Shown: positions 1 to 64,000 of the stretch, piece after piece
Layout of the letters: each line of letters starts with the position of its first letter
How positions within the stretch are numbered: the first letter of the stretch is position 1
Assembly (NCBI RefSeq): GCF_000155595.1
Contig: NZ_DS989904.1
Coordinates: forward strand, 2,841,720 to 2,905,719
Origin: Synechococcus sp. PCC 7335
Lineage (GTDB): Bacteria; Cyanobacteriota; Cyanobacteriia; Phormidesmidales; Phormidesmidaceae
Length of the DNA stretch: 64,000 bases
Reading direction: 5' to 3'
Program-made: the position numbers and the translations under genes
The notes under the pieces: generated by a model
The model's database searches: none
Told to the model about the DNA's origin: nothing
Seen by the model: the letters and a program-made list of their open reading frames with translations, nothing else

Positions 1-441
1 GCCCAAACTGGGGTTTATCGGGAGTCGCTGTTTGAAACGTTCCGACCCGTGGCAAACAAGAAGCAGATTAGAGCAGCGATCGCTCTGGCTAAACAATTCG
101 GTCTGCGCTCCGATCCAGCCCTGCGCGACGCAGAGCTCGGTACCTATTATCAAGTCGATGTAGCTAGGGTTGAATCTTTTGAAGCGGCTATTCAAAATTC
201 AGCCAAGTCAAGCATTGTACTCAACGCTGGAGACGATATAGCAAAGCGGCTTCAGCTTGCTGTGCAGACAGTCCGGCTGATGCTAGTGGCCGCTCAAATA
301 GGTATGATCACATTGATTTTGATTGGAAGTGGCTACCTAATTACCGGACAGTCGGAATTGGCTGCGATATGGTGGACAAGTGCGCTGTGTGTTGGCGGTC
401 TCTGGCTATGGCAAAAGACGGTAGCTAAGCCGCTTCTATAG
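1..441 (+). CDS. Uncharacterised membrane protein, 5' end outside the window
   Basis: The reading frame is open from base 1, so the gene probably begins upstream; a GTG at 49 is the first possible start inside the window. The visible part is a soluble, charged segment followed by two hydrophobic stretches at about residues 80-99 and 103-121 (counted from the GTG), then a short basic tail. This suggests a small protein anchored by a C-terminal helical hairpin. I do not recognise the family. It ends 35 bp before an MscS channel gene on the same strand, so the two may be co-transcribed. Confidence 0.6.
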   Translation, partial: AQTGVYRESLFETFRPVANKKQIRAAIALAKQFGLRSDPALRDAELGTYYQVDVARVESFEAAIQNSAKSSIVLNAGDDIAKRLQLAVQTVRLMLVAAQIGMITLILIGSGYLITGQSELAAIWWTSALCVGGLWLWQKTVAKPLL

Positions 442-476
442 GGCTCCTATTTTCATATTGTTGTTGAACCACATCT

Positions 477-1427
477 ATGGCTTTATTGGCACAGGTCGTT
501 GATTCCTTGGGTCCGCTGGCTAACCCAGTTCTTCGAAATAACTTGGTTACCTCGATAGTCGGCCTAGTCGCGATTACCGTGCTGCGAGTAGGCGCAAATC
601 GACTGATCGATCAGCAAATTAAAGATCCCAGAAATCGCTACGCTTGGCGCAAGTGGAATAGCTATCTTTGCTATGGCCTCTATACTTTTGCGGTGGTCAT
701 GCTTTGGCTACCCAGTATTGCTGGACTATCAACCTTCTTGGGTTTGTTCGCAGCGGGCCTAGCCGTTGTCCTTCGCGATCCGCTGGTAAATATAGTGGGC
801 TGGTTGTTCATTCTATGGCGACAGCCCTTTCAGATGGGCGATCGCATTCAAGTAGACACTCATGCTGGCGATGTAATCGATATTTCCATCTTTCAATTCA
901 CGCTCATGGAGATTGGTAATTGGGTAGAGACAGACCAAAGCACCGGGCGAATTATTCATCTTCCTAACAGCCGGATTTTTCAGCAGCCTATCGCTAACTA
1001 CACCCAGGGATTTAAGTACATATGGCATGAAATCCCAGTTCTAATTACGTTTGAAAGCGATTGGGAGGCTGCCAAGTCTATCCTATTTATTCAGCTGAGC
1101 CAGCACGCCGAGCATCTGAGTAGTTCTGCTGAGGAGCACATCCGTAGAGCCGGTCGAAAGTACATGATTTCTTATTCCAAGCTGACCCCTACGGTTTATA
1201 CCACCGTCAGAGAAAGCGGCATCCTGCTGACTTTGCGCTACCTCTGTGAGCCCCGTCGACGCCGCGGATCAGAGCAAGTGCTGTGGGAGAATATTCTGCG
1301 CGAGTTCGCTAAAAACGACGATATCTCTCTAGCCTATCCTACTCAGCGATTCTTTATGACCTCGGTCGATAGGAAAAGCCCACTGCTGCCACGACATTTG
1401 GACAAGGAGATTGCTTTGGAAGAGTAG
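477..1427 (+). CDS. Small mechanosensitive channel, MscS family
   Basis: MscS channels open under membrane tension and release solutes after osmotic downshock. This 316-residue protein has the minimal layout: two hydrophobic helices at about 20-40 and 62-82, then a Gly/Ala-rich pore helix (GLFAAGLAVV) running into the kinked RDPLVNIVGW region. The beta domain follows, opening with the family motif FQMGDRIQV, and then a cytoplasmic alpha/beta domain of about 130 residues. No signal peptide or periplasmic extension is present, unlike the larger paralogue at 13607. The ATG at 477 has no strong Shine-Dalgarno sequence but is the only sensible start. The inner membrane location follows from the family. 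Confidence 0.9.
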   Translation: MALLAQVVDSLGPLANPVLRNNLVTSIVGLVAITVLRVGANRLIDQQIKDPRNRYAWRKWNSYLCYGLYTFAVVMLWLPSIAGLSTFLGLFAAGLAVVLRDPLVNIVGWLFILWRQPFQMGDRIQVDTHAGDVIDISIFQFTLMEIGNWVETDQSTGRIIHLPNSRIFQQPIANYTQGFKYIWHEIPVLITFESDWEAAKSILFIQLSQHAEHLSSSAEEHIRRAGRKYMISYSKLTPTVYTTVRESGILLTLRYLCEPRRRRGSEQVLWENILREFAKNDDISLAYPTQRFFMTSVDRKSPLLPRHLDKEIALEE

Positions 1428-1568
1428 CCAGTAAAACTAGCCTTCTAGATCAACAGTTAAGCATGCGATAATACTCTGATGCAGTGTCTTCTCTCTAGAC
1501 GCTGTATGTTCCTGAATGACTAGGGCTAGGTTGTTAGGCCTAGACCGTTAATTTCCTAATAAGTAGGT

Positions 1569-2438
1569 ATGAAGACAATACGATTGAGTCGGTGGTTGGT
1601 AGGGATGGCGATCGCCTCCACTTTGACTCTCTCTTGCTCTAACAGACTTCGAAACTATACTCAAATTACGCTTGCCCCTCAAGCAGATACCGAACTCGAT
1701 TTAGAAACAATAGAGCAAACAGAAGCCATCCTAGAAGAACGTCTGACCAATTTGGAGATTGAGACCGCTGAGATTATCTCTGAAGCAGATTCTAGCCTGA
1801 TTAGGCTCAGATTACCGGCTGAAGTTGACGCTCTAGCCATCGCAGATGTATTTGCGGATACTGGACAGCTATCACTACGGCGCCAAAAACCAGAAACCGA
1901 AGAGGATCTAGCCAAAAATATTGAAGCACTGCAGCGGCTGTTAGTAGAACAAGATACGTTGAAGCAGACCGATAACCTAGAGGATGCTGAGGCCCTACAG
2001 TCGCAAATTGATCAAACCAGGGCCGAAATCGTTGAGCTCTACGAGCCTAGTGAACTAACCGGCGATTTGGTCTCAGATGCACAGGCCGTTTTGATGAGTG
2101 GCTTTAATACCTGGGAAATTACCGTCTGGTTCAACGAGGAAGGCACCAAAAGATTCACCGAAAAGACTAAGGCGATCGCGGGTACGGGTCGCACGATTGG
2201 TGTTTTTCTAGACGATGTTTTGTTAAGTACGCCGGTTGTAGATGTTGACTATGCTCAGACGGGTATCCCCGACGGTAAAGCTGTGATTTCTGGTAACTTT
2301 ACCGCTGAGGCTGCTAAAGCCTTGGAAGCTCAGCTAAAAAGCGGTGCCTTGCCCGTTGCGCTCAAGACTGTAGATATTGAGGTAGTCCCTGCCGAAGAGG
2401 TTGAGCTGCCAGGCGAAACAGTCGACGGCGAAGGCTAA
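1569..2438 (+). CDS. Predicted lipoprotein resembling the periplasmic head of SecD
   Basis: The N-terminus looks like a lipoprotein signal: basic residues, a hydrophobic run, then Cys at about residue 23 in LTLSC, an imperfect lipobox. The mature part resembles the P1 domain of SecD. A segment with TIEQTEAILEERL corresponds to the SecD repeat that specifies a regular fold, and the C-terminal half has the FLDDVLLSTPVV and LKSGALPVAL motifs that in SecD lie just before the first transmembrane bundle. No transmembrane helices follow, so it cannot be a translocase channel subunit by itself. The role is unknown; it may act as a soluble chaperone or a Sec accessory. It ends tail to tail with the SDR gene, overlapping it by 4 bp. 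Confidence 0.75.
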   Translation: MKTIRLSRWLVGMAIASTLTLSCSNRLRNYTQITLAPQADTELDLETIEQTEAILEERLTNLEIETAEIISEADSSLIRLRLPAEVDALAIADVFADTGQLSLRRQKPETEEDLAKNIEALQRLLVEQDTLKQTDNLEDAEALQSQIDQTRAEIVELYEPSELTGDLVSDAQAVLMSGFNTWEITVWFNEEGTKRFTEKTKAIAGTGRTIGVFLDDVLLSTPVVDVDYAQTGIPDGKAVISGNFTAEAAKALEAQLKSGALPVALKTVDIEVVPAEEVELPGETVDGEG

Positions 2439-3232
2439 GTCGAGATGGTAGAGACAGAACCACCATCTACTCGCCAGTTGGAGCCGACTACGTAGCTAGC
2501 CTGGTTCGAGCAGAGAAAGGCAATCACTGCTGCTACTTCTTCGACTTTGCCCCGTCTACCTACCTCGATGCCGGGACGGTTCTCAGCAAGAAAGCTGGAC
2601 ACAGCTTCTTCCATGCTAATGCCGCGCTCCTCAGAACGTGATCGCATCATCGCATTGGTCATAGCTGTTTCTACAAAGGCAGGCGACACCATATTGGTGA
2701 GTACACCGTCTTTGGCATAGGCTTTTGATAGATTTTTAGTCAGATTTAGCGTTCCTGCCTTACAGGCGCAGTATGGCATATCTTCTATGTAAGGTTGCAC
2801 GGCATCTTCAGAGCCTAGCAGCACTAGCCGTCCCCATCCTGCCTTACGCATATCCGGGATAAAGGTACGACAGACTCGTACCGTTCCCATTAGGTTAACG
2901 TTGATGGTATGCATCCAGCCTTCATCGTCGATATCGTCTAAAAAATCACCGACTGCGCCCGTGATACCTGCTGAATGAACGACAATCTCAGCAGGCCTGC
3001 CAAAGTGCTCGACTACCTGATCGCGGGCTGCTTCTACCTGCTCTAGGCTCGTAATGTCAGCTTTGACTGGAAACGGTTCGCCAAAGGATTTGAGATCGTC
3101 AATCTCATCAAAGGAGCGATTCAAGATTGCTACTTTAGCACCCTCTTTCAGCAAGATTTCAGCCGTCGCTTTACCAATGCCAGAGTCACCCCCTGTCACT
3201 ACAGCGATTCGATCTTTTAGCCCTAAGTCCAT
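2435..3232 (-). CDS. SDR-family oxidoreductase
   Basis: This is a short-chain dehydrogenase/reductase using NAD(P)H. The Rossmann motif TGGDSGIGKA lies near residues 13-22. The catalytic set is present: an NVNLMG asparagine, the serine in VLLGSEDA, and YCACK, which is the YxxxK pair. The C-terminal region VVGSNWRVDGG is the usual FabG-type ending. I chose the ATG at 3232 (MDLGLKDR) rather than the upstream codon at 3283 because the fold begins there and AGGAAG lies about 10 bp upstream. The substrate cannot be read from sequence. The serine sits in GSEDA rather than the common SS motif. The gene is convergent with the SecD-like lipoprotein. Confidence 0.9.
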   Translation of the reverse strand: MDLGLKDRIAVVTGGDSGIGKATAEILLKEGAKVAILNRSFDEIDDLKSFGEPFPVKADITSLEQVEAARDQVVEHFGRPAEIVVHSAGITGAVGDFLDDIDDEGWMHTINVNLMGTVRVCRTFIPDMRKAGWGRLVLLGSEDAVQPYIEDMPYCACKAGTLNLTKNLSKAYAKDGVLTNMVSPAFVETAMTNAMMRSRSEERGISMEEAVSSFLAENRPGIEVGRRGKVEEVAAVIAFLCSNQASYVVGSNWRVDGGSVSTIST

Positions 3233-3585
3233 GAAATGTGTCTTCCTATTAAATGTCTGAATCTGGTTTGAATCAACAGCCAAGCTGCGCTTTCAATTTA
3301 GAGTGCTAGGCCGACATGTAGTGCACGTGTGCAACAAAAGCTTAGACAACCAGATTTTCCAAGGCCAAAATTAAAGGATATAGCAATGTGCGGATGCATA
3401 CTCTGCGAGAAGGCAAAGCCTACGTGCATTGCGAGTCACTTAGCCTGTTGAAACACAAGGGTTATAGCCAATGACTATGCCGTAAGCTAAGTGATCAAAG
3501 CTATAGATGCCTGAACAAAAAGTCAGACACTTTACAGAAGGCGTACAATGATGGCCGGTTAGACATTCAAGGGAAATCACGCCTC
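3233..3585 (+). other. Intergenic region between the SDR gene and queC
   Basis: This spacer separates divergent genes and should hold both promoters. It contains the 21-codon Cys-rich reading frame at 3386-3451 and a perfect 9-bp inverted repeat, TCACTTAGC at 3436-3444 and GCTAAGTGA at 3486-3494. I looked for a preQ1 riboswitch ahead of queC and could not recognise one. Confidence 0.5.
3386..3451 (+). CDS. Possible 21-residue Cys-rich peptide
   Basis: This short frame starts with ATG and has AAGGA 7-8 bp upstream, a good Shine-Dalgarno position. The product has five cysteines in 21 residues, beginning MCGCILCE, with a CxCxxC spacing that could bind a metal. It lies about 130 bp before queC on the same strand. 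At this length a chance open frame is quite possible, and I know of no homologue. It could be a metal-binding micropeptide, an upstream regulatory frame, or nothing. Confidence 0.25.
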   Translation: MCGCILCEKAKPTCIASHLAC

Positions 3586-4317
3586 ATGAAGCCATCCCCA
3601 AAGGCCGTTGTCTTACTCTCTGGTGGGCTAGACTCAGCTACCTGCGCTGCCCAAGCAATTGCAGATGGCTATGACGTAATTGCGCTGTCTTTCAACTACG
3701 GTCAGCGTCATGATAGAGAGCTGCTGGCCGCGCGAGAACTGGTCAGTGCTTTGGACATCACGGAGCATCAGATAATAGATATTAATTTAGCTCAGTGGGG
3801 CGGTTCGTCTTTGACCGATCGGACTATGGTCATTCCGACTGAGGGTAAAGACTTAGACGCTAAGGTGATTCCATCGACCTATGTACCAGGGCGCAATACT
3901 GTGTTTATTGCGATCGCTCTTTCCCTGGCTGAAGCTAGCGGAGCGATCGCTATTTATCTTGGTATCAACGCTGTCGATTACTCTGGCTATCCAGACTGTC
4001 GGCCCGACTACCTAGCTGCTTTTCAGACGTTAGCATCCCTATCTTCAAAAGCTGGACTTGAAAATCGCGCTCCTAAGCTTGTGGCCCCCCTCATTTCAGA
4101 TTCTAAAGTTGACATCGTTCATAGAGCCTTGAACCTAGGCGTCCCGATTGAAAAAACCTGGTCTTGCTATAGCGGAGAAGATCTTCCTTGCGGCCGCTGT
4201 GACTCTTGTCGAATTAGAAACGATGCTTTAGTCAAAGCGGGTAGGCGCGATTTGGCGACGTTTTCTGAAGTGACCAGGCCATCCCCACCGGACAGGACCT
4301 GTCACAATGATAGGTAG
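3586..4317 (+). CDS. queC: 7-cyano-7-deazaguanine synthase QueC
   Basis: QueC converts 7-carboxy-7-deazaguanine to preQ0 using ATP and ammonia, a step in queuosine tRNA modification. The PP-loop ATP-binding motif SGGLDS is at residues 12-17. The zinc site is intact, with cysteines at about 194, 202, 205 and 208 in a C-x7-CGRCDSC arrangement. The FNYGQRH and VPGRNT motifs are also present. The length of 243 residues is normal, although about 15 polar residues after the conserved core look like a private extension. It begins a likely three-gene run with the DUF3493 gene (34 bp gap) and a hydrolase. Confidence 0.96.
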
Positions 4318-4351
4318 AAATCAAAGCAGTAGAAGCACAAGATAGAGCGAT

Positions 4352-4723
4352 ATGGCTAGTAAGAACAAGACATCTCGTCAAAAGGGCTCAGCTAACAAAA
4401 ATCAGAAGACTAACTCACCAAACAGTCTGAAAGCGAACTCAAGGACCAAAGACATTCCTAGAAAAACGCCGCCAAAGGGCATGAGTCAAGCGCGCTATGA
4501 CAAACTAGTCGCGGAATCTCAAGCGCCTTATAAAGGTTTGAGAAAGTTTATGTACGCTGCTTTTGGGGCCTCCGGTGCAGTTGGCGGATTCGTTTTTTTT
4601 ACAAAGATCTTAGCTGGACGAGATCTGGCTGCATCGCTGCCAAATCTCGCTTTGCAACTTGGTGTTGTCGCTCTGATGGTGTTTTTATTTCGTTGGGAAG
4701 ACCGCAATCAAGAAGATGGCTAG
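4352..4723 (+). CDS. DUF3493 protein, LPA1/Rep27-like photosystem II assembly factor candidate
   Basis: The first 50 residues are Lys/Ser/Asn-rich and probably disordered. The conserved core starts at about residue 58 with YKGLRKFMYAAFGASG and contains two transmembrane helices, ending ALMVFLFRWED. This matches the DUF3493 module, which in plants forms the membrane part of LPA1/Rep27, needed for photosystem II assembly and D1 turnover. The plant protein adds TPR repeats; here only the membrane module is present, as is usual in cyanobacteria. A thylakoid location is inferred. It lies 34 bp after queC and 29 bp before the next gene. Confidence 0.85.
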   Translation: MASKNKTSRQKGSANKNQKTNSPNSLKANSRTKDIPRKTPPKGMSQARYDKLVAESQAPYKGLRKFMYAAFGASGAVGGFVFFTKILAGRDLAASLPNLALQLGVVALMVFLFRWEDRNQEDG

Positions 4724-4752
4724 TAGCGGTGAGTACTCAACAAGTAGCGACT

Positions 4753-5340
4753 ATGAGTAATTCTTCAAAATTACCGATCGTACTAGTTCACGGTATCTGG
4801 AATCGAGCGGAGATTTTTACAACCCTCAAAACCTATCTAGAAGCGAACGACCATGTTGTCTACGCACTGACTATGACGCCTAACAATGGCGACGCATTGT
4901 TAGAGAGCTTAGCCCGTCAACTTGCTACCTTTATCGATAGCAGGCTAGCACCCCAACAGCAATTTAACCTGTTGGGATTTAGTATGGGAGGATTGGTGAG
5001 CCGCTACTATGTGCAGCGACTAGGCGGATTGAGTAGAGTAGAAAAGTTTGTGACGGTTTCTACGCCGCACCGAGGAACATTCTTAGCACTGGGTAGCGAT
5101 CGCCCGGGCATCCGTCAAATGTGTCCAAACAGCGATTTTATCAAAGCGCTTAACCAGGATGCAGACTGTTTGAAAGTGCTTCAGTTCTTTTCTTTTTGGA
5201 CACCCTTTGACCTTCTAATTTTGCCACCATGGAGTTCTTTAATTGGCAGCGGACAGACACGGCGACTACTGATCCCTAGTCACAACCGTATGATTAGAGA
5301 TCAACAGGCACTTTTTGTCATTGCCCAAGCACTAGCTTGA
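4753..5340 (+). CDS. Alpha/beta hydrolase, lipase/esterase-like
   Basis: The protein begins with the PIVLVHGIWN strand and oxyanion region, followed by a nucleophile elbow GFSMGG at about residue 74 (serine nucleophile) and VTVSTPHRG, typical of bacterial triacylglycerol-lipase-like enzymes of about 200 residues. A candidate catalytic His is in IPSHNRMI near the C-terminus. I prefer the ATG at 4753 (MSNSSKLP) because a longer frame from 4693 would overlap the DUF3493 gene by 31 bp and add unconserved residues. No signal peptide is seen, so it should be cytoplasmic. The substrate is unknown. Confidence 0.85.
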   Translation: MSNSSKLPIVLVHGIWNRAEIFTTLKTYLEANDHVVYALTMTPNNGDALLESLARQLATFIDSRLAPQQQFNLLGFSMGGLVSRYYVQRLGGLSRVEKFVTVSTPHRGTFLALGSDRPGIRQMCPNSDFIKALNQDADCLKVLQFFSFWTPFDLLILPPWSSLIGSGQTRRLLIPSHNRMIRDQQALFVIAQALA

Positions 5341-5549
5341 CTGTCGCTTTGCACGCTGTGCTAGATGTAGAGCATACTGGCCGAAAGCTGTATGTAACAA
5401 CAGCCAAAGAGACTTATGGTCCTTGCCTAGATAGGGTGAGCGCTATACTTTCCGGCTTTTCGCTAGGTCTTTCTATTAGCTGCTCTATCGGCTTTTAACC
5501 CTCTGTTTTGAAGAATTACTTCTCTCAAAGAATAAAGTAGAGCAAAACA

Positions 5550-5981
5550 TCACTCCGTCTTGTCTCCTACCTTTGAATACTGATGTTCTCCAAACACTGC
5601 GCTGGGATAGACGTAATACTTAAACTCCAGCAGGTTATGAAAGGGATCTTCTAGGAAGAAGGTTCGATGCTCAATGCGATCACCTTTGAATCGATGCTTA
5701 GGCTGCTGGTAGAAGGTCAGCTTTTTCTCCTTAGCCCTAGTCAATGCTGCTTCCCACTCTTGTTCTGTTTCAAAAGTAAGACCGAAATGTCTTGGATAAA
5801 TCCCTGTTTGTGCCGTGGTGGGCTCTTTCACGACATGGGCAACTAGTTGGTGACCACCTAGGTTTAGAATCAGTGAACCCTTACCCTCTCTACCGACCTC
5901 ACAACCGAGCCCTTCAACATAGAAGTGTTTGGTCTGGGGAATATCTGCGATAGGGAAAGAAAGATGAAAGATAGTACTCAT
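5550..5981 (-). CDS. VOC (glyoxalase/dioxygenase-fold) family protein
   Basis: This 143-residue protein has the vicinal-oxygen-chelate layout: HLSFPIADIPQTKHFYVEGLG at the start, a metal-type His in HFGLTFE, and a terminal motif HRTFFLEDPFHNLLEFKYY. Such proteins include glyoxalases, dioxygenases and isomerases; the DPFHNLLEFK ending is common in uncharacterised cyanobacterial members. The start at 5981 is fixed by GGAGG four bases upstream, which rules out the longer frame to 6071. It is convergent with the hydrolase gene. The substrate is unknown. Confidence 0.88.
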   Translation of the reverse strand: MSTIFHLSFPIADIPQTKHFYVEGLGCEVGREGKGSLILNLGGHQLVAHVVKEPTTAQTGIYPRHFGLTFETEQEWEAALTRAKEKKLTFYQQPKHRFKGDRIEHRTFFLEDPFHNLLEFKYYVYPSAVFGEHQYSKVGDKTE

Positions 5982-5985
5982 AAAA

Positions 5986-5990
5986 CCTCC
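5986..5990 (-). promoter_or_regulatory. Strong ribosome binding site of the VOC gene
   Basis: GGAGG on the minus strand, 4 bases before the ATG at 5981. It decides the start codon in favour of 5981. Confidence 0.75.
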
Positions 5991-6209
5991 ATAGTCCAGT
6001 CGCTTTAATAATCTCTTTGAAAGGATTACTGTTTTGTAATGGGGACTACAGCCAAAATAGCAGTCAGGCAAGTAAACCTGAAGTATGCTAACACCGTATT
6101 TGTACGACGTAGTCAGCCACCACCAGAGACTGTCCCTAGTAACTATGTCTAGAATAGACTTCTCTAAAGCCTTGTAATCCTTACTCTAGAAGCAATCTAG
6201 AAACGCCTT

Positions 6210-6455
6210 ATGTCAATTTACGTTGGAAATCTATCGTTTGATGCTACTCGCGATGACATCAACGAAGTCTTTGTTGAGTACGGTTCAGTTAAGTCTGTGA
6301 AGGTTCCTACCGATCGCGAAACCGGTCGAGTGAGAGGTTTCGCGTTTGTAGAGATGTCTAGTGATGCAGAGGAAGAAGCGGCCATTGCCGCTTTAGATGG
6401 GGCTGAGTGGATGGGTCGCACACTAAAGGTAAACAAGGCTAGACCTAGGACCTAA
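6210..6455 (+). CDS. RNA-binding protein with a single RRM (cyanobacterial Rbp type)
   Basis: A complete RNA recognition motif fills this 81-residue protein. RNP2 is IYVGNL at residues 3-8 and RNP1 is RGFAFVEM at about 42-49, with the expected aromatic residues for stacking RNA. Cyanobacterial Rbp proteins of this type bind U/G-rich RNA and many are cold-induced. Some carry a glycine-rich tail; this one ends in KVNKARPRT without such a tail, so it belongs to the short class. The 5' leader from 6072 to 6209 has no strong Shine-Dalgarno, which leaves room for post-transcriptional control. It should be cytoplasmic. Confidence 0.94.
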   Translation: MSIYVGNLSFDATRDDINEVFVEYGSVKSVKVPTDRETGRVRGFAFVEMSSDAEEEAAIAALDGAEWMGRTLKVNKARPRT

Positions 6456-6926
6456 GTCTCTTCAGACTATACGGCCATCAACATAGTACGCCTTGACTTA
6501 AAACAGTCCCGAATTTGACTGTTCTCTCCGCATCTGCAGTTTATTGTACAAAACAGAATTGCACAAAGCGGACAGAGGGCACACTACATGGGGTGCACTC
6601 TCAATGCACTCTCTAAGTGCTTTCTCTATGCACCGTCAAGACGTACACCAAAAACCACAACAAGGAGAGGAGCGGCGGCGGTAGCACTCTGCACTTTGTC
6701 TGCACCCTTGATAAATACTCTGCTCTGGTTCTGTGGGGCCTAAATAGATAGCAACCCGCCGAATCATTCCGCCGAATCACTCCGCAGATTGCTAAGCCAT
6801 TTGTGTGTTGTCATTGATATCCTATGCTAGTCGGTCTTTTGCCGGTCAGTCTTCGAGTGCCCTCACCGTGTAGCCTCTATTCCTTAGATAAAGCCGAATG
6901 GATAAGGAAAACATGTGACTAGCCTG
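6456..6926 (+). other. Intergenic region after the RRM gene
   Basis: No convincing gene is seen in these 470 bp. Around 6595-6650 the block TGCACTCT and close variants recur several times, giving a repetitive purine/pyrimidine pattern. A 13-bp tandem duplication is at 6756-6781. I considered a small RNA but cannot identify a known family. Confidence 0.5.
6756..6781 (+). repeat. Tandem duplication, 2 x 13 bp
   Basis: CCGCCGAATCATT is followed directly by CCGCCGAATCACT, one mismatch. It is non-coding. Confidence 0.8.
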
Positions 6927-7574
6927 TTAGCTAGCTTTGATAGCTTTTTCTGACATGCTGTAAGTGCCGTTCCCACCACGGTGCCAAACACCATCACGAG
7001 CACCTGCAGACAGGATGTTAGAGATTCGGTTTCGTGCCTTCAGAAAATGACTTTTTGGCATATTTTCTTGAAAGACTAGATTCATCACATCTGCAATCTT
7101 AAAGACATTATTCGGCTGAGCCTGTAGTACGCTAACAATAACGTCAGGAAGTGGTGACTTCTTGTAGGTTGTTTGAATATAGCGCTGCCAGTCAGCTTTA
7201 CCGCTACGCTTGGTTGAAGCTGCGCTCTGCTTCGATTTGGCCGGACGTCCGCGACTAGCCTTAGGTTTTGAAGCTTTTGTTGTGGTTGACTTAGGTGCGG
7301 TCGATTGAGTAGAAGACTTACCAGCCTTACGTCTGCCTTTAGTTTTGTTACCTGCAGGCGTCTTTTTGGTCGTTATCTTTGTCGTTGTCGACGCGTCTGT
7401 AATCGTCGAAATAGCTGAGGCAGCTGGCTTCTCCCCAGATTCAAACATAGAGATGACCGCCTGAATGCCTTCCCGCTTTTGCTGAAGCTGGGTTAGCTTA
7501 GCCTCTAAGACAGTTGCCTGTGCAGATAGCTCGGAATCTACTTCTAGAAGCTGTGGTAAAACAGATGTAGACAT
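6927..7574 (-). CDS. Coiled-coil, basic-linker, C-terminal-domain protein (paralogue of the gene at 10127)
   Basis: I do not recognise a named family. Three parts are visible. Residues 8-47 are heptad-rich (ATVLEAKLTQLQQKREGIQ) and look like a coiled coil. Residues 50-125 form a low-complexity Lys/Thr/Ser/Pro linker resembling a histone H1 tail. Residues 128-215 form a compact domain containing VFKIADVMNLVF and LKARNRISNILSAGARDG, ending in a Gly-rich wing-like strand. The layout fits a DNA-binding, possibly nucleoid-associated protein, but that is inference. The C-terminal domain is nearly the same in the protein at 10127-10699. The two genes are on opposite strands and flank purU. Confidence 0.75.
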   Translation of the reverse strand: MSTSVLPQLLEVDSELSAQATVLEAKLTQLQQKREGIQAVISMFESGEKPAASAISTITDASTTTKITTKKTPAGNKTKGRRKAGKSSTQSTAPKSTTTKASKPKASRGRPAKSKQSAASTKRSGKADWQRYIQTTYKKSPLPDVIVSVLQAQPNNVFKIADVMNLVFQENMPKSHFLKARNRISNILSAGARDGVWHRGGNGTYSMSEKAIKAS

Positions 7575-8181
7575 ACAAAATTTTCTCCTTACAGTTGATA
7601 CAGAAATTGAATGATATAAAAGATAGAAGAGCGGCCGCTTGACTCAGTCTTTTAGAAATTAATCGCTTGTAGCCTGGTTATCTAGAAGTTGAATTCGTAG
7701 AACTCTAGGCAAAAGACCAAAGAGTCTAGAGCGATTGCCTTCGAAAACCTCCGAGGGCGAGAACACCTTACGAAGACTCCCTTAAATTGAAAGGCCTGAG
7801 TATCAAACAACAGCTAAACGCCGCAGCCGCCTGCAATTTAGCTATCCTGCAATTCAGCTATCTTCGAGTGATTGTCTCCTCGTATATCCAGTAGCAGGCA
7901 AACCTGAAACAAATACCCAACAACGATTCTGTAGAAGCAATTATCCAAGCAGTATTGCAAAAGCATATTTTCTAAAACCATACTTCCTAAAAACATGCCG
8001 GAAGACATGCATAGAATAGCTATAGAAGACAACTGCGAAGGCTAAACCCTATCTGAAGCGCTTTTAGGCAAAGATAACTTTCTTGACAATAACACTATTT
8101 AATCACTTTCTTCTTTTCAGGCAAGACTTTTCTTAACTTTTTTCGCAAGATTAGGGGAGATTACGGTCAAATTTCGGCTTT
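7575..8181 (-). other. Intergenic region, no supported gene
   Basis: This 607-bp stretch is AT-richer than its neighbours. It contains a 64-codon frame at 7838-8032 (minus) that I reject, and a 16-bp tandem duplication at 7831-7862. The segment next to 7575 should contain the promoter of the coiled-coil gene, which reads away from it; I cannot assign -10 and -35 boxes. Confidence 0.5.
7831..7862 (+). repeat. Tandem duplication, 2 x 16 bp
   Basis: CTGCAATTTAGCTATC is followed directly by CTGCAATTCAGCTATC, one mismatch. It is non-coding. Confidence 0.8.
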
Positions 8182-8814
8182 TTACCCGTTGTTGCCACCA
8201 TTTATAACTGACCGAACACTTAGAAGCGTGTACTTAATCAAAAGGAAGAGGATGACTAGCATCAGTAATCCTCCGGCTAGCCATTGACGTAGCTGAATAA
8301 CAATCCCTAGCTTTTCACCCAAGTTTGGAACAAACCAGAGGCTGAGTAGACCTATGCCTACCCCGTTTGCTAGAAGGATAGGGATTCGTGGCAAGATCCC
8401 AAAAGAGATGATAGCAGGCGTCTGTTTGGGTTGTAGCTGCAGTTTCGCCAACAAATTAAACCAGAGCTGACTACATACGATCACAAGGGCTCCTATCGCC
8501 GGAGAAGTCAGTGCCGTATAGAACCCTATTAGCTCTAGAACAATAGTACTACGCACGACAAAAAGAAAAGAGTAAAGACGGGCATCACTGGTCTGTTGTA
8601 GAGTTTGAAAGATGTTATCTAGGTCTACTTTTGCCATAGTGGCTAATTCTATGCAGAACAGCGCTAGTGCTAGCGCTAGTAGCTGCTGTGCTAAGGCTTC
8701 ACCAGAGACCGCTTGCCATAACAAGCCAGTGCCAGCTGGAATAAAAGACAAAGGGATGAACTGCCTAGTTGATAGCCAAATCGATTGCACAGCTTCCTCA
8801 CCAGCAACTTTCAC
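8182..8814 (-). CDS. Uncharacterised integral membrane protein
   Basis: This 210-residue protein has about five hydrophobic segments: roughly 18-35, 40-58, 78-100, 103-122 and 148-200, the last long enough to be two helices. Short polar loops lie between them. It starts with a GTG at 8814. No catalytic or transport motif is evident and I do not recognise the family. It is divergent from purU with about 100 bp between, so the two promoters may overlap. The hydrophobic periodicity and normal codon use support a real gene. Confidence 0.65.
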   Translation of the reverse strand: MKVAGEEAVQSIWLSTRQFIPLSFIPAGTGLLWQAVSGEALAQQLLALALALFCIELATMAKVDLDNIFQTLQQTSDARLYSFLFVVRSTIVLELIGFYTALTSPAIGALVIVCSQLWFNLLAKLQLQPKQTPAIISFGILPRIPILLANGVGIGLLSLWFVPNLGEKLGIVIQLRQWLAGGLLMLVILFLLIKYTLLSVRSVINGGNNG

Positions 8815-8914
8815 AAATTACGCCAATAGAATCTACTCGAATAAAATCTATAGTAGTCTGTGCTCACAAAACAGCCTGTTCTTAACTTTTCATAGGATTT
8901 CTAGGTGGTGATTC

Positions 8915-9775
8915 ATGTCTTCTCCTCGACGCTATATTCTTACTCTTTCTTGTCCGGACCGTGTAGGTATTGTTGCGGCGGTGAGTACCTTGATTTCGAA
9001 TAACAACGGTTGGATCAACCAGGCTCATCACCATTCTGACCAGCTAGAGCAGCGTTTTTTTACTCGTCAGGAGATCCTGGCGGATTCGCTCAGTTTCCCC
9101 ATCGAGGAATTGCGTAGCCGGTTTGAGCCAATTGCCGCTCAATTTAAGATGGACTGGAAAATTAGAGACTCGACCAGAAAGACCCGGGTTGTCGTCCTGG
9201 TCTCAAAAAGCGGCCACTGTTTGTATGATTTACTATCTCGGTGGAAATCACAAGAGCTCGAGATTGAAATTGCCTGTGTGATCTCTAATCACGAGGTGTT
9301 TAGAGGTTTGGTCGAATGGCATGGGATTCCTTACTATTATGTACCGGTAACACCTCAAAAAAAGACAGCGGCTTACTCACAGATGATGTCTTACTTTGAA
9401 GCGGTTGATGGCGATGTCATGGTGCTCGCACGCTATATGCAAATACTGCCACCAGAGATGTGTGATCGCTATTCTGGAAAAATCATCAATATTCACCATT
9501 CATTTCTCCCTTCTTTTGTCGGTGCAAAGCCCTATCACCAAGCCTATGCACGCGGTGTAAAGCTGATTGGAGCTACCTGTCACTACGTCACCGAAGATCT
9601 CGATTGCGGACCGATCATTGATCAAGATGTGTTGCGCATTGACCATTCTGACGCGCCAAGAGACCTGGTCCGCTACGGTAAAGATATCGAGAAGACCGTT
9701 CTTGCTAGAGGGTTACGTTATCACATTGAAGATAGGGTGATGCTGCATAAGAATAAGACGATTGTCTTTCGATAG
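8915..9775 (+). CDS. purU: Formyltetrahydrofolate deformylase
   Basis: PurU hydrolyses 10-formyltetrahydrofolate to formate and tetrahydrofolate, balancing one-carbon units. Residues 6-80 form an ACT domain (LTLSCPDRVGIVAAVS), the regulatory part that senses glycine and methionine in E. coli. Residues 88-286 form the formyltransferase-fold catalytic domain. Its catalytic Asn-His pair is in INIHHSFLPSF at about residue 190 and its Asp in DCGPI at about 230. The length of 286 is normal. A link with the glycine-cleavage genes 11 kb away is metabolic only. Confidence 0.96.
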   Translation: MSSPRRYILTLSCPDRVGIVAAVSTLISNNNGWINQAHHHSDQLEQRFFTRQEILADSLSFPIEELRSRFEPIAAQFKMDWKIRDSTRKTRVVVLVSKSGHCLYDLLSRWKSQELEIEIACVISNHEVFRGLVEWHGIPYYYVPVTPQKKTAAYSQMMSYFEAVDGDVMVLARYMQILPPEMCDRYSGKIINIHHSFLPSFVGAKPYHQAYARGVKLIGATCHYVTEDLDCGPIIDQDVLRIDHSDAPRDLVRYGKDIEKTVLARGLRYHIEDRVMLHKNKTIVFR

Positions 9776-9805
9776 GGTGGCGATGTGACATGCCTTTGCC
9801 ACCCT
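9774..9805 (+). terminator. Hairpin overlapping the purU stop codon
   Basis: AGGGTGGC at 9774-9781 pairs perfectly with GCCACCCT at 9798-9805 across a 16-nt loop. No T-run follows, so it is at best a weak or factor-dependent terminator, or a 3'-end stabiliser. Confidence 0.4.
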
Positions 9806-10126
9806 CGTCTTCGCTACTTGCTAGCCCGTAACCGGCCGTCGTGTAATGCGGTGCCTCTAGGTAGAGTATCTTCGTTGTAAAGTGTTTTTACCTAAGGGTA
9901 TGTCAACATAGGTGGCTATTCGTTACAAGATTCTTCAATCAGGTAAACGACGGTGACAGAAGGCGCTACACTCACTTTGTACAAATCCTCTTTTTGAAAG
10001 TGCTTTTGAAGGTGCATAGCTATTTAGGAGCGTATCTTGAAAGGGAATCTTGAGAACGTAGCTATCTGATTTGTTCAAACCAATCAAGGATGAGGAATTT
10101 ATAAACATACGAGGAACCTCTTTATC
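9776..10126 (+). other. Intergenic region upstream of the second coiled-coil gene
   Basis: About 350 bp. It probably carries the promoter of the gene at 10127. Apart from the hairpin at its left edge I see nothing defined here. Confidence 0.5.
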
Positions 10127-10699
10127 ATGACTGACCCTGTACTTTCTCAGCTTGTTACTGTTGAATCGGATTTAGCCGAACAAATCGAGCATTTGGAAGC
10201 TCAGCTTTCTCAGCTGCAGATCAAACGTCAGGAGCTACTGTCCGTCATTGATATGTTCAAAGATGATGAAATTAATGGCGATCGCGCAGCGTCTGGCTCT
10301 ACTCGGGCAAAAGCATCCAATAAAGACAAGGCGTCTGCTAAGTCGGAAGGAAGATCTTCTGTAGCGTCTAAGTCAGACCGACAGCCAAAGCAGACAAGTC
10401 GCTCTACGAAAAGAAAGAAAGACGGTAGAGCTGCTGCCTGGCAAAAGTATGTCCAGTCTGAGTATAGGAGCCTAGCGCTACCTGAGGCGGTTAGTACCGT
10501 TCTAAGATCTGAGCCTAGTAAGATCTTCAAGATCGCTGATGTAATGTCTTCTATCTTCAAAGAGAGCATGCCAAAGACGTCTTATCTCAAGGCGCGAAAT
10601 CGTATCTCTAACATTTTGTCTGCAGGTGCTAGAGATGGCACCTGGTATAGAGGGCGTAATGGACGCTATTCCCAGTCGGAGAGTGTTACAAAAGCTTAG
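10127..10699 (+). CDS. Coiled-coil, basic-linker, C-terminal-domain protein (paralogue of the gene at 6927)
   Basis: It has the same three-part architecture as the product of 6927-7574. An N-terminal heptad region (residues 8-45) is followed by a Lys/Ser/Arg-rich linker (about 50-105) and then a conserved C-terminal domain (about 106-185). That domain has WQKYVQSEYR, IFKIADVMSSIF and LKARNRISNILSAGARDGTW. The linkers share composition but little sequence, while both ends are strongly conserved; this is what is expected when the ends fold and the linker is only a basic tether. DNA or RNA binding is an inference. No known family name comes to mind. Confidence 0.78.
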   Translation: MTDPVLSQLVTVESDLAEQIEHLEAQLSQLQIKRQELLSVIDMFKDDEINGDRAASGSTRAKASNKDKASAKSEGRSSVASKSDRQPKQTSRSTKRKKDGRAAAWQKYVQSEYRSLALPEAVSTVLRSEPSKIFKIADVMSSIFKESMPKTSYLKARNRISNILSAGARDGTWYRGRNGRYSQSESVTKA

Positions 10700-10824
10700 T
10701 CTAGCTAGATTTTAGTTTGGCTAGATTAAAGACAGTAAGCCTTGGCTGTAAGTCATCGGGGCTATAGCAAATCAAAGCTCTAGATAAATATCAGGAGTAA
10801 TATTTATTACTGTAGATATCTAAC

Positions 10825-10852
10825 CTGGTGTCACATGGCTGGTGTCACATGG
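10825..10852 (+). repeat. Perfect tandem duplication, 2 x 14 bp
   Basis: CTGGTGTCACATGG occurs twice in direct succession, about 60 bp before the DUF92 start codon. A duplicate this close to a promoter or leader could alter spacing. Confidence 0.85.
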
Positions 10853-10908
10853 CTATGGTGGGTTAATAATGCTAGTTGAAGTGCCTATGATCTGCTTCGG
10901 ACTAATTT

Positions 10909-11718
10909 ATGCTTCTAGATAATCCTTTGCTAGTCGCAATTCTACTCAATACGAGCCTGATTGTAATTGCCTTTCTCCTCCCGAAGAAGTTGCTAACGCC
11001 TGCGGGGTATGGCAATGCTTGGCTTTTAGGCATAGTCGTCTGGCTGTCATTTGGTTGGCAGGGCTATGTGACGATTTTGTTCTACTTCTTTATCGGCTCG
11101 GCCGTTACTAAGGTGGGCGTAGCTGAAAAAGAAGCTTTGGGCATCGCTGAGGCGAGAGGAGGGGTTCGTGGACCTGGGAACGTTTGGGGCTCGGCTTTGA
11201 GCGCAGCTGTCTGTGGCCTAATCGCGATCGCGCTGCAAGTGTTAGGTGCGCAAACGCTAGCGCCATTTGATCTAGGTACGGCTGGTACTGCTTATCCTCT
11301 CTGGCAGTCGCTGTTGGCGCTAGGATTTGTAGCCTCACTTAGCACTAAGCTCTCAGATACAGCTGCAACTGAGATTGGCAAAGCTTATGGGAAGAGGACG
11401 TTTCTGATTACAACCCTTTCTCCAGTTCCTAAGGGAACAGAAGGAGCAGTCAGTCTAGAAGGAACCCTAGCAGGTGTGGTTGGTTCGCTAGCGCTAGCAG
11501 TAGTGGCCTATGGTACTGGCCTGTTGGAACCGAGCCTATTCGGACCATTTGGGATCTTGATATGTGTCGCTGCAGCTTTTGTTGCTACTACCGCAGAAAG
11601 CCTAATTGGTGCCACTATCGAAGAAAAGCTAAGCTGGCTAACTCACGATCTGGTTAATATCATCAACACAACAATTGGCGCAATCGTAGCGATCGCTATT
11701 GGCTGGCTAAGTACCTAG
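10909..11718 (+). CDS. DUF92/TIGR00297 membrane protein, VTE6-like phytyl-phosphate kinase
   Basis: This 269-residue protein has six or seven hydrophobic helices and the DUF92 signatures KVGVAEKEALGIAEARGGVRGPGNVWGSA at about 66-94 and SLSTKLSDTAATEIGKAYGK at about 145-163. Further motifs are PKGTEGAVSLEGTLAG and ATTAESLIGA. In plants and Synechocystis this family phosphorylates phytyl phosphate to phytyl diphosphate, recycling phytol from chlorophyll breakdown into tocopherol and phylloquinone. A thylakoid or plasma membrane location is expected. Its last codons and stop lie inside a perfect 20-bp tandem duplication (11707-11746), which leaves the protein end intact. Confidence 0.92.
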   Translation: MLLDNPLLVAILLNTSLIVIAFLLPKKLLTPAGYGNAWLLGIVVWLSFGWQGYVTILFYFFIGSAVTKVGVAEKEALGIAEARGGVRGPGNVWGSALSAAVCGLIAIALQVLGAQTLAPFDLGTAGTAYPLWQSLLALGFVASLSTKLSDTAATEIGKAYGKRTFLITTLSPVPKGTEGAVSLEGTLAGVVGSLALAVVAYGTGLLEPSLFGPFGILICVAAAFVATTAESLIGATIEEKLSWLTHDLVNIINTTIGAIVAIAIGWLST

Positions 11719-11746
11719 CCCATATCCTAAGTACCTAGCCCATATC
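11707..11746 (+). repeat. Perfect tandem duplication, 2 x 20 bp, across the DUF92 stop codon
   Basis: The 20-bp unit beginning CTAAGTACCTAGCC and ending CATATC occurs twice in direct succession without mismatch. The first copy contains the last codons and the TAG stop of the DUF92 gene. Perfect identity points to a recent duplication. Confidence 0.9.
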
Positions 11747-11840
11747 TATGTACAACTACTTTCTAGGAAAGAAAACGTGGCTAATTGTGAAAAAACATAT
11801 AATATATAAGCACTGATCCCCATGCCTCTTGGCAGCGAAG

Positions 11841-11887
11841 GCTGTCTGATGGCTTGGGTTTCAGACAGCAAAGGGCTGTCTGAAACC
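11841..11887 (+). promoter_or_regulatory. Two mutually exclusive hairpins ahead of the thioredoxin-like gene
   Basis: Segment A, GCTGTCTGA (11841-11849), can pair with segment B, TCAGACAGC (11861-11869). Segment B, extended to 11857-11869, can instead pair over 13 perfect base pairs with segment C (11875-11887) across a 5-nt loop. Because B cannot pair with both, the RNA could switch folds. The 13-bp hairpin ends 46 bp before the ATG and no T-run follows it. It may be a leader switch, a processing site, or the 3' end of the DUF92 transcript. Confidence 0.5.
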
Positions 11888-11933
11888 TTTCAGTAGAACG
11901 CCCATTAAAAACCAAAAATAAAAGAGCTCACCT

Positions 11934-12290
11934 ATGATGACTATGGTCACTGATGAGAATTTCAACCGCGAAGTTTTAGCCTCCTCAGTTCCAGTGCTTG
12001 TCCATTTCAGCGCCCCGTGGTGTGGTATTTGTCGGCTAGTCTCTCCTGTTTTAAACAGCTTTCGAACAGAATGGCCTGGACCGATTCAGATTGTCGATAT
12101 CAACGCTGACCAAAATTTGAAGCTAGCCAATCGCTATCAGTTAACTGCTTTACCGACTTTGCTATATATAGAACAGGGTAGAGTACTTCAGCGGATAGAG
12201 GGCTTTAGAAGTCGTGAATATCTCTTAGCTCAGCTACAGGGGATCAAGCAGCGTCATTGTTTAGAAAGTATGTTCTCTCGCTCTGCCTAG
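11934..12290 (+). CDS. Thioredoxin-fold protein with WCGIC active site
   Basis: A complete thioredoxin fold of 118 residues: VLVHFSAPWCGIC at about 21-33, an IVDINADQN strand, and the cis-proline motif ALPTLLYI at about 73-80. The canonical WCGPC active site reads WCGIC here, with Pro replaced by Ile between the cysteines. In thioredoxins that residue sets redox potential, so the protein may be a weaker reductant or serve a special partner. The last 15 residues add another Cys. Three ATGs (11934, 11937, 11943) compete as start. It is cytoplasmic, with no signal peptide. Confidence 0.92.
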   Translation: MMTMVTDENFNREVLASSVPVLVHFSAPWCGICRLVSPVLNSFRTEWPGPIQIVDINADQNLKLANRYQLTALPTLLYIEQGRVLQRIEGFRSREYLLAQLQGIKQRHCLESMFSRSA

Positions 12291-12336
12291 TCACCTAGAT
12301 TCGTCATTGAGGCTGACAAGGCAGCTTGAAGGCGGT

Positions 12337-12359
12337 GGCAAGGTAGGTTCCTACCTGCC
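12337..12359 (+). terminator. Hairpin between convergent genes
   Basis: GGC-A-AGGTAG, loop GTTC, then CTACCT-GCC: nine base pairs with one bulge between the thioredoxin-like gene and convergent ribD. There is no T-run on either side, so termination activity is uncertain. Confidence 0.35.
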
Positions 12360-12410
12360 TATCTAAGATGCTAATTGCCATACTTCGCGTGATTTAGAAT
12401 TGCTATTAGG

Positions 12411-13502
12411 TCATAGGTATCCCTTTAACAAGAAGTCTTGGCCGACTGGTGTTATTGATACTGAATGTAAAGCTAACGCTTCGGTCATTGCTGTAAAGCC
12501 TAGTTCGCCAATCGGTGAGGGCGCGCGCTGACCGCCAATGAGTTTGGGTGCAATAAACGCCCAGATTTTTTGCACGGAGCCCGCTGCGATCGCCTTAGCC
12601 GCTAGCACGCCACCGCATTCCCAAAGCACACTCATGGCCCCGCGCTGATACAGATGGGCCATGACGGCCGCAGGAGTGAGGCTCTCCAACGCCACTATCT
12701 CTACTCCCTGGCGGACTAAAGCAGCCTTTGTTTCAAGGTTCGCATTCGTTTGAGTAAAGACTAGCGTAGGCGCCACTTCTGTCTTCCAAAGGTTTCTATC
12801 TGAGGGAAGATCTAGGTGGCGACTCATCACAACTCGCAGCGGGTTGCGCGTTCCCTCTCCATGACTAGTCAAGTTTGGATTGTCTTGGCGCACGGTATTG
12901 CCCCCGACGATGACCGCATCACATCGACTGCGTAGCTGATGTACTCGCTGACGAGAGCTAGGCCCACTGATCCAGGCGCTATGCCCAGCTGTGGTTGCAA
13001 TTTTGCCATCTAGTGTCATGGCATATTTCAAGATGCCAAATGGGCTATTATGTGTCACTCGGTGGATAAAGGCTTCGTTAAGCTGATGACACCGATCCAC
13101 TTCAATCCCGACTACAACTTCAATGCCAGCTTGACGTAGCTTTTCGATTCCGCCTTTGGCTTTGGGATTGGGATCTCGCATGCCAATCACCACTCGGCGA
13201 ATCCCAGCTTTGATCACAGCTTCGCTACAGGGTGGCGTGAGGCCTTTATGGTTACACGGCTCTAGATTGACATAGAGAGTAGCTCCCTGAGCTCGGTCAC
13301 TGGCTGCTCGTAGCGCAAAGATCTCGGCATGGGGTTCGCCTGCTTTCGGGTGAAATCCTTCCCCGACAATCTCGCCATCTCGAAGGATGATAGAGCCTAC
13401 TAGGGGGTTGGGCGCAGTGTGGCCCGCAGCTTGAGCGGCTAACTCGCAGCAGCGCCGCATCAAGTCAGTGTCGCTACCAAGGTTAAGGGTGGCTTCGGTC
13501 AT
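12411..13502 (-). CDS. ribD: Bifunctional riboflavin biosynthesis protein RibD (deaminase/reductase)
   Basis: RibD deaminates and then reduces the GTP-derived pyrimidine in riboflavin synthesis. The N-terminal deaminase domain has the zinc motif HAE at residues 58-60 and PCNHKGLTPPC with zinc cysteines at about 83 and 92. It is followed by a reductase domain from about 145 (FGILKYAMTLDGKIAT, WISGPSSRQRVHQLR) to the C-terminus with WECGGVLAA and PKLIGG. The length of about 363 is normal. I favour the ATG at 13502; the frame extends two codons to a TTG. It is divergent from the large MscS gene with about 100 bp between them. Confidence 0.97.
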   Translation of the reverse strand: MTEATLNLGSDTDLMRRCCELAAQAAGHTAPNPLVGSIILRDGEIVGEGFHPKAGEPHAEIFALRAASDRAQGATLYVNLEPCNHKGLTPPCSEAVIKAGIRRVVIGMRDPNPKAKGGIEKLRQAGIEVVVGIEVDRCHQLNEAFIHRVTHNSPFGILKYAMTLDGKIATTAGHSAWISGPSSRQRVHQLRSRCDAVIVGGNTVRQDNPNLTSHGEGTRNPLRVVMSRHLDLPSDRNLWKTEVAPTLVFTQTNANLETKAALVRQGVEIVALESLTPAAVMAHLYQRGAMSVLWECGGVLAAKAIAAGSVQKIWAFIAPKLIGGQRAPSPIGELGFTAMTEALALHSVSITPVGQDFLLKGYL

Positions 13503-13568
13503 ATTCAAACTGAATAGATGTAGTAATTTAGTAGAGCCATCAACGTACTAATCTTGGGTGCTAAGCGA

Positions 13569-13602
13569 TCTTTATCTGGTTGCTATCTTTATCTGGTTGC
13601 TA
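13569..13602 (+). repeat. Perfect tandem duplication, 2 x 17 bp, immediately upstream of an MscS start
   Basis: TCTTTATCTGGTTGCTA occurs twice in direct succession, ending 4 bp before the ATG at 13607. It occupies the ribosome-binding region, and no Shine-Dalgarno sequence is visible there. Confidence 0.88.
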
Positions 13603-13606
13603 TTTT

Positions 13607-15544
13607 ATGGGCAATTTTTTTGCAGAAGGGAGGCGAAGATCTCAGTCAAAAGTGCTGGCTGGTGTGGTGATTGGTTTGATCACCGTTCTGATAGTCCTTG
13701 CGCTTGGAGTAATAGATTCCGCAGTCGCACACTCGAAGGTCACACATTTAGAGATCGCCCAGTCAGAAGCGCAGCCTACGCCAGTCGCGCCAGAGACCAT
13801 ACAGCCAGTCGCGCCTACTGTAGAACCAGGCGCAGAACAGGCACCCACTGAAGCGCCTGCGATCAATCGACTACTGCCCACTATTCCTTTAGATTGGCAG
13901 GCGCCTATTATAGGCGATACCGCAACTGAGGCGATCGCACCTGTCTATCTAGATGGCAGAACCATATTTTACCTTAGTGCTACTACCGCTGCCGGTTCAG
14001 AAGCCGCAGAGCTGCGTGCTCAAGAAATCCAGAAACGACTGCATGTATTAGCCAGAGACCAGTTTGAAAGCAGTCCATCAGTAACGGTCACCACCGACGA
14101 GCCGACTGGCCTGCCGGTCATCGCAGTAGATGGCGAGGCTTTTCTGACCGTAACCACCTTGGATGCGCAAATTATTGGCTTAGCTAGCCCCGGAGAATAT
14201 GCACGAACGCTAGCAGACACACTAGAGTCTGCGCTTATCCGCTACCGCCAAGAGCGTCAGCCTTCGTATCTAAGACGGCAGCTAATCCTGTCTTTGTTGG
14301 CCGCTGCAATCGCCCTACTGATAGAGACAATCATTCGGCAAGCCATCGTGCGGATCAGACGGCGGCAAAAATACCTTTCTACGGCTAGGACTCAGCTTGG
14401 GAAGGCGACCAGCATGGGCCGTCCACCTTTGATCCCCTACCCGACTGCCGACGTATTCGAGTCAGTTTTCGAGCTTTTAAAAGCCCGTTTAGACAATCGT
14501 CAGAAGCGCAAGATCAACGAAACTATACGAGCTCTGCTAGTAGTTTCTCAGGGCGTGCTGTGGATACTAACTGGTCTTTGGATACTCGCTAGATTCCCCT
14601 ACACTCGATGGCTAACAACACTGCTGCTGCACTGGTTAGAAGTACCAGGTCGAATTTTCTTAGCCTCGGGGATTGCTTATGTTCTGCTTAGAGCCAGCAG
14701 TTTCTTGATCGATAAAGTAGGATTTGCTTTGCAAGAAGGGGCGCAATGGGCACCGGAATCATCGCAGCGGCTAAAGCTAAGATTTCTGACGTTTTCTCAA
14801 GTGGCTAAAGGGCTGGTCGCAGCGGTAATCTTTGGAGCGCTGCTGCTGCTGGTGTTATCAATTTCGGGTATTGAAGTGGGTCCTATCCTCGCGGGGGCAG
14901 GAATTGCAGGGGTTGGCATTTCTCTAGCAGCGCAAAGCTTAATCAAAGATGTGATCAATGGCTTTTTGATTTTGTTTGAAGACCAGTTTGGTGTAGGAGA
15001 TATTGTCAGCATCCAAGGACTAACCGGCAGCGTGGAACGTCTCAATCTGCGCATCACTCAGCTAAGAGATCTAGAAGGCAGGCTAATCACCATTCCAAAC
15101 AGCCAGATTAGTATTGTTGAGAATCTGTCAAAGGACTGGTCGCAGATAGATTTGGTGGTGAAGGTCTCGCCTATGGTGGATTTAGATAAGGTATTGCCGC
15201 TACTCAAAGAAACGGCTAGTGCGATCGCAACTGACCCGCACTGGCAGCAATTTGTCTTAGAGCCGCCTGATCTGCTTGGCGTCGAAGCTGTAGACCAGGC
15301 GGGAATCTCCATTCGACTTCTACTAAAGACTCAGCCGTCCAAACAATTTTTAGTCGCCAGAGAGCTGCGCGTGCGAGTAAAAGAGGCTTTCGATCAAGCT
15401 GGAATTTCGCTCGGCGTACCGCAGCAGAAGCTAGAAGTATCTTGGGAAAAGCCTGAAGATCAAAATCTAGTTCCTGCCTCAAGTTTTAACGCTACCCATC
15501 CACAGAACCAGCCCATAGGCGATCAGTTTGCCAACGGTAGCTGA
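13607..15544 (+). CDS. Large MscS-family mechanosensitive channel with periplasmic domain
   Basis: About 645 residues from the ATG at 13607; an open frame continues to a TTG at 13580. A hydrophobic segment at about 16-38 is a signal or first helix, followed by a Pro/Glu/Thr-rich stretch and a soluble periplasmic domain to about 225. Four further hydrophobic segments lie near 230-250, 308-330, 345-370 and 398-420. The MscS pore motif then follows, with GAGIAGVGISLAAQSLIKDVINGFLI-type Gly/Ala packing at about 428-455, the beta domain (FGVGDIVSIQG) and the cytoplasmic vestibule. This is the extended class of osmotic-release channel. The last 25 residues are polar and unconserved. Confidence 0.92.
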   Translation: MGNFFAEGRRRSQSKVLAGVVIGLITVLIVLALGVIDSAVAHSKVTHLEIAQSEAQPTPVAPETIQPVAPTVEPGAEQAPTEAPAINRLLPTIPLDWQAPIIGDTATEAIAPVYLDGRTIFYLSATTAAGSEAAELRAQEIQKRLHVLARDQFESSPSVTVTTDEPTGLPVIAVDGEAFLTVTTLDAQIIGLASPGEYARTLADTLESALIRYRQERQPSYLRRQLILSLLAAAIALLIETIIRQAIVRIRRRQKYLSTARTQLGKATSMGRPPLIPYPTADVFESVFELLKARLDNRQKRKINETIRALLVVSQGVLWILTGLWILARFPYTRWLTTLLLHWLEVPGRIFLASGIAYVLLRASSFLIDKVGFALQEGAQWAPESSQRLKLRFLTFSQVAKGLVAAVIFGALLLLVLSISGIEVGPILAGAGIAGVGISLAAQSLIKDVINGFLILFEDQFGVGDIVSIQGLTGSVERLNLRITQLRDLEGRLITIPNSQISIVENLSKDWSQIDLVVKVSPMVDLDKVLPLLKETASAIATDPHWQQFVLEPPDLLGVEAVDQAGISIRLLLKTQPSKQFLVARELRVRVKEAFDQAGISLGVPQQKLEVSWEKPEDQNLVPASSFNATHPQNQPIGDQFANGS

Positions 15545-15552
15545 GCTTGGGT

Positions 15553-15590
15553 AGTTGAACCAGAAGTCGAAAGTTGAGCCAGAAGTCGAA
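15553..15590 (+). repeat. Tandem duplication, 2 x 19 bp
   Basis: AGTTGAACCAGAAGTCGAA is followed directly by AGTTGAGCCAGAAGTCGAA, one mismatch, filling the gap between the convergent MscS and Cys-rich genes. Confidence 0.85.
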
Positions 15591-15591
15591 T

Positions 15592-15813
15592 TTACGAGTT
15601 CTGAATGCCGTCTTCAGGAAAAACCCATTTTGGACCTTCAGCAGCTCGCTCTTGCTGCTTGCGGCGAACAGCTTCAGCCGCCATCTCTAGCATGGTATCT
15701 AGAGAGGTATCTTCAATAAACTTTGAGGCTTGCTGCTGAGAATCTTTATGGGGGCAGTCGTCGCCGAGGACGCAGCCATTTTTGCAGTCTACAGCGCAGT
15801 TAATATCAGCCAT
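15592..15813 (-). CDS. Small Cys-rich cyanobacterial protein
   Basis: This 73-residue protein starts MADINCAVDCKNGCVLGDDC, giving cysteines at 6, 10, 14 and 20 (C-x3-C-x3-C-x5-C), followed by PHKD. The rest is helical and charged, ending WVFPEDGIQNS. The Cys cluster suggests a zinc or iron-sulfur site. I believe similar short proteins occur in other cyanobacteria but know no function. It lies about 90 bp downstream of bioF on the same strand and may be read from the same transcript. Confidence 0.75.
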   Translation of the reverse strand: MADINCAVDCKNGCVLGDDCPHKDSQQQASKFIEDTSLDTMLEMAAEAVRRKQQERAAEGPKWVFPEDGIQNS

Positions 15814-15904
15814 GATTTGACAGTAAGTTATTTAAACCAGTGAGATTACATGAATGATCTTAAAGGATCACGCAAATTGACATGTCAGCTCTCTAGCAGA
15901 ATCT

Positions 15905-17110
15905 TTAGACAGATTTGAGATAGCTGCTGAGTGTGTAGATAAATTGGTCAATGTGAGCTGAGGTGTGTGTAGCCATCAAACTGAGACGTAGACGACTCAC
16001 CGGTACCGTTGGCGGGCGAACGGCTGCAGCGAAAATTCCTTGCTCTCTAAGGTGCTTGGCTAGTGAGAGCACAGTAGTGGCATCTTTTACTTGCAAACAG
16101 ACAATCGCTGAGTCCGAGGGAAGTCTTCTGAGATTAAGTGACTTCGTTTGAAGTAGAGTTGCTTTGCTAGAAAGCAGATGATCTATCCGCTCGATGAGAT
16201 ATTGGACGTTTTGGCGAAGCTGACTTAGGCGCTCAGGTTCTTGGATGAGTAAAGAGATTGCGCCTAATGCTGCTGCTGAGTCAGCAAGCGACAGTCCAGT
16301 TGTGTAGATCCAGCTAGCGGCACGATTACGCAGAAAATCGACTAGTTCTGCACTGCCAGCAACGTATCCTCCTAAGCTAGCAAGCGCTTTACTAAGCGTT
16401 CCCATCTGCACCAGCGGTCGGTCTTGACAACCAAAAAATTCAGCGCAGCCTGCGCCTGTTCTACCTAGCACGCCTACGCTATGGGCCTCATCAATCATCA
16501 CCATCGCCTCAAAGCGATCGCCTAAACCTAACAATTGCGGCAAGTCGCATACGTCGCCATCCATTCCAAATACCCCATCAGTCAAGATCAAACAGCGGCG
16601 GTAGGCGGCCCGTGCGGCTGCTAACTTCGCGCTTAAGTCTCTAAGATCGCCATGTGCGTAGGTGATTGTTTTTGCACCGCTGAGGGCCGCTCCATTTCTT
16701 AGGCTTGAGTGGTTGTATTCATCACTCAAGATCAGGTCGCGGCTATTGACTAGCGCAGTGATTGTGCCAAGATTTGCTAGGTAGCCGCTGCTAAAGACAA
16801 TGGCATCTTCTGTTCCTTTTAGCTGAGCAATTGCCTGTTCTAATTCTCGGTGTAAGGGCCGATGTCCGCTCAATAGCAGTGACCCAGTCGACCCTGTTCC
16901 ATAGCGTTCAACTGCTGTTTTTACCTGGGTGACTAGTCTTGGATCTGCGGCTAGTCCTAGATAGTCATTACTGGCTAGGTTGATCAATGAACGACCATTG
17001 ATTGTCACCGTAGGTCCACCATAGCTATCAATCGATTGAACGCTACGATACCAGTTGGCGCGGTGTATAGTTTGCAAAGACTTGCCAATCCAGCGATAGG
17101 CGTCGCTCAT
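15905..17110 (-). CDS. bioF: 8-amino-7-oxononanoate synthase, biotin biosynthesis
   Basis: This PLP enzyme condenses pimeloyl thioester with L-alanine. Family motifs are present: NYLGLA near the start, TGSTGSLLLSGHRPLH, FSSGYLANLG, DEAHSVGVLG with the His/Asp that contact PLP, and GTLSKALASLGGY with the Schiff-base lysine at about 240. The length is about 401 from the ATG at 17110; a TTG six codons upstream is the alternative. No other bio genes are in the window. Other members of the alpha-oxoamine synthase family (Kbl, ALAS) are less likely, given the length and motif set. Confidence 0.93.
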   Translation of the reverse strand: MSDAYRWIGKSLQTIHRANWYRSVQSIDSYGGPTVTINGRSLINLASNDYLGLAADPRLVTQVKTAVERYGTGSTGSLLLSGHRPLHRELEQAIAQLKGTEDAIVFSSGYLANLGTITALVNSRDLILSDEYNHSSLRNGAALSGAKTITYAHGDLRDLSAKLAAARAAYRRCLILTDGVFGMDGDVCDLPQLLGLGDRFEAMVMIDEAHSVGVLGRTGAGCAEFFGCQDRPLVQMGTLSKALASLGGYVAGSAELVDFLRNRAASWIYTTGLSLADSAAALGAISLLIQEPERLSQLRQNVQYLIERIDHLLSSKATLLQTKSLNLRRLPSDSAIVCLQVKDATTVLSLAKHLREQGIFAAAVRPPTVPVSRLRLSLMATHTSAHIDQFIYTLSSYLKSV

Positions 17111-17277
17111 ACTCGATGAACTCTTCAAAGACAGACCCTTTAGACTACACGACCCCAGTCTTCTACGCCAGCGGCATCCTCTTGATATTGGATGTGATGG
17201 CCTACATTGCTGTGCGCCGCATGTCCTAGCTTGATATATTGCTGAGGGCGATAGTTGGTAACGATAGGTATTTTCTT

Positions 17278-18432
17278 TTGCAACAGCTTTATCAATTTGG
17301 GGTGCGATCGCTATTCAAAACTCTTAAGGCAGACCCCGAGCGCGTTCATCGTCAAACGATTGATCTACTCGCTTGGCTAGCTACCAAACCCAACAGCGGT
17401 AGACTATTTCATCAACCTACTCGACTAGCTGCCCAAGCCGCGATGAATAGTACCTTTGCGAGTGGCACTTCTTCTCTTTGTCAGTCGCTTTGGAATATTA
17501 ACTTTTTCAATCCGCTGGGGCTAGCCGCTGGATTCGACAAAGATGGTACGGCAGCTCGAGCTTGGCCCTTACTTGGTTTTGGCTTTGCAGAGTTAGGTAC
17601 GGTGACTTACCACCCACAGCCTGGCAATCCTAAACCGAGAATGTTTCGTTTACCTGCTGATAGAGCGGCGCTAAACCGGATGGGGTTTAACAATCAGGGG
17701 GCAGCGGCTTTGTCGAACACGCTTAGAGCGCTTTGGCCAGAAGATAACTACCCAATACCGATTGGAATTAATTTGGGTAAGTCTAAGATCACGCCACTAG
17801 AAGAAGCCTCAACAGACTATCTCCAGAGTTTTGAGCTGTTGAAGACGCAGGGAAGTTATTTTGTGGTGAATGTGTCGTCACCCAATACGCCAGGATTGCG
17901 ATCGCTCCAAGCGACAGAACAGCTCGCCCCTATCCTTGAAACACTTCAAAACGCTAATACCGAGAACAAACCGCTATTGGTTAAAATCTCTCCGGATCTA
18001 GCTACCGAAGACATCGTAGATATCGTTCAGCTTGCCCAAGACTGCAACTTAGCCGGTATTATCGCCACTAACACAACAGTTGATCGCAGCGCGCTCACCA
18101 CTCGCACTATCACGACTATAGGTAAGTCCGTTACCGACGAAGCAGGCGGCATCAGTGGGGCGCCTGTGCAGCAGCGATCCACAGAAGTCATTCGTCAGAT
18201 CTACGCTCAAACCAAAGGCACTTTACCCATTATTGGCGTAGGTGGCATCTTCAACGCCGACGATGCCTGGGCCAAAATCACCGCTGGCGCCTCGCTGCTG
18301 CAAACCTATACTGGTTGGGTATATGAAGGCCCTACAATGATCAAAAATATCACTAGCGGCTTAGTTGAGCGTTTACACAATAACAATTTAGAACATATTT
18401 CTAACGCTATCGGCCTAGACCACCGGTGCTAA
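17278..18432 (+). CDS. pyrD: Dihydroorotate dehydrogenase (quinone), class 2
   Basis: PyrD oxidises dihydroorotate to orotate with FMN and passes electrons to quinone. Motifs: NPLGLAAGFDKDGTA, FGFAELGTVTYHPQPGNPKPR, INLGKSK, NVSSPNTPGLR with the class 2 catalytic Ser, and IGVGGIF with the FMN phosphate site. The N-terminal helix that docks on the membrane is present (LYQFGVRSLFKTLKADPE). There is no ATG; in-frame TTG codons are at 17239 and 17278, and I prefer 17278 because ATAGG lies 9 bp upstream and the length then fits the family. It is divergent from bioF. Confidence 0.93.
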   Translation: MQQLYQFGVRSLFKTLKADPERVHRQTIDLLAWLATKPNSGRLFHQPTRLAAQAAMNSTFASGTSSLCQSLWNINFFNPLGLAAGFDKDGTAARAWPLLGFGFAELGTVTYHPQPGNPKPRMFRLPADRAALNRMGFNNQGAAALSNTLRALWPEDNYPIPIGINLGKSKITPLEEASTDYLQSFELLKTQGSYFVVNVSSPNTPGLRSLQATEQLAPILETLQNANTENKPLLVKISPDLATEDIVDIVQLAQDCNLAGIIATNTTVDRSALTTRTITTIGKSVTDEAGGISGAPVQQRSTEVIRQIYAQTKGTLPIIGVGGIFNADDAWAKITAGASLLQTYTGWVYEGPTMIKNITSGLVERLHNNNLEHISNAIGLDHRC

Positions 18433-18434
18433 AG

Positions 18435-18472
18435 CCCTGTTCTCATATCCTCACCCTGTTCTTATCTCCTCA
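18435..18472 (+). repeat. Tandem duplication, 2 x 19 bp
   Basis: CCCTGTTCTCATATCCTCA is followed directly by CCCTGTTCTTATCTCCTCA, two mismatches, just after the pyrD stop. Confidence 0.78.
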
Positions 18473-18504
18473 CCAAGACGAAGGAAGAATGTGTCCTTAC
18501 TTTG

Positions 18505-20985
18505 CTATATCCGTTTCACGTAGCTATCTAACCACTGGACCATTTCCCAAAGAACATGACCAATGGCTTCTTTCGAGCGATAGCCATGTTCTTCGTATGG
18601 CAAGCTGACGTAGCGAACAGTGCCACCAAGTCCTTTGATAGCTTCGTAAAGGCGTTCGGTCTGAATGGGATAGGTACCGGAGTTGTTGTCAGCGGCCCCA
18701 TGAATGAGGAGCAATGGATGGTTGATTTTATCCGCGTTGGTGAAAGGAGACATACGATTGTAGGTGGCGGTGGCGTCCCAGTAGTTGCGCTGTTCGCCTT
18801 GAAAGCCGAAGGGGGTAAGGCTGCGGTTGTAAGCGCCACTGCGAGCAATGCCAGCGCAAAAAAGATCGGTGTGAGCCAGCAGATTAGCGGTGGTGAATGC
18901 ACCGTAGGAGTGACCGCCAATAGCAATTTGGTCGCGATCGCACACCTTTCTTTCTACTAAATAATCCACAGCCGCCGTTGCACTATCAATGAGCTGTTCT
19001 AGATAAGTGTCGTTAGGCTCTGCTTGCCCTTCTCCAACAATCGGCATTGACGGCCCTGAAAGCAGCGCATAGCCCTGGGTTAGTAAGAACAGCGCCGAAG
19101 CGCGAGTGGGTCTACCAAACGTGTTTTCTGATTGCGTAACTTGACTAGCTGTCTCTCTACTTTTGTGTTCTTCTGGGTAGACCCATAGCAATGTTGGCAA
19201 GGGACCATCGCGTTCTAAATCGTGATTTGGGGGCAGATATAAGGTGCCAGAAAGGTCTAAGCCGTCAGCGCGAGTATAGCGAACGATTTCTTTATGAATA
19301 TTCCTATACCAGGGCAAAGGGTCACTAAACCTAGTGAGGGCGGTTTGTTCGTTTTCTGAGTGGAGCCAATAGTTGCCGGGTTCTGTTTGGGTTTGACGGC
19401 GAACAATAAACTCTCTAGCCGCTGGATCGAGAATTCTTTGCACCCGAGAGAACGTACCTGAGGGCGATCGCCATATTCGCTCCCTGTGCTGACTTTCTAA
19501 ATGAAACCGATCTAGAAAAGGAGAAACGCCTTCTGCCGTAGCGCCTCTCCCACTAAAGTAGATGTCTCCTTGTTCGGACATTAGTAAAACCGGCCAACCG
19601 TAGTGCCCTGGTGTGGTGACTGGATTACCAGGACTACTGTAGGCATCTTGAAAGTTGCGCTCTTCTAAGAGTACGGGTGCTGCTTGAGGATCGTTGGGGA
19701 ACAGTCTCCAGGTGCGAATCTGCCGCGTGTTGTAGAAAACTTCGTAAGCTAGTAAGGCCGTATCATTTCCCCAAACTAAGCTGCTAAAGCGTAGGGTAGA
19801 TTTCCACAACAGATGTGGCGTATCGATGAACGGCGCAGATAACGTATAAACCGCATCACGGTATTCGCTCTCTACTTGAGCATCACCGTCATCTAATGCC
19901 TCTACCCAGTAGATAGTGGCTGGCTTGTCTGCCCGCCAACCAGAAGTCCTTCTGCCTGCCCTGACTGAATCAAAGTTAATGGGAATTTCTTCAGCTAGGG
20001 GTAGATCAGAAATGACATACGCAGTCTGTTTTAGCGCATCGGCTTGAAGGCTGACGATGCTAGCCTCACGCGGGAAACGAGCTAGTGGTACTTGATAGGA
20101 AAAAGGTCTTTTTACCTTAACGATTTTCAACCACTGACCATCAGGAGAAGGTGAAAATCCTGTGTACAGATCTGGATCAACTAGCGGTGTCTGCTCGCCT
20201 GTCAATGAAATCTTAGCGATAGAAGAAGTGAGATAGTACTCTAATAGCGCTTCATCATGAACGTTTTCCAGCAAATTGGTGAAAGTGCGCGCGGGAGCTA
20301 CCTTTCCTAGATTCTCTTCGATCACCGGACCGGTGGGAATTGCCGATGGTACTGGTGGCGGCTCAGAGTCTATGCGGATGCGGCAGATAATAGTGCCATC
20401 GGGTAGCCATCGAGTTGGGCTACCACCGCCAATATTGTGAAGGATTGAGTCGGTGAGTGCCCAGACTTTAGCGGTTTCCAACTCTAGCACCCAGAGGCTG
20501 ATGCCGCTTGCTGCCGGATGAGACCCATGGTTCTTTAATCCTGGTGTCTGTGATCCTGGTGTCTGTAGTTCTGGTGATAGATGCGTTTGAGTGAAAGACA
20601 GATATTGGCCACATTTTGACCAACTCAGATTGCGGATGCGTGGACTAGATGGCAACGCTATGGGACAGGCCGTTTTTTCATCTCGGCGGCGAATAGATAG
20701 TGCACAGTAGTAGCTTGCTTTGGCTGGCCCCCACGTCTGAGGATTTAGCTGCAGCCCAGCTAGTCCTAGCTTGGGTATAGCTAGTTCTTCTATAGGGGGA
20801 AGTCCGGCTGAGCGTAGTTCGACAATCCAGTTCGCATCTGGCGAGAAGGAGACCGCCGGCAGACGTGGCGTATCGAGCATGCTGGCAATTGGCTCGGGAG
20901 GTGTTTGCCAGGTAGCCTGGGCAGGGTCGGACATAGGGTGGGTTGGAAGGTAGGGAAGCAAGGTAGAGTTATTCTGCAAACTCAT
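18505..20985 (-). CDS. S9-family serine peptidase resembling chloroplast glutamyl endopeptidase
   Basis: This 826-residue protein has an N-terminal beta-propeller (about 40-560) and a C-terminal alpha/beta-hydrolase domain. The triad is visible: Ser in GGHSYGAF at about 690, Asp in [10 protein letters not shown] at about 763 and His in EEHGYRS at about 798. GGHSYGAF together with the [15 protein letters not shown] segment resembles the CGEP glutamyl peptidase of chloroplasts. An in-frame 15-bp duplication encodes a repeated QTPGS-type loop near residue 145. It is the last gene of the gcv strand and its start overlaps gcvP by 17 bp, so translational coupling is likely. An ATG at 20934 is an alternative start. 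No signal peptide is seen. Confidence 0.9.
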
Positions 20986-23950
20986 CCATGGAAGGACAGG
21001 TGCAGACTAGGTTGCGATCGCCAAATGCCTGATCGATCCGATTGACGCTGGGCCAAAACTTGCGATCGCGTGTCCACTCAGTTGGAAAGACAGCAACTTC
21101 AGGCGAATAGGCTCGGTGCCATTCTTCAACTAGATCAGCGGTGGTATGAGGTGCGTAGTGTAGAGGGCTCTCCTCAAGCGCGCAGACTCCCGACTCGATC
21201 TGTTCAATCTCAGCGCGAATCGCAATCATCGCATCACAGAAGCGATCCAGCTCACTTAAAGACTCACTCTCGGTGGGCTCTACCATAATGGTTCCAGCGA
21301 CCGGCCAAGACATCGTTGGCGGATGAAAACCATAGTCAATCATCCGTTTAGCAATGTCGTCCACGTTGATCTGTGCCGTCTTTTTGAACTCACGCAAATC
21401 AATAATGCACTCATGGGCAACTAGCCCACTGCTACCTTTGTACAAAATGTCGTAGTGATCTTCTAATCGTTTGGCAATGTAGTTAGCACTCAAGATAGCG
21501 ACTTCACTCGCCTTCTTTAAACCGTCAAAGCCCATCATCTGAATATACATCCAAGAAATTGGCAAAATGCTTGAACTTCCCCAAGGTGCGGCAGAAACAG
21601 CGCCAATTCTTTTGTCCTCTCCGCTTTCGAGTCTAGTATCAACTAGGCTATGGCCAGGAAGGAAGGGAACTAGATGGGCCGCTACGCCAATAGGTCCCAC
21701 ACCTGGTCCGCCCCCACCATGAGGAATGCAGAATGTCTTATGCAAATTGAGATGACAAACATCAGCGCCAATATCGCCAGGACTGCACAGGCCAACTTGC
21801 GCGTTCATATTGGCCCCATCCATATAGACTTGCCCTCCCTGAGTATGAATGATTTCACAGACTCTTTTGATACTTTCTTCAAAGACGCCGTGTGTGGAGG
21901 GATAGGTTACCATCAGCGCTGATAGATTTGCTTTATGCTTTTCAGCTTTAGCGATCAGATCTTCTACATCGATGTTGCCGTCATCATCACATTTCACGCC
22001 GACAACCTTCATGCCTGCCATCACCGCACTCGCGGGGTTGGTGCCGTGCGCCGATTGAGGAATCAAACAGATATTACGATGACCCTCACCGCGATTTTTG
22101 TGGTATTCACGGATTACTAGCAGACCAGCATATTCGCCCTGAGAGCCAGCATTGGGCTGCAAAGAGATACCGGCAAAGCCAGTGATATTACATAGCCAAT
22201 CTTCTAGCTGAGTGAAAAGCTCCTGATAACCTTTGGTCTGCGAAAGCGGCGCAAACGGGTGGATCTGTCCAAATTCTGGCCAGGTAATGGGCATCATCTC
22301 GGCGGTTGCATTTAGCTTCATAGTGCAAGAGCCAAGCGGAATCATGGCATCGGCTAAGGAAAGATCTTTCTTTTGTAGGCTATAGAGGTAGCGCAACAGC
22401 TCTGTTTCACTATGATATTGATTGAATACAGAATGTGTAAGATAGCTCGATGTCCGGCTCAGCGAAGCGGGAAGTGACTCTGGTGTCAGAGATTCTAAGC
22501 TAGGAACAGGATTATCTCCTGCAAATATTGTCAACAGTTCAGCAATCTGACTAAGATTTGTTGTTTCATCAATAGAGATGCCGACTGTAGCGGCCTGGTC
22601 TGATGTATTTGGGTCGATTCGAAGATTGACTTGTTGCGTGCGCGCCCGAGTAATAATTTCTGATGTTCGCTCACCAGTTTGAATTGATAGCGTATCGAAA
22701 ACGGGCTCATCGCTTAGCTCGTAACCTAGCTTTTTCAGCCCACTGGCCAAGGCACTTGTAAGCTGTTGGATTTTGTGGGCGATCGCTCTTAGACCCGTGG
22801 GACCATGGTAGACAGCGTAGGTACTAGCGATAATAGCAAGAAGAACTTGAGCAGTACAGATATTGCTAGTCGCTGAATCGCGGCGAATGTGCTGTTCTCT
22901 AGTTTGCAGCGCTAGACGCAAAGCAGGCCTACCTTTACTGTCTTTTGAAAGTCCAACAAGGCGACCTGGTAGCTTGCGGGCGTAGGCTTGTTTGGTGGCA
23001 AAATAAGCGGCATGGGGACCTCCATAGCCCAACGGAACGCCAAATCTTTGAGTATTGCCAACGGCGATATCCGCGCCGAATTCGCCGGGTGCTCTCAGCA
23101 GCGTCAGGCTAAGCAGATCGGCAGCAACGGTGATGATCGCACCAGTTTGGTGAGCCTGTTCAATAAACTCGGTGTAGTCATAGATAGCACCGTCTGTAGC
23201 AGGATATTGCAACAACATACCAAAGTACGGTTCGTCTGCGGCTATTGGCTGGGTATGGTCACCGATAACGACAGTGATTCCTAATGGCTGAGCGCGAGTT
23301 CGAATAACCTCAATTGTCTGGGGATGACAGGCGGCCGAGACCCAAAATTGCTTAGCGGCGATCGCCTGCTTATTCTTACAAACGCCGAAGCTCATACTCA
23401 TTGCCTCAGCCGCGGCTGTCCCTTCATCTAAGAGTGAGGCGTTAGCAATTTCTAGGCCAGTTAGATCAGTGACCATCGTTTGATAGTTTAGCAGCGCTTC
23501 TAGGCGACCTTGAGAAATCTCTGGCTGATAAGGGGTGTACTGTGTATACCAGCCCGGATTCTCTAGAATATTGCGCTGAATGACAGGCGGCGTTACGCAA
23601 GCGTGATAGCCCAAGCCAATGTAGCTACGATAGACCTGATTTTGCGCTGCTATCTCGGCAATCTTCTTTAGAGCTTCTGTCTCACTCAGTGCCGTACCCA
23701 CTTTCAATGGCTGGTTGAGTCGAATGCCTGCTGGTACTGCCGCGTTGATCAGCGCATCGACTGTTTCCGTCCCAAGCACTTTCAGCATCTGCTCAATCTC
23801 AGAGTCAGTAGGTCCTAGATGACGGCTATCAAAGCGGTCGGTGCCTATTGACTGTATCCAGCTAGGACGTTCTTTGGTGGTTGGAGGTGCTGTAAGGACT
23901 GAATCCGAAGCGATTACTTCTTCGGTAGAAGTTGTTAGGTCGTAAGACAT
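20969..23950 (-). CDS. gcvP: Glycine dehydrogenase (decarboxylating), P protein
   Basis: The P protein decarboxylates glycine with PLP and loads the aminomethyl group onto the H protein; in cyanobacteria this also serves photorespiration. The fused single-chain form of about 993 residues is complete. Motifs: [11 protein letters not shown] near the start, [13 protein letters not shown] opening the second half, the PLP lysine in [16 protein letters not shown] at about 735-740, and [16 protein letters not shown] near the end. I use the ATG at 23950 (MSYDLTT); the frame extends to a TTG at 23980. It lies downstream of gcvH. Confidence 0.97.
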
Positions 23951-24101
23951 AGGAAATGAGATTACCAGCGAGTTATCCAATATTAAGATAAGTTGCGGCT
24001 ATCGACCCATTTATGGCTTATGGGTCAAGCATAACGACTATTCATATCAGAAATTTATAGCGTGCCGTAAACAAAAAGTCGGTGAGTCATAGCTGTACAG
24101 G

Positions 24102-24139
24102 ACGTTTCTCTATATATACGACGTTTCGCTATATATAGA
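24102..24139 (+). repeat. Imperfect tandem duplication, 2 x 19 bp, between gcvH and gcvP
   Basis: ACGTTTCTCTATATATACG is followed by ACGTTTCGCTATATATAGA, three mismatches. The block is very AT-rich and sits just after the gcvH stop, in the 200-bp gap before gcvP, where a secondary promoter or processing site could lie. Confidence 0.7.
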
Positions 24140-24149
24140 GAAGGAGAGG

Positions 24150-24545
24150 CTACTCACCTTCTACTTGCTGTTTGTACTCTTCTGCTGACATAGCGTCATC
24201 TAGCGCAGAAAGATCGTCCGCTTGCACTTTGATTAGCCAAGATGAACCGTAGGGATCATTCGCAATTTCTTCAGGAGACTCAATTAGCGCTTCGTTGCGA
24301 TCGATTACTGCACCATCAACAGGTGACTTTAGATCTTCAACTGCTTTGACAGATTCGATCGTGCCAAAGTTTTCGCCGTGCTCAACCGTGTCACCAATAT
24401 CCGGCAGCTCTAAAAAGACCACATCACCCATTTGATCTACCGCAAATGCCGAGATGCCAATTGTCACCGTATTGTCTTCTTCATCGACACGGGCGTACTC
24501 GTGGCTATCTAGATACTGTAGGTCGTCTGGATAATCAAATGCCAT
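24150..24545 (-). CDS. gcvH: Glycine cleavage system H protein
   Basis: The H protein carries lipoate and shuttles the aminomethyl group between the P, T and L proteins. In this 131-residue form the lipoylated lysine is K67 in ESVKAVEDL, and the N-terminal segment LQYLDSHEYARV is typical. I use the ATG at 24545 (MAFDYPDD) and not the longer frame to 24662, whose first 39 residues do not resemble the family. It lies between gcvT (190 bp upstream) and gcvP. The L protein (lpd) is not in the window. Confidence 0.96.
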   Translation of the reverse strand: MAFDYPDDLQYLDSHEYARVDEEDNTVTIGISAFAVDQMGDVVFLELPDIGDTVEHGENFGTIESVKAVEDLKSPVDGAVIDRNEALIESPEEIANDPYGSSWLIKVQADDLSALDDAMSAEEYKQQVEGE

Positions 24546-24734
24546 GGGAATTTCTAGGAGTGATGAACGATGAATCGTTAGTGATAAATGGGTTAGTTTT
24601 TCTCGATAGTGTTGGTCACTTGACTGAGGTACAACTTTCAGGCTGAAAGCCATAGGTAGCAACAGGTCAAGTGACTCGCGTTCCTCTAATGCATCAGAGA
24701 AACGCTATATGCGCTTACGTTTAAGATATTACGC

Positions 24735-25865
24735 CTATTTTGCAGATTTATAGAAGGGACGTTTGACGATGGTGGCCGGAAAAGCTTTATTGCGAATAGC
24801 GACTTCTACAGTTGTGCCAACTTTGGCTATGGCTGTGGGGACGTAGCCTAGGGCGATGGGGTAGCCGAGGGTAGGGGAAAGCGTACCACTGGTGATGGTA
24901 CCGACAGGCGTAGCGTTGTGCATGATGGGGTAGTCGTGACGAGCGATGTTGCGCCCAGCTAGCGTAAGACCAACGAGACGGCGACTTGGGCCTGTTGACT
25001 TTTGCTTTTCTAAGACGCTGCGACCAATGAAGTCTGAGGATTTGTCTAGATGGACAAGCCAGCTAAGACCTGCTTCTAGTGGAGTGGTGCTATTGTCTAT
25101 ATCCTGGCCGTATAGGGCCATTGCGGCTTCTAATCGCAGAGTGTCTCTAGCACCCAAGCCACAGGGAACGACAGCGATTTCAATTAGCTGCTGCCATAGT
25201 TCACGCGCGGCATCAACTGGCACCATTACTTCAAAGCCATCTTCTCCGGTGTAGCCCGTTCGAGCGAAGAAGGCAGGACGACCGAATAGCTGACCTGTGT
25301 GGTGGCTATAGCGAGAGATAGACTTCAGATCTTCTTCTGGGCAGAGCTGGTGAAGTTTGGCGGCGGCTGAAGGGCCTTGAACTGCGATGAGTGCTTGTGT
25401 TTGGGAAAGGTCCTGGAGATCAACGGTGTTAGGAAGGTGTGCTTCAAGCCAGGACTTATCTTTATGAGTAGTGCCCGCATTGACAATGAGTGTAACCTTC
25501 TCTCTTCGTTTGCCTACAGCTCCCTCTACTTTGCCTTCCTCTACTTCGCCTTGGTGATAGACGATTAGATCGTCAATGATGCCACCTTGTTCGTTGAGTA
25601 GGACAGTATATTGTGCTTTGCCAGAAGTGAGCCTAGATAGATCTGAGGGCACTAGCTTTTGAAGATGTATGATTACGTCTTCTCCGGTTAGCACAAACTT
25701 ACCCATGTGAGAGATATCAAAGGCACCAGCGCTTTCTCTTACAGCAGCATGCTCTTGGAGGATGCCGCTGAACTGAACAGGCATTTCCCAGCCAGAAAAA
25801 GGCATCATCTTCGCTTTTTGCTCTAGGTATAGGGCGTGTAGCGGTGTGCGAAGCAGATTAGCCAT
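24735..25865 (-). CDS. gcvT: Glycine cleavage system T protein (aminomethyltransferase)
   Basis: GcvT transfers the one-carbon unit from the aminomethylated H protein to tetrahydrofolate, releasing ammonia. Motifs: KMMPFSGWEMPVQF, FDISHMGKF, the RTGYTGEDGFE folate-binding region, LGARDTLRLEAAM, and TSGTLSPTLGYPIALGYV near the end. The length of 376 is usual, with a slightly charged insertion (EVEEGKVEGAVGKRREK) at about 106-122. It is the first gene of the gcvT-gcvH-gcvP-peptidase series. I looked for a glycine riboswitch in its leader (25866-25990) and could not recognise one. Confidence 0.96.
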   Translation of the reverse strand: MANLLRTPLHALYLEQKAKMMPFSGWEMPVQFSGILQEHAAVRESAGAFDISHMGKFVLTGEDVIIHLQKLVPSDLSRLTSGKAQYTVLLNEQGGIIDDLIVYHQGEVEEGKVEGAVGKRREKVTLIVNAGTTHKDKSWLEAHLPNTVDLQDLSQTQALIAVQGPSAAAKLHQLCPEEDLKSISRYSHHTGQLFGRPAFFARTGYTGEDGFEVMVPVDAARELWQQLIEIAVVPCGLGARDTLRLEAAMALYGQDIDNSTTPLEAGLSWLVHLDKSSDFIGRSVLEKQKSTGPSRRLVGLTLAGRNIARHDYPIMHNATPVGTITSGTLSPTLGYPIALGYVPTAIAKVGTTVEVAIRNKAFPATIVKRPFYKSAK

Positions 25866-26060
25866 AGCGATAGAGCGATTAGGAAGGGGCGGTCTTTGTG
25901 ATTCTACTTTAGATGTTTCGTATTTTTATACTTCTTATCTTTGAACCCTAGACGTAGGGAATTATAGACAGACACAACAAGGATAAATAGATATTTGGGT
26001 AGTAGAAAGGACGGAGAGGGCTTTGATGGAGATGTCGCTAGTAGCTGGTTAGCGACCTGC

Positions 26061-26065
26061 AGGAG
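26061..26065 (+). promoter_or_regulatory. Ribosome binding site deciding the sulfotransferase-like start
   Basis: AGGAG lies four bases before the ATG at 26070. It supports that start over the TTG at 25995. Confidence 0.55.
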
Positions 26066-26069
26066 CTTG

Positions 26070-26807
26070 ATGGGCATTGGTCAACACAAGCCTAGCTTTG
26101 TTGTGTTTGAGCTAGGTCAAAGCGGCTGTACTACATTGATCAGATGGTTTAGCGATCGCAAAGATATCGTTTTCCAGGAGAATATCCTGGGCCAGCAAGT
26201 GCGCTTTCCTCGCCTGAGTGTGTTCCAGCGGGTTCAGCAGAGCCACGGTGAGGTGTACGGCTTCAATCTGCGAGTTGAGCATTTGCAACAAGTGCAAGCT
26301 ATTCCAAGTCCTAATCAGTTTTTGCAAGACCTGCATCGAGGAGGCTGCCGAGTAATCTATCTTCAGCGACGAGATCTTTTAAGACATGCGATCGCGACGC
26401 TTAAAGCCGATGATATCCAATTCCACTCTAGCTTGAACAAAACTAACGCTTTCGGCAGTCCTTCTAACTGGGTCCATTCCAATAGACGAGTCACCATTCC
26501 CGTACAAGCGCTATTGGACTGCCTGAGTTACATAGAGGCCCAGAGAGTAGACGCTCAAGCCATTTTGCATGGCATTCCCCATCTATCGCTCACTTACGAA
26601 GATGATTTGATTGATCCTAATGTTTATCCTGCTACTGCCCAGCGGTTGTCCGAGTTCCTAGAGATCAGATCGCTTAAACTTACTGGCAGATTGGTCAAAC
26701 TTGTTCATCAAGACATAGCCGATCTTGTTGCCAACTACGATGAAGTCCGCCAAGCCCTAGAATCGTCAGAGAATGCTCACCTGCTACCTGGCGCTAGCAT
26801 CTGCTAA
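26070..26807 (+). CDS. Sulfotransferase-like protein
   Basis: From the ATG at 26070 the protein has 245 residues. It resembles PAPS-dependent sulfotransferases of the Stf0/LPS type. An initial strand FVVFELGQSGCTTLIRWF takes the place of the 5'-phosphosulfate loop (usually RSGST), and VIYLQRRDLLRHAIA matches the 3'-phosphate-binding R-x7-S region, with Ala-Ile-Ala where Ser is common. The C-terminal part has LTYEDDLIDP, another family feature. The loop is non-standard, so activity is uncertain. A sugar or lipid acceptor is possible. It is divergent from gcvT, and an intrinsic terminator follows. Confidence 0.72.
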   Translation: MGIGQHKPSFVVFELGQSGCTTLIRWFSDRKDIVFQENILGQQVRFPRLSVFQRVQQSHGEVYGFNLRVEHLQQVQAIPSPNQFLQDLHRGGCRVIYLQRRDLLRHAIATLKADDIQFHSSLNKTNAFGSPSNWVHSNRRVTIPVQALLDCLSYIEAQRVDAQAILHGIPHLSLTYEDDLIDPNVYPATAQRLSEFLEIRSLKLTGRLVKLVHQDIADLVANYDEVRQALESSENAHLLPGASIC

Positions 26808-26826
26808 TTTCGGTTTCAATGCACTC

Positions 26827-26856
26827 CCAGCCGTAATTATTCAAGCTGGTTTTTTT
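26827..26856 (+). terminator. Intrinsic terminator of the sulfotransferase-like gene
   Basis: CCAGC (26827-26831) pairs with GCTGG (26845-26849), followed at once by seven T residues. The stem is short, but the T-run is clear and it lies 20 bp after the stop. Confidence 0.6.
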
Positions 26857-26935
26857 GGCCTGATTGTCTGTACTGAATAAACTTTATCTAATTGAATGAA
26901 TGCCTATTGCAGTTTGTATTAGCGATACGAGAAGG

Positions 26936-27388
26936 CTAGTTGATATCGGGAGACAGCTTTTTGATTAGGGTGATGATCGTATCAAACAGCACGAGTACGC
27001 CGACTACCATCAGTCCTGTGAGCAAACCGTTGAGGCTCGAAAGCATGTAATAGAGCACTTTGAACCAGGCTTCACCGATGTTCTCGTATTCGCCAATAGG
27101 AAAGCTCAGCATAAGAAGTTGAGTCACCGAACCGATGAATGTAGCGGTTGAGAGCCTACCGATAAGTTCGATACCTTTGTAGGTGTCATAGTCAAAATCA
27201 GTATCCGCTCGGCTAGCGAGGCTCAGCAAAGTCAGCATGAGCGCTAGGGTCGTGACAGAAGCAGTTGCGATCGCAGAACTTAGATACAAAGAAGACTCTC
27301 TAATTCCTTCTAGTAGTTGAAGGGATTCAGCTTCGCTGTATATGCGCCCAGTGAGCAATGGCTGCACCACCGCAACAGCTACAGTCAC
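26936..27388 (-). CDS. Uncharacterised membrane protein with unclear start
   Basis: About 150 residues from a GTG at 27388, with hydrophobic segments at roughly 1-12, 33-58, 75-98 and 110-140, the last ending in KKLSPDIN. I do not recognise the family. The open frame continues upstream to a stop at 27500 and encodes a plausible basic stretch (IHNTKHRRYAILCVSV) before the first helix, but it holds no ATG, GTG or TTG. The true start may therefore be a rare codon such as ATT, or the annotated GTG may truncate the first helix. Confidence 0.6.
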   Translation of the reverse strand: MTVAVAVVQPLLTGRIYSEAESLQLLEGIRESSLYLSSAIATASVTTLALMLTLLSLASRADTDFDYDTYKGIELIGRLSTATFIGSVTQLLMLSFPIGEYENIGEAWFKVLYYMLSSLNGLLTGLMVVGVLVLFDTIITLIKKLSPDIN

Positions 27389-27636
27389 ACTTACGCAAAG
27401 AATGGCGTAGCGGCGATGCTTAGTATTGTGAATGAGCGCTTTTATGAAAATGGTGAAATCCCTGATTCGAAGATGAGTGTTAATAGGAAAGAGAGGGTAT
27501 CAGCCCGGCTGTTGTTTCTTATTGGCCATAAGACTGAATATCAAGACGATTGTACTGATGATTGCCTGCTGCTAATCCGGATGACTAGCCATCCCAGGAC
27601 AGCCATACCAAGGCCCAGCGCTAGAAAACCCATATC

Positions 27637-28083
27637 CTATGCAAATTCGTTAGGGCCTGGTTTGACATGGTGAATGCCCAATATCTGATGATCAATAAGT
27701 CCTTCGATAAAATTGAAAAGTCCTGCTCCAGTAAGCAGGGCTCCTATGAAAACCGGAGTAGACTTCTGCGCATTTGGATTTTGGACAACGCCCCAAAGCA
27801 GCGCGATCCCAGCGAGGGTCAACACCCAGTCCAACAAGTGAAACAGACCATCTCCAAGCGTATTTAGCTCTAACCCAGAAACAGTACTATCTGTCTCCAC
27901 ACTGGTGAACATATGGTGCCACTGCAAAAGCTGATGGATAACAATCCCATCAAAGAAACCTGCCTGTCCTAGCCCTAACACAATACCAGCGACAATCAGC
28001 GGTCTGCGCTTTAGTGCCGGGTTTTGGACGGTTTCATGAACTGAGTCAGATGCGACTAGATCGCTTGAAGCTGGCGACGTCAT
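27637..28083 (-). CDS. DUF2243 membrane protein
   Basis: This 148-residue protein has four hydrophobic helices and the DUF2243 signatures AGIVLGLGQAGFFDGIVIHQLLQWHHM and, near the end, NFIEGLIDHQILGIHHV. The repeated His-containing motifs (IHQ-LQWHH and DHQ-L-IHH) could bind a metal or haem, though no function is established for the family. It starts from an ATG at 28083. It lies 250 bp upstream of the membrane gene at 26936 on the same strand and is divergent from the isocitrate dehydrogenase. Confidence 0.88.
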   Translation of the reverse strand: MTSPASSDLVASDSVHETVQNPALKRRPLIVAGIVLGLGQAGFFDGIVIHQLLQWHHMFTSVETDSTVSGLELNTLGDGLFHLLDWVLTLAGIALLWGVVQNPNAQKSTPVFIGALLTGAGLFNFIEGLIDHQILGIHHVKPGPNEFA

Positions 28084-28423
28084 TTTTAAGTGAGCACTTT
28101 ATGAACAAAATCTCTAGGGAGAAAATCTAAACTCTCATTCTAGTGAGCTGTCTTTAGTCAGTCCGAGTTGTTGAGCTAACTAAACTAGCTGCTAACTAAA
28201 CTGGCTATTGAGAGAGTTCTCTCTTAATGTTGCCGACCTATAGGTTCAAAACATCTCCTTTTAGGCTAGTTGGAACTGCTTGACTTGGCTAAAAGTTATC
28301 ACCTTAGATTTTTCTGCAAGGAATATTAATTTTGGGACTCGTGCTATTGGGTACAAAATACTGCCAATATCGACTGCTATACTCCTTCAGGGCGTGCAGA
28401 CTCAGCAGTAGGAGGACTTTATA
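28084..28423 (+). other. Intergenic region upstream of isocitrate dehydrogenase
   Basis: This 340-bp divergent spacer holds a 16-bp tandem duplication (28175-28206) and an ideal ribosome binding site, AGGAGG at 28410-28415, before the idh ATG. Promoters for both flanking genes are expected, but I cannot place them with confidence. Confidence 0.5.
28175..28206 (+). repeat. Tandem duplication, 2 x 16 bp
   Basis: GCTAACTAAACTAGCT is followed directly by GCTAACTAAACTGGCT, one mismatch. It is non-coding. Confidence 0.8.
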
Positions 28424-30655
28424 ATGCCTAACCCATCCGCTACTATCATCTATACCTTTACAGATGAAGCGCCGGCTCTGGCTACACAGTCTTTTCTTCC
28501 GATTGTTCAGGCCTTTGCTAAAGCGGCAAATGTCGCTGCTGAGACCAGCGATATCTCTTTAGCAGGTCGAATTATTGCTAGTTTTCCTGAGCAGTTAAGC
28601 GAAGCTCAGCGGCAGCCAGATGCCTTAGCTCAGCTAGGTGAATTGGCACAAACACCGGAAGCTAATATCATTAAGCTGCCAAACATTAGCGCGTCAGTTC
28701 CGCAGTTGGTGAGTGCGATCGCTGAACTCCAGTCAAAAGGCTATAACGTTCCTGACTATCCGGCTAGTCCAAAAAACGAGACCGAATTAGAAATTAAGTC
28801 TCGCTATGCCAAGGTGCTCGGTAGCGCGGTAAATCCGGTCTTACGCGAAGGGAATTCCGATCGCCGAGTCGCTGCGGCTGTCAAGGAATATGCTCGCAAA
28901 CATCCTCACTCTGTAGGTAGCTGGCGATCTGACTCTAGATCTCATGTTGTACATATGGACAACGGCGACTTCTATAGCAGTGAGCAGTCTGTTGTAGTTG
29001 AGACTGCTGGCGACGTCAGAATTGAGCTAGTTGAGAGTGATGGTACTGTCACGGTGCTCAAAGAAAAAACACCCGTTTCAGAGCAAGAGGTAATCGATGC
29101 GGCTGTTATGAGCGTTAAATCCCTGCGCGCTTTCTATACAAAAGCAATTGAGGCGGCTAAAGCAGAGAACATATTGCTTTCACTTCATCTCAAAGCAACG
29201 ATGATGAAAGTCTCTGATCCAATTCTCTTTGGTCATGCGGTTACTGTCTATTATCAAGACGTTTTCGAGAAGTACGCCGATACCTTTACCGAGCTAGGGA
29301 TAAATCCAAATAATGGTTTGGGCGATGTCTATACCAAAATTCAATCGCTTCCAGAAGAACAGCGCACTGCGATTGAAGCCGACCTGCAGGCAACCTACGA
29401 TAGCCGTCCACCTTTGGCAATGGTCAATTCTGACAAAGGCATCACGAACCTGCACGTGCCTAGCGATATTATCATCGATGCTTCTATGGCCGCTGCTATT
29501 CGGACCTCCGGTCAGATGTGGGGGCCAGACGGCAAGCTCCACGATATGAAAGCAATGATTCCAGATCGTTGCTATGCCACTATGTACCAGGCGTGCATTG
29601 AATTCTGTCAGGAGAACGGTGCTTTTGATGTAACCACAATGGGCAGCGTTTCTAATGTGGGACTGATGGCTAGAAAGGCAGAAGAATATGGCTCTCATGA
29701 TAAGACGTTTGAAATTCCAGCGGATGGCACGGTGCGGGTGGTCGACGGAGCCAGCCGTGTACTGATGGAACACAGCGTGGATAAAGGCGATATCTGGCGG
29801 ATGTGTCAGGCCAAAGATGTTGCTATCAAAGACTGGGTGAACCTAGCAGTCAAACGGGCCACGGCAACGGGGAATACAGCGGTCTTTTGGCTAGATGAAA
29901 ACCGGGCCCATGATGCTAATATCATCGCCAAGGTGAAGCAGTACTTATCAAACTACGGCACAGCAGGGCTGAACATTAGAATTTTGCCACCCGTCGAAGC
30001 GATGCGCTTCACCTGCACAGAAATTAAAGCCGGAAGAAATATCATCTCCGTAACTGGGAACGTCTTACGAGACTATCTGACCGATCTGTTTCCAATTCTA
30101 GAGCTAGGAACTAGCGCTAAGATGCTGTCAATTGTGCCGTTGCTAGCGGGCGGTGGCTTGTTCGAAACGGGAGCCGGCGGCTCTGCGCCAAAGCATGTGC
30201 AACAGTTTATCGCTAAAGGGCATCTACGCTGGGATTCCTTGGGAGAGTTTTTAGCACTAGCAGTAGCGCTAGAAGAACTGGGCCGCAAAACAAACAATCA
30301 GCAAGCAATGATCGTTGCTGAGGCGCTGAACCAGGCAACAAGTAAGCTGTTAGATACAGATAAATCGCCCTCGCGTCAGGTTGGGGAAATCGATAATCGA
30401 GGGAGTCATTTTTATCTAGCCCTGTATTGGGCCCAGACACTAGCTACGCAGGATGAGGACCGGACGCTACAAGAAAAGTTTGTGCCCGTGGCTAGGCAGC
30501 TCAGTGAAAATGAAGCGACTATAGTAGATGAGCTAAGAACTTCACAAGGTCAGCCGATGGAAATTGGTGGATACTACTTACCTGATGCACAAAAAGTGAG
30601 AGAGGCAATGCGGCCTAGTCGGACATTTAATCAGGCGATCGCTTCTCTCATCTGA
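28424..30655 (+). CDS. NADP-dependent isocitrate dehydrogenase, monomeric type
   Basis: This enzyme oxidises isocitrate to 2-oxoglutarate with NADP. The length of 743 fits the large single-chain form (IDH-II), which is unrelated in length to the roughly 475-residue dimeric Icd usual in cyanobacteria. Recognisable motifs are [49 protein letters not shown] and [30 protein letters not shown]. An ideal AGGAGG lies 8 bp before the ATG, suggesting high expression. Its 2-oxoglutarate feeds nitrogen assimilation. Whether the genome also has a dimeric Icd cannot be seen here. Confidence 0.95.
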
Positions 30656-30852
30656 TACAGTGCATTTTATCCGTCGCTCCTTGACCCTCTTCAATCATGG
30701 CTACGAAGCATACAGTCATCGGCGGATGATATTTCTGTTAGGAACGTTAATGATTGCCGCTGCTGGGGTTAAAAATTGCTACCTAGCGCCTATGCCCGGC
30801 GCCTATTCTAGGCAGCTACTCTAGCTAGTGACGACTCTAGCGAATAGACGGT

Positions 30853-31035
30853 TTAAGCAACCGTTTCCATACCGTCTGTCGTCGCCATTTGCCGTTCGAC
30901 AGTTTCAATTTCGGCGTTGGTAGCGGCTAGGCGAGCCTCCAAAAAATCACGGATCGCTTTGAGTCTTTTAAGCTTGAACTTTTTATAGTCTTGGGGAGAG
31001 TACTGGTGTGGAGAGCAGCAGAACGGAAAGAACAT
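30853..31035 (-). CDS. Small coiled-coil hypothetical protein
   Basis: A 60-residue frame from an ATG at 31035. The N-terminus (MFFPFCCSPHQYSPQDYKK) is followed by one long amphipathic helix with KRLKAIRDFLEARLAATNAEIETVERQM, a plausible coiled coil. The charged heptads and Gly-poor composition look like real coding sequence. I recognise no family and assign no function. It lies between idh and the DUF2808 gene. Confidence 0.55.
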   Translation of the reverse strand: MFFPFCCSPHQYSPQDYKKFKLKRLKAIRDFLEARLAATNAEIETVERQMATTDGMETVA

Positions 31036-31130
31036 ATCGACTTGACCTATGAGAACATAACTCTAGGGTAGCGATAGTTCTTGATTGCGACAACAGACTC
31101 TAGACCGCTTTTCCTGATCGCGCCTACTGA

Positions 31131-31166
31131 CAGAGCATCTGTTGGAGTCAGAGCACCTGTTAGAGT
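31131..31166 (+). repeat. Tandem duplication, 2 x 18 bp
   Basis: CAGAGCATCTGTTGGAGT is followed directly by CAGAGCACCTGTTAGAGT, two mismatches. It is non-coding, between the small coiled-coil gene and DUF2808. Confidence 0.75.
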
Positions 31167-31203
31167 ACGTTTCAAATCCTATTAGCATTTACTAGTGGTA
31201 GTA

Positions 31204-31866
31204 CTAATGGTAGAAGCGGCGTCGACTGTACCCTTCATAGAAGCTTAGCCGGGCGGTTCCTAACCTGCGCGGTCTGCTGTTGTCGCCAGTAGGAATACCG
31301 GCTACTTGGTAAATATAGATACCATCGCGCGGGTTGCGAAAAGATCTGAGCACGACTGTGATATTTCGACCTGGCTGGAGAAATGGATCAAAGCTGACTG
31401 TAACTGTTCTGTTGTTAGAATCATTAGCAACAGTAGCTGAAGATATCTTCTGATTGCGATCGCCGCCTTCAAACACATAGCTTTTCCGAGCGCTGTAGCT
31501 AGGGTAGTCTGCTCCCTCTATCTGAGAGAAAGTAATTGCCTGAAGCGGCGCTGTAGAATCTGCTGGAATATTAATATTAAACAGATAGCTAGCATCTCTA
31601 TACTGCAAGTTGCTGGTAACACTTGTATCAGTCAATCTCAAAAGTTCTGGAACTTCATTGGCATCGGCCTGTGCTAAATTATCAGACCGTGCAAAATTAT
31701 TAGACTGTGCCAAAGTAGGCGTCTGGGCAGATACAGCACCTGTTACGGACAGAGCCTGCCAACTAGCCTCAAACAACTGATCAGCAGCTATGTTGACTAT
31801 AGCCAAGGTATTAGAACCAGCGAATGCTATACCTGATGCGAACAACAGAATGGGTAGTTTTCTCAT
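31204..31866 (-). CDS. DUF2808 secreted or periplasmic protein
   Basis: This 220-residue protein has an N-terminal signal sequence (MRKLPILLFASGIAFAGS) and a low-complexity, Ala/Gln/Asn-rich section to about residue 75. The DUF2808 domain follows, with YLFNINIPADSTAPLQAITFSQ, the phrase VSFDPFLQPGRNITVVLRSFRNPRDGIYIYQV, and GTARLSFYEGYS at the end. The family is almost confined to cyanobacteria, is predicted to be beta-rich and extracytoplasmic, and has no known function. A short degenerate repeat (LAQSNN/ARSDN/LAQAD) in the linker looks like slippage. Confidence 0.88.
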   Translation of the reverse strand: MRKLPILLFASGIAFAGSNTLAIVNIAADQLFEASWQALSVTGAVSAQTPTLAQSNNFARSDNLAQADANEVPELLRLTDTSVTSNLQYRDASYLFNINIPADSTAPLQAITFSQIEGADYPSYSARKSYVFEGGDRNQKISSATVANDSNNRTVTVSFDPFLQPGRNITVVLRSFRNPRDGIYIYQVAGIPTGDNSRPRRLGTARLSFYEGYSRRRFYH

Positions 31867-31924
31867 GTTCTAAGTCTATCCTATAGGGCTGTCTTGCAAG
31901 ACATTTCCTATATTGGTTTTCGGC

Positions 31925-32119
31925 CTACGCGCTGAGCTGCTGCCACTTGCAAATTAAACGATCATTCTCTGTTGTCCATGTCGCAGTCATGCGAGATTTG
32001 GGCGCTGTTTTGGCAACAGGCTGCAAGGAATAGAGAACAATGGTTTCTGCTGCAGCACTAGTCTCGGTTTGCTGATCGCTTGGCTGCTGGCCGTTGAACT
32101 GTTGCCTTGTGAGATGCAT
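31925..32119 (-). CDS. Small hypothetical protein downstream of the export operon
   Basis: A 64-residue frame starting at an ATG at 32119, about 105 bp after the second ABC gene on the same strand. The N-terminal half is polar (Gln/Thr/Ser); the C-terminal half has MTATWTTENDRLICKWQQL, a beta-like, Trp-rich ending. There is no GG leader motif, so it does not look like an exported precursor. It could be the last gene of the NHLP operon or independent. I do not recognise it. Confidence 0.45.
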   Translation of the reverse strand: MHLTRQQFNGQQPSDQQTETSAAAETIVLYSLQPVAKTAPKSRMTATWTTENDRLICKWQQLSA

Positions 32120-32224
32120 GATGAAATCCTCTAGTGATTGATTTCAATCTAGAGACCAATCGGGAATAAGTCGGGAAGACAACAGATCGTTTAGTCCAGT
32201 TCTTTTAGTCTAGCTGTTTGCGAG

Positions 32225-35080
32225 CTAAGCCATCTGTCTTTTGATTAGCTGCTTGAACACACCTTCCTCTTGAGCGAGCTGATCAAAGCTTCCTTGCTGA
32301 ACAACTCTGCCAGATTTGATGACGTATATACGATCAGCATGGCGAATGGTGCTCAGCCGATGAGCGACTACAATCCTGGTAACATTGAGCCGATCCAGGC
32401 TCTGACTGACAATAGCTTGGGTTCTGTTATCTAGAGCGCTAGTCGCTTCGTCTAGCAGTAAGATATTTGGGTTTAAAGCTAATGCACGAGCAATCATCAG
32501 GCGCTGTCGCTGCCCTCCAGAGAGATTGCCGCCGCCTTCACTGATAACGGTATGCATCTCCATTGGAAAGCTACGAATATCTTCCGCAAAGCCCGCCATT
32601 TCTGCAGCTCGCCAGGCATCTTCTAGACTGATAAGCGCACCGCCGGAGATGTTTTCGAATAGCGAACCCGCATTGATACGGCCATTTTGTAAGACCACGC
32701 CGAGCTGTCGCCGAACAGCAGCAACATCTAAGCCGGCAACGTCTTGGTTATCGTAATAGACAGTTCCAGACTGAGGAGATTCAAATCCAAGCAGTAGCCG
32801 CAAGACGGTAGATTTACCAGAGCCAGAGGGGCCAACAAGCGCAATAAACTCGCCAGGATGAGCACCTACGGTAACATCGTCTAGGATGAGTGGACCGTCT
32901 TCTCGATAGCGGAAGGTCACATGATCTAGGCAAATGCGTCCGGAAAGGCGACCAGGATCTGATTTTTGGGTGCTAAGTTCGGGTGTGGCGGCTAAGATAG
33001 GTTGCGATCGCATCCATAAGGGGATGACTTCTAGCACTTCAATCACAGTCAAACTGAGGCTAGTTGCTCCATTGATGAAGATGGCGAAGGCAGCGACAAA
33101 CGCTAAGAACGTGCCGCTAGAGAGCCCAGCTGATTGATCTGGGCCCACTAGCGTGGTGGCGATTGCAAACAGCGCAATCGAGGTCAGCGTTGGCATTGCC
33201 GTGTTAAATACATCAACCCCGTCTTCTAACTTTTGGGTACTGAGATCAAGTTTGATTTGCTGTCGATATCGCTGTGCCCATTGCCCAAAAGCACGGGGTT
33301 CAGCGCCTGCTAGCCTTAACTTAGAGACACCATTTATGAGCTGTACCATCAAGCCGTAGATTTCACCATCTAGCTCTAATAGAGGGCGCTGCTTTTTTAA
33401 TAAGAGAATGCCAGATACGATAGTCACTCCCATCACTAGAACAGCAACAAACAGTGCCAGTACCGCTAAACTAGCGCTGTAATAAAACAACAGCCCCAAG
33501 TTCAAAAAGGCAAAAGCGCCGGAAAGAATGGCATCTAAGGCCGTACCGCTGAGCTTACGGCGGATTGTATTGACGCTAGAGACCCTAGCTTGCAAGTCTC
33601 CACTAGAATAGTCTCGAAAGAAAGACGGATGTAGTTTGAGCAACCGATCCCAGACGGCAGCTTGAAGCACTGAGTCAGAGCTAGTCTCTATCCGCATAGC
33701 TGCGATCGCCTGAGCAAATTGAAAACAGCTACGACCAAAGGCTACAGCGAGCAGCAGCAGCCCTAACTCAATCAAGGTCGCCTCGTTGCCATATGGAATG
33801 GCGTCGTCAATTAAGACTGCTGTGGCTTGCGGAATCGCCATGCCTAGCAGACTCATGGCAACGCCAGTTAGAAGAATCATCCACAGATCTTTTTTGTGTC
33901 CCTGCAAAGCAAACTTCAGTAAAACCCAGGCGTTGAGCTGACCTTCAGGTAAGGGACGATAGAATACAAACGCTCTAGGATCGAGCGTGTTCGCAATAGA
34001 TTCAGTGACGAGCGTTCGATTTAGGCTCACTGGATCGAGCAGTTCGTAGCGATTGTCTTTGATCGGCAACAGTGCCATCGGCAGGTGATCTGCTTGGGTA
34101 TAGACCACCATAGGACCGCTATCTTGAGTCCACCAAGGGCCGCGCAGTAGGATTTGCCGCAGGCGTAGCTGAGAAGCTCTGGCGATCGCCTCTAAGGGTT
34201 CTTTGACCTGCTGAAAATTTTCTGAAGTGTTTGGCGCGCGAAGGCTGACGTCTAATACGCGGGCAACGGCCCCTGCAGCGACTAGAAGAGGCGTGTCCGC
34301 CGAGAGAAAGCTGTTGTCTTCGGGCCGCAGCAAAGAGGCCAGTCCTCTTAAGGCCTGATCAGCAGTTTTTTGATTAAGTGACTGCCGCTGCTGAAACTGT
34401 CGTAGGCCAGTCTCTCCTTTTTCGAGGATAATTCTTTCAATTGCGTTCAGCACATACCGATGGAAGCACTCAATCCCACTACTAGCTTCATCGGGTTTGG
34501 TGATCGCCTCTGGCGAATAAACCTGTAGCTCTACGCTCCCACCTTGGGCCTGTAGCCAGGTGCCTTTCGCTATCGGAAACAATCCTACATCTGGGGTTAG
34601 CGGCGATTCGATATGGTCTAGCCAGCTAGCATTGCCTTGCTTGACTTTTATCCATACCATTTTCTCTTGTGAACCATAGCGGATACCGTTTCTTAGTGAG
34701 ATGTACTCAGACGGATTGGGATCTATAGGCGCTGGCGAACGGGGAAAATCTTCTATCGAGCTGAAATGCTCAAACCAGGAAGTAAAGGGAGCGAGCGTAT
34801 GGGAAGTGAGAGAAGGCGTGATCACCGACGGTTCGAAGGCGATCGCGACCAATCCATACGCTTGAGGTGTGCATCCTAGTAGATAGTCTCCTGCTGAGAC
34901 TGTGAAGAGGTAATATCTAGGGCCGGTTAGTTTGCCCTCACTCCAAGTGACCGCAAAAACGCCAACAGATCCCGAACTCACCTGCCAAAAGGAGCCGGGC
35001 TTTTCGAGCAGAAAAGTTTCGTTCCCTGCTAATGTTTTATCAGATGCTTTGTCAGAAGAAGGAGAAAGGACAGAAACCAT
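32225..35080 (-). CDS. NHLP-type peptide export ABC transporter, permease/ATPase subunit
   Basis: This 951-residue protein matches the second ABC subunit of NHLP/NHLM bacteriocin export systems. A large N-terminal region of about 400 residues precedes the transmembrane domain (about 395-660, six helices) and the ATPase domain. The ATPase has Walker A GPSGSGKST at about 756, signature LSGGQRQR, Walker B ILLLDEATSALD and the VVAHRLS switch. There is no C39 peptidase. In known systems it works with the peptidase-containing ABC and an HlyD-like protein to export leader-cleaved peptides. AAGGGAG lies upstream of the ATG, and the gap to the preceding gene is 15 bp. Confidence 0.93.
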   Translation of the reverse strand: MVSVLSPSSDKASDKTLAGNETFLLEKPGSFWQVSSGSVGVFAVTWSEGKLTGPRYYLFTVSAGDYLLGCTPQAYGLVAIAFEPSVITPSLTSHTLAPFTSWFEHFSSIEDFPRSPAPIDPNPSEYISLRNGIRYGSQEKMVWIKVKQGNASWLDHIESPLTPDVGLFPIAKGTWLQAQGGSVELQVYSPEAITKPDEASSGIECFHRYVLNAIERIILEKGETGLRQFQQRQSLNQKTADQALRGLASLLRPEDNSFLSADTPLLVAAGAVARVLDVSLRAPNTSENFQQVKEPLEAIARASQLRLRQILLRGPWWTQDSGPMVVYTQADHLPMALLPIKDNRYELLDPVSLNRTLVTESIANTLDPRAFVFYRPLPEGQLNAWVLLKFALQGHKKDLWMILLTGVAMSLLGMAIPQATAVLIDDAIPYGNEATLIELGLLLLAVAFGRSCFQFAQAIAAMRIETSSDSVLQAAVWDRLLKLHPSFFRDYSSGDLQARVSSVNTIRRKLSGTALDAILSGAFAFLNLGLLFYYSASLAVLALFVAVLVMGVTIVSGILLLKKQRPLLELDGEIYGLMVQLINGVSKLRLAGAEPRAFGQWAQRYRQQIKLDLSTQKLEDGVDVFNTAMPTLTSIALFAIATTLVGPDQSAGLSSGTFLAFVAAFAIFINGATSLSLTVIEVLEVIPLWMRSQPILAATPELSTQKSDPGRLSGRICLDHVTFRYREDGPLILDDVTVGAHPGEFIALVGPSGSGKSTVLRLLLGFESPQSGTVYYDNQDVAGLDVAAVRRQLGVVLQNGRINAGSLFENISGGALISLEDAWRAAEMAGFAEDIRSFPMEMHTVISEGGGNLSGGQRQRLMIARALALNPNILLLDEATSALDNRTQAIVSQSLDRLNVTRIVVAHRLSTIRHADRIYVIKSGRVVQQGSFDQLAQEEGVFKQLIKRQMA

Positions 35081-35095
35081 AGCATTGTATCTCCC

Positions 35096-37486
35096 TTATA
35101 GGGCTGTTCCAGACTGATTGATCAAAGTCGCGTAGTGACCTTCTTGTCGCCAAAGCTCTTCGTGAGTACCCCGTTGTACGACCTGCCCGCGCTCTAGCAC
35201 AATAATTTCATCCGCATCGCGAATAGTGCTTAAGCGGTGAGCGACGATCAAACAGGTACAGCCTCGCCGTCGTAGGTTTTGGTCAATGATTTTTTCGGTT
35301 TCAGAATCTAGCGCACTGGTCGCTTCATCCATAATTAAGATCGAAGGATTGTTGACCAGTGCTCTAGCAATCTCTAACCTTTGCCTCTGTCCGCCACTAA
35401 GGTTTTGACCCCCCTCTAGTAGCTGTGCATCATAGCCATACGGAAGCGCTAAAATGGCTTCCTCGATGGCTGCATCTTGGCAAGCCTGTTGAAGCTGGGC
35501 GTCCGGTACCGTGCTATCCCACAAGGTGAGATTATCCCTGATAGAACCAGCGAATAGCAAAATGTCCTGCTCTACCATAGCAACTGAGTTGGTTATGACT
35601 GCCCGAGGTATTTCTCGTCTGGGTTTGTTGTCAAAGCAGATCTCTCCTACTGTGGGTTGATAGAGTCCAGCAATTATCTTAACTAGGGTAGATTTGCCGG
35701 AACCGCTGCCGCCAACAAAAGCGATTCGCTCCCCAGGTTGAATAGAGAGATTAAAATCTTTAATTAGAGGCGCATCTAAAGGACTATAGCTAAAAGAGAG
35801 ATTAGTAATATTAATCGTACCTGATAGGCGAAAGTGAGGGGAGTGCTGAGCGCCTTTACTGATTTGCTGATCACCTGACTTTTGATGATCGCTTTCACCT
35901 ACAGCACCCAAAGCCTGACTATCAGCCCGGTGATTAGCGTGAGATCTCTCTAGAGACGTCTGCGTAGTGTTCTTACCAAAGCTAGGCCCCTCATCAAAAA
36001 CGATATCTACCTCATTTTCTAGCACATCGTCTAATCTTTCTAAATTTCCTTGTAAAACCTGCAAAGTATTCGCAAATCCAACTAAGTTCCTCACAGGTCC
36101 TTGAAAGCTTTGCATCAGAAGTTGAAAAGCAACCAGCATCCCAATCGAAAGACTACCGTGAATGACCCGCCAGCCGCCGATGATTAAGAGCGCTAATGTA
36201 GTCAGCATGGTCAATAGAGCAGGCAGCAGACCCAGCAGACGGTTGGTTAGGCCAAGCTCTTGCTGGGCATTGGTAGCCTTGGTGTAATAGCCGGCCCAGC
36301 GAGCGAAAAAGTCTGATTCTATGCCGGATGCTTTGAGCGTTTCAATGCTCTGTAGTCCAGCAATGCTGACACCAGAGGCTTTACCGTATTCTTGGGCAAG
36401 GCGGCGGTTGGCATCTGTGCGAGTGCGTGAAACCCACTGCAGTGTCATGACGTTGATAGCGGCAAAGCTGACAACGATCAGGGTGAGTGGAATATCGTAT
36501 TGCCACATGGCGATCGCATAAAAGACAATCATCACCATACTGATGGCTGTCGTTGTCAATCGACCCGACAATACGCCTGCTACGCCGTCATTGAGGCTAA
36601 TGCGATCACTGATCTCTCCGGCAAATCGCTGCGCATAAAAACCAACTGGCAGTCTGAGTACGTGCCATACAAAACGGCTGGTCATTCCTACTGCCAACTT
36701 GACCCTAAGCGATCGCAGGTATCGCAGCTGTAAACCCGTTAATACAGCCTGCAGCAGCACCGTTATTCCCATACCTAGCAGCACGTACGGTAACCAGTCC
36801 AGCCGTTTTGCCAATAGCACATTGTCAATAAAAATCCGGCTAAAGGCAGGCAGCGCTAAGGTTGGGAGCACTAACAAAAAGCCCGTCAGCGCACAAAAGA
36901 CCAGCGCGCCTACTGAACCACTCAATCGTCGCCGAAGACCTGAGATAGCGCTAGCAGGTCTTCCCCCGCGTACAAAGTCTTCGCCGGGCGTGAAGGTGAG
37001 CACAATGCCGGTATAGCCTTCGTCGAAATCAGCCGGCGTGATTTTTCGCGGGCCTAGTGCAGGGTCATTTAAGCGAACACTGGTATCGGTGATTTCATCA
37101 ACAACCAAAAAATGGTTGAAATTCCAAAAAACAATAAACGGCGGTGCTAGCGCTTTGAGCGAATCAATACTCTTTTTGTATCCCTTGCTAAGTAGACCAT
37201 AGTTGCGGGCGGCCTTAAGCACGTTGGCAGCAGTCACCCCATCGCGAGAGACACCACAAGAAGCTCTGAGCTCAGCCAAAGGAATAAAGCGACCATAGTA
37301 GCCCAGCACCATGCTAAGAGCTGCTGCTCCGCATTCTACTGCCTCCATCTGAAAAACAGTGGGTGTTTTAGACCGCTTCGGCCGCTGCTTGGATGCTGAT
37401 TGGTGATTCGGCTTTTTGTTGAAACTCTTTGAACTTCTGCCCTGGCGCTGGTCGGACGGCTGAGCTGTCATCGGACTAGCTGTCAT
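35096..37486 (-). CDS. NHLP-type peptide export ABC transporter with C39 leader peptidase
   Basis: This 796-residue protein is the maturation and export subunit. The C39 cysteine peptidase domain (about 42-165) is intact: oxyanion Gln and catalytic Cys in FQMEAVECGAAAL, His in NHFLVVDEI and Asp in LNDPALG. Such domains cut after double-glycine leaders. A six-helix membrane domain (about 190-480) and an ATPase domain follow, with Walker A GGSGSGKST, LSGGQRQR and ILIMDEATSALD. A polar insertion at about 500-550 precedes the ATPase. It starts one base after the HlyD-like stop codon. It should process the peptide at 39741, whose leader ends in GG. Confidence 0.95.
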   Translation of the reverse strand: MTASPMTAQPSDQRQGRSSKSFNKKPNHQSASKQRPKRSKTPTVFQMEAVECGAAALSMVLGYYGRFIPLAELRASCGVSRDGVTAANVLKAARNYGLLSKGYKKSIDSLKALAPPFIVFWNFNHFLVVDEITDTSVRLNDPALGPRKITPADFDEGYTGIVLTFTPGEDFVRGGRPASAISGLRRRLSGSVGALVFCALTGFLLVLPTLALPAFSRIFIDNVLLAKRLDWLPYVLLGMGITVLLQAVLTGLQLRYLRSLRVKLAVGMTSRFVWHVLRLPVGFYAQRFAGEISDRISLNDGVAGVLSGRLTTTAISMVMIVFYAIAMWQYDIPLTLIVVSFAAINVMTLQWVSRTRTDANRRLAQEYGKASGVSIAGLQSIETLKASGIESDFFARWAGYYTKATNAQQELGLTNRLLGLLPALLTMLTTLALLIIGGWRVIHGSLSIGMLVAFQLLMQSFQGPVRNLVGFANTLQVLQGNLERLDDVLENEVDIVFDEGPSFGKNTTQTSLERSHANHRADSQALGAVGESDHQKSGDQQISKGAQHSPHFRLSGTINITNLSFSYSPLDAPLIKDFNLSIQPGERIAFVGGSGSGKSTLVKIIAGLYQPTVGEICFDNKPRREIPRAVITNSVAMVEQDILLFAGSIRDNLTLWDSTVPDAQLQQACQDAAIEEAILALPYGYDAQLLEGGQNLSGGQRQRLEIARALVNNPSILIMDEATSALDSETEKIIDQNLRRRGCTCLIVAHRLSTIRDADEIIVLERGQVVQRGTHEELWRQEGHYATLINQSGTAL

Positions 37487-37487
37487 T

Positions 37488-38096
37488 TTACTGGCCTAAA
37501 AAAGGAAAGACAAACGTAATAGGCGCTCTTTCTTTGAGCGTGACCCGGGCGATCGCTGGCATCCCTGCAATCGGAGCCATATCATTAGACCCTGTCGACC
37601 AAGCATAGTCACCACTCTCACTTTTATCAGGAATGGTGACCACCTCAACGTAGGTTTGTTCATTCCTATTTTCTCTAGCTGACTCGATCGTAGTGATAGA
37701 CGGTTCTGAAACAGAATCTACAGTAGCCATTAATCCCCCAGCCACTTGCGCCCCTTCTACATCTGGAATCAGTAAAACCTCCATGCCCGGTTCGATCTGA
37801 GCAATCTCTCCAGCACTAAAGTAGGCGACCCCGACTAGTTGCTTTGGTGGAGCGTCTAAAGAAGATGCGGGTAGTGCATTGTTAGGCGCATCTGCATAGA
37901 CTAGCGCCCCGCGTCCGGTAGTGGTGACAGGAATGCGTCCAACAAAGCTCCAAATCAATCCGCAAGTTAGGAGTCCGCCTAGTGCAGCTAAAGGTAACCA
38001 GCTACGTGGGTTGATAATTCTCATCAATTGATCTAACTGTTCAGGAGAAGAGAGCCTTTCTACTGCCTCCTTTCGAAAAATGCTGTTGTCGTCCAT
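37488..38096 (-). CDS. Short HlyD-like secretion protein of the NHLP system
   Basis: The N-terminus FRKEAVERLSSPEQLDQLMRI followed by one transmembrane helix (about 38-60) is diagnostic of the NHLP secretion protein. The product is only about 202 residues, whereas usual members are roughly twice that and carry a long coiled-coil hairpin between two half-lipoyl motifs. Here one beta-rich region follows the helix directly, ending in a PITFVFPFLGQ strand, so the hairpin is missing. I chose the ATG at 38096 because family similarity begins there; the open frame continues upstream to 38210. It lies between the CNB-like gene and the peptidase ABC. Confidence 0.85.
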   Translation of the reverse strand: MDDNSIFRKEAVERLSSPEQLDQLMRIINPRSWLPLAALGGLLTCGLIWSFVGRIPVTTTGRGALVYADAPNNALPASSLDAPPKQLVGVAYFSAGEIAQIEPGMEVLLIPDVEGAQVAGGLMATVDSVSEPSITTIESARENRNEQTYVEVVTIPDKSESGDYAWSTGSNDMAPIAGMPAIARVTLKERAPITFVFPFLGQ

Positions 38097-38169
38097 GCTA
38101 TCTATTGTCCTAGCAGAAATTCTACTGATATTGCCAGCAGGTATTGCCAGTGGGTAATACTGTCGATAC

Positions 38170-39240
38170 CTAGCCGATTGCTGTGCTAAGTCGCTTGAGC
38201 ATCCAGTCAAACTTTTGAGCCCCTTGTGAAGCCTGCTGCAGTGCTTCCAAATCTAGTTCGCCTTCATCCTCTATGTTGGTCGTCGCACTGCGACATTCGA
38301 CTGCGGTGACAGACGCAAGCAACTGAGCGGTTTGAGTAGCCATCACTCGATAGAACCTAGCTGCAAAGCCAAGATCCTCTTGAAGTTTAATCAAGACCCA
38401 CTGACGAGGGATTGCTAATACCTTTGATTCTTTAGTCGCATGAACTCTGACCGGAAGGGGTTTGAAGTCTAGAAAAGAGATAACGCCAGGTAGGCTGCCT
38501 TTAGAGATATAGGCAACGGGTGTAAACGCAGAGCACTGCTCTTGTAAGCCATGAGAGCAGGCCGATAACGGATCATAAGGGATGTCGGTAGTCGCGATCG
38601 CCAGTTGACCGTCTAATACGGTATAGAGAGCATCGACCGGGCGACCCATATTTAATAGAACGTCTTCGGCAGCGACGCTCTTGACTTGCCCGATACTCAT
38701 CATCCAATCAATATCACTATCTTTCAGCTCTCCAAAAACAAACAGCGCTTCTTTTACCATCTGCCCGGACTGATAGCGTAATAGATCGGGATTGCTCGCT
38801 GCTTCAAACTGAGTACGAATTCGCTCTGAAGTAATCAGCGCAATCGTCCGATAAAAATGCGCTGCAAAGCTGACCTCTGTCTGTAGCTTCTGGCGCAGCA
38901 GTTCTCCTTGAATGGTCAGCACCAGCGCCTCTCCATTGGCGGAGGTCACACTCACCGGAGAACTATCAAACAGCCAACTGGCCCCAATCAAATCTCCACG
39001 GGACAATTCAGCAAAGGCCTCGCCGCTGCATGGCGCACTCATCGCTAGCTTGCCTTCTAAGACCAAATACAGCGCGTCTAAACGATTGCTAGCAGAGCTA
39101 TCAAAACTATCGTCACCATCATTGAAATTGACTCCGGGGGCAATTAGCACCGCACCATCAGCTAAAGACTGACGCTGACCAGTCGTCACCATCCAGTCAA
39201 TATCAGCGTTACTCATCTCACGAAGCAAAATATCTGACAT
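38170..39240 (-). CDS. Tandem cyclic-nucleotide-binding-like domain protein of the export operon
   Basis: This 356-residue protein has two homologous halves (about 1-150 and 165-315). Each begins with a D-x-D-WM phrase (NADIDWMVTTGQ, DSDIDWMMSIGQ) and continues through LDALYLVLEGKLA or VDALYTVLDGQLA, then a GD/GS turn and a helix. This matches the cyclic-nucleotide-monophosphate-binding fold. The strict phosphate-binding GE-x-A/S motif and Arg are not clear, so the domains may bind another ligand or none. CNB-domain proteins are known neighbours of NHLP exporters. It is the first gene of the operon, facing the precursor across 500 bp. Confidence 0.82.
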   Translation of the reverse strand: MSDILLREMSNADIDWMVTTGQRQSLADGAVLIAPGVNFNDGDDSFDSSASNRLDALYLVLEGKLAMSAPCSGEAFAELSRGDLIGASWLFDSSPVSVTSANGEALVLTIQGELLRQKLQTEVSFAAHFYRTIALITSERIRTQFEAASNPDLLRYQSGQMVKEALFVFGELKDSDIDWMMSIGQVKSVAAEDVLLNMGRPVDALYTVLDGQLAIATTDIPYDPLSACSHGLQEQCSAFTPVAYISKGSLPGVISFLDFKPLPVRVHATKESKVLAIPRQWVLIKLQEDLGFAARFYRVMATQTAQLLASVTAVECRSATTNIEDEGELDLEALQQASQGAQKFDWMLKRLSTAIG

Positions 39241-39740
39241 AGGGAATCAATTGTTAAGTATCGCTGTGGATTAATGATTCAAGCGCAGGAGTTCGAGAGC
39301 CACAGGTGAGTAGAGTTAGGCAAGTCAGGCTAGCTTCACTATCAAAGCATAAACATAACGGTTGCTCATACAATCGATGTTTGGATCGATACAAAAATTA
39401 GAACAGAAAGGTTGTTTTAAGACGATTTTGAGCTTTCTCTCACCTCTCTCTCATTCTCCTCTCATAATCTCTTTAGGTTATCTCCTGTTGAGTTAAGAGT
39501 TGTAATCTGAAGTGCAAGGCGGCGAATATTTTGCGTTAGCGTTTGTAATGATGAGATGCGTAGCAATTGAACTTGTTCTTTTGGTTTGTTTGAAGGTAGT
39601 AAGTTTTATTGCTCGCAATCGATTTTGATTGATAGAAGTAACGCGACTTACTCCACAAAACTCGTCCTCTTAACGGTTCGGACGTCATGTAGGTGTTGTC
39701 CGGATACGCTCAAACTGTTCGTAACTACAAGGTGATTAAA
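39241..39740 (+). promoter_or_regulatory. 500-bp divergent control region between export operon and precursor peptide
   Basis: No gene is seen. The region separates the export operon (leftward) from the precursor (rightward). It has a 45-bp pyrimidine-rich tract at about 39430-39476 and ATCGAT palindromes at 39373-39378, 39385-39390 (12 bp apart) and about 39618. Just before the ATG, AAGGTG at 39729-39734 is a good ribosome binding site. The length suggests several regulator sites. I cannot place promoters with confidence. Confidence 0.55.
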
Positions 39741-39917
39741 ATGGCAGAAGAAAACAAAAACGTCACAGATACTGAGCTTTCTGATGACCAATTAAAAGAA
39801 GTTGCTGGTGGTAAAAACGTTCACAAGACTCGTTTAGAGCATTTGGACAACCAGACTAAAAGTGTTGACGACGTTCAAGATACTCGTTTAGAGCACTTGG
39901 ACAATCAGACTAAATAG
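39741..39917 (+). CDS. Double-glycine leader peptide with two identical 11-residue core repeats (candidate RiPP or secreted peptide precursor)
   Basis: A 58-residue precursor. Residues 1-24 form a leader with the classic pattern ELSDDQLKEVAGG, i.e. L-S-x2-x-L-x2-V-x-GG ahead of the cut site. Residues 25-58 form the core, carrying TRLEHLDNQTK at 30-40 and again at 48-58 with no change, separated by SVDDVQD. There is no Cys and no Trp; Thr, Glu, Asp, Lys, His and Asn recur. The ATG at 39741 is fixed by AAGGTG 6 bp upstream; the open frame runs further upstream without similarity. The divergent C39 transporter operon is its likely exporter. No maturase is encoded nearby. A terminator follows at 40017. 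Confidence 0.88.
   Translation: MAEENKNVTDTELSDDQLKEVAGGKNVHKTRLEHLDNQTKSVDDVQDTRLEHLDNQTK
39828..39914 (+). repeat. Two 33-bp coding repeats in the precursor gene
   Basis: Copies at 39828-39860 and 39882-39914, starting every 54 bp (18 codons). They differ at two positions (CAT/CAC and AAC/AAT), both synonymous, so the encoded 11 residues are identical. Confidence 0.95.
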
Positions 39918-40016
39918 ACTGATGTCAGTTTCTTTTAGAGGACTTCGTTAGCTTGTGTTGGATTCATATATCGCCTCTGTCTAGCTGGTATATGTGAATT
40001 GGCACTGATAAATGTT

Positions 40017-40056
40017 AAACCATCAGGGCGTAGCATGCTACGCTCTGATGGTTTTT
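40017..40056 (+). terminator. Strong intrinsic terminator of the precursor gene
   Basis: A 17-bp stem (40017-40033 with 40038-40054) with one G-U pair and a CATG loop, followed by a run of five T. It lies 100 bp after the precursor stop and would make a short monocistronic transcript of the precursor. Confidence 0.88.
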
Positions 40057-40255
40057 CTATTGACACTCTCTAGTACGTCTAATTTCAATGCTTTACTGAG
40101 CAGAGCACGCTTATAACACTTGATAGCAAGAGTGTTTCTATTGCTCGAATTTTAATCAACGATTAACTTTGCCGTCCACTATGACTGTAAATTAACAACA
40201 GTAGGGGATATTGCGTCGCTGATAATTCAAGACTGGGAAAGGGGAAAATCAAGAA

Positions 40256-40906
40256 ATGGTTGGCAAACGATTTCTGGTAGTTGACGATCACGAAGCAATT
40301 TTGGAAGGAACTATTCCAGCTCTACAACAACAGTATCCAAGTGCTGAAATCTATACAGCGCAATGTATGCGAGCAGCTGAGAAGCAAATTGACGGACTCA
40401 GTTTAGATTTGGTCATTGTGGACTTAAGCTTACCCATAGAACCGACTATGCCAGCAACTTCCAAAGTCGGTGTAGAGCTATTGAGCAAGCTGATGCGAAG
40501 CGATGACGCACCCAATTTAATGGTGCTTAGCACAAATGTAAAACCATTGATTCGTTTGAAGCCGCTGATAAACTCATACGGAGGGGGATTTGTCGCTATG
40601 GACAAAGCAGCTCCCATTCAAGTGATGCTCAAATCTGTAGAGATTGCACTACGAGGTTCAATCCACTTGCCCCCGGAAGTAAGAGCTAGGGTAGAGTTTG
40701 ATCCCAAGTGGTTGAAAGTCATTGAGTTGAAGTACCAAGAGGGATTGTCTGACCAGGCGATCGCCCGGAGACTAGGTGTAAGCGATCGCACCGTCCGCAA
40801 CTATTGGACTCGCATTCAAGATGCCCTACAGGTCTACGATGATCCTAGCCAAGATTTGCGAGTACAAATTCAGCTGGCTGCTCGTAGAGCTGGGTTTATC
40901 AGCTAA
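40256..40906 (+). CDS. LuxR/NarL-type response regulator A, next to the precursor gene
   Basis: This 216-residue protein has an N-terminal receiver with the acidic pair (VVDDHEAIL), the phosphoacceptor Asp in VIVDLSLP at about 58 and the conserved Lys in VAMDKAAP, so it looks phosphorylatable. The C-terminal helix-turn-helix (about 155-185) reads EGLSDQAIARRLGVSDRTVRNYW, related to LuxR/sigma region 4. A tail with VQIQLAARRAGFI follows. A ribosome binding site, GGGGA, lies about 11 bp before the ATG. It is highly similar to the regulator at 42020. The likely phospho-donor is the CHASE2 kinase at 42995, and the likely target is the precursor or export promoter (inferred). Confidence 0.93.
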   Translation: MVGKRFLVVDDHEAILEGTIPALQQQYPSAEIYTAQCMRAAEKQIDGLSLDLVIVDLSLPIEPTMPATSKVGVELLSKLMRSDDAPNLMVLSTNVKPLIRLKPLINSYGGGFVAMDKAAPIQVMLKSVEIALRGSIHLPPEVRARVEFDPKWLKVIELKYQEGLSDQAIARRLGVSDRTVRNYWTRIQDALQVYDDPSQDLRVQIQLAARRAGFIS

Positions 40907-40924
40907 AGAATCACTAAAGGATTA

Positions 40925-41677
40925 TTAGGACAAACCATCTTCTCGGAAAATATAGCCGACACTACGAACAGTGTGAACTAAGCGAATCTCGCTGTTCGCC
41001 TCGAGCTTTCTTCTTAGGTAGCGGATATAAACTTCAATGATGTTGGAACTTCCCATATATTCGTAGCCCCATACATTCTCTAGAATTTGAGATCTCGTCA
41101 ATACTTGAAAGTAGTGACACATCAGATACTCTAGTAAATCGAACTCTTTGGCTGTTAGACGAATAAAGCGATCGCCTCGAAAGACCTCTCTGGTTCTGCG
41201 GTTGAGCTGGACGTCTGCGCATCGCAAAACCGCAGACTCAAGGCGAGAACTTTGATTACGCAGCAGATTGGCGTGAATTCTAGCCAATAATTCTTCTCGA
41301 TCGCAAGGCAGCGAAAGACAGTCATTGGCACCTGCTTCTAGTCCGGCAATTCTCTGATTGACGTTGTCTTGGTCAGTTAGCAAAATGATTGGCGCCTCAC
41401 CTTGGCTAGCTCGAAGGCGCTGACAAATCTCTAATCCTGAAATTCTTGGCGGCGACCAGCCTACAACAACTAAATCAGTGGCTACCCGTTGAACGGCTAG
41501 GAGCCCTCTAATACCATCGCTGATTACGCTAACTTGGAATCCTTCACGATTGAGTTCTATCTGCAAAGACTCAGCTAATTCTGGCTGGTCGGCGATGATC
41601 AGAATGTGTTGAAGTTGAGGTAAACGAGACCGACGAAGGGGTTGCGTACCTAGACGTTCCTGCGTAGCTTGAAGCAT
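40925..41677 (-). CDS. OmpR/PhoB-type regulator with degenerate receiver
   Basis: The 250-residue protein has a PhoB-like winged helix at the C-terminus (LTAKEFDLLEYLM, VWGYEYMGSSNIIEVYIRYLRRKLE, VRSVGYIFRE). The receiver, at about 24-140, has lost its phosphorylation residues. The usual DD pair is AD (IIADQPELA), the phosphoacceptor Asp is replaced by Gly in VVVGWSPPRISG, and the conserved Lys before PF is Leu (LSLPCDREEL). It is therefore probably phosphorylation-independent. The gene is convergent with regulator A and about 340 bp from regulator B. Confidence 0.93.
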   Translation of the reverse strand: MLQATQERLGTQPLRRSRLPQLQHILIIADQPELAESLQIELNREGFQVSVISDGIRGLLAVQRVATDLVVVGWSPPRISGLEICQRLRASQGEAPIILLTDQDNVNQRIAGLEAGANDCLSLPCDREELLARIHANLLRNQSSRLESAVLRCADVQLNRRTREVFRGDRFIRLTAKEFDLLEYLMCHYFQVLTRSQILENVWGYEYMGSSNIIEVYIRYLRRKLEANSEIRLVHTVRSVGYIFREDGLS

Positions 41678-42019
41678 TGGTAATTGAACCTATGAAAATA
41701 GGTTTAGTACGGTTTCGCTGACAGCTATTCTGGCCTAGGTCCTACGAAAATACACGAAGAAACACGGCAAACCCCTTTCCGATTTTGGAAAGAAGGTAGG
41801 GGAAGTAGTAGATTACCCAGTCCTTTTAGTTTAGCGACTTCAAGAAGCTCAAGGTAAGTATAGTAAACGCTATCAAAGTTTCAGTTTGTTCAAACGGTTT
41901 AATATTTCGCTATTGTATGCATTACAGCAATATGTGTACTCTCTTTTGCCTAGTTCAAACGCTGACTAGGTGTTTCAATCTGGGTTTTATCCTCGAATCA
42001 GTCTGAGGGCGCTTGTTGG
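41678..42019 (-). other. Intergenic region upstream of the degenerate OmpR-type regulator
   Basis: About 340 bp between two minus-strand genes, so it should hold the promoter of the OmpR-type gene. It is AT-rich around 41880-41940. No further gene or clear repeat is seen. Confidence 0.5.
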
Positions 42020-42697
42020 CTATGGAATCAACCCTGCCTCGCGAGCAGCTAGCTGAATCTGAATACGGAGATCTCGGCGGTTATCGTCTATCACTTGAAG
42101 GGCATCTTGAATCCTTAGCCAATAGTTGCGCACGGTGCGATCGCTTACACCCAACTGCCGGGCGATCGCCTGGTCGGAGAGTCCCTCTTGATACTTCAGC
42201 GTCAGTACCTTCAGCCACCTGCGATCAATCTCAGGGCGGGCTCGTACCTCTGGTGGCAGATAGATAGATCCGCGTAAGGCAATATCTACTCTGTTCAAAG
42301 CGGTCTGTAATGGCTCTGACTTTTCCAAGGCTACAAATCCACTTTGATAAGAGTTAATCACAGATTTTAGGCGAATTAGAGGACGAATATTAATACTAAA
42401 GACCATCAGGCTAGGAGCTAACTCACTAGTCAATAGCTGTTCTAAAAGTCTAATACCTGTTGTAACGGTAGCCGGGGACTGTTGAGTCATTGGTAAGATT
42501 AAATCTACCAAGATGAAAGTAGGAGACTGAGTAGCTATGATCCTTTCGGCTGCTTGAACATTCCTTGCAGTCATAATTTTGGCCTCTGGATAGCGCTGCT
42601 GCAGTCCAGGCAAGATGCCTGCTAGAATCGCCTCGTGATCGTCGATAAGTAAAAAGCGCTGAGGGAGAATCCGTGGAGATGTGTTTTTAGAAGCCAT
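42020..42697 (-). CDS. LuxR/NarL-type response regulator B, paralogue of the one at 40256
   Basis: About 225 residues from the ATG at 42697; the frame extends to a GTG at 42715. The receiver is intact: DDHEAIL, phosphoacceptor Asp in ILVDLILP and Lys in VALEKSEP. The helix-turn-helix EGLSDQAIARQLGVSDRTVRNYW is nearly identical to that of regulator A, as are the IALRGSIYLPPEVRAR linker and the IQLAAREAGLI tail. Shared recognition helices imply overlapping DNA targets. It lies downstream of the CHASE2 kinase on the same strand, the expected order for a kinase-regulator pair. Confidence 0.93.
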   Translation of the reverse strand: MASKNTSPRILPQRFLLIDDHEAILAGILPGLQQRYPEAKIMTARNVQAAERIIATQSPTFILVDLILPMTQQSPATVTTGIRLLEQLLTSELAPSLMVFSINIRPLIRLKSVINSYQSGFVALEKSEPLQTALNRVDIALRGSIYLPPEVRARPEIDRRWLKVLTLKYQEGLSDQAIARQLGVSDRTVRNYWLRIQDALQVIDDNRRDLRIQIQLAAREAGLIP

Positions 42698-42994
42698 ATT
42701 TGATAGATGCTGCACCAGTTAAGGAAGTTTAAGTTTTTACATGGAGGAAAGAGTAGTTTCCTCTAGAAATGAGCTGTCCGGTAGCGAAGCTCGAAGTTAA
42801 AAAAGTCGAGTTAAAAAGGTTGAGTTAAAAGCAACCTGACATAGATTGCTGATGATTAGTGAAACGTGGAAGCGTTCTTGATAGCTAATTTGATTTAGTA
42901 AGCGTCTAGCGGTTTACGAGTTGGGATTTGTCTAGGTTAGTTAGCGCTCTTAGATAGCGTGTCAATAGCGTGATTAGCAGGCAGTTAAGAGATC
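42698..42994 (-). other. Spacer between CHASE2 kinase and regulator B, with short repeats
   Basis: About 300 bp. At 42796-42823 GTTAAAAAAGTCGA is followed by GTTAAAAAGGTTGA, and GTTAAAAGCAACC continues the pattern. No gene is seen. Confidence 0.5.
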
Positions 42995-44938
42995 TCATCG
43001 TCTAGATCTCATTAGACGCTTCTTTGGCCAGGTAAGTTCGCAGACCGTGCCTTTTGGATGGTGAGGTCTGCGTTGGAACTCTCCTCGCAACCGCTGTGCA
43101 ATTGCGATCGCCTGGCGGGTTCCCTGTCTAGCTGGCCTAGAGAAGTCGAGTCCGACGCCATTGTCAATAATCTGTAACTTGTAGAGAGTTTCCTCAGCGA
43201 TACAAACAACGTCTAACCGGGTAGCTCCTAGGGCATGATTACCTACGTTCAAGAGAGATTCTTGTAAAAATAAGCAAAGTCCTCTTTTTTCTTCTAAGGT
43301 GAAACGAGCCTCTGAAAAGGTTTCAAAAATAGGTGTCACAAAAGCTTGTATCTGAGCAAACCCGGCTAGCGGCTGACTGAGAGTATGTTCGTAGACTTGA
43401 TAGAGTAGATCGCTTAGAGGCTGATGTAAATCGAAGAATGTGCTGTCGTCTATATATAGGCTGTTGCGGTAGCTGAAAGTTTCTTGGCGCATCGTTTCAA
43501 AGATGTTGCGCATTTCAGTACTGAGCGATCGTAATCGCTGTTCTAACTGTTCTTGAGACAAATTTGCTGTGCTACTAATCTGACGAGATAATGCACTCAA
43601 ATGCTGTAAAGGCCCGTTATGGACCGCTTCATACGTTCGCTCGATAGTAGAGCGCCTTTGAGCCAATTCAAAGCGCATGTCTCTATCGAAAAAGGCGGTT
43701 GTCAACCCCGCTCCACCCAGTGCTAGCACCGCCGGGACCACTGGTGTCCACACATTCTGTACTAAAAGCCCAAAGCTTATCAAGATCAGTATTAGCGCTG
43801 TGACGCTTAGCACAAAGACGCTTTTCCAAGGTGACATCAAAGCCACACTAATGCCAATACCGACCAAGCCCCAGCAAACAATGTAGAAATACTCTATCAG
43901 GTCTGGCCAGGTTCGTAGCGCACAGTCTTCTTCTAAGACAGACCTAACAATCTGTTGAACGACAAGCGAATGAACCTCAATGCCATAGATGATCTTAGTG
44001 GGATGTTGAGACAATGACTGCGTCGAATGAAGCGTTGTCTTCGCAGCTGAGGTAATAAAGCTGTCTTTGGTGGCGACAGCGGCTCTACCGACGATGACAA
44101 TGCGATCTCGTAGGATCTGTGGATCGACCTCACCGGCTAAGAGCGCGCGAAGTGAGACTGTTTCAAAAGACTGTTGTAACATGCAAAAGTTTAGCAGCAT
44201 CTGAGTGCCACTATCGTCGGTGCGAACATATCCACCTGAGTTGGAATGGAACTCAGGCAGCGTAGTTGAGCCAAATTTGATAGGATTACTAGAATCCTCT
44301 ATTCCTGATCCAATAGCGAGTTCAGGATTTCTATCAGCTTCTGTACGCAGATAATAGCGAGCAAGTCGAGCTGCTAACGAATACTTTTGAATGCCAGCTT
44401 CGTCTTTAGTCGCTAGTACCACCCGCCGCAGTTTGCCATCAGAATCAATAGCGACATCAGCAAAGCCTATCTGTTCGGAAGGCACGCCTTCGGGCGGGGC
44501 AACATTCATATTTGTAGCTCCGCTCAGGGCAATTTCAGCAACAATAACGTTCGGCATAGAAGTCAGCACATCACCTAATAACGAGTATTCTTCTCCTCTA
44601 GGCAAATCTCTAACGATATCTAGACCTATCACCCTCGGCCGGTAGGTCTGTAACTGTTGTAGGGCCTGAGTTAGAATTTCTGCTGAGATGGGGATACCAG
44701 TGATCTGATAATCTTCTTCATCAATAGTAATGCGGACTACTTTTAGCGTTCCTGTAGAGCTAGGGCAGTAGCGAGAGAAAGTATCCAAGTTCATCCACTC
44801 TTGCGTCTGTAGCAACCCGCTTAGCCGCACTATGCAGACAATGCCGATAACAAGCGCACCGGGTACAATCAGCTCTTTCGTAACAGAATGCTGATAGGTT
44901 AGCTGATGAACTATTCGTGCTTTAATCTCTCTCAACAT
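42995..44938 (-). CDS. CHASE2-domain sensor histidine kinase
   Basis: This 647-residue membrane kinase has a first helix at about 25-42, then an extracytoplasmic CHASE2 sensor (about 45-330, with RPRVIGLDIVRDLPRG and IVIVGRAAVATKDSF). Three helices follow at about 345-425, typical of CHASE2 proteins. The cytoplasmic part has a NarL-class phosphoacceptor His in VHNGPLQHLSAL at about 442 and a HATPase domain with LQESLLNVGNHA (N box) and IIDNGVGLD (G1 box). This class pairs with LuxR-type regulators, and two lie just downstream. The signal it senses is unknown. Confidence 0.92.
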   Translation of the reverse strand: MLREIKARIVHQLTYQHSVTKELIVPGALVIGIVCIVRLSGLLQTQEWMNLDTFSRYCPSSTGTLKVVRITIDEEDYQITGIPISAEILTQALQQLQTYRPRVIGLDIVRDLPRGEEYSLLGDVLTSMPNVIVAEIALSGATNMNVAPPEGVPSEQIGFADVAIDSDGKLRRVVLATKDEAGIQKYSLAARLARYYLRTEADRNPELAIGSGIEDSSNPIKFGSTTLPEFHSNSGGYVRTDDSGTQMLLNFCMLQQSFETVSLRALLAGEVDPQILRDRIVIVGRAAVATKDSFITSAAKTTLHSTQSLSQHPTKIIYGIEVHSLVVQQIVRSVLEEDCALRTWPDLIEYFYIVCWGLVGIGISVALMSPWKSVFVLSVTALILILISFGLLVQNVWTPVVPAVLALGGAGLTTAFFDRDMRFELAQRRSTIERTYEAVHNGPLQHLSALSRQISSTANLSQEQLEQRLRSLSTEMRNIFETMRQETFSYRNSLYIDDSTFFDLHQPLSDLLYQVYEHTLSQPLAGFAQIQAFVTPIFETFSEARFTLEEKRGLCLFLQESLLNVGNHALGATRLDVVCIAEETLYKLQIIDNGVGLDFSRPARQGTRQAIAIAQRLRGEFQRRPHHPKGTVCELTWPKKRLMRSRR

Positions 44939-45237
44939 GTTGCCTTAGCAGATAAGCTACTTCGATATAAAGTTCAGCTGCATCTGAACATCTATAACCA
45001 TAAGGCTTTGACTAAGGTGGATAAATTAGCCATTGCTGAGAATTGTATGACAGGCGATCAGCGAGTTCTTCGAGAGAACTCAGTCGGTTCTACCATGACA
45101 ATCAGCTCAAGGTGAATAGATGAAAAACAACACTTTTTCCAATTAGAAAGCCAGCTTAGAGCAATAAAAAGAGCAATAAAACTGCGTTCATACTTCAGAA
45201 TAAAGAAACGACCTGCAATAAGTACAGCAACTCAGTA
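44939..45237 (-). other. Intergenic region upstream of the CHASE2 kinase
   Basis: About 300 bp, expected to contain the kinase promoter. A 69-codon plus-strand frame at 44906-45115 overlaps the kinase start and is rejected. Nothing else is seen. Confidence 0.45.
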
Positions 45238-46218
45238 TCACTTCTTGTGCTTTCTATCCTTTTTGAGGGTAGCAAAGCCACCTAGCACATTTCCAGATAA
45301 AAGTCCAGATGCAGCCCTACCTGCAGGCTCTGGTTTCTCACCAATCCAAGACTCTATCGTTTGTACCTTATCAAGTGATAAACCAGTATTCGCAATGATA
45401 TCTACTAAGCCAGCCTCGACGCCTTTAGATACTTCTAATCCAAAACGCAGAGGCTCACCAATCATGTTGAATACAGCCGTTCCTAGCCTAGTTCTTTCAT
45501 CGTTCACTAACGCTTCTGAAAAGAAATCAAAGGCGATCGCACTTCCATCCCCACAAACTTGATTCATCAGTGCAAATCCCTTCTCAACCTCAGCTTTCGT
45601 TAGGTAATAAGTCACGCCTTCCCATAAAAAGAATGTTCGCTTTCCTAAATTGAATCCGCCTGAAATTAGTCCCTGCATCCAGTCTTCATCAGCAAAGTTG
45701 ACTGTGACAAAATGCACGTTGCCGATATCGATACCGCTTTGCTTTAAAGCTTGTTTCTTCACGGCTTGGGTTTCTATTTGATCGACTTCAAACAGCCCTA
45801 AATCTCGCCCTCGACAATACTCGTACAGACGGGTGTCAAATCCTGCACCTAGAATTACGACCTGTTCTACAGACACTAAGGCTACTGACAACGCTTGGTC
45901 AAAAAAGACTGTGCGATCTCTCAACATGCTCGCTAGGGTTCTCTCTGATGTCTTTGGTGGCGAGGCGATCGCTAACCAGTCGGCAACCCCTATTGCTAGC
46001 AAAACTGGACCCATACCTGCACACAATAAGCTGTAGCTTTGCCCAAAGAGTACCTGCACTAGCCGAGCTGCACTGGCATCAGGGCGTCTGCCTTGCCAAT
46101 GCATCATCCATCGCACTAACAAAGGAACCAGTGCCGTTATCGAGAAATGTTTATTTAAGAAGGAATCTTCTGGCAACAGTTCTATAAAAGTGCTGCCGAC
46201 GCGTCTAGTGCTGTTCAT
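45238..46218 (-). CDS. Class I SAM-dependent methyltransferase, leucine-carboxyl-methyltransferase-like
   Basis: A 326-residue enzyme of the LCM/PPM1-like family. The SAM-binding strand is VVILGAGFDTRLYEY at about 120-135, with an acidic ribose-binding residue in LFEVDQ and the later motifs FFLWEGVTYYL and IAFDFF. Bacterial members of this broad family methylate small molecules or carboxylates; the substrate is not deducible. It overlaps the upstream membrane gene in an ATGA (4 bp), indicating translational coupling. It lies next to the peptide system, but its separate operon with a membrane partner makes a role there doubtful. Confidence 0.88.
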   Translation of the reverse strand: MNSTRRVGSTFIELLPEDSFLNKHFSITALVPLLVRWMMHWQGRRPDASAARLVQVLFGQSYSLLCAGMGPVLLAIGVADWLAIASPPKTSERTLASMLRDRTVFFDQALSVALVSVEQVVILGAGFDTRLYEYCRGRDLGLFEVDQIETQAVKKQALKQSGIDIGNVHFVTVNFADEDWMQGLISGGFNLGKRTFFLWEGVTYYLTKAEVEKGFALMNQVCGDGSAIAFDFFSEALVNDERTRLGTAVFNMIGEPLRFGLEVSKGVEAGLVDIIANTGLSLDKVQTIESWIGEKPEPAGRAASGLLSGNVLGGFATLKKDRKHKK

Positions 46219-46595
46219 GCTTTTGACTGTGGTTTGAGCTCCGCGCTCGCTGTAGGCGTAGCTTTTGTATCAGCGCTAGTTTTATTTGCTTGGACGATTT
46301 CCTGTAACCCTATCGTCCCGACGAAGAAGACATAGACGCCCGCTTGAAGCGGTTTCATCAATTTAGGAGATGGCCTCCTAAACGTTAGAACAGCGGCAAT
46401 AAATCCTTCTATTAAGTGGATGACAAGCGCAACGTTGGCGATCGCACTGACCTTATGCCAAAACGGTTTGTCTAGGTATGTAGGCAGCACGCTGAACAGC
46501 TGCCACAGCCATAGCCCCATGCCTGCTATCACCAAAGTAGAAGCCACAATCTTGATTGCTGTGACTCGTGAAGAACCATCTGATGAATTCTGCAC
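46215..46595 (-). CDS. Small membrane protein coupled to the methyltransferase
   Basis: 126 residues from a GTG at 46595, with hydrophobic helices at about 12-33, 47-68 and 84-100 and a polar Ala/Lys/Thr-rich tail. The helix-loop phrase LPTYLDKPFWHKVSAIANVALVIHLIEG is distinctive, but I cannot tie it to a named family with confidence. Its stop overlaps the methyltransferase start (ATGA), so the two are probably made in step. A role in presenting a membrane substrate is conceivable. It is divergent from the carotenoid oxygenase, with 66 bp between. Confidence 0.75.
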   Translation of the reverse strand: MQNSSDGSSRVTAIKIVASTLVIAGMGLWLWQLFSVLPTYLDKPFWHKVSAIANVALVIHLIEGFIAAVLTFRRPSPKLMKPLQAGVYVFFVGTIGLQEIVQANKTSADTKATPTASAELKPQSKA

Positions 46596-46661
46596 AACGG
46601 TACACGTTAATGAATAGATAAACCACTATCCTAAGTCATTCACAGCTCTATCGGTTTCTTT

Positions 46662-48290
46662 GTGTCTTCAGCGCCTCCATATTCACAGCCCTCTAGTTTG
46701 CTTCAGGCACCGCTTCCTCCCAATAGCATTGCATGGGGAAAGCAGGGAGAAGGTAAGGCGTTAAAAGATGTACAGCAAGCTGCTTGGAACGCCGCCTTTC
46801 AATCTCAGCTCCAAGAATTTGAGTATGAAATCACCCATATTGAAGGAGAGATTCCTGACGAACTTAGAGGATCGACTCTTTTTCGCAACGGACCTAGCCG
46901 GTTTGAACGTGGTCAGCAGAGAGTTTCTCACTACCTAGATGGAGATGGCTATCTGGCCAAAATTACTTTTACCCGCGAAGGTAAAGTGCATTTTACCTCT
47001 CGCTTTATCAGCACTGCTGAGCACAAGCTCGAAGAGACTACCAACGCATTTCAGTTTCGTACTACCTTCGGTAATCCACTCAAACATCCGCTTTCGCTTC
47101 TGCTAGATCTACATCTCAAAAATCCTGCTAACACCCATATCGTTGCCTGGGGTGACAAGCTACTGGCCCTATACGAAGCAGGCGCACCTTACCGCATCGA
47201 CCCCCACACCCTAGAAACGCTTGGTCTCGAAACCCTGAGCGGTGAGCTAAACTCCAATCCCCTACCCCGTTCTAGACTAGGTGCTCTTCTCCGGCGCCGA
47301 GGTCAGCAGGCTATGACTGCTCACCCCCATATCGATCCAGCTAGCAACAGACTGATCACCTGGACCTGGGGTATTCAGGTAAATCTTCACAAGCCTAATA
47401 GTCTGAACCTAGAAATCATCGAATACGACTCAAACTGGCAGTCGCTTAGTCTCACCACGCACGAAATGCCTAGTGCGGTAGTCAATCCTCACGACTTCGC
47501 TTTAACACCCAACTATTATATCTTCTTCCAAAACGCCTTCAGCCTCAGAATCCTCGACTACTTACTGGGTCGAAAGTCTCCTGCTGATTGTCTCACGCTA
47601 AAGCCTATACCTACCAAGGTGCATCTCATTCCTCGCCCTGATGGCAGTAAAGCAGGAAACGCTCCCCTTGTTTTAGATACTGAACAGTGGTTTTCTATTC
47701 ATCAAGCTTGTGCCTGGGAAAACGCAGATGGGAGTGTTGAAATTTATAGCTCCGGCTGGCCTGCTACAACCGGCGGTTTTCTCACTAGCTGGAGTGGCTA
47801 TGCCCCAGACTTTGATGCTATCGCACCTACCTTTCTCTACCATACCCAGATTTATCCCTCTACCCAAACCGTCACTCATCGAATTACACCCGCTCTCGAA
47901 AACTATTGCATTGCTCATCCTCACACCAATACCCAAACCGAAACTCAGCCTAGCCAATATCTTTACATGGCATACTGCAACAATATTGGCCAATCCTCTC
48001 CACCTACTGGCTACTTAAAATACAACACCCAAACACAAGAGATAGAGACCTGGAACGCTCATCCGCTCAACTTTGCCGAAGAACCTGTCTTCGTCCCTCA
48101 TTCACAAGGTAATAAAGACGACGGATGGTTGTTGTGCTTGATGTACGATCATTTGCGCGATCGCTCTGCCCTTAATATATTCGACACGACTAAGCTATCT
48201 ACCGGCCCCATCTGTCGGCTATGGCTAACTCATCCGCTGGCTCACGGTCTTCACGGCTCTTGGGTCAAAGCAACCTACCCACCTGCCTAG
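46662..48290 (+). CDS. Carotenoid oxygenase family protein
   Basis: The protein of 542 residues resembles the iron(II)-dependent carotenoid cleavage dioxygenases (ACO/RPE65 fold). Motifs: LFRNGPSRFERGQQRVSHYLDGDGYLAKITF near 70-100, MTAHPHIDPASN with a putative iron His, VNPHDFALTPNYYIFFQN with a second His, IHQACAWENADG, and a C-terminal GLHGSWV with the last His. The four iron-binding His therefore appear to be present. The product could be retinal or an apocarotenal. It starts at a GTG (46662). No signal peptide is seen. Confidence 0.93.
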   Translation: MSSAPPYSQPSSLLQAPLPPNSIAWGKQGEGKALKDVQQAAWNAAFQSQLQEFEYEITHIEGEIPDELRGSTLFRNGPSRFERGQQRVSHYLDGDGYLAKITFTREGKVHFTSRFISTAEHKLEETTNAFQFRTTFGNPLKHPLSLLLDLHLKNPANTHIVAWGDKLLALYEAGAPYRIDPHTLETLGLETLSGELNSNPLPRSRLGALLRRRGQQAMTAHPHIDPASNRLITWTWGIQVNLHKPNSLNLEIIEYDSNWQSLSLTTHEMPSAVVNPHDFALTPNYYIFFQNAFSLRILDYLLGRKSPADCLTLKPIPTKVHLIPRPDGSKAGNAPLVLDTEQWFSIHQACAWENADGSVEIYSSGWPATTGGFLTSWSGYAPDFDAIAPTFLYHTQIYPSTQTVTHRITPALENYCIAHPHTNTQTETQPSQYLYMAYCNNIGQSSPPTGYLKYNTQTQEIETWNAHPLNFAEEPVFVPHSQGNKDDGWLLCLMYDHLRDRSALNIFDTTKLSTGPICRLWLTHPLAHGLHGSWVKATYPPA

Positions 48291-48473
48291 AATATTCAGA
48301 TCCTCTCATGTTCCGTTCTCACTAGAAGTCGCTTGTCTTCAGGAAGCATCCTGTGCTGAGGGCTAACACAAGCTACTTTGTTATGAGATATGTTTACCCT
48401 GTCGCGATCACTCATTCGAGGCTGAAAGTCACTAGAATAGGACTATTAAACAGGCAAGGCTTTTATAGATTCT

Positions 48474-49262
48474 ATGTATTGGCAAGAGGTTTCTGGCAAT
48501 TGGTTCCTAGTACCCAAACAGCCCAAAGCGATTGTTCATTTTCTAGGCGGAGCCTTTGTGGCAGCGGCCCCACATCTGACGTATCGATGGTTGCTAGAAG
48601 CGCTGTACCAAGAAGGCTATGCGGTGATCGCGACGCCATTTGTCAATACATTTGATCACGGTGCGATCGCCTCAGAAACACTCACAACCTTCAACCAAGG
48701 TATGGTCTTCTTACGCAAACAGCGCCCAGAACTACAAGATTTGCCGATCTACGGCTTAGGTCACAGCATGGGTTGTAAGGTCCATCTTCTGATTGGCAGT
48801 ATGCTCTTGGCCTCAGACCAAACTCCCCGTGTCGGTAACATTTTTATCTCATTTAACAACTACCCAGCCCGCAAATCTATTCCCCTGCTAGAACAGTTTA
48901 CTCAGCTCGTTCCTGACTTTCAGCTAGATACTCGTTTGGAATTTGTCCCTAGCCCAGAACAGACTTTGGAGCTGATAAATACTCACTACAGCACACCCTA
49001 CAATCTGTTACTAAAGTTTCGCAACGATACGATCGATCAAACCCGTCCGCTAAGCGACGTTCTGATCAAGCGTTTTCCAACAACGACGACTGTTAGAATT
49101 CTAAGAGGTAGCCATACTACGCCTATTGCTCAAGATGTTCAGTGGGAAGCGAACAGTTCATTTAGTCCCTTTGATGCGATTGGTCAGTTTGTAAAGCAAG
49201 AGTTCTATCGAGACATTAAGCAGCTCAAAGTAGAGATCTTGTATTGGTTGAAAGGAGAATAG
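48474..49262 (+). CDS. DUF1350 alpha/beta-hydrolase-like protein
   Basis: 262 residues. Motifs: PKAIVHFLGGAFVAAAPHLTYRWLLEAL near the start and IYGLGHSMGCKVHLLI with a serine elbow (GHSMG) at about 105. NIFISFNNYPARKSIPLL follows, and a C-terminal LRGSHTTPIAQDV holds the likely catalytic His. The pattern matches DUF1350, present in cyanobacteria and plastids and without an assigned substrate. It lies 180 bp after the carotenoid oxygenase on the same strand; a functional link is possible but unproven. Confidence 0.9.
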   Translation: MYWQEVSGNWFLVPKQPKAIVHFLGGAFVAAAPHLTYRWLLEALYQEGYAVIATPFVNTFDHGAIASETLTTFNQGMVFLRKQRPELQDLPIYGLGHSMGCKVHLLIGSMLLASDQTPRVGNIFISFNNYPARKSIPLLEQFTQLVPDFQLDTRLEFVPSPEQTLELINTHYSTPYNLLLKFRNDTIDQTRPLSDVLIKRFPTTTTVRILRGSHTTPIAQDVQWEANSSFSPFDAIGQFVKQEFYRDIKQLKVEILYWLKGE

Positions 49263-49422
49263 CAGTTCTTGATCGAAATAACGAGACGAGGCAATCTATC
49301 GCGAAGCCGGCTTTAGAACTATTTAGTAATGTAAATTACAGGTATCTCAGTATCGCTTTAGTCGCCTAGTAAACAGTTTTTCAGTCGCCTATCTCGTACT
49401 CTTTGAAGCTAGATGTTCTGTT

Positions 49423-49426
49423 GGAG
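49423..49426 (+). promoter_or_regulatory. Ribosome binding site of the amine oxidase gene
   Basis: GGAG nine bases before the ATG at 49436. It favours that start over 49403. Confidence 0.55.
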
Positions 49427-49435
49427 ATCTCGCTT

Positions 49436-51040
49436 ATGCCCCTTCCGCCTTTACGTCCGGTGAGTTCTTCAAGACGTAGATTCCTAAAGCTTGTAGGTAG
49501 AGCAGGGGGAACAGCCGCTGTGCTAACAACGATGAAGGAGATGGGCTTGCTAGCATCTGCTGACGCTGTTGAAAAGCCACAGTTGCGCGCCCAGCAGGGA
49601 AATGGGATTCGCGTCGTAATCCTGGGTGCAGGGCTAGCAGGGATGACAGCAGCCTATGAGCTGCGGAAAGCAGGCTACGACTGTCAAATACTAGAGGCAC
49701 GTGATCGCGCAGGGGGACGCTGTCAAACGATTCGAGGCGGCGATGTTGTCGTAGAGACTGAGAGTTCTCAAACCTGTTCTTTTGACGAAGGCTTGTACTT
49801 TAATCCGGGGCCAGCCCGCATCCCCTATCACCATACCGCTGTACTGGGCTATTGCAAGGAATTTGGAGTTCCGCTAGAGGTCATTGTGAATGAGAATAGG
49901 GCCACTTATTTTCAAGACGACAAAGCCTTTGGAGGGCAACCCATTCTCAATCGCCGGGTAGTGAATGATAGCCGAGGTTATATCTCTGAGCTACTAGCTA
50001 AGGCAATTAGTCAAAATTCTCTCGATCAAGAAGTTTCTGACTTAGATCAAGAGCGATTGATGAGCTTTGTCAAAAGCTTCGGTAGCTTAGGTGATGACTA
50101 TCGCTATACCGGGAGTTCACGGGGCGGCTATATCACCGGCCCAGGCGCTGGCACGGCGGTTGGAGAATCGTTCGAACCATTAGGCTTAGCCCCGTTGCTA
50201 AGCTCTGATTTCTGGGACTACAAGCTTCACTTTGGCGAGGGCTATACTCAAGCGGCTACTATGCTAAAACCGGTTGGAGGCATGGATAAAATTGCCCAAG
50301 CTTTTGAGTCTCAGGTCAGTGATTTAATTGAATACAGCGCCCCAGTTAGCCAAATTAGAAAAACACCAGAGGGCGTAAGCATTATCTATAGCAGCGGCGA
50401 TGGAACAGAAAAAGAGCTGGCGGCAGACTATGCGATTTGTACGTTTCCGCTATCAGTGCTGGCAAAGATAGATGCGGACTTTTCTCCAGCGGTACAAGCT
50501 GCAATTGAAGAAGGGGGGAGCAGCTATGCTAATGCAATTAAAGTTGCTTTTCAAGCCAACCGCCGCTTCTGGGAAGAAGATTACAATATCTACGGCGGTA
50601 TCTCTTGGACAGAGAAAGACATTACACAGATCTGGTATCCCTCTAGCGGTTTTCAGAGTAACCATGGAATTATTGTGGGTGCCTATATTTGGGATAATCC
50701 AATCGGTAATGCCTGGGGCCTACTATCGCCTGCAGAGCGCATGGCCAAAGCAATTGAAGAAGGCAGCGCAATTCATCCTAACTATGCTGAGGAAGTGTCG
50801 GCAGCACAGGGTATTTCGATCGCTTGGGAGAAAGTACCGTTTAGCGACGGGGGTTGGGCTGAGTGGGAAGATGAACAGCGAGAAGCCGCTTACCGAATCC
50901 TGCTACAGCCAGATGATTCTATTTTCCTTGCAGGCGAGCATTTAAGCTATTTGACCGGATGGCAAGAGGGCGCTGTACAATCAGCGTTGCTAGCTGTGAA
51001 AGGCGTTGCAGATCGAGTAGCCCAAACTGCTGATGGATAA
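49436..51040 (+). CDS. Tat-exported flavin amine/L-amino-acid oxidase
   Basis: About 534 residues. A twin-arginine signal (SSRRRFLKLVG, about 11-21) is followed by a hydrophobic stretch, so export of the folded flavoprotein is likely. The FAD motif VVILGAGLAGMTAAYEL is at about 60, with RDRAGGRCQTIRGG and a C-terminal FLAGEHLSYLTGWQEGAVQSA. The family oxidises amines or L-amino acids to imines, releasing H2O2 and ammonia. The next gene, 101 bp on, encodes an exported RidA protein that could hydrolyse the imine. The likely site is the periplasm or cell exterior. The substrate class is inferred from the RLxx/GEH motifs and the context. Confidence 0.92.
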   Translation: MPLPPLRPVSSSRRRFLKLVGRAGGTAAVLTTMKEMGLLASADAVEKPQLRAQQGNGIRVVILGAGLAGMTAAYELRKAGYDCQILEARDRAGGRCQTIRGGDVVVETESSQTCSFDEGLYFNPGPARIPYHHTAVLGYCKEFGVPLEVIVNENRATYFQDDKAFGGQPILNRRVVNDSRGYISELLAKAISQNSLDQEVSDLDQERLMSFVKSFGSLGDDYRYTGSSRGGYITGPGAGTAVGESFEPLGLAPLLSSDFWDYKLHFGEGYTQAATMLKPVGGMDKIAQAFESQVSDLIEYSAPVSQIRKTPEGVSIIYSSGDGTEKELAADYAICTFPLSVLAKIDADFSPAVQAAIEEGGSSYANAIKVAFQANRRFWEEDYNIYGGISWTEKDITQIWYPSSGFQSNHGIIVGAYIWDNPIGNAWGLLSPAERMAKAIEEGSAIHPNYAEEVSAAQGISIAWEKVPFSDGGWAEWEDEQREAAYRILLQPDDSIFLAGEHLSYLTGWQEGAVQSALLAVKGVADRVAQTADG

Positions 51041-51141
51041 GTTAGTAGCTGCAAAGGAATCTTTGTTCTTGAGACTGAAGCGCTAGGATAAGGCCCGCTT
51101 AGATGATGTTTGTTGGTAGATCTATTGTGAGGATTGGTTTT

Positions 51142-51672
51142 ATGTTGTGGAAAAGAGTTGTTTTAGGTGTGTTGATAGCTGTGGGTCTGTGCTTGGGTTT
51201 GGTCACCGGTGTATCAGCGCAAGATACGATGACAGGGGCGATGACAGATGTTGTCAGGTATCCAATTCCTGGTTCGGATTTTCCCATCTCTCAAGCGGTT
51301 GAGCTACCAGCCGATGCTACCTTAGTCTATCTCAGCGGACAGGTGCCAGCTGTGGTGGATGAAACCGCTGAGGGGGGTACAATTGCGGCATTTGGTAATA
51401 CTGAGACTCAGACACTCACCGTTCTTGAAAAGATTCAAGACATCTTAACTAGTCTAGATCTGACAATGAGTGACGTAGTGAAAATGCAGGTATTCTTGGT
51501 CGGCGATCCAGAGATGGATGGAGTCATGGACTTTGCTGGGTTTATGTCAGGCTACACTCAATTTTTTGGAACGGAAGCACAGCCAAATCTACCTTCGAGA
51601 TCAGCGATGCAGGTAGCCGGTCTAGCGAATCCAGGTTGGCTAGTAGAAATTGAGGTGGTGGCTGTACGCTAG
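51142..51672 (+). CDS. RidA/YjgF-family protein with signal peptide
   Basis: About 176 residues from the ATG at 51142, supported by GAGG about 9 bp upstream. A Sec signal (RVVLGVLIAVGLCLGLVTGVSAQ) precedes the RidA domain. The domain has LVYLSGQVP, TLTVLEKIQDILTSLDLTMSDVVKMQVFLV, PNLPSRSAMQVAGL and a terminal VEIEVVAVR, and Arg in PSRSA is the usual imine-binding residue. Cytoplasmic RidA hydrolyses reactive enamines/imines; the exported version here probably acts on products of the adjacent amine oxidase. It is convergent with the aldo-keto reductase. Confidence 0.92.
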   Translation: MLWKRVVLGVLIAVGLCLGLVTGVSAQDTMTGAMTDVVRYPIPGSDFPISQAVELPADATLVYLSGQVPAVVDETAEGGTIAAFGNTETQTLTVLEKIQDILTSLDLTMSDVVKMQVFLVGDPEMDGVMDFAGFMSGYTQFFGTEAQPNLPSRSAMQVAGLANPGWLVEIEVVAVR

Positions 51673-51728
51673 TGTGCTTTGGGCGGTTGAGGTTTAGCCT
51701 ATACCATATAGCTAAAAGTCTGATGTCC

Positions 51729-52679
51729 TTACGACCAAAAGTCTGAGCCCTCGTAAGTGACACCAGGGATGTACCAGTCGCTGACATTGACGTAGCGATG
51801 TTGAATGCCGATGTTATCTAGAGCAGTTCTCGCATCAGAAGAAAGCGTGTGCTCAACGGCAGCTAGGTTCTCAGAAATTCGTTTAGCGTTTGTCGATTTT
51901 GGGATGACGATTGTACCTCGATCTAATGCCCAAGCAATGAGGAGCTGAGCGGGAGAGAGATTCTCTTCGGTAGCGATCGCTTTAACATCTTCGTTCTCTA
52001 GCAGGGGCGGTTCGTCTTTTGCTTTCAAACTAGCAGGGCGATCGCCTGAACCTAGTGGCGAATATGCCGTCACATGGATACCCTGGTCATGACAGTAGTC
52101 CAACAGCTCGTTCTGAGGATTGTAGGGATGCATTTCTACCTGATTAATCGCTGGAACAATACCAGCTTCTGCAATCACCTTCTCTATCTTTGAAATACTA
52201 AAGTTCGAAACACCCACACTCTTAACTAGCCCTTGCTCACGCAGTTGTGACATGGCTTCAAATGTTTTAGATAGTGGCAGTTCGCTCAGCGAGTAGAAAT
52301 CATCAGCACTATTGTGCTGGGATTTTCCGGGCTTGAAGGCAACTGGCCAATGCATGAGGTAGAGATCAAGGTAGTCTAGTCCAAGTGCGTCAAGACTTTC
52401 TTTACAGCCTTTCTCAACCGCTTCGGGCTGATGAAAAGTATTCCACAGCTTTGAGGTGACAAAAAGCGAGTCGCGAGCGATCACCCCTGCTTTTATAGCC
52501 TCACTGATACCTGCTCCGACCGCCTGCTCGTTCTGATAGATCCAAGCGGCATCAACATGGGTATAGCCGACTGTCAACGCTTCTGCGACTGCTTTACTCA
52601 CCTCACCTTTGGGCGATTTCCAAGTGCCCAAGCCAAAGGCAGGCATAGTATTTCCGTCGTTGAGCGTAACTGTTCTCAT
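51729..52679 (-). CDS. Aldo/keto reductase
   Basis: A 316-residue NADPH-dependent (beta/alpha)8 reductase. The catalytic tetrad is complete: Asp and Tyr in DAAWIYQNE at about 44-49, Lys in VTSKLWN at about 75, and His in LMHWP at about 108. NADP-binding PKSTNAKRISEN lies near 260. The sequence VSNFSISKIE and the length fit the AKR4/AKR5-like bacterial enzymes acting on aldehydes or ketoses; the exact substrate is unknown. The last 30 residues include YVNVSDWYIPGVTYEGS. Confidence 0.93.
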   Translation of the reverse strand: MRTVTLNDGNTMPAFGLGTWKSPKGEVSKAVAEALTVGYTHVDAAWIYQNEQAVGAGISEAIKAGVIARDSLFVTSKLWNTFHQPEAVEKGCKESLDALGLDYLDLYLMHWPVAFKPGKSQHNSADDFYSLSELPLSKTFEAMSQLREQGLVKSVGVSNFSISKIEKVIAEAGIVPAINQVEMHPYNPQNELLDYCHDQGIHVTAYSPLGSGDRPASLKAKDEPPLLENEDVKAIATEENLSPAQLLIAWALDRGTIVIPKSTNAKRISENLAAVEHTLSSDARTALDNIGIQHRYVNVSDWYIPGVTYEGSDFWS

Positions 52680-53106
52680 AGATTTCTTTGTTTTCTTTGT
52701 CGCTTTTCCTAAGGACGTTCAGTCCAGCAACGATCAAATTACGGGCTCTTTGCCGATTGATCAACTTCCCTAAGACATACTTTCGTGCCTTCGTTTTAGC
52801 ATCTAGATAACTGAATAACCGAAGAGCTATCGCCAACAAGATACAAGAAAGTTTGTATCTCTCTATACTTTGCTTGTTTTTTCAAATGGTTGTGAAAGTC
52901 TTATTCTAGCGGCGTTTCAGCTATCTCTTTAAACGGCTGCGCTCAAAAACTTGTGTATACTCTTCACTACTTGGCTGAAATCGGCTTCTATGATTTTGAT
53001 GAGGTTCGCTTTGATCAGATACTTTGCAGAGTATTAGGCGGTTCTACCACGCATGGAAGTTAGTTGATATTCATCCAGTTGACATTCACTTAGGGGTGTT
53101 GCAGCT
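52680..53106 (+). promoter_or_regulatory. Divergent region between aldo/keto reductase and pstS
   Basis: This 427-bp spacer is probably the control region of pstS. At 53062-53091 AGTTGATATTCATCC is followed by AGTTGACATTCACTT, a 15-bp direct repeat with three mismatches just before the ATG. I looked for the cyanobacterial Pho box (8-bp direct repeats of the CTTAACCT type) and could not find a clear one. A minus-strand frame at 52603-52839 is rejected. Confidence 0.45.
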
Positions 53107-54156
53107 ATGAGAAAAACTTACAACAGGTTCGCTATTCTCTTATTAGGCCTTTCAGCTACTGTTAGTTGTTCTACACCGTCTACAACGCCATTAGCAGACA
53201 GTGCCCCTCCCGATCTTGAGGCGATCGCTAGCAGCGAACCTTTGAACATAGATGGCTCTAGTACTGTCTACCCAATCACACTGGAGATGGCGGAAAGATT
53301 TAAGCAAGCCAAGCCAGACAGCCCCGCAATTTCTGTTAATTTTTCGGGAACAGGCGGTGGATTTGAGAAATTCTGTGCAGGTGAGACAGATATTAGCGAT
53401 GCGTCTCGTCCGATCAGCCCTGAAGAAATGGCAGCGTGTAAAGCTAACGGCGTTGAATACATCGAACTACCCGTGGCTTTTGATGCCCTGACGGTTGTTG
53501 TCAATGCTGAAAATACTTGGGCCGAAGAGATTACCCTAGCAGAACTTCAAACCCTTTGGCAGGCTGAAGCTGAAGGCGAAATCACTCGCTGGAGCCAAAT
53601 TAGAGCCGATTGGCCTGACGAACCCATCACGCTCTATGGTCCCGGTGAAGAGTCAGGTACGTTTGACTATTTCACAGAGGTCGTTGTCGGTGAAGAGGGG
53701 GCTAGTCGCACGGACTACACTGCGAGCGAAGATGATGATGAGCTGGTTCAAGGCGTACGCTCAGAAGTAAATGCGCTGAGCTACTTTGGCTTTGCCTACT
53801 ACAGAGATGCCGAGAAGAGCCTGAAAGCGCTGGCTGTTGATAGCGGTGATGGTCCAGTTGAGCCTACGGGAGAGACCCTTCGCTCGGGTGAATATCAACC
53901 GCTTTCTCGGCCGCTGTTTATCTATGTTAGAGCCGATGGGCTAGAGGAAAACTCGGCGCTCAGCTCATTTGTTGAGTATTATCTAGCGAACGCTCGTACC
54001 GTAGTTGATGATGTCGGCTATGAGCCACTGCCGAATGAAGCCTATGCGATCGCGCTCGATCATCTCACAGAGCGTAAGGTGGGCAGCGTGTTTGAAGGCA
54101 AGGCCCAGTTTGATCTAACCATTGAGCAACTACTAGAGAAAGAGGCTGCTTTCTAA
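53107..54156 (+). CDS. Phosphate ABC transporter substrate-binding protein, PstS/SphX-like
   Basis: A 349-residue lipoprotein. The signal ends at Cys about 19 (ATVSC, an imperfect lipobox). The PstS phosphate-binding loop IDGSSTVYPIT is at about 49, GTGGGFEKFCAGETDISDASRPI follows, and GPGEESGTFDYF gives the second phosphate contact. This branch resembles cyanobacterial SphX/PstS1, which bind phosphate outside the inner membrane and usually rise under phosphate starvation. No pstC, pstA or pstB gene is nearby, so it works with a transporter encoded elsewhere. Confidence 0.94.
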   Translation: MRKTYNRFAILLLGLSATVSCSTPSTTPLADSAPPDLEAIASSEPLNIDGSSTVYPITLEMAERFKQAKPDSPAISVNFSGTGGGFEKFCAGETDISDASRPISPEEMAACKANGVEYIELPVAFDALTVVVNAENTWAEEITLAELQTLWQAEAEGEITRWSQIRADWPDEPITLYGPGEESGTFDYFTEVVVGEEGASRTDYTASEDDDELVQGVRSEVNALSYFGFAYYRDAEKSLKALAVDSGDGPVEPTGETLRSGEYQPLSRPLFIYVRADGLEENSALSSFVEYYLANARTVVDDVGYEPLPNEAYAIALDHLTERKVGSVFEGKAQFDLTIEQLLEKEAAF

Positions 54157-54763
54157 GGGCTAGGGTAGTCGCAAACAGATCAGAAGATCCCTGCTAAGTA
54201 CTAGTGACTGGTGTCTTCACCTTTCTCATACTGTCAACCATAAGAAGCTGTCTCTACTAGGGCGATTAAGGTGGTTGGGCTAGTGAGGAGTACCTACTGT
54301 TCAATTCCGATCTCTATTAAACTTGGCACTTGTTCTTACGCCGTGTTGAAAAAGCTCTCTTCTGGCAAGAACAACACGACAAATTCTGGCGCAGGCTAAA
54401 CATATCTCTACCAGACTACCGCCCAAGAGGCCTAGAAACAGTTGCAAGAACCCAGTACAGGCTTGCTAACGAAGCCTATTACTCTCTGGCGACGTAAAAC
54501 CAGTAGAATAAAAATGATATAAAAGACAGCTTGCTGTGGTAACGATTTCTGGACGGATTAACAAGATCAGGACTAATGATTTTATGGAGAGCTTACACAG
54601 ACAATCTGTCTATCTGCTATCGGTTGGAAAACCATTGAGAAATGCAGGGCGATACAGAAGATCATCGTTCTACTCGTATTGCCCATAACCGAAAACCATT
54701 CGTGATGTCCGTCAATAGATGAGTCTTTACAACAGTCTTCAGATTTAGAAGTATATCCTTTTC
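54157..54763 (+). other. Intergenic region with a possible gene remnant
   Basis: About 600 bp after pstS. The only coding-like stretch is the open frame at 54321-54497 described separately. The remaining sequence has stops in all frames and shows no repeat or known RNA. Confidence 0.45.
54330..54497 (+). CDS. Possible small protein or decayed gene fragment
   Basis: An open frame (54321-54497) that could start at a TTG at 54330 gives about 55 residues containing RRVEKALFWQEQHDKFWRR and GLETVARTQYRLANEAYYS. The mix of aromatic and charged residues looks protein-like rather than random, but there is no good ribosome binding site and I recognise no family. It might be the tail of a degraded gene whose front has been lost. 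Confidence 0.25.
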   Translation: MFLRRVEKALFWQEQHDKFWRRLNISLPDYRPRGLETVARTQYRLANEAYYSLAT

Positions 54764-55432
54764 ATGCTTGAGCTGCCCTATTACAAAGCCAAACAGGTTT
54801 CTGTCGATCGCAAGCGGCATTATGAGATAGAAGGCTATTGCTATCCGGGCATCACGACGATTCTTTCAGCAACCAAGCCCTATGAGGAGAAAAAGAGACT
54901 TTGGGATTGGCAAGATCGGATTGGCAAGGCAGCAGCTCAAAAGATCACGACAACTTCTGCCCGCTCTGGTACTCGTATTCATAAAATTATTAAGTCGCAC
55001 CTCAAACAAGAACCTTATCAGCTACCAGAGGGGCTAGACGGCTTTTGGAGTTCGATAGAGCCTGTGCTGGCAGAGATCGACGAAGTGCTGCTAGTGGAGG
55101 GGGCGGTATGGCATCCGCTAGAGTTTGCGGGCTACCCGGATGCAGTGATGATCTACGATGGCGAACTCTGTGTGTGCGATTGGAAAACAGCGCGTCGGCC
55201 AAAGCAGATAGAGTGGATTAGCGACTATTGCATGCAGGTAGCGGCCTATTGCTATGCAGTGAATTGGGTATACCGTGATACAGGTATCAAGATAGAAAAA
55301 GGGATGATTGCGATCGCGCTAGAAGAGCATCCCGCTCAAATCTTCACACTCGGCTCCGACGATTTGTTCTACTACTGGCGAAACTTTCAGCAGCGACTTA
55401 GGCAATACTATCGGGAACGCGACTCTCGCTGA
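54764..55432 (+). CDS. PD-(D/E)XK nuclease, MGME1-like
   Basis: 222 residues. YCYPGITTILSATKP near residues 25-40 and the helix with SARSGTRIHKIIKSHL resemble the mitochondrial exonuclease MGME1 and its bacterial relatives. The nuclease core is complete: Asp in FAGYPDAV at about 127 and CVCDWKTA (D-x-K) at about 141-144, followed by a Gln-containing helix, DYCMQVAAYCYA. Such enzymes cut single-stranded DNA ends. It is a single gene with no recombinase partner nearby. The cellular role in cyanobacteria is not known to me. Confidence 0.85.
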   Translation: MLELPYYKAKQVSVDRKRHYEIEGYCYPGITTILSATKPYEEKKRLWDWQDRIGKAAAQKITTTSARSGTRIHKIIKSHLKQEPYQLPEGLDGFWSSIEPVLAEIDEVLLVEGAVWHPLEFAGYPDAVMIYDGELCVCDWKTARRPKQIEWISDYCMQVAAYCYAVNWVYRDTGIKIEKGMIAIALEEHPAQIFTLGSDDLFYYWRNFQQRLRQYYRERDSR

Positions 55433-55564
55433 ACGAGCGGATAGTGAATAGCTCGATTTGCTATTGCCTATGATAAAATCCCGATAGCTCGTTCATTGCT
55501 TTCTACCTATATTTGTATCTTATAAAAGCTTACAGCTAGCTAGCTAACCTAGAGGATCCGACCT

Positions 55565-55921
55565 ATGCCCTCGCTGATTATCACCTGGATTGCAATAACT
55601 ATCACATTCATTATTCTGACTAAGTTGCCTACAGGTATTGAAGCCGACAACTTTGGTAAAGCAGGTATTGCAGCGTTAGTTTTTGGGCTGCTAAACGCAC
55701 TCTTTGGCTGGTTCATCAACAACGCAGTGATCAACTTCTTAACGCTGGGAATCGTTGGACTAGTCGGAAACACTATTTTGTTTGCACTCTCTGCTTTCCT
55801 GGTCCCAGGATTTAGGCTGCGAAAAGGAATTCTGAGCGCTGTGCTAGGTGCGTTAGGAATTGTATTTATCAACGGAATTGTTCTAGCTATCCTAAGTGCG
55901 GTACTTCCCGGTGGGGCGTAG
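55565..55921 (+). CDS. Four-helix phage-holin-family (PF04020-like) membrane protein
   Basis: 118 residues with four hydrophobic helices at about 4-20, 32-52, 60-82 and 92-115. The PF04020-type phrases LTKLPTGIEADNFGKAGIAALVFGLLNAL, NFLTLGIVGLVGN and VPGFRLRKGILSA are present. The holin name is historical; most chromosomal members are not in phages and their role is unknown. AGAGGAT 8 bp upstream supports the ATG. It is convergent with tex, with 20 bp between. Confidence 0.88.
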   Translation: MPSLIITWIAITITFIILTKLPTGIEADNFGKAGIAALVFGLLNALFGWFINNAVINFLTLGIVGLVGNTILFALSAFLVPGFRLRKGILSAVLGALGIVFINGIVLAILSAVLPGGA

Positions 55922-55941
55922 GAATTTTTTAGAAATATTTC

Positions 55942-58329
55942 TTAGGGTCTACGGCGATTGAATCTGTTCTTAAGATCTTCCGGGTTGAAAGTAGACTGAT
56001 TGGATTTTTTCTGTTGCCTAGTCTTAGGTTGATGCGCGTCTGTTTTCTTTCTGGGGATAGGCTTTTCAACCGCACTATTTCGCACTGCACTATTGGTTCT
56101 CACTGCACTATTGGAGCTTTTCACTGAATTATCAACTTGCCCAGTGTTAGCTTGTTGCCGAGTAGATTTGCTCGCCTGGCCGTTACCGTCTAGTCGCATG
56201 CTTAGACCAATACGCTTTAATTTCTCTTGAACCTCCATCACCTGAACGTTCACTACCTGCCCAACCTGCACAATCTCTTTCGGGTCACTTACATAGCGAT
56301 CGCTCATTTGGGATACATGCACTAGTCCATCTTGATGTACGCCAATATCAACAAACGCACCAAAGTTGGCCACATTAGTCACTACGCCTTCTAGTACCAT
56401 GCCACTACGCAGATCGCTAATCTCGTTCACGCCGGTCGCAAACTGTGCGTAAGTAAACTGGGCTCTAGGATCTCTACCTGGCTTTTCTAGCTCGCTGAGA
56501 ATATCTCTTAGTGTCGGTTCTCCTACTTTCTCGCTGACGTAGCGCTTGAGCGATAGCTGTTTGAGCTTTTCACCGGCTTGAGGAATATCCTTTAAAGGCA
56601 GCTGCAAGTCCTTGGCCATTGTCTTTACCAGACCATAGCTCTCGGGATGGACAGCAGTATTATCTAGTGGATTGTCCCCGTCTCGAATCCTAAGAAACCC
56701 AGCAGCTTGTTCGTAGGCTTTCGGGCCGAGCTTGCCAACTTTAAGTAGGCTCTTGCGATCGCGAAATCGACCATTCTCGTCTCTAAAGCTGACAATATTG
56801 TTTGCGACTGTCGAACTAACACCTGATACATACTGCAATAGCTCTTTTGAAGCTGTGTTTAAATCCACGCCGACATAGTTCACACAGCTTTCGACGGTAT
56901 CATCTAGCTTTTGCTTCAGCCGCTTTTGATCAACGTCATGTTGATACTGGCCAACGCCGATCGATTTCGGATCAAGTTTAACCAGCTCAGCTAAAGGATC
57001 TTGTAGACGGCGACCGATGCTAATAGCCCCGCGCACGGTGATATCTAGATCGGGAAATTCTGCGATCGCGCTTTCACTGGCCGAATAGATAGACGCGCCC
57101 GATTCACTGACCATGACCTTGACTGGCGGTTTGTCTAGCGGCGTGAGCACTTCAGCGACAAACTCATCCGTTTCGCGGCTAGCGGTACCGTTTCCGATCG
57201 CTATCAGCTCGATATTGTGCGTTGAAATCAAACGAGTCAGGGTGGTGATTGCTTTTGCCCGCTGCCCCTCACCCGAATGAGGATAGATCGCCTCATACTC
57301 TAAAAACTGCCCGGTTTCACTGATAGCTGCTACCTTGCACCCGGTTCGAAAGCCCGGATCGATGCCTATTGTCGGCTTCATCCCCGCGGGCGCGGCTAGC
57401 AGCAAATGACGTAGATTCTCGGCAAAGGTTTGAATCGATTCTTCATCAGCTTGGGCTTTCTTCTCAGCAATTACTTCGTTCGTCAGCGCTGTTTTCATTA
57501 GCCGATTGAAACCATCTTTGACCCACTGGGCGTAAAAATCACGCAGCGTTCGATCAGAGGTTCTCAATTGACTCTTTAGCAAGTACGCTAGAATCTCATC
57601 CTCATCAAAGCTCAAAGATAGCTTTAGAATGCCTTCCTTATCTCCTCGCAGCAGCGCCAGTAGATTGTGGGAGGCGATCTTGCTTACAGGCCTCTGATAG
57701 CTGCGGTACATCTCATATTTTGTTGTGCCCTCAAGATGAGTCGATTTGATCTTCGAGGTGAACAGTCCCTTGGATAAGAAAAACTGACGAACATAGGCGC
57801 GCAAGCTGGCCTGCTCTGCCATCGTCTCCGCTAGGATATCAGCAGCGCCTTTGAGAGCAGCGTCTGTCGTAGGAACTTCGTCGCAGAGATAAGGTTTGGC
57901 GATCACCTCTAAATCTGTGACAGATTGAGCACTCTGGTTTAATCGTGAAATTGCTTGGGCAAGCGGCGCTAGTCCTTGTTCTTTTGCAATCGTTGCCCTC
58001 GTTCGGCGCTTGGGCTTATAAGGTAAGTAAAGATCTTCTAGCTCGGTTTTGCTCTGCGAGCCTTCAATCTTAGCTTTCAACGATGGCGTAAGTCTATCCT
58101 GCTTAGCAATTACCTCCAAGATAGTTTGCTTTCGATCTGCTAGCTCTGTTAGATAGTCATATCTCTCGGCAATTTGTCGTAACTGAATTTCGTCTAGTTC
58201 GCCAGTTCGCTCCTTCCGATAGCGAGCAATAAATGGCACCGTTGCCCCTTCAGAAAACAAAGACAACGCAGCCTCTACCTGTGTTGTTTGAACTGAGAGT
58301 TCTTGAGCAATCAGTTGAGCAGCGTTCAT
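55942..58329 (-). CDS. tex: Tex-family RNA-binding transcription accessory protein
   Basis: 795 residues in the standard Tex order. The N-terminal helical region has VPFIARYRKERTGELDE, followed by a YqgF/RNase-H-like domain (IGIDPGFRTGCKVAAIS), helix-hairpin-helix repeats (LNTASKELLQYVSGV, GLGPKAYEQAAGFLRI type) and an S1 domain at about 645-720 (GMVLEGVVTNVANFGAFVDIGVHQDGLVHVS). Tex binds nucleic acid and affects transcription. The last 75 residues are a basic Ser/Asn/Lys-rich tail with a short NSAVR-type repeat, which looks like slippage and is not part of the family core. Confidence 0.95.
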   Translation of the reverse strand: MNAAQLIAQELSVQTTQVEAALSLFSEGATVPFIARYRKERTGELDEIQLRQIAERYDYLTELADRKQTILEVIAKQDRLTPSLKAKIEGSQSKTELEDLYLPYKPKRRTRATIAKEQGLAPLAQAISRLNQSAQSVTDLEVIAKPYLCDEVPTTDAALKGAADILAETMAEQASLRAYVRQFFLSKGLFTSKIKSTHLEGTTKYEMYRSYQRPVSKIASHNLLALLRGDKEGILKLSLSFDEDEILAYLLKSQLRTSDRTLRDFYAQWVKDGFNRLMKTALTNEVIAEKKAQADEESIQTFAENLRHLLLAAPAGMKPTIGIDPGFRTGCKVAAISETGQFLEYEAIYPHSGEGQRAKAITTLTRLISTHNIELIAIGNGTASRETDEFVAEVLTPLDKPPVKVMVSESGASIYSASESAIAEFPDLDITVRGAISIGRRLQDPLAELVKLDPKSIGVGQYQHDVDQKRLKQKLDDTVESCVNYVGVDLNTASKELLQYVSGVSSTVANNIVSFRDENGRFRDRKSLLKVGKLGPKAYEQAAGFLRIRDGDNPLDNTAVHPESYGLVKTMAKDLQLPLKDIPQAGEKLKQLSLKRYVSEKVGEPTLRDILSELEKPGRDPRAQFTYAQFATGVNEISDLRSGMVLEGVVTNVANFGAFVDIGVHQDGLVHVSQMSDRYVSDPKEIVQVGQVVNVQVMEVQEKLKRIGLSMRLDGNGQASKSTRQQANTGQVDNSVKSSNSAVRTNSAVRNSAVEKPIPRKKTDAHQPKTRQQKKSNQSTFNPEDLKNRFNRRRP

Positions 58330-58457
58330 AGGGCTAGTAGAAACATTGGCTCGAATTCTATCATTACTTCCAAGACAAGCTAAAGAGGCTAGCAGTAGAG
58401 ACGTCCTTCGTTCCTACTGCTAGCTGTCTCCTATAAGAAAGCACACTCTACAAGCCG

Positions 58458-58475
58458 CTTAGCAAACTTAGCAAA
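58458..58475 (+). repeat. Perfect tandem duplication, 2 x 9 bp
   Basis: CTTAGCAAA occurs twice in direct succession, in the gap between the COP23 gene and tex. Confidence 0.7.
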
Positions 58476-58516
58476 CTAAAAGGGATAGTTTGATTCAATA
58501 AATTAGTCGCTACACA

Positions 58517-59287
58517 CTAGCGGAAATTGTCAGGATTGAGAGAACCATTAGGGCCAGATGTAGGACCAGATGGTTGAGCCAAGGCGGTACCGGTGCCACC
58601 ATCAGCAGGTGAGAGGAATGGCTTTAGATTTATGCCATTGCTAGTAGAGGTACTATCAGGTACCGATGAGGGGGCATCACCAGTAGGAAAGTTGCCAATG
58701 ATACTACCAATCTCACCCAGTATATCGTTGTTGTTATTGCCAGTAAATGTAGTGACAACAGTGGTTTCGCTACCTGCGTCGGCGACAGAAAGATTGTCAA
58801 AGACGCGATCACGCGTTACCACCGGATTCTGGCCTCTAGGCACCGTGAAGACTATCTTGCATTGTCCAGGTGATTGTTCGGTTGTCGCACAGACGATATC
58901 GTAGCCGTTTTCCATTCCGACTTGAAGTTCAACGAGTCCTTCAGGGCGGTAGGATTCTAGGCGATCGCTGATGGCGAAGCATCGCTTTTCAGCACTCCAG
59001 CCACCACCCATCCGTGTAGGCGATGCCCATTTGTAAGCTCGACCTGGCTGATTCTCAGGTAGATACATCACTGTGTACTGACCGTCTACGATCTGACACT
59101 CAAACCGGGGATCGCTAGTAGCTGTTGGGGTTTCTTGCCCTTCTGGCTCAACTTCAGGCAGAGGCGGCGGCGGAATTTGGGCGTGGCTAGGGGCGGCAGT
59201 CGTTGCGATCACGCTCAAGAGCATGCCTGTGAGCAAAAGAGTCCGGCTCAAGCAGCCGCGGCCGGGGGTCGTGCAAGAATCGAGCAT
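58517..59287 (-). CDS. COP23-domain protein with signal peptide
   Basis: 256 residues. A Sec signal (LLLTGMLLSVIATTAAPSHAQ) and a Pro-rich linker precede the COP23 domain at about 56-160. Family features are FECQIVDGQYTVMYLP, RAYKWASPTRMGGGWSAEKRC and GYDIVCATTEQSPGQCKIVFTVP, with four conserved cysteines likely forming disulfides. COP23 proteins were named after a circadian-oscillating 23 kDa polypeptide of cyanobacteria and are extracytoplasmic; the molecular function is unknown. The C-terminal 90 residues are Ser/Thr/Gly/Pro-rich and variable. Confidence 0.88.
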   Translation of the reverse strand: MLDSCTTPGRGCLSRTLLLTGMLLSVIATTAAPSHAQIPPPPLPEVEPEGQETPTATSDPRFECQIVDGQYTVMYLPENQPGRAYKWASPTRMGGGWSAEKRCFAISDRLESYRPEGLVELQVGMENGYDIVCATTEQSPGQCKIVFTVPRGQNPVVTRDRVFDNLSVADAGSETTVVTTFTGNNNNDILGEIGSIIGNFPTGDAPSSVPDSTSTSNGINLKPFLSPADGGTGTALAQPSGPTSGPNGSLNPDNFR

Positions 59288-59483
59288 AGCGGAGGTTCTC
59301 TATAGGTTCTCTACAGTTCAGTTTTTAAGGGCAGTCTTAGGGCCCAAGCGTATGCCTACCCTAGCGTAACGAGCTTTTCTTTCGGTTTTGAAGTGGACAG
59401 TCCGCGTCAACTTTCATAATTGGTCTTGGCTATTTGTCAGCTCCTGACGCTAAGCTCGAAGACGTTATGCAAGCTGTAGACCT

Positions 59484-61439
59484 ATGGTTCAAACGATCCC
59501 TCATGGCTCTTGGAAGTCGCCGATTACTTCAGATCTGATTGTCTCTAGTTCTATTCGCCTTGGCGCTGCTAGGCTAGATGGCCCAGATATCTATTGGAGT
59601 GAGCTACGGCCAACCGAAGGTGGAAACCAGCGAATAGTCCGCTACGGTCCAGAAGATCCGTTGGGCAGCGTCACCGAGATTACGCCTGCGAGCGTGAATG
59701 TGCGAACACGGGTGCATGAGTATGGCGGGGGCGCGTATGTGATCCACCAGGGAACGGTTTACTTTTCTAACTTTGCAGATCAAAGGCTCTATTGTCAGCG
59801 GGCCGGGGAAGACCCCTTTGCTATAACGCCCGCTGTAACGCCTGCGGCAGGACTGCGCTATGCCGATATGGTGGTTGATGCTGCCAGAGAACGGCTAATT
59901 TGTGTGGTAGAGGACCATCGTCAGTCTGGCGAAGCGATTAATGCGATCGCCACTGTTCCTCTATCTGGTGGTCTCCCAAAGGTTATTGTCAGCGGTAATG
60001 ACTTCTATTCTTCGCCTCGGCTTAGCCCCGATGGTACAGCGCTAGCATGGATTACCTGGAATCATCCTCAAATGCCTTGGGATGGTACCGAGCTGTGGCT
60101 AGCAGAGATTACAGAGGATGGCAGCCTCAGTCATCCTCGCCATCTAGTTGGCAACACAAAAGAATCGGTTTGCCAGCCCAAATGGTCCCCAGCTGGGACA
60201 CTGCACTTCATTAGCGATGCCACTGGCTGGTGGAACCTGTATCGATGGGAAGGCGAACGAGGAGAGCCGCTTTTTCCAATGGAAGCAGAATTCGCTGGGC
60301 CTCAGTGGAGCTTTGGTCAAAGCAGCTATGGCTTTGTAGACAATCGCCATATCCTCTGTACCTATCAGTATCAAGGCGAAACCAAATTAGCTGAGCTGAA
60401 TACTTTGGCACGCTCTATGGACGAAATCGCCGTTCCCTATTCGGGGATCGGTAGCCTGCAAGTCGGCAGGGGCTATGCTGTTTTTCTAGGAGCTAGTACA
60501 GATAGACCTAGTGCGCTGGTTCGGCTCAATCTAGAAACCGCACAGATAACCGAAGTTCGTCGCTCTAGCAGTCTGGAAATTGATCCAGGCTATCTATCTA
60601 AGCCTACGGTCATTTCTTTCCCGACGACAGGCGGATTCAATGCCTATGGCATCTACTATCCGCCGCAGAACAAAGACTTCGAAGCCTCGGTTACTGAGCG
60701 CCCCCCTCTACTAGTCAAAACGCACGGCGGTCCGACTGCTTCTGCCTCTAGCGCGCTCAATCCGTCTATTCAGTATTGGACCAGTCGCGGGTTCGCAGTG
60801 CTAGATGTCAACTACGGGGGCAGTAGTGGCTATGGACGTGCCTACCGCAATCGCCTGCAAAAAAGATGGGGCATTGTCGATGTTGACGATGCCGTTAACG
60901 GCGCGCTGTATCTGGTAGAGCAGGGAAAAGCGGACCGCGATCGCCTAGCAATTGATGGTGGGAGTGCAGGTGGCTATACGACGCTAGCTACACTCACCTT
61001 TCGCGACGTGTTCAAAGCAGGGGCGAGCTACTATGGCGTTAGTGATATGTCTAGTCTGGCTGCAGAGACACACAAGTTTGAATCGCGCTATCTAGATAGC
61101 TTGGTTGGTCCATATCCAGCAGAGAAGTCCGTGTATGAAGCGCGATCGCCTATCAATGCAGTCGATCAGCTTTCCTGTCCAATCATCTTTTTCCAGGGGA
61201 GTGAGGATAGAATCGTGCCGCCAAACCAGGCGGAAACTATGGTCAACGCACTAAAGCAGAAAGGCATTCCGGTTGCTTATCTTTTGTTTGAAGGAGAACA
61301 GCATGGCTTTAGAAAAGCAGAAAATATCAAGCGGGCACTAGATGCAGAGCTTTCTTTCTATGCCCAAATTTTTAGCTTTGAGCTAGCAGACAATATTGAG
61401 CCAGTAGACATTGCCGGAATCGATAGCTGGACGAAATAA
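59484..61439 (+). CDS. S9-family serine peptidase, prolyl oligopeptidase/acylaminoacyl-peptidase type
   Basis: 651 residues: a beta-propeller (about 25-370) followed by the alpha/beta-hydrolase domain. The triad is Ser in GGSAGGYTT at about 494, Asp in GSEDRIVPP at about 574 and His in GEQHGF at about 607. THGGPTASASSALN is the oxyanion region. No signal peptide is present, so it is a cytoplasmic peptidase for short or acylated peptides. It differs in motif set from the glutamyl-peptidase-like S9 enzyme at 18505. Confidence 0.93.
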   Translation: MVQTIPHGSWKSPITSDLIVSSSIRLGAARLDGPDIYWSELRPTEGGNQRIVRYGPEDPLGSVTEITPASVNVRTRVHEYGGGAYVIHQGTVYFSNFADQRLYCQRAGEDPFAITPAVTPAAGLRYADMVVDAARERLICVVEDHRQSGEAINAIATVPLSGGLPKVIVSGNDFYSSPRLSPDGTALAWITWNHPQMPWDGTELWLAEITEDGSLSHPRHLVGNTKESVCQPKWSPAGTLHFISDATGWWNLYRWEGERGEPLFPMEAEFAGPQWSFGQSSYGFVDNRHILCTYQYQGETKLAELNTLARSMDEIAVPYSGIGSLQVGRGYAVFLGASTDRPSALVRLNLETAQITEVRRSSSLEIDPGYLSKPTVISFPTTGGFNAYGIYYPPQNKDFEASVTERPPLLVKTHGGPTASASSALNPSIQYWTSRGFAVLDVNYGGSSGYGRAYRNRLQKRWGIVDVDDAVNGALYLVEQGKADRDRLAIDGGSAGGYTTLATLTFRDVFKAGASYYGVSDMSSLAAETHKFESRYLDSLVGPYPAEKSVYEARSPINAVDQLSCPIIFFQGSEDRIVPPNQAETMVNALKQKGIPVAYLLFEGEQHGFRKAENIKRALDAELSFYAQIFSFELADNIEPVDIAGIDSWTK

Positions 61440-61500
61440 GGTAGTCAATTCAAAGAACGAAAAAGAGATAGAAGAACGAGAGAAATCAGGAGAAGCTGCT

Positions 61501-61761
61501 TTGAATCAAGAATCGAAGTCTAAGACGCCTACCTCAATCTGGCAGACAAAGCCGTGGTGGTGCCAGCCATGGTCCATTGTGCTAACTGGCGTAGCGGTTC
61601 CGAGCGCATCTTGGCTGCTGCTGCATCGGCTATGGATTACGCTGCCCGTAGCTGTAGCGATCGCACTCTGGTGGCTGCTGTTCTTAGTTTTGGTGCCCGC
61701 TCAATATGCTCAATATGCTACGGCGCTACAGGACACGGCAGGCAGCTCTGTAGAGGGCTGA
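61501..61761 (+). CDS. DUF6737-like small membrane protein
   Basis: About 86 residues from a TTG at 61501, supported by AGGAG 8 bp upstream; the open frame runs back into the S9 peptidase gene, but those residues are unconserved and polar. The core starts at SIWQTKPWWCQPWSI and has two hydrophobic helices (about 26-45 and 49-70), ending FLVLVPAQYAQY. This phrase is shared by many cyanobacterial proteins that I would place in DUF6737. The function is unknown. Confidence 0.75.
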   Translation: MNQESKSKTPTSIWQTKPWWCQPWSIVLTGVAVPSASWLLLHRLWITLPVAVAIALWWLLFLVLVPAQYAQYATALQDTAGSSVEG

Positions 61762-61957
61762 CTTATGCCGGACTTACCTTATGTTGGACTTATATAGATG
61801 ACGATAGAGAATGGCAGCAAAAGACTGACACCTGGAGATTAACGACGAAGGATATGACTAGATCAGTCTTTGTGAGGATTCTTAGAGTGTTCTCATTCAC
61901 CTATTCAAAAATCGTACACACTTAAGATCTAAAGCGTATCAACCAGCAAGAGGTCCC

Positions 61958-63034
61958 ATGGTAACGACTCTTTCTAGACCTAATTCTATTGTCGATCTAC
62001 TAGGTAAGGAAGCCGATTCTTTACTGCAGCATGAGGCCAAAGTCTCCAAAGACCTGCTGCACTTACCTGGCTCGGATTGGGTAGATCGAATCTTTGCACA
62101 AAGCGATCGCAATCCCCAGGTGCTGCGTAGTCTTCAGCAGCTCTACTCAACTGGTCGGCTAGCCAATACTGGCTATCTTTCTATCCTGCCTGTCGATCAA
62201 GGTCTAGAGCACTCGGCTGCAGCTTCTTTTGCCCCCAACCCTATCTACTTTGATAGTGAGAACATCGTGAAGCTAGCTATCGAAGGCGGCTGTAATGCGG
62301 TTGCTACTACCCTAGGTGTGCTTGGCTCTATCTCTCGCAAGTATGCTCACAAAATTCCTTTTATCGTTAAGCTCAACCACAACGAACTGCTCAGCTATCC
62401 CAACACTCACGAGCAGATTATGTTCGCCTCCGTAGAGCAAGCTTGGAATTTAGGAGCTGTTGCTGTCGGTGCTACTATCTACTTCGGCTCTTCTGGATCA
62501 CACCAGCAGATCCAAGAAGTCCGTAAAGCTTTTGCCCGGGCTCACGAACTAGGCATGGCTACTATCCTCTGGTGCTACCTGCGCAACGATGTCTTCAAGC
62601 AGGACAAAGACTATCATTTGGCTGCTGATCTAACCGGGCAGGCAAACCATATCGGTGTCACTATCGAGGCCGACATCATCAAACAAAAGCTGCCAACTGT
62701 CAACAACGGCTATGGCGCAGTCAATGAAATCGAGAGCTATGGCAGAACCGATCCTAGGGTTTATTCCGAGCTTTCTAGCGACCATCCAATTGATTTGACT
62801 CGCTATCAGGTTCTCAACTGCTATGCGGGCCGCGCCGGACTAATCAACTCTGGAGGCTCGTCTGGTGATAGCGACTTTGCCGACGCTGTTCGTACTGCGG
62901 TGATCAATAAGCGAGCCGGAGGCTGCGGACTGATCTCTGGCCGCAAAACTTTTCAGCGTCAGATGGAAGAGGGTGTCAAGCTATTTCATCTAATTCAGGA
63001 CGTTTATCTCTCTTCTGATATAACGGTTGCTTAA
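61958..63034 (+). CDS. Class I fructose-bisphosphate aldolase, DhnA/FbaB type
   Basis: Aldolase of glycolysis and the Calvin cycle, 358 residues. Motifs: [24 protein letters not shown], the Schiff-base region [23 protein letters not shown], and [14 protein letters not shown]-terminal [10 protein letters not shown] and GLISGRKTF give the phosphate-binding loops. It matches the archaeal-type class I enzyme found in cyanobacteria as a second aldolase beside class II FbaA. AAGAGG about 5 bp upstream supports the ATG. It is convergent with trpA. Confidence 0.95.
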
Positions 63035-63153
63035 AAGATCTTAAGAAGTCTTTTTGTATGCTTCTTGGGTGTGGTGAACGCCAGGAGCTGTCGTGTTAAT
63101 GGCTTCTGGTCGCTATACGGTAGTTGTTCGATCATTTGTACCCAGCCGTGGCA

Positions 63154-63948
63154 CTACTCGATTGCTGTCTTTAGCTGAGCACAAAACTCACTAATAGAAG
63201 CAAGCCCTTCTTCTGGCGTACCCGACGACAAACGCTTGACGATCGCACTACCTACAATCACACCATCCGCACCCCAATCTTTCAATTGTTTTGCCTGAGA
63301 TGGTTCTGAGACGCCAAAGCCTACCCCAACAGGTTTGTTCGTCGCGCTATGCAACTCAGCGATGAGTCCTTCGACGCGAGTGGCCACTTCTTGACGAATG
63401 CCTGTCACTCCTGTGACGCTAACCAGATAGACAAAGCCTCGAGTCCGATGGGCGATCGCCTCAATTCGCTCGTTTGTAGAAGTCGGTGCTACTAGCAGGA
63501 TCACCGCAATGCCGATGCTATCTGCCACTTTCAACAGATAATCCATCTCTTCGAGGGGCAGATCTGGCACAAGTAGTCCGCGAGCGCCAGCGGCATAGAT
63601 ATCTTTTAAGAACTTCTCGATACCTCGATTCAATATCGGGTTGTAGTAGGTGAAGAGAACCAGCGGAGCTGATAGCTTAGGCGCTACTTCCGCAACGAGA
63701 TCGATCACCGCTTCTAAAGTCACCCCTCGGTTCAAAGCTCTAGTTGCCGCCGCCTGAATGGTTGGACCATCTGCTAGCGGATCGGAATAGGGAATTCCTA
63801 GCTCAATAATATCTGCACCGTTTTGATCGAGTAACTGCAGTGCTTTGGCGGTAGTTGCTAAGTCAGGATCACCTGCGGTGATAAAGGGAATTAGGGCGCA
63901 TTGATTGCGATCGCGCAATTCGTCAAATTTCTCTTGAATAGACACCAT
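63154..63948 (-). CDS. trpA: Tryptophan synthase alpha chain
   Basis: TrpA cleaves indole-3-glycerol phosphate to indole and glyceraldehyde 3-phosphate. The catalytic acids are in [18 protein letters not shown] (Glu at about 48, Asp at about 59), with [26 protein letters not shown] and the phosphate-binding GFGVSEPSQ and VIVGSAIV. The length of about 264 is normal. I favour the ATG at 63948, which overlaps the upstream stop in TGATG; a GTG at 63951 is the alternative. Confidence 0.97.
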
Positions 63949-64000
63949 CACTCACTTATTCCTTGCTGAGCTTCTTCTAGCCGCTCTTTTTCTACCTCTG
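63948..64000 (-). CDS. C-terminal end of the gene upstream of trpA (DUF3007-like candidate)
   Basis: Only the last 16 codons are visible, reading [16 protein letters not shown] before a TGA that overlaps the trpA ATG by one base. The charged helical tail and the 1-bp overlap support a translated, coupled gene. In several cyanobacteria the gene before trpA is a DUF3007 membrane protein following ndhL, and its C-terminus is similarly charged. That identity is an inference. Confidence 0.55.

Follow-up and report, generated by a model that had tools for sequence, protein, structure and literature searches.

A small double-glycine precursor of Synechococcus sp. PCC 7335 shares its repeat unit with Sec-type repeat proteins of the same genome

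In the window analyzed here, a stretch of 64,000 nucleotides from Synechococcus sp. PCC 7335, a small gene encodes the peptide TRLEHLDNQTK twice, which raises the question of what this repeat is and why it is kept. According to the initial annotation, the two core repeats differ only at synonymous positions, and this was confirmed by the sequence and its translation: the 33-bp copies are mismatched at 39842/39896 (CAT/CAC) and 39851/39905 (AAC/AAT), and both changes are synonymous. The sequence encoded by the gene is MAEENKNVTDTELSDDQLKEVAGG / KNVHKTRLEHLDNQTKSVDDVQDTRLEHLDNQTK, and its features are the following.

39741..39917, + strand: double-glycine (GG) precursor gene of type A, 58 amino acids plus stop (sequence and homologues)
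39741..39812, + strand: leader, residues 1-24, with the ELSDDQLKEVAGG motif at its end (sequence)
39828..39860, + strand: repeat 1, TRLEHLDNQTK (sequence)
39861..39881, + strand: SVDDVQD, named a linker in the initial annotation, a piece of an 18-residue unit (unit comparison)
39882..39914, + strand: repeat 2, TRLEHLDNQTK, C-terminal (sequence)
40017..40054, + strand: terminator-like hairpin 3' of the precursor gene (sequence)

A Shine-Dalgarno-like AAGGTG (39729-39734) is separated from the ATG by six bases. The mature part of 34 residues consists of one pair of units, the second repeat forming the C-terminal end of the protein. The duplication extends past the 33 bp, to 53-nt copies (39808-39860 and 39862-39914) with an 83% match. 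The best match of the leader, confined to the leader region, was the CTB family bacteriocin model NF038167; as it reached only 19.0 bits of the 32 required, membership in this family was rejected. TIGR03793 and TIGR03798 (NHLP / Nif11 leader) were absent from the matches of the precursor at E up to 1.

The chance that two random substitutions in this 33-mer are both synonymous is 3.7%, or 15.5% if only transitions are considered, so the two-base argument is weak when taken alone, as had been acknowledged from the start. The case for selection becomes strong in the comparison with the closest homologue (L064): across both repeats there are 10 synonymous changes and no non-synonymous one, as compared with 0 and 3, respectively, in the 7-codon linker and 8 and 2 in the leader. 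Since none of the changes in the repeats alters an amino acid, the window peptide is under selection, as first proposed, and low pN/pS ratios in GG and Sec genes point in the same direction. When the 11 GG homologues were compared in all 55 pairs, pN/pS was 0.11 for repeat 1, 0.20 for the linker and 0.27 for repeat 2, with pN values of 0.094, 0.139 and 0.200, respectively. The expectation that the repeats are constrained beyond the linker thus holds for repeat 1 but not, between lineages, for repeat 2, which exceeds the linker in variability, mostly owing to a subfamily with RLDQLDERTK at this place. Conservation extends to the linker too, which belongs to the 18-residue unit.

A search of the 58-residue protein against its own genome gave 21 matches, some of them weak. 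They include the gene itself, a second GG precursor (MENKAND...) with a unit spacing of 20 residues and, at L017, a GG peptide whose core is unrelated, while the remaining matches are open frames with 18-residue units, RLEHLDNQTKAVDDIQAT. Because these other genes of the genome carry whole 18-residue units, SVDDVQD is the remaining part of the unit rather than a linker joining two cores. At least four other genes look intact and start with a putative Sec-type signal, e.g. MKNILFSALALAATTLTFTPVANAAE, as judged by reading the N-terminal sequence; by eye, 7 units were counted in each of L010 and L011, 6 in L012 and 2 in the short L016. The GG gene and the Sec genes are unlinked in the genome. Further copies (L013 and L014/L015) look decayed, their frames having no recognisable signal start, and a stop lies inside the L013 match and likewise inside one of the two L014/L015 copies.

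L014 and L015 are located near both ends of contig C2 of this genome (G000), where the genes around the Sec-like copy are duplicated in inverted order, most of them being 100% identical; this duplication may stem from the assembly, or the replicon may have long ends that are inverted. A separate observation concerns GG precursors with related leaders and unrelated cores, e.g. GSHKQIEEHF... and RPPSGDSNPSD..., which were seen at L017 (9640-9864), L081 (302-532) and L120 (1420-1596), the last with a CTCAG/CTCAT array of four, 11 bp apart, upstream.

Within seven Sec genes, pN/pS was 0.07-0.24 for the core and 0.14-0.50 for the rest of the unit, and the core value was the lower one in six of them (the exception being L025). 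In six of these genes, the core has nearly saturated synonymous sites (pS 0.82-0.88; 0.60 in L025). The best DNA identities between the two GG repeats of the window and Sec units of the genus are 80% and 83%. A recent gene conversion between GG and Sec genes was rejected on these grounds, and the low identity argues that the shared peptide is kept by selection and not by recent copying. The two repeats of the window gene, 93% identical over 30 nt, go back to a duplication or conversion of more recent date.

Four unit types exist in relatives, each of them found within one genome both as a GG peptide and as a predicted Sec protein. For the 18-residue type A, named records of the GG form come from Cf. 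Phormidesmis LEGE 11477, Leptolyngbya, Adonisia, Leptothoe and a Leptolyngbyaceae MAG, and the Sec form occurs in Vasconcelosia and others. The type B unit, FDELRRENLDKDAVN, has a period of 15 inside a 38-residue superunit and is present in GG precursors and in Sec proteins, with 14 motif copies in the Sec protein of L138. Type C, LTGRSAQEFTDGLGNK, was found in both forms in one genome (G037), with three units in the GG precursor and ten in the Sec protein, and the RFDEARRENLDKG-like type D again includes both forms. In type D GG precursors, a second leader such as ELSEDQLKNVAGG stands between the copies, most of which have their own GG site, and a second GG is also present in some type B precursors (L034, L219). 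Homologues of this kind lend indirect support to the earlier proposal that each repeat is released as a separate unit. Types A and B look homologous, since the R-x-E-x-L-D motif is equally distant from GG in both; unit spacings of 15, 16, 20 and 22 residues are found in homologous types.

Sec-B scored 42.8 against TIGR02953 (pentapeptide MXKDX repeat proteins; cut-off 41), a model that we take to describe the pentapeptide MXKDX repeated every 5 residues. Despite a score above the cut-off, this assignment was rejected, as KD appears once per 15-residue unit and not every 5 residues; types A, C and D gave no match to this model. The Pfam matches of the Sec proteins (DUF5388, RHH_3 etc.) vary from member to member, have the look of repeat or composition effects and were likewise discarded. 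Searches of solved structures with the GG family and one Sec-A protein, of a plasmid collection with Sec-A and Sec-B, and of viral contigs with the GG family gave no match. The location of Sec-A/Sec-B genes next to acetate kinase was dismissed as coincidence, being seen only in G000, G014 and G027 of the 28 genomes in which acetate kinase was found, with an orientation in G000 that differs from the other two.

Among 63 genomes of the family, GG-A is present in 8 and GG-B in 17. Sec-A accompanies GG-A in 8/8 and Sec-B in 0/8 genomes; Sec-B accompanies GG-B in 15/17 and Sec-A in 0/17, and in the two type B genomes without a partner (G034, G075) the GG gene itself was the sole match. A script found a signal-like start plus repeats in at least one frame of all 23 paired genomes. 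Sec matches without a GG gene occur in 7/15 Sec-A and 13/28 Sec-B genomes (20/43), the latter count excluding G034 and G075 and the frames having been inspected for part of these genomes. Overall, 23 genomes have GG and Sec, 2 have GG alone, 20 have Sec alone and 18 have neither, a co-occurrence with a one-sided Fisher p of 0.0008, uncorrected for kinship and incomplete assemblies. A type D GG precursor is present in 8 genomes, 7 of which have a Sec-D match besides the GG gene; the matches of G207 and G242 are weak and failed the script filter for a signal-like start plus repeats, and no Sec partner was found in G289. Among 291 genomes drawn from the class, Sec-A was present in 10, all within this family and one of them weak, Sec-D matches were obtained in 29, with type B proteins included among the matches, and Sec-C matches in 5, of which two contain the GLGNK unit.

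The normalised similarity between the GG core and the Sec protein of its own genome averaged 0.72, as compared with 0.41 after permutation of the partners, and 0 of 100000 permutations reached 0.72 (13 genera, one genome each). The preference for the own genome was not significant within type B (p 0.10); within type D, where the score used only the last core of each precursor, p was 0.04, as low a value as four genomes allow. Since the types follow clades, there are about three independent changes behind the pairing: it is by type, about three changes deep, and not by strain. The fact that the GG and Sec forms change repeat type together suggests that they are extracellular partners. Alternatively, the precursor could be a plain bacteriocin-like peptide of group V (see below), whose likeness to the Sec proteins reflects old common descent without a joint function. 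This would agree with the apparent homology of types A and B, with the restriction of the types to clades and with the weak pairing within types. However, independent drift would hardly turn both forms to the same type, and the peptide is kept although the synonymous sites of Sec-A are near saturation, which makes this explanation quite improbable to us.

Direct repeats spaced by exactly 11 bp are found upstream of many Sec genes, in all four types, and read approximately CTCAG-N6 / CTTAAG-N5 / CTCAG-N6 / GTCAG-N6 / CTCAG-N6 followed by a block like GCAYTMTAG-AA-TCAAG. Chains of at least three blocks had a period of 11 in 36 of 64 Sec upstream regions, as against 0-2 for periods of 8-10 and 12-15, and the array form with one poor block allowed was found in 42 of 64, as against 0 in 50 rounds of shuffling. 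Several of the 22 upstream regions without the array retain three blocks, and others (e.g. L118, L193) show nothing; in the genome of the window, three blocks are present at L011 and L012, and the array scan found none at L010. In 1.30 million bases of fetched loci and the window, 48 distinct strict arrays were counted, a number that refers to loci chosen around these genes, some of them overlapping, and is not genome-wide. For 46 of the 48, the listed downstream protein is a repeat protein with a signal-like start; at L220 the script listed another frame, the Sec start being present, and at L126 there is a repeat frame without a clear signal start. As an additional observation, an 8-9 bp hairpin like AATCAATG-N9-CATTGATT stands directly before the ribosome site of Sec-A genes of the genus (L010, L011, L012, L082 and L097), and a similar hairpin is also present in L084.

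The precursor of the window is itself preceded by repeats of this spacing.

39439..39482, + strand: direct repeats CTCAC/CTCAT/CTCAT/TTTAG at an exact spacing of 11 bp, with CATAAT inside, upstream of the precursor

The alignment with the upstream region of the orthologue in G002 revealed similar 11-bp-spaced repeats. A spacing of 11 bp is typical of sites of the PhoB/OmpR family, and the repeats at 39439-39482 are suggestive of a putative response-regulator site. Chains of at least three blocks at 11 bp were found in 5 of 43 GG upstream regions, with a half-site that differs from that of the Sec genes, and in G000 and G002 no GG upstream region resembled a Sec upstream region beyond shuffles. 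For these two genomes, the idea that GG and Sec genes have upstream sequence in common was dropped, as they share the 11-bp spacing alone.

The repeats had also been proposed to place both motifs on one face of a helix. AlphaFold predicted a single helix for the GG protein (residues 24-57, mean pLDDT 74, shallow alignment of 11 rows) as well as for a Sec-A protein (residues 33-173, mean pLDDT 73, shallow alignment of 5 rows). The proposal was not supported: the predicted helix is continuous, but the hydrophobic moment at 100 degrees of type A was not above shuffles, neither in five Sec sequences (z -0.1 to -3.0) nor in two GG cores (z 0.4 and -0.1), and the spacing varies. The moment was not above shuffles in four Sec sequences of type B, whereas it was above shuffles in two of type C (z 3.8 and 3.4; glycine 13-18%) and in one of four of type D (z 4.5). 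One sticky helix face as a general principle was abandoned, because types A and B have no such moment and the period differs between types.

The export route of the precursor is suggested by an NHLP-type exporter cluster on its other side.

38170..39240, - strand: cyclic-nucleotide-binding-domain protein, TIGR03896, divergent from the precursor (profile matches, above cut-off)
37488..38210, - strand: short HlyD-like adaptor (TIGR03794, 105.6 bits, under the cut-off of 156.2)
35096..37486, - strand: C39-peptidase ABC exporter, NHLM_micro_ABC1, TIGR03796 (above cut-off)
32225..35080, - strand: second ABC transporter, NHLM_micro_ABC2, TIGR03797 (above cut-off)

PF00027 matches lie in three stretches of the TIGR03896 protein. 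The second ABC transporter gave no PF00027 (CAP_ED) match in Pfam at E up to 1, its first 260 residues having been compared with Pfam only. The better of two matching stretches of the HlyD-like adaptor corresponds to positions 1-55 of the 421 of TIGR03794. A TIGR03896 homologue adjoins the GG gene in 8 of 18 loci of relatives and is divergent in 8/8; the remaining loci have the short HlyD alone (4/18) or neither (6/18), some of these being short contigs. HlyD-like adaptors of about 200 residues (37488-38210, L049, L051, L060) have their best match in the first 55 positions of TIGR03794 and perhaps represent a conserved short form. DM13-domain proteins were noticed near two type B GG loci (L051, 2926-3462; L057, 7071-7568). 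Maturases of the ATP-grasp, LanM, YcaO or radical SAM kind were not detected, with E up to 1e-5, among 10 neighbours in the window or among 10 proteins of four relative loci, so that these genes lend no support to a graspetide, lanthipeptide or other modified peptide.

The precursor belongs to a known exporter-linked class, and its repeat is part of an exported family that exists in two formats. We consider it plausible, though short of probable, that the precursor is a small exported peptide, a short version of the Sec-exported repeat family with one superunit, and a partner of the repeat polymer. The C39 domain would cut the precursor after GG24, leaving a peptide with KNVHK at its start, and the GG peptide would be exported without modification. 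Outside the cytoplasm it would associate with the Sec proteins via like-with-like repeat contacts, and could tune the polymer in the periplasm, the sheath or the biofilm matrix in the role of a short chain, seed or cap. The short HlyD-like protein, as its sequence suggests, may be without the long hairpin to an outer-membrane channel, in which case the periplasm could be the place where both forms meet. This contact, its location and the joint function are our best reading of the sequences at hand. More tentatively, the two forms might constitute a two-format extracellular system, with one unit exported by Sec as a polymer, encoded by a gene family under coordinate regulation, and by a bacteriocin-type exporter as a single superunit. 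The formats would then co-evolve in unit type, since extracellular recognition between units needs a match, and the GG peptide would be the short-chain modulator.

GG without Sec in 2/25 genomes, compared with Sec without GG in 20/43, is the pattern that a dependence of the GG peptide on the polymer would produce. The same imbalance resembles that of orphan immunity, and the GG peptide could be a bacteriocin that inhibits relatives, with Sec proteins in the periplasm serving as decoys to capture peptide of their own type. The exporter cluster is indeed of the bacteriocin type, and the GG and Sec types match, as immunity must. On the other hand, the Sec genes are numerous, unlinked to the GG gene and in many cases under their own common promoter, and the mature type A peptide has no amphipathic moment above shuffles. 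We know of no immunity protein that copies its toxin, which further counts against such decoys, and we regard them as unlikely.

Beyond the precursor lies a group of regulatory and other genes.

40256..40906, + strand: response regulator with sigma-r4-like HTH, neighbour of the precursor (profile matches)
40925..41677, - strand: OmpR-type response regulator, 97% identical in G002, 1 kb from the precursor
42020-42715, - strand: paralogue of the response regulator at 40256..40906 (profile matches)
42995..44938, - strand: CHASE2 sensor with a weak HATPase match, neighbour of the precursor (profile matches)
45241-46218: LCM-type (leucine carboxyl methyltransferase-like) gene, 5 kb from the precursor

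It is a guess that the OmpR-type regulator is tied to the precursor, and the LCM-type methyltransferase could act as a modifier of something. G002 retains the gene set 40256-46218 beside its precursor, including the regulators, the CHASE2 sensor and the methyltransferase-like gene. These genes bring up another explanation, in which both forms are precursors of one signal, cut outside the cytoplasm into the same unit peptide, which is then sensed. The CHASE2 sensor and the response regulators would be candidate sensors, retained in G002, and the unit sequence is conserved while number and spacing are variable. Most type D precursor copies moreover have their own GG site, and PatX provides a precedent for export followed by cutting, in that case by PatP, as far as the available text of PMC12756182 describes it. 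Yet no obvious protease site between the units was seen by inspection, and the window and G002, both of one genus, were the only two cases in which two-component genes were observed beside the GG gene. A common signal of this kind is not likely in our judgment, and we retain the reading of the GG peptide as a partner of the Sec polymer.

Cyanobacterial genomes contain many GG-leader precursors without an assigned purpose, which are filed as bacteriocins. One class of them has here a partner of the same sequence, encoded in the genome and using another export route, which gives a handle on function. The 11-bp-spaced promoter of the Sec genes, shared by four types, offers a route to the controlling regulator and to the condition of production.

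No description of the repeat family or of the combination of GG and Sec repeats was found in the open-licence literature searched. The cluster of the window is like the group V bacteriocin-type clusters described by Wang, Fewer and Sivonen (2011; PMC3140520), as presented in the part of that paper that was available, in having a CAP_ED-domain protein, a short C39 ABC transporter, an extra ABC transporter without peptidase and short GG precursors nearby. Group V also includes HlyD, for which the window has the short HlyD-like protein under the cut-off. In group V, the extra transporter is said to resemble the long type and to carry a CAP_ED domain (PMC3140520), whereas Pfam listed none at E up to 1 for the second transporter of the window. 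The words "repeat" and "tandem" have 0 occurrences each in the text of PMC3140520, which thus deals neither with repeated cores nor with a Sec family sharing the core. The EbfG1-4 proteins of Synechococcus elongatus are, from what the accessible portions of PMC4997328 and PMC9981879 report, small GG-motif proteins whose efficient secretion needs the C39 transporter PteB, and EbfG4 is present both on the cell surface and within the biofilm matrix. They are like the window peptide in size, GG motif and C39 transporter, and differ from it, in the same portions of these papers, in having no repeat unit and no Sec partner family; the mature EbfG proteins are said there to be without homologues in other cyanobacteria (PMC4997328, PMC9981879). 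PatX, a small precursor that is exported and then cut by PatP outside the cytosol, has a hexapeptide, HRGTGR, as its active part, compared with the unit of 15-22 residues here, and no C39 exporter, going by the sections of PMC12756182 at hand; with the GG peptide it has in common one short motif in a small exported precursor (PMC12756182).
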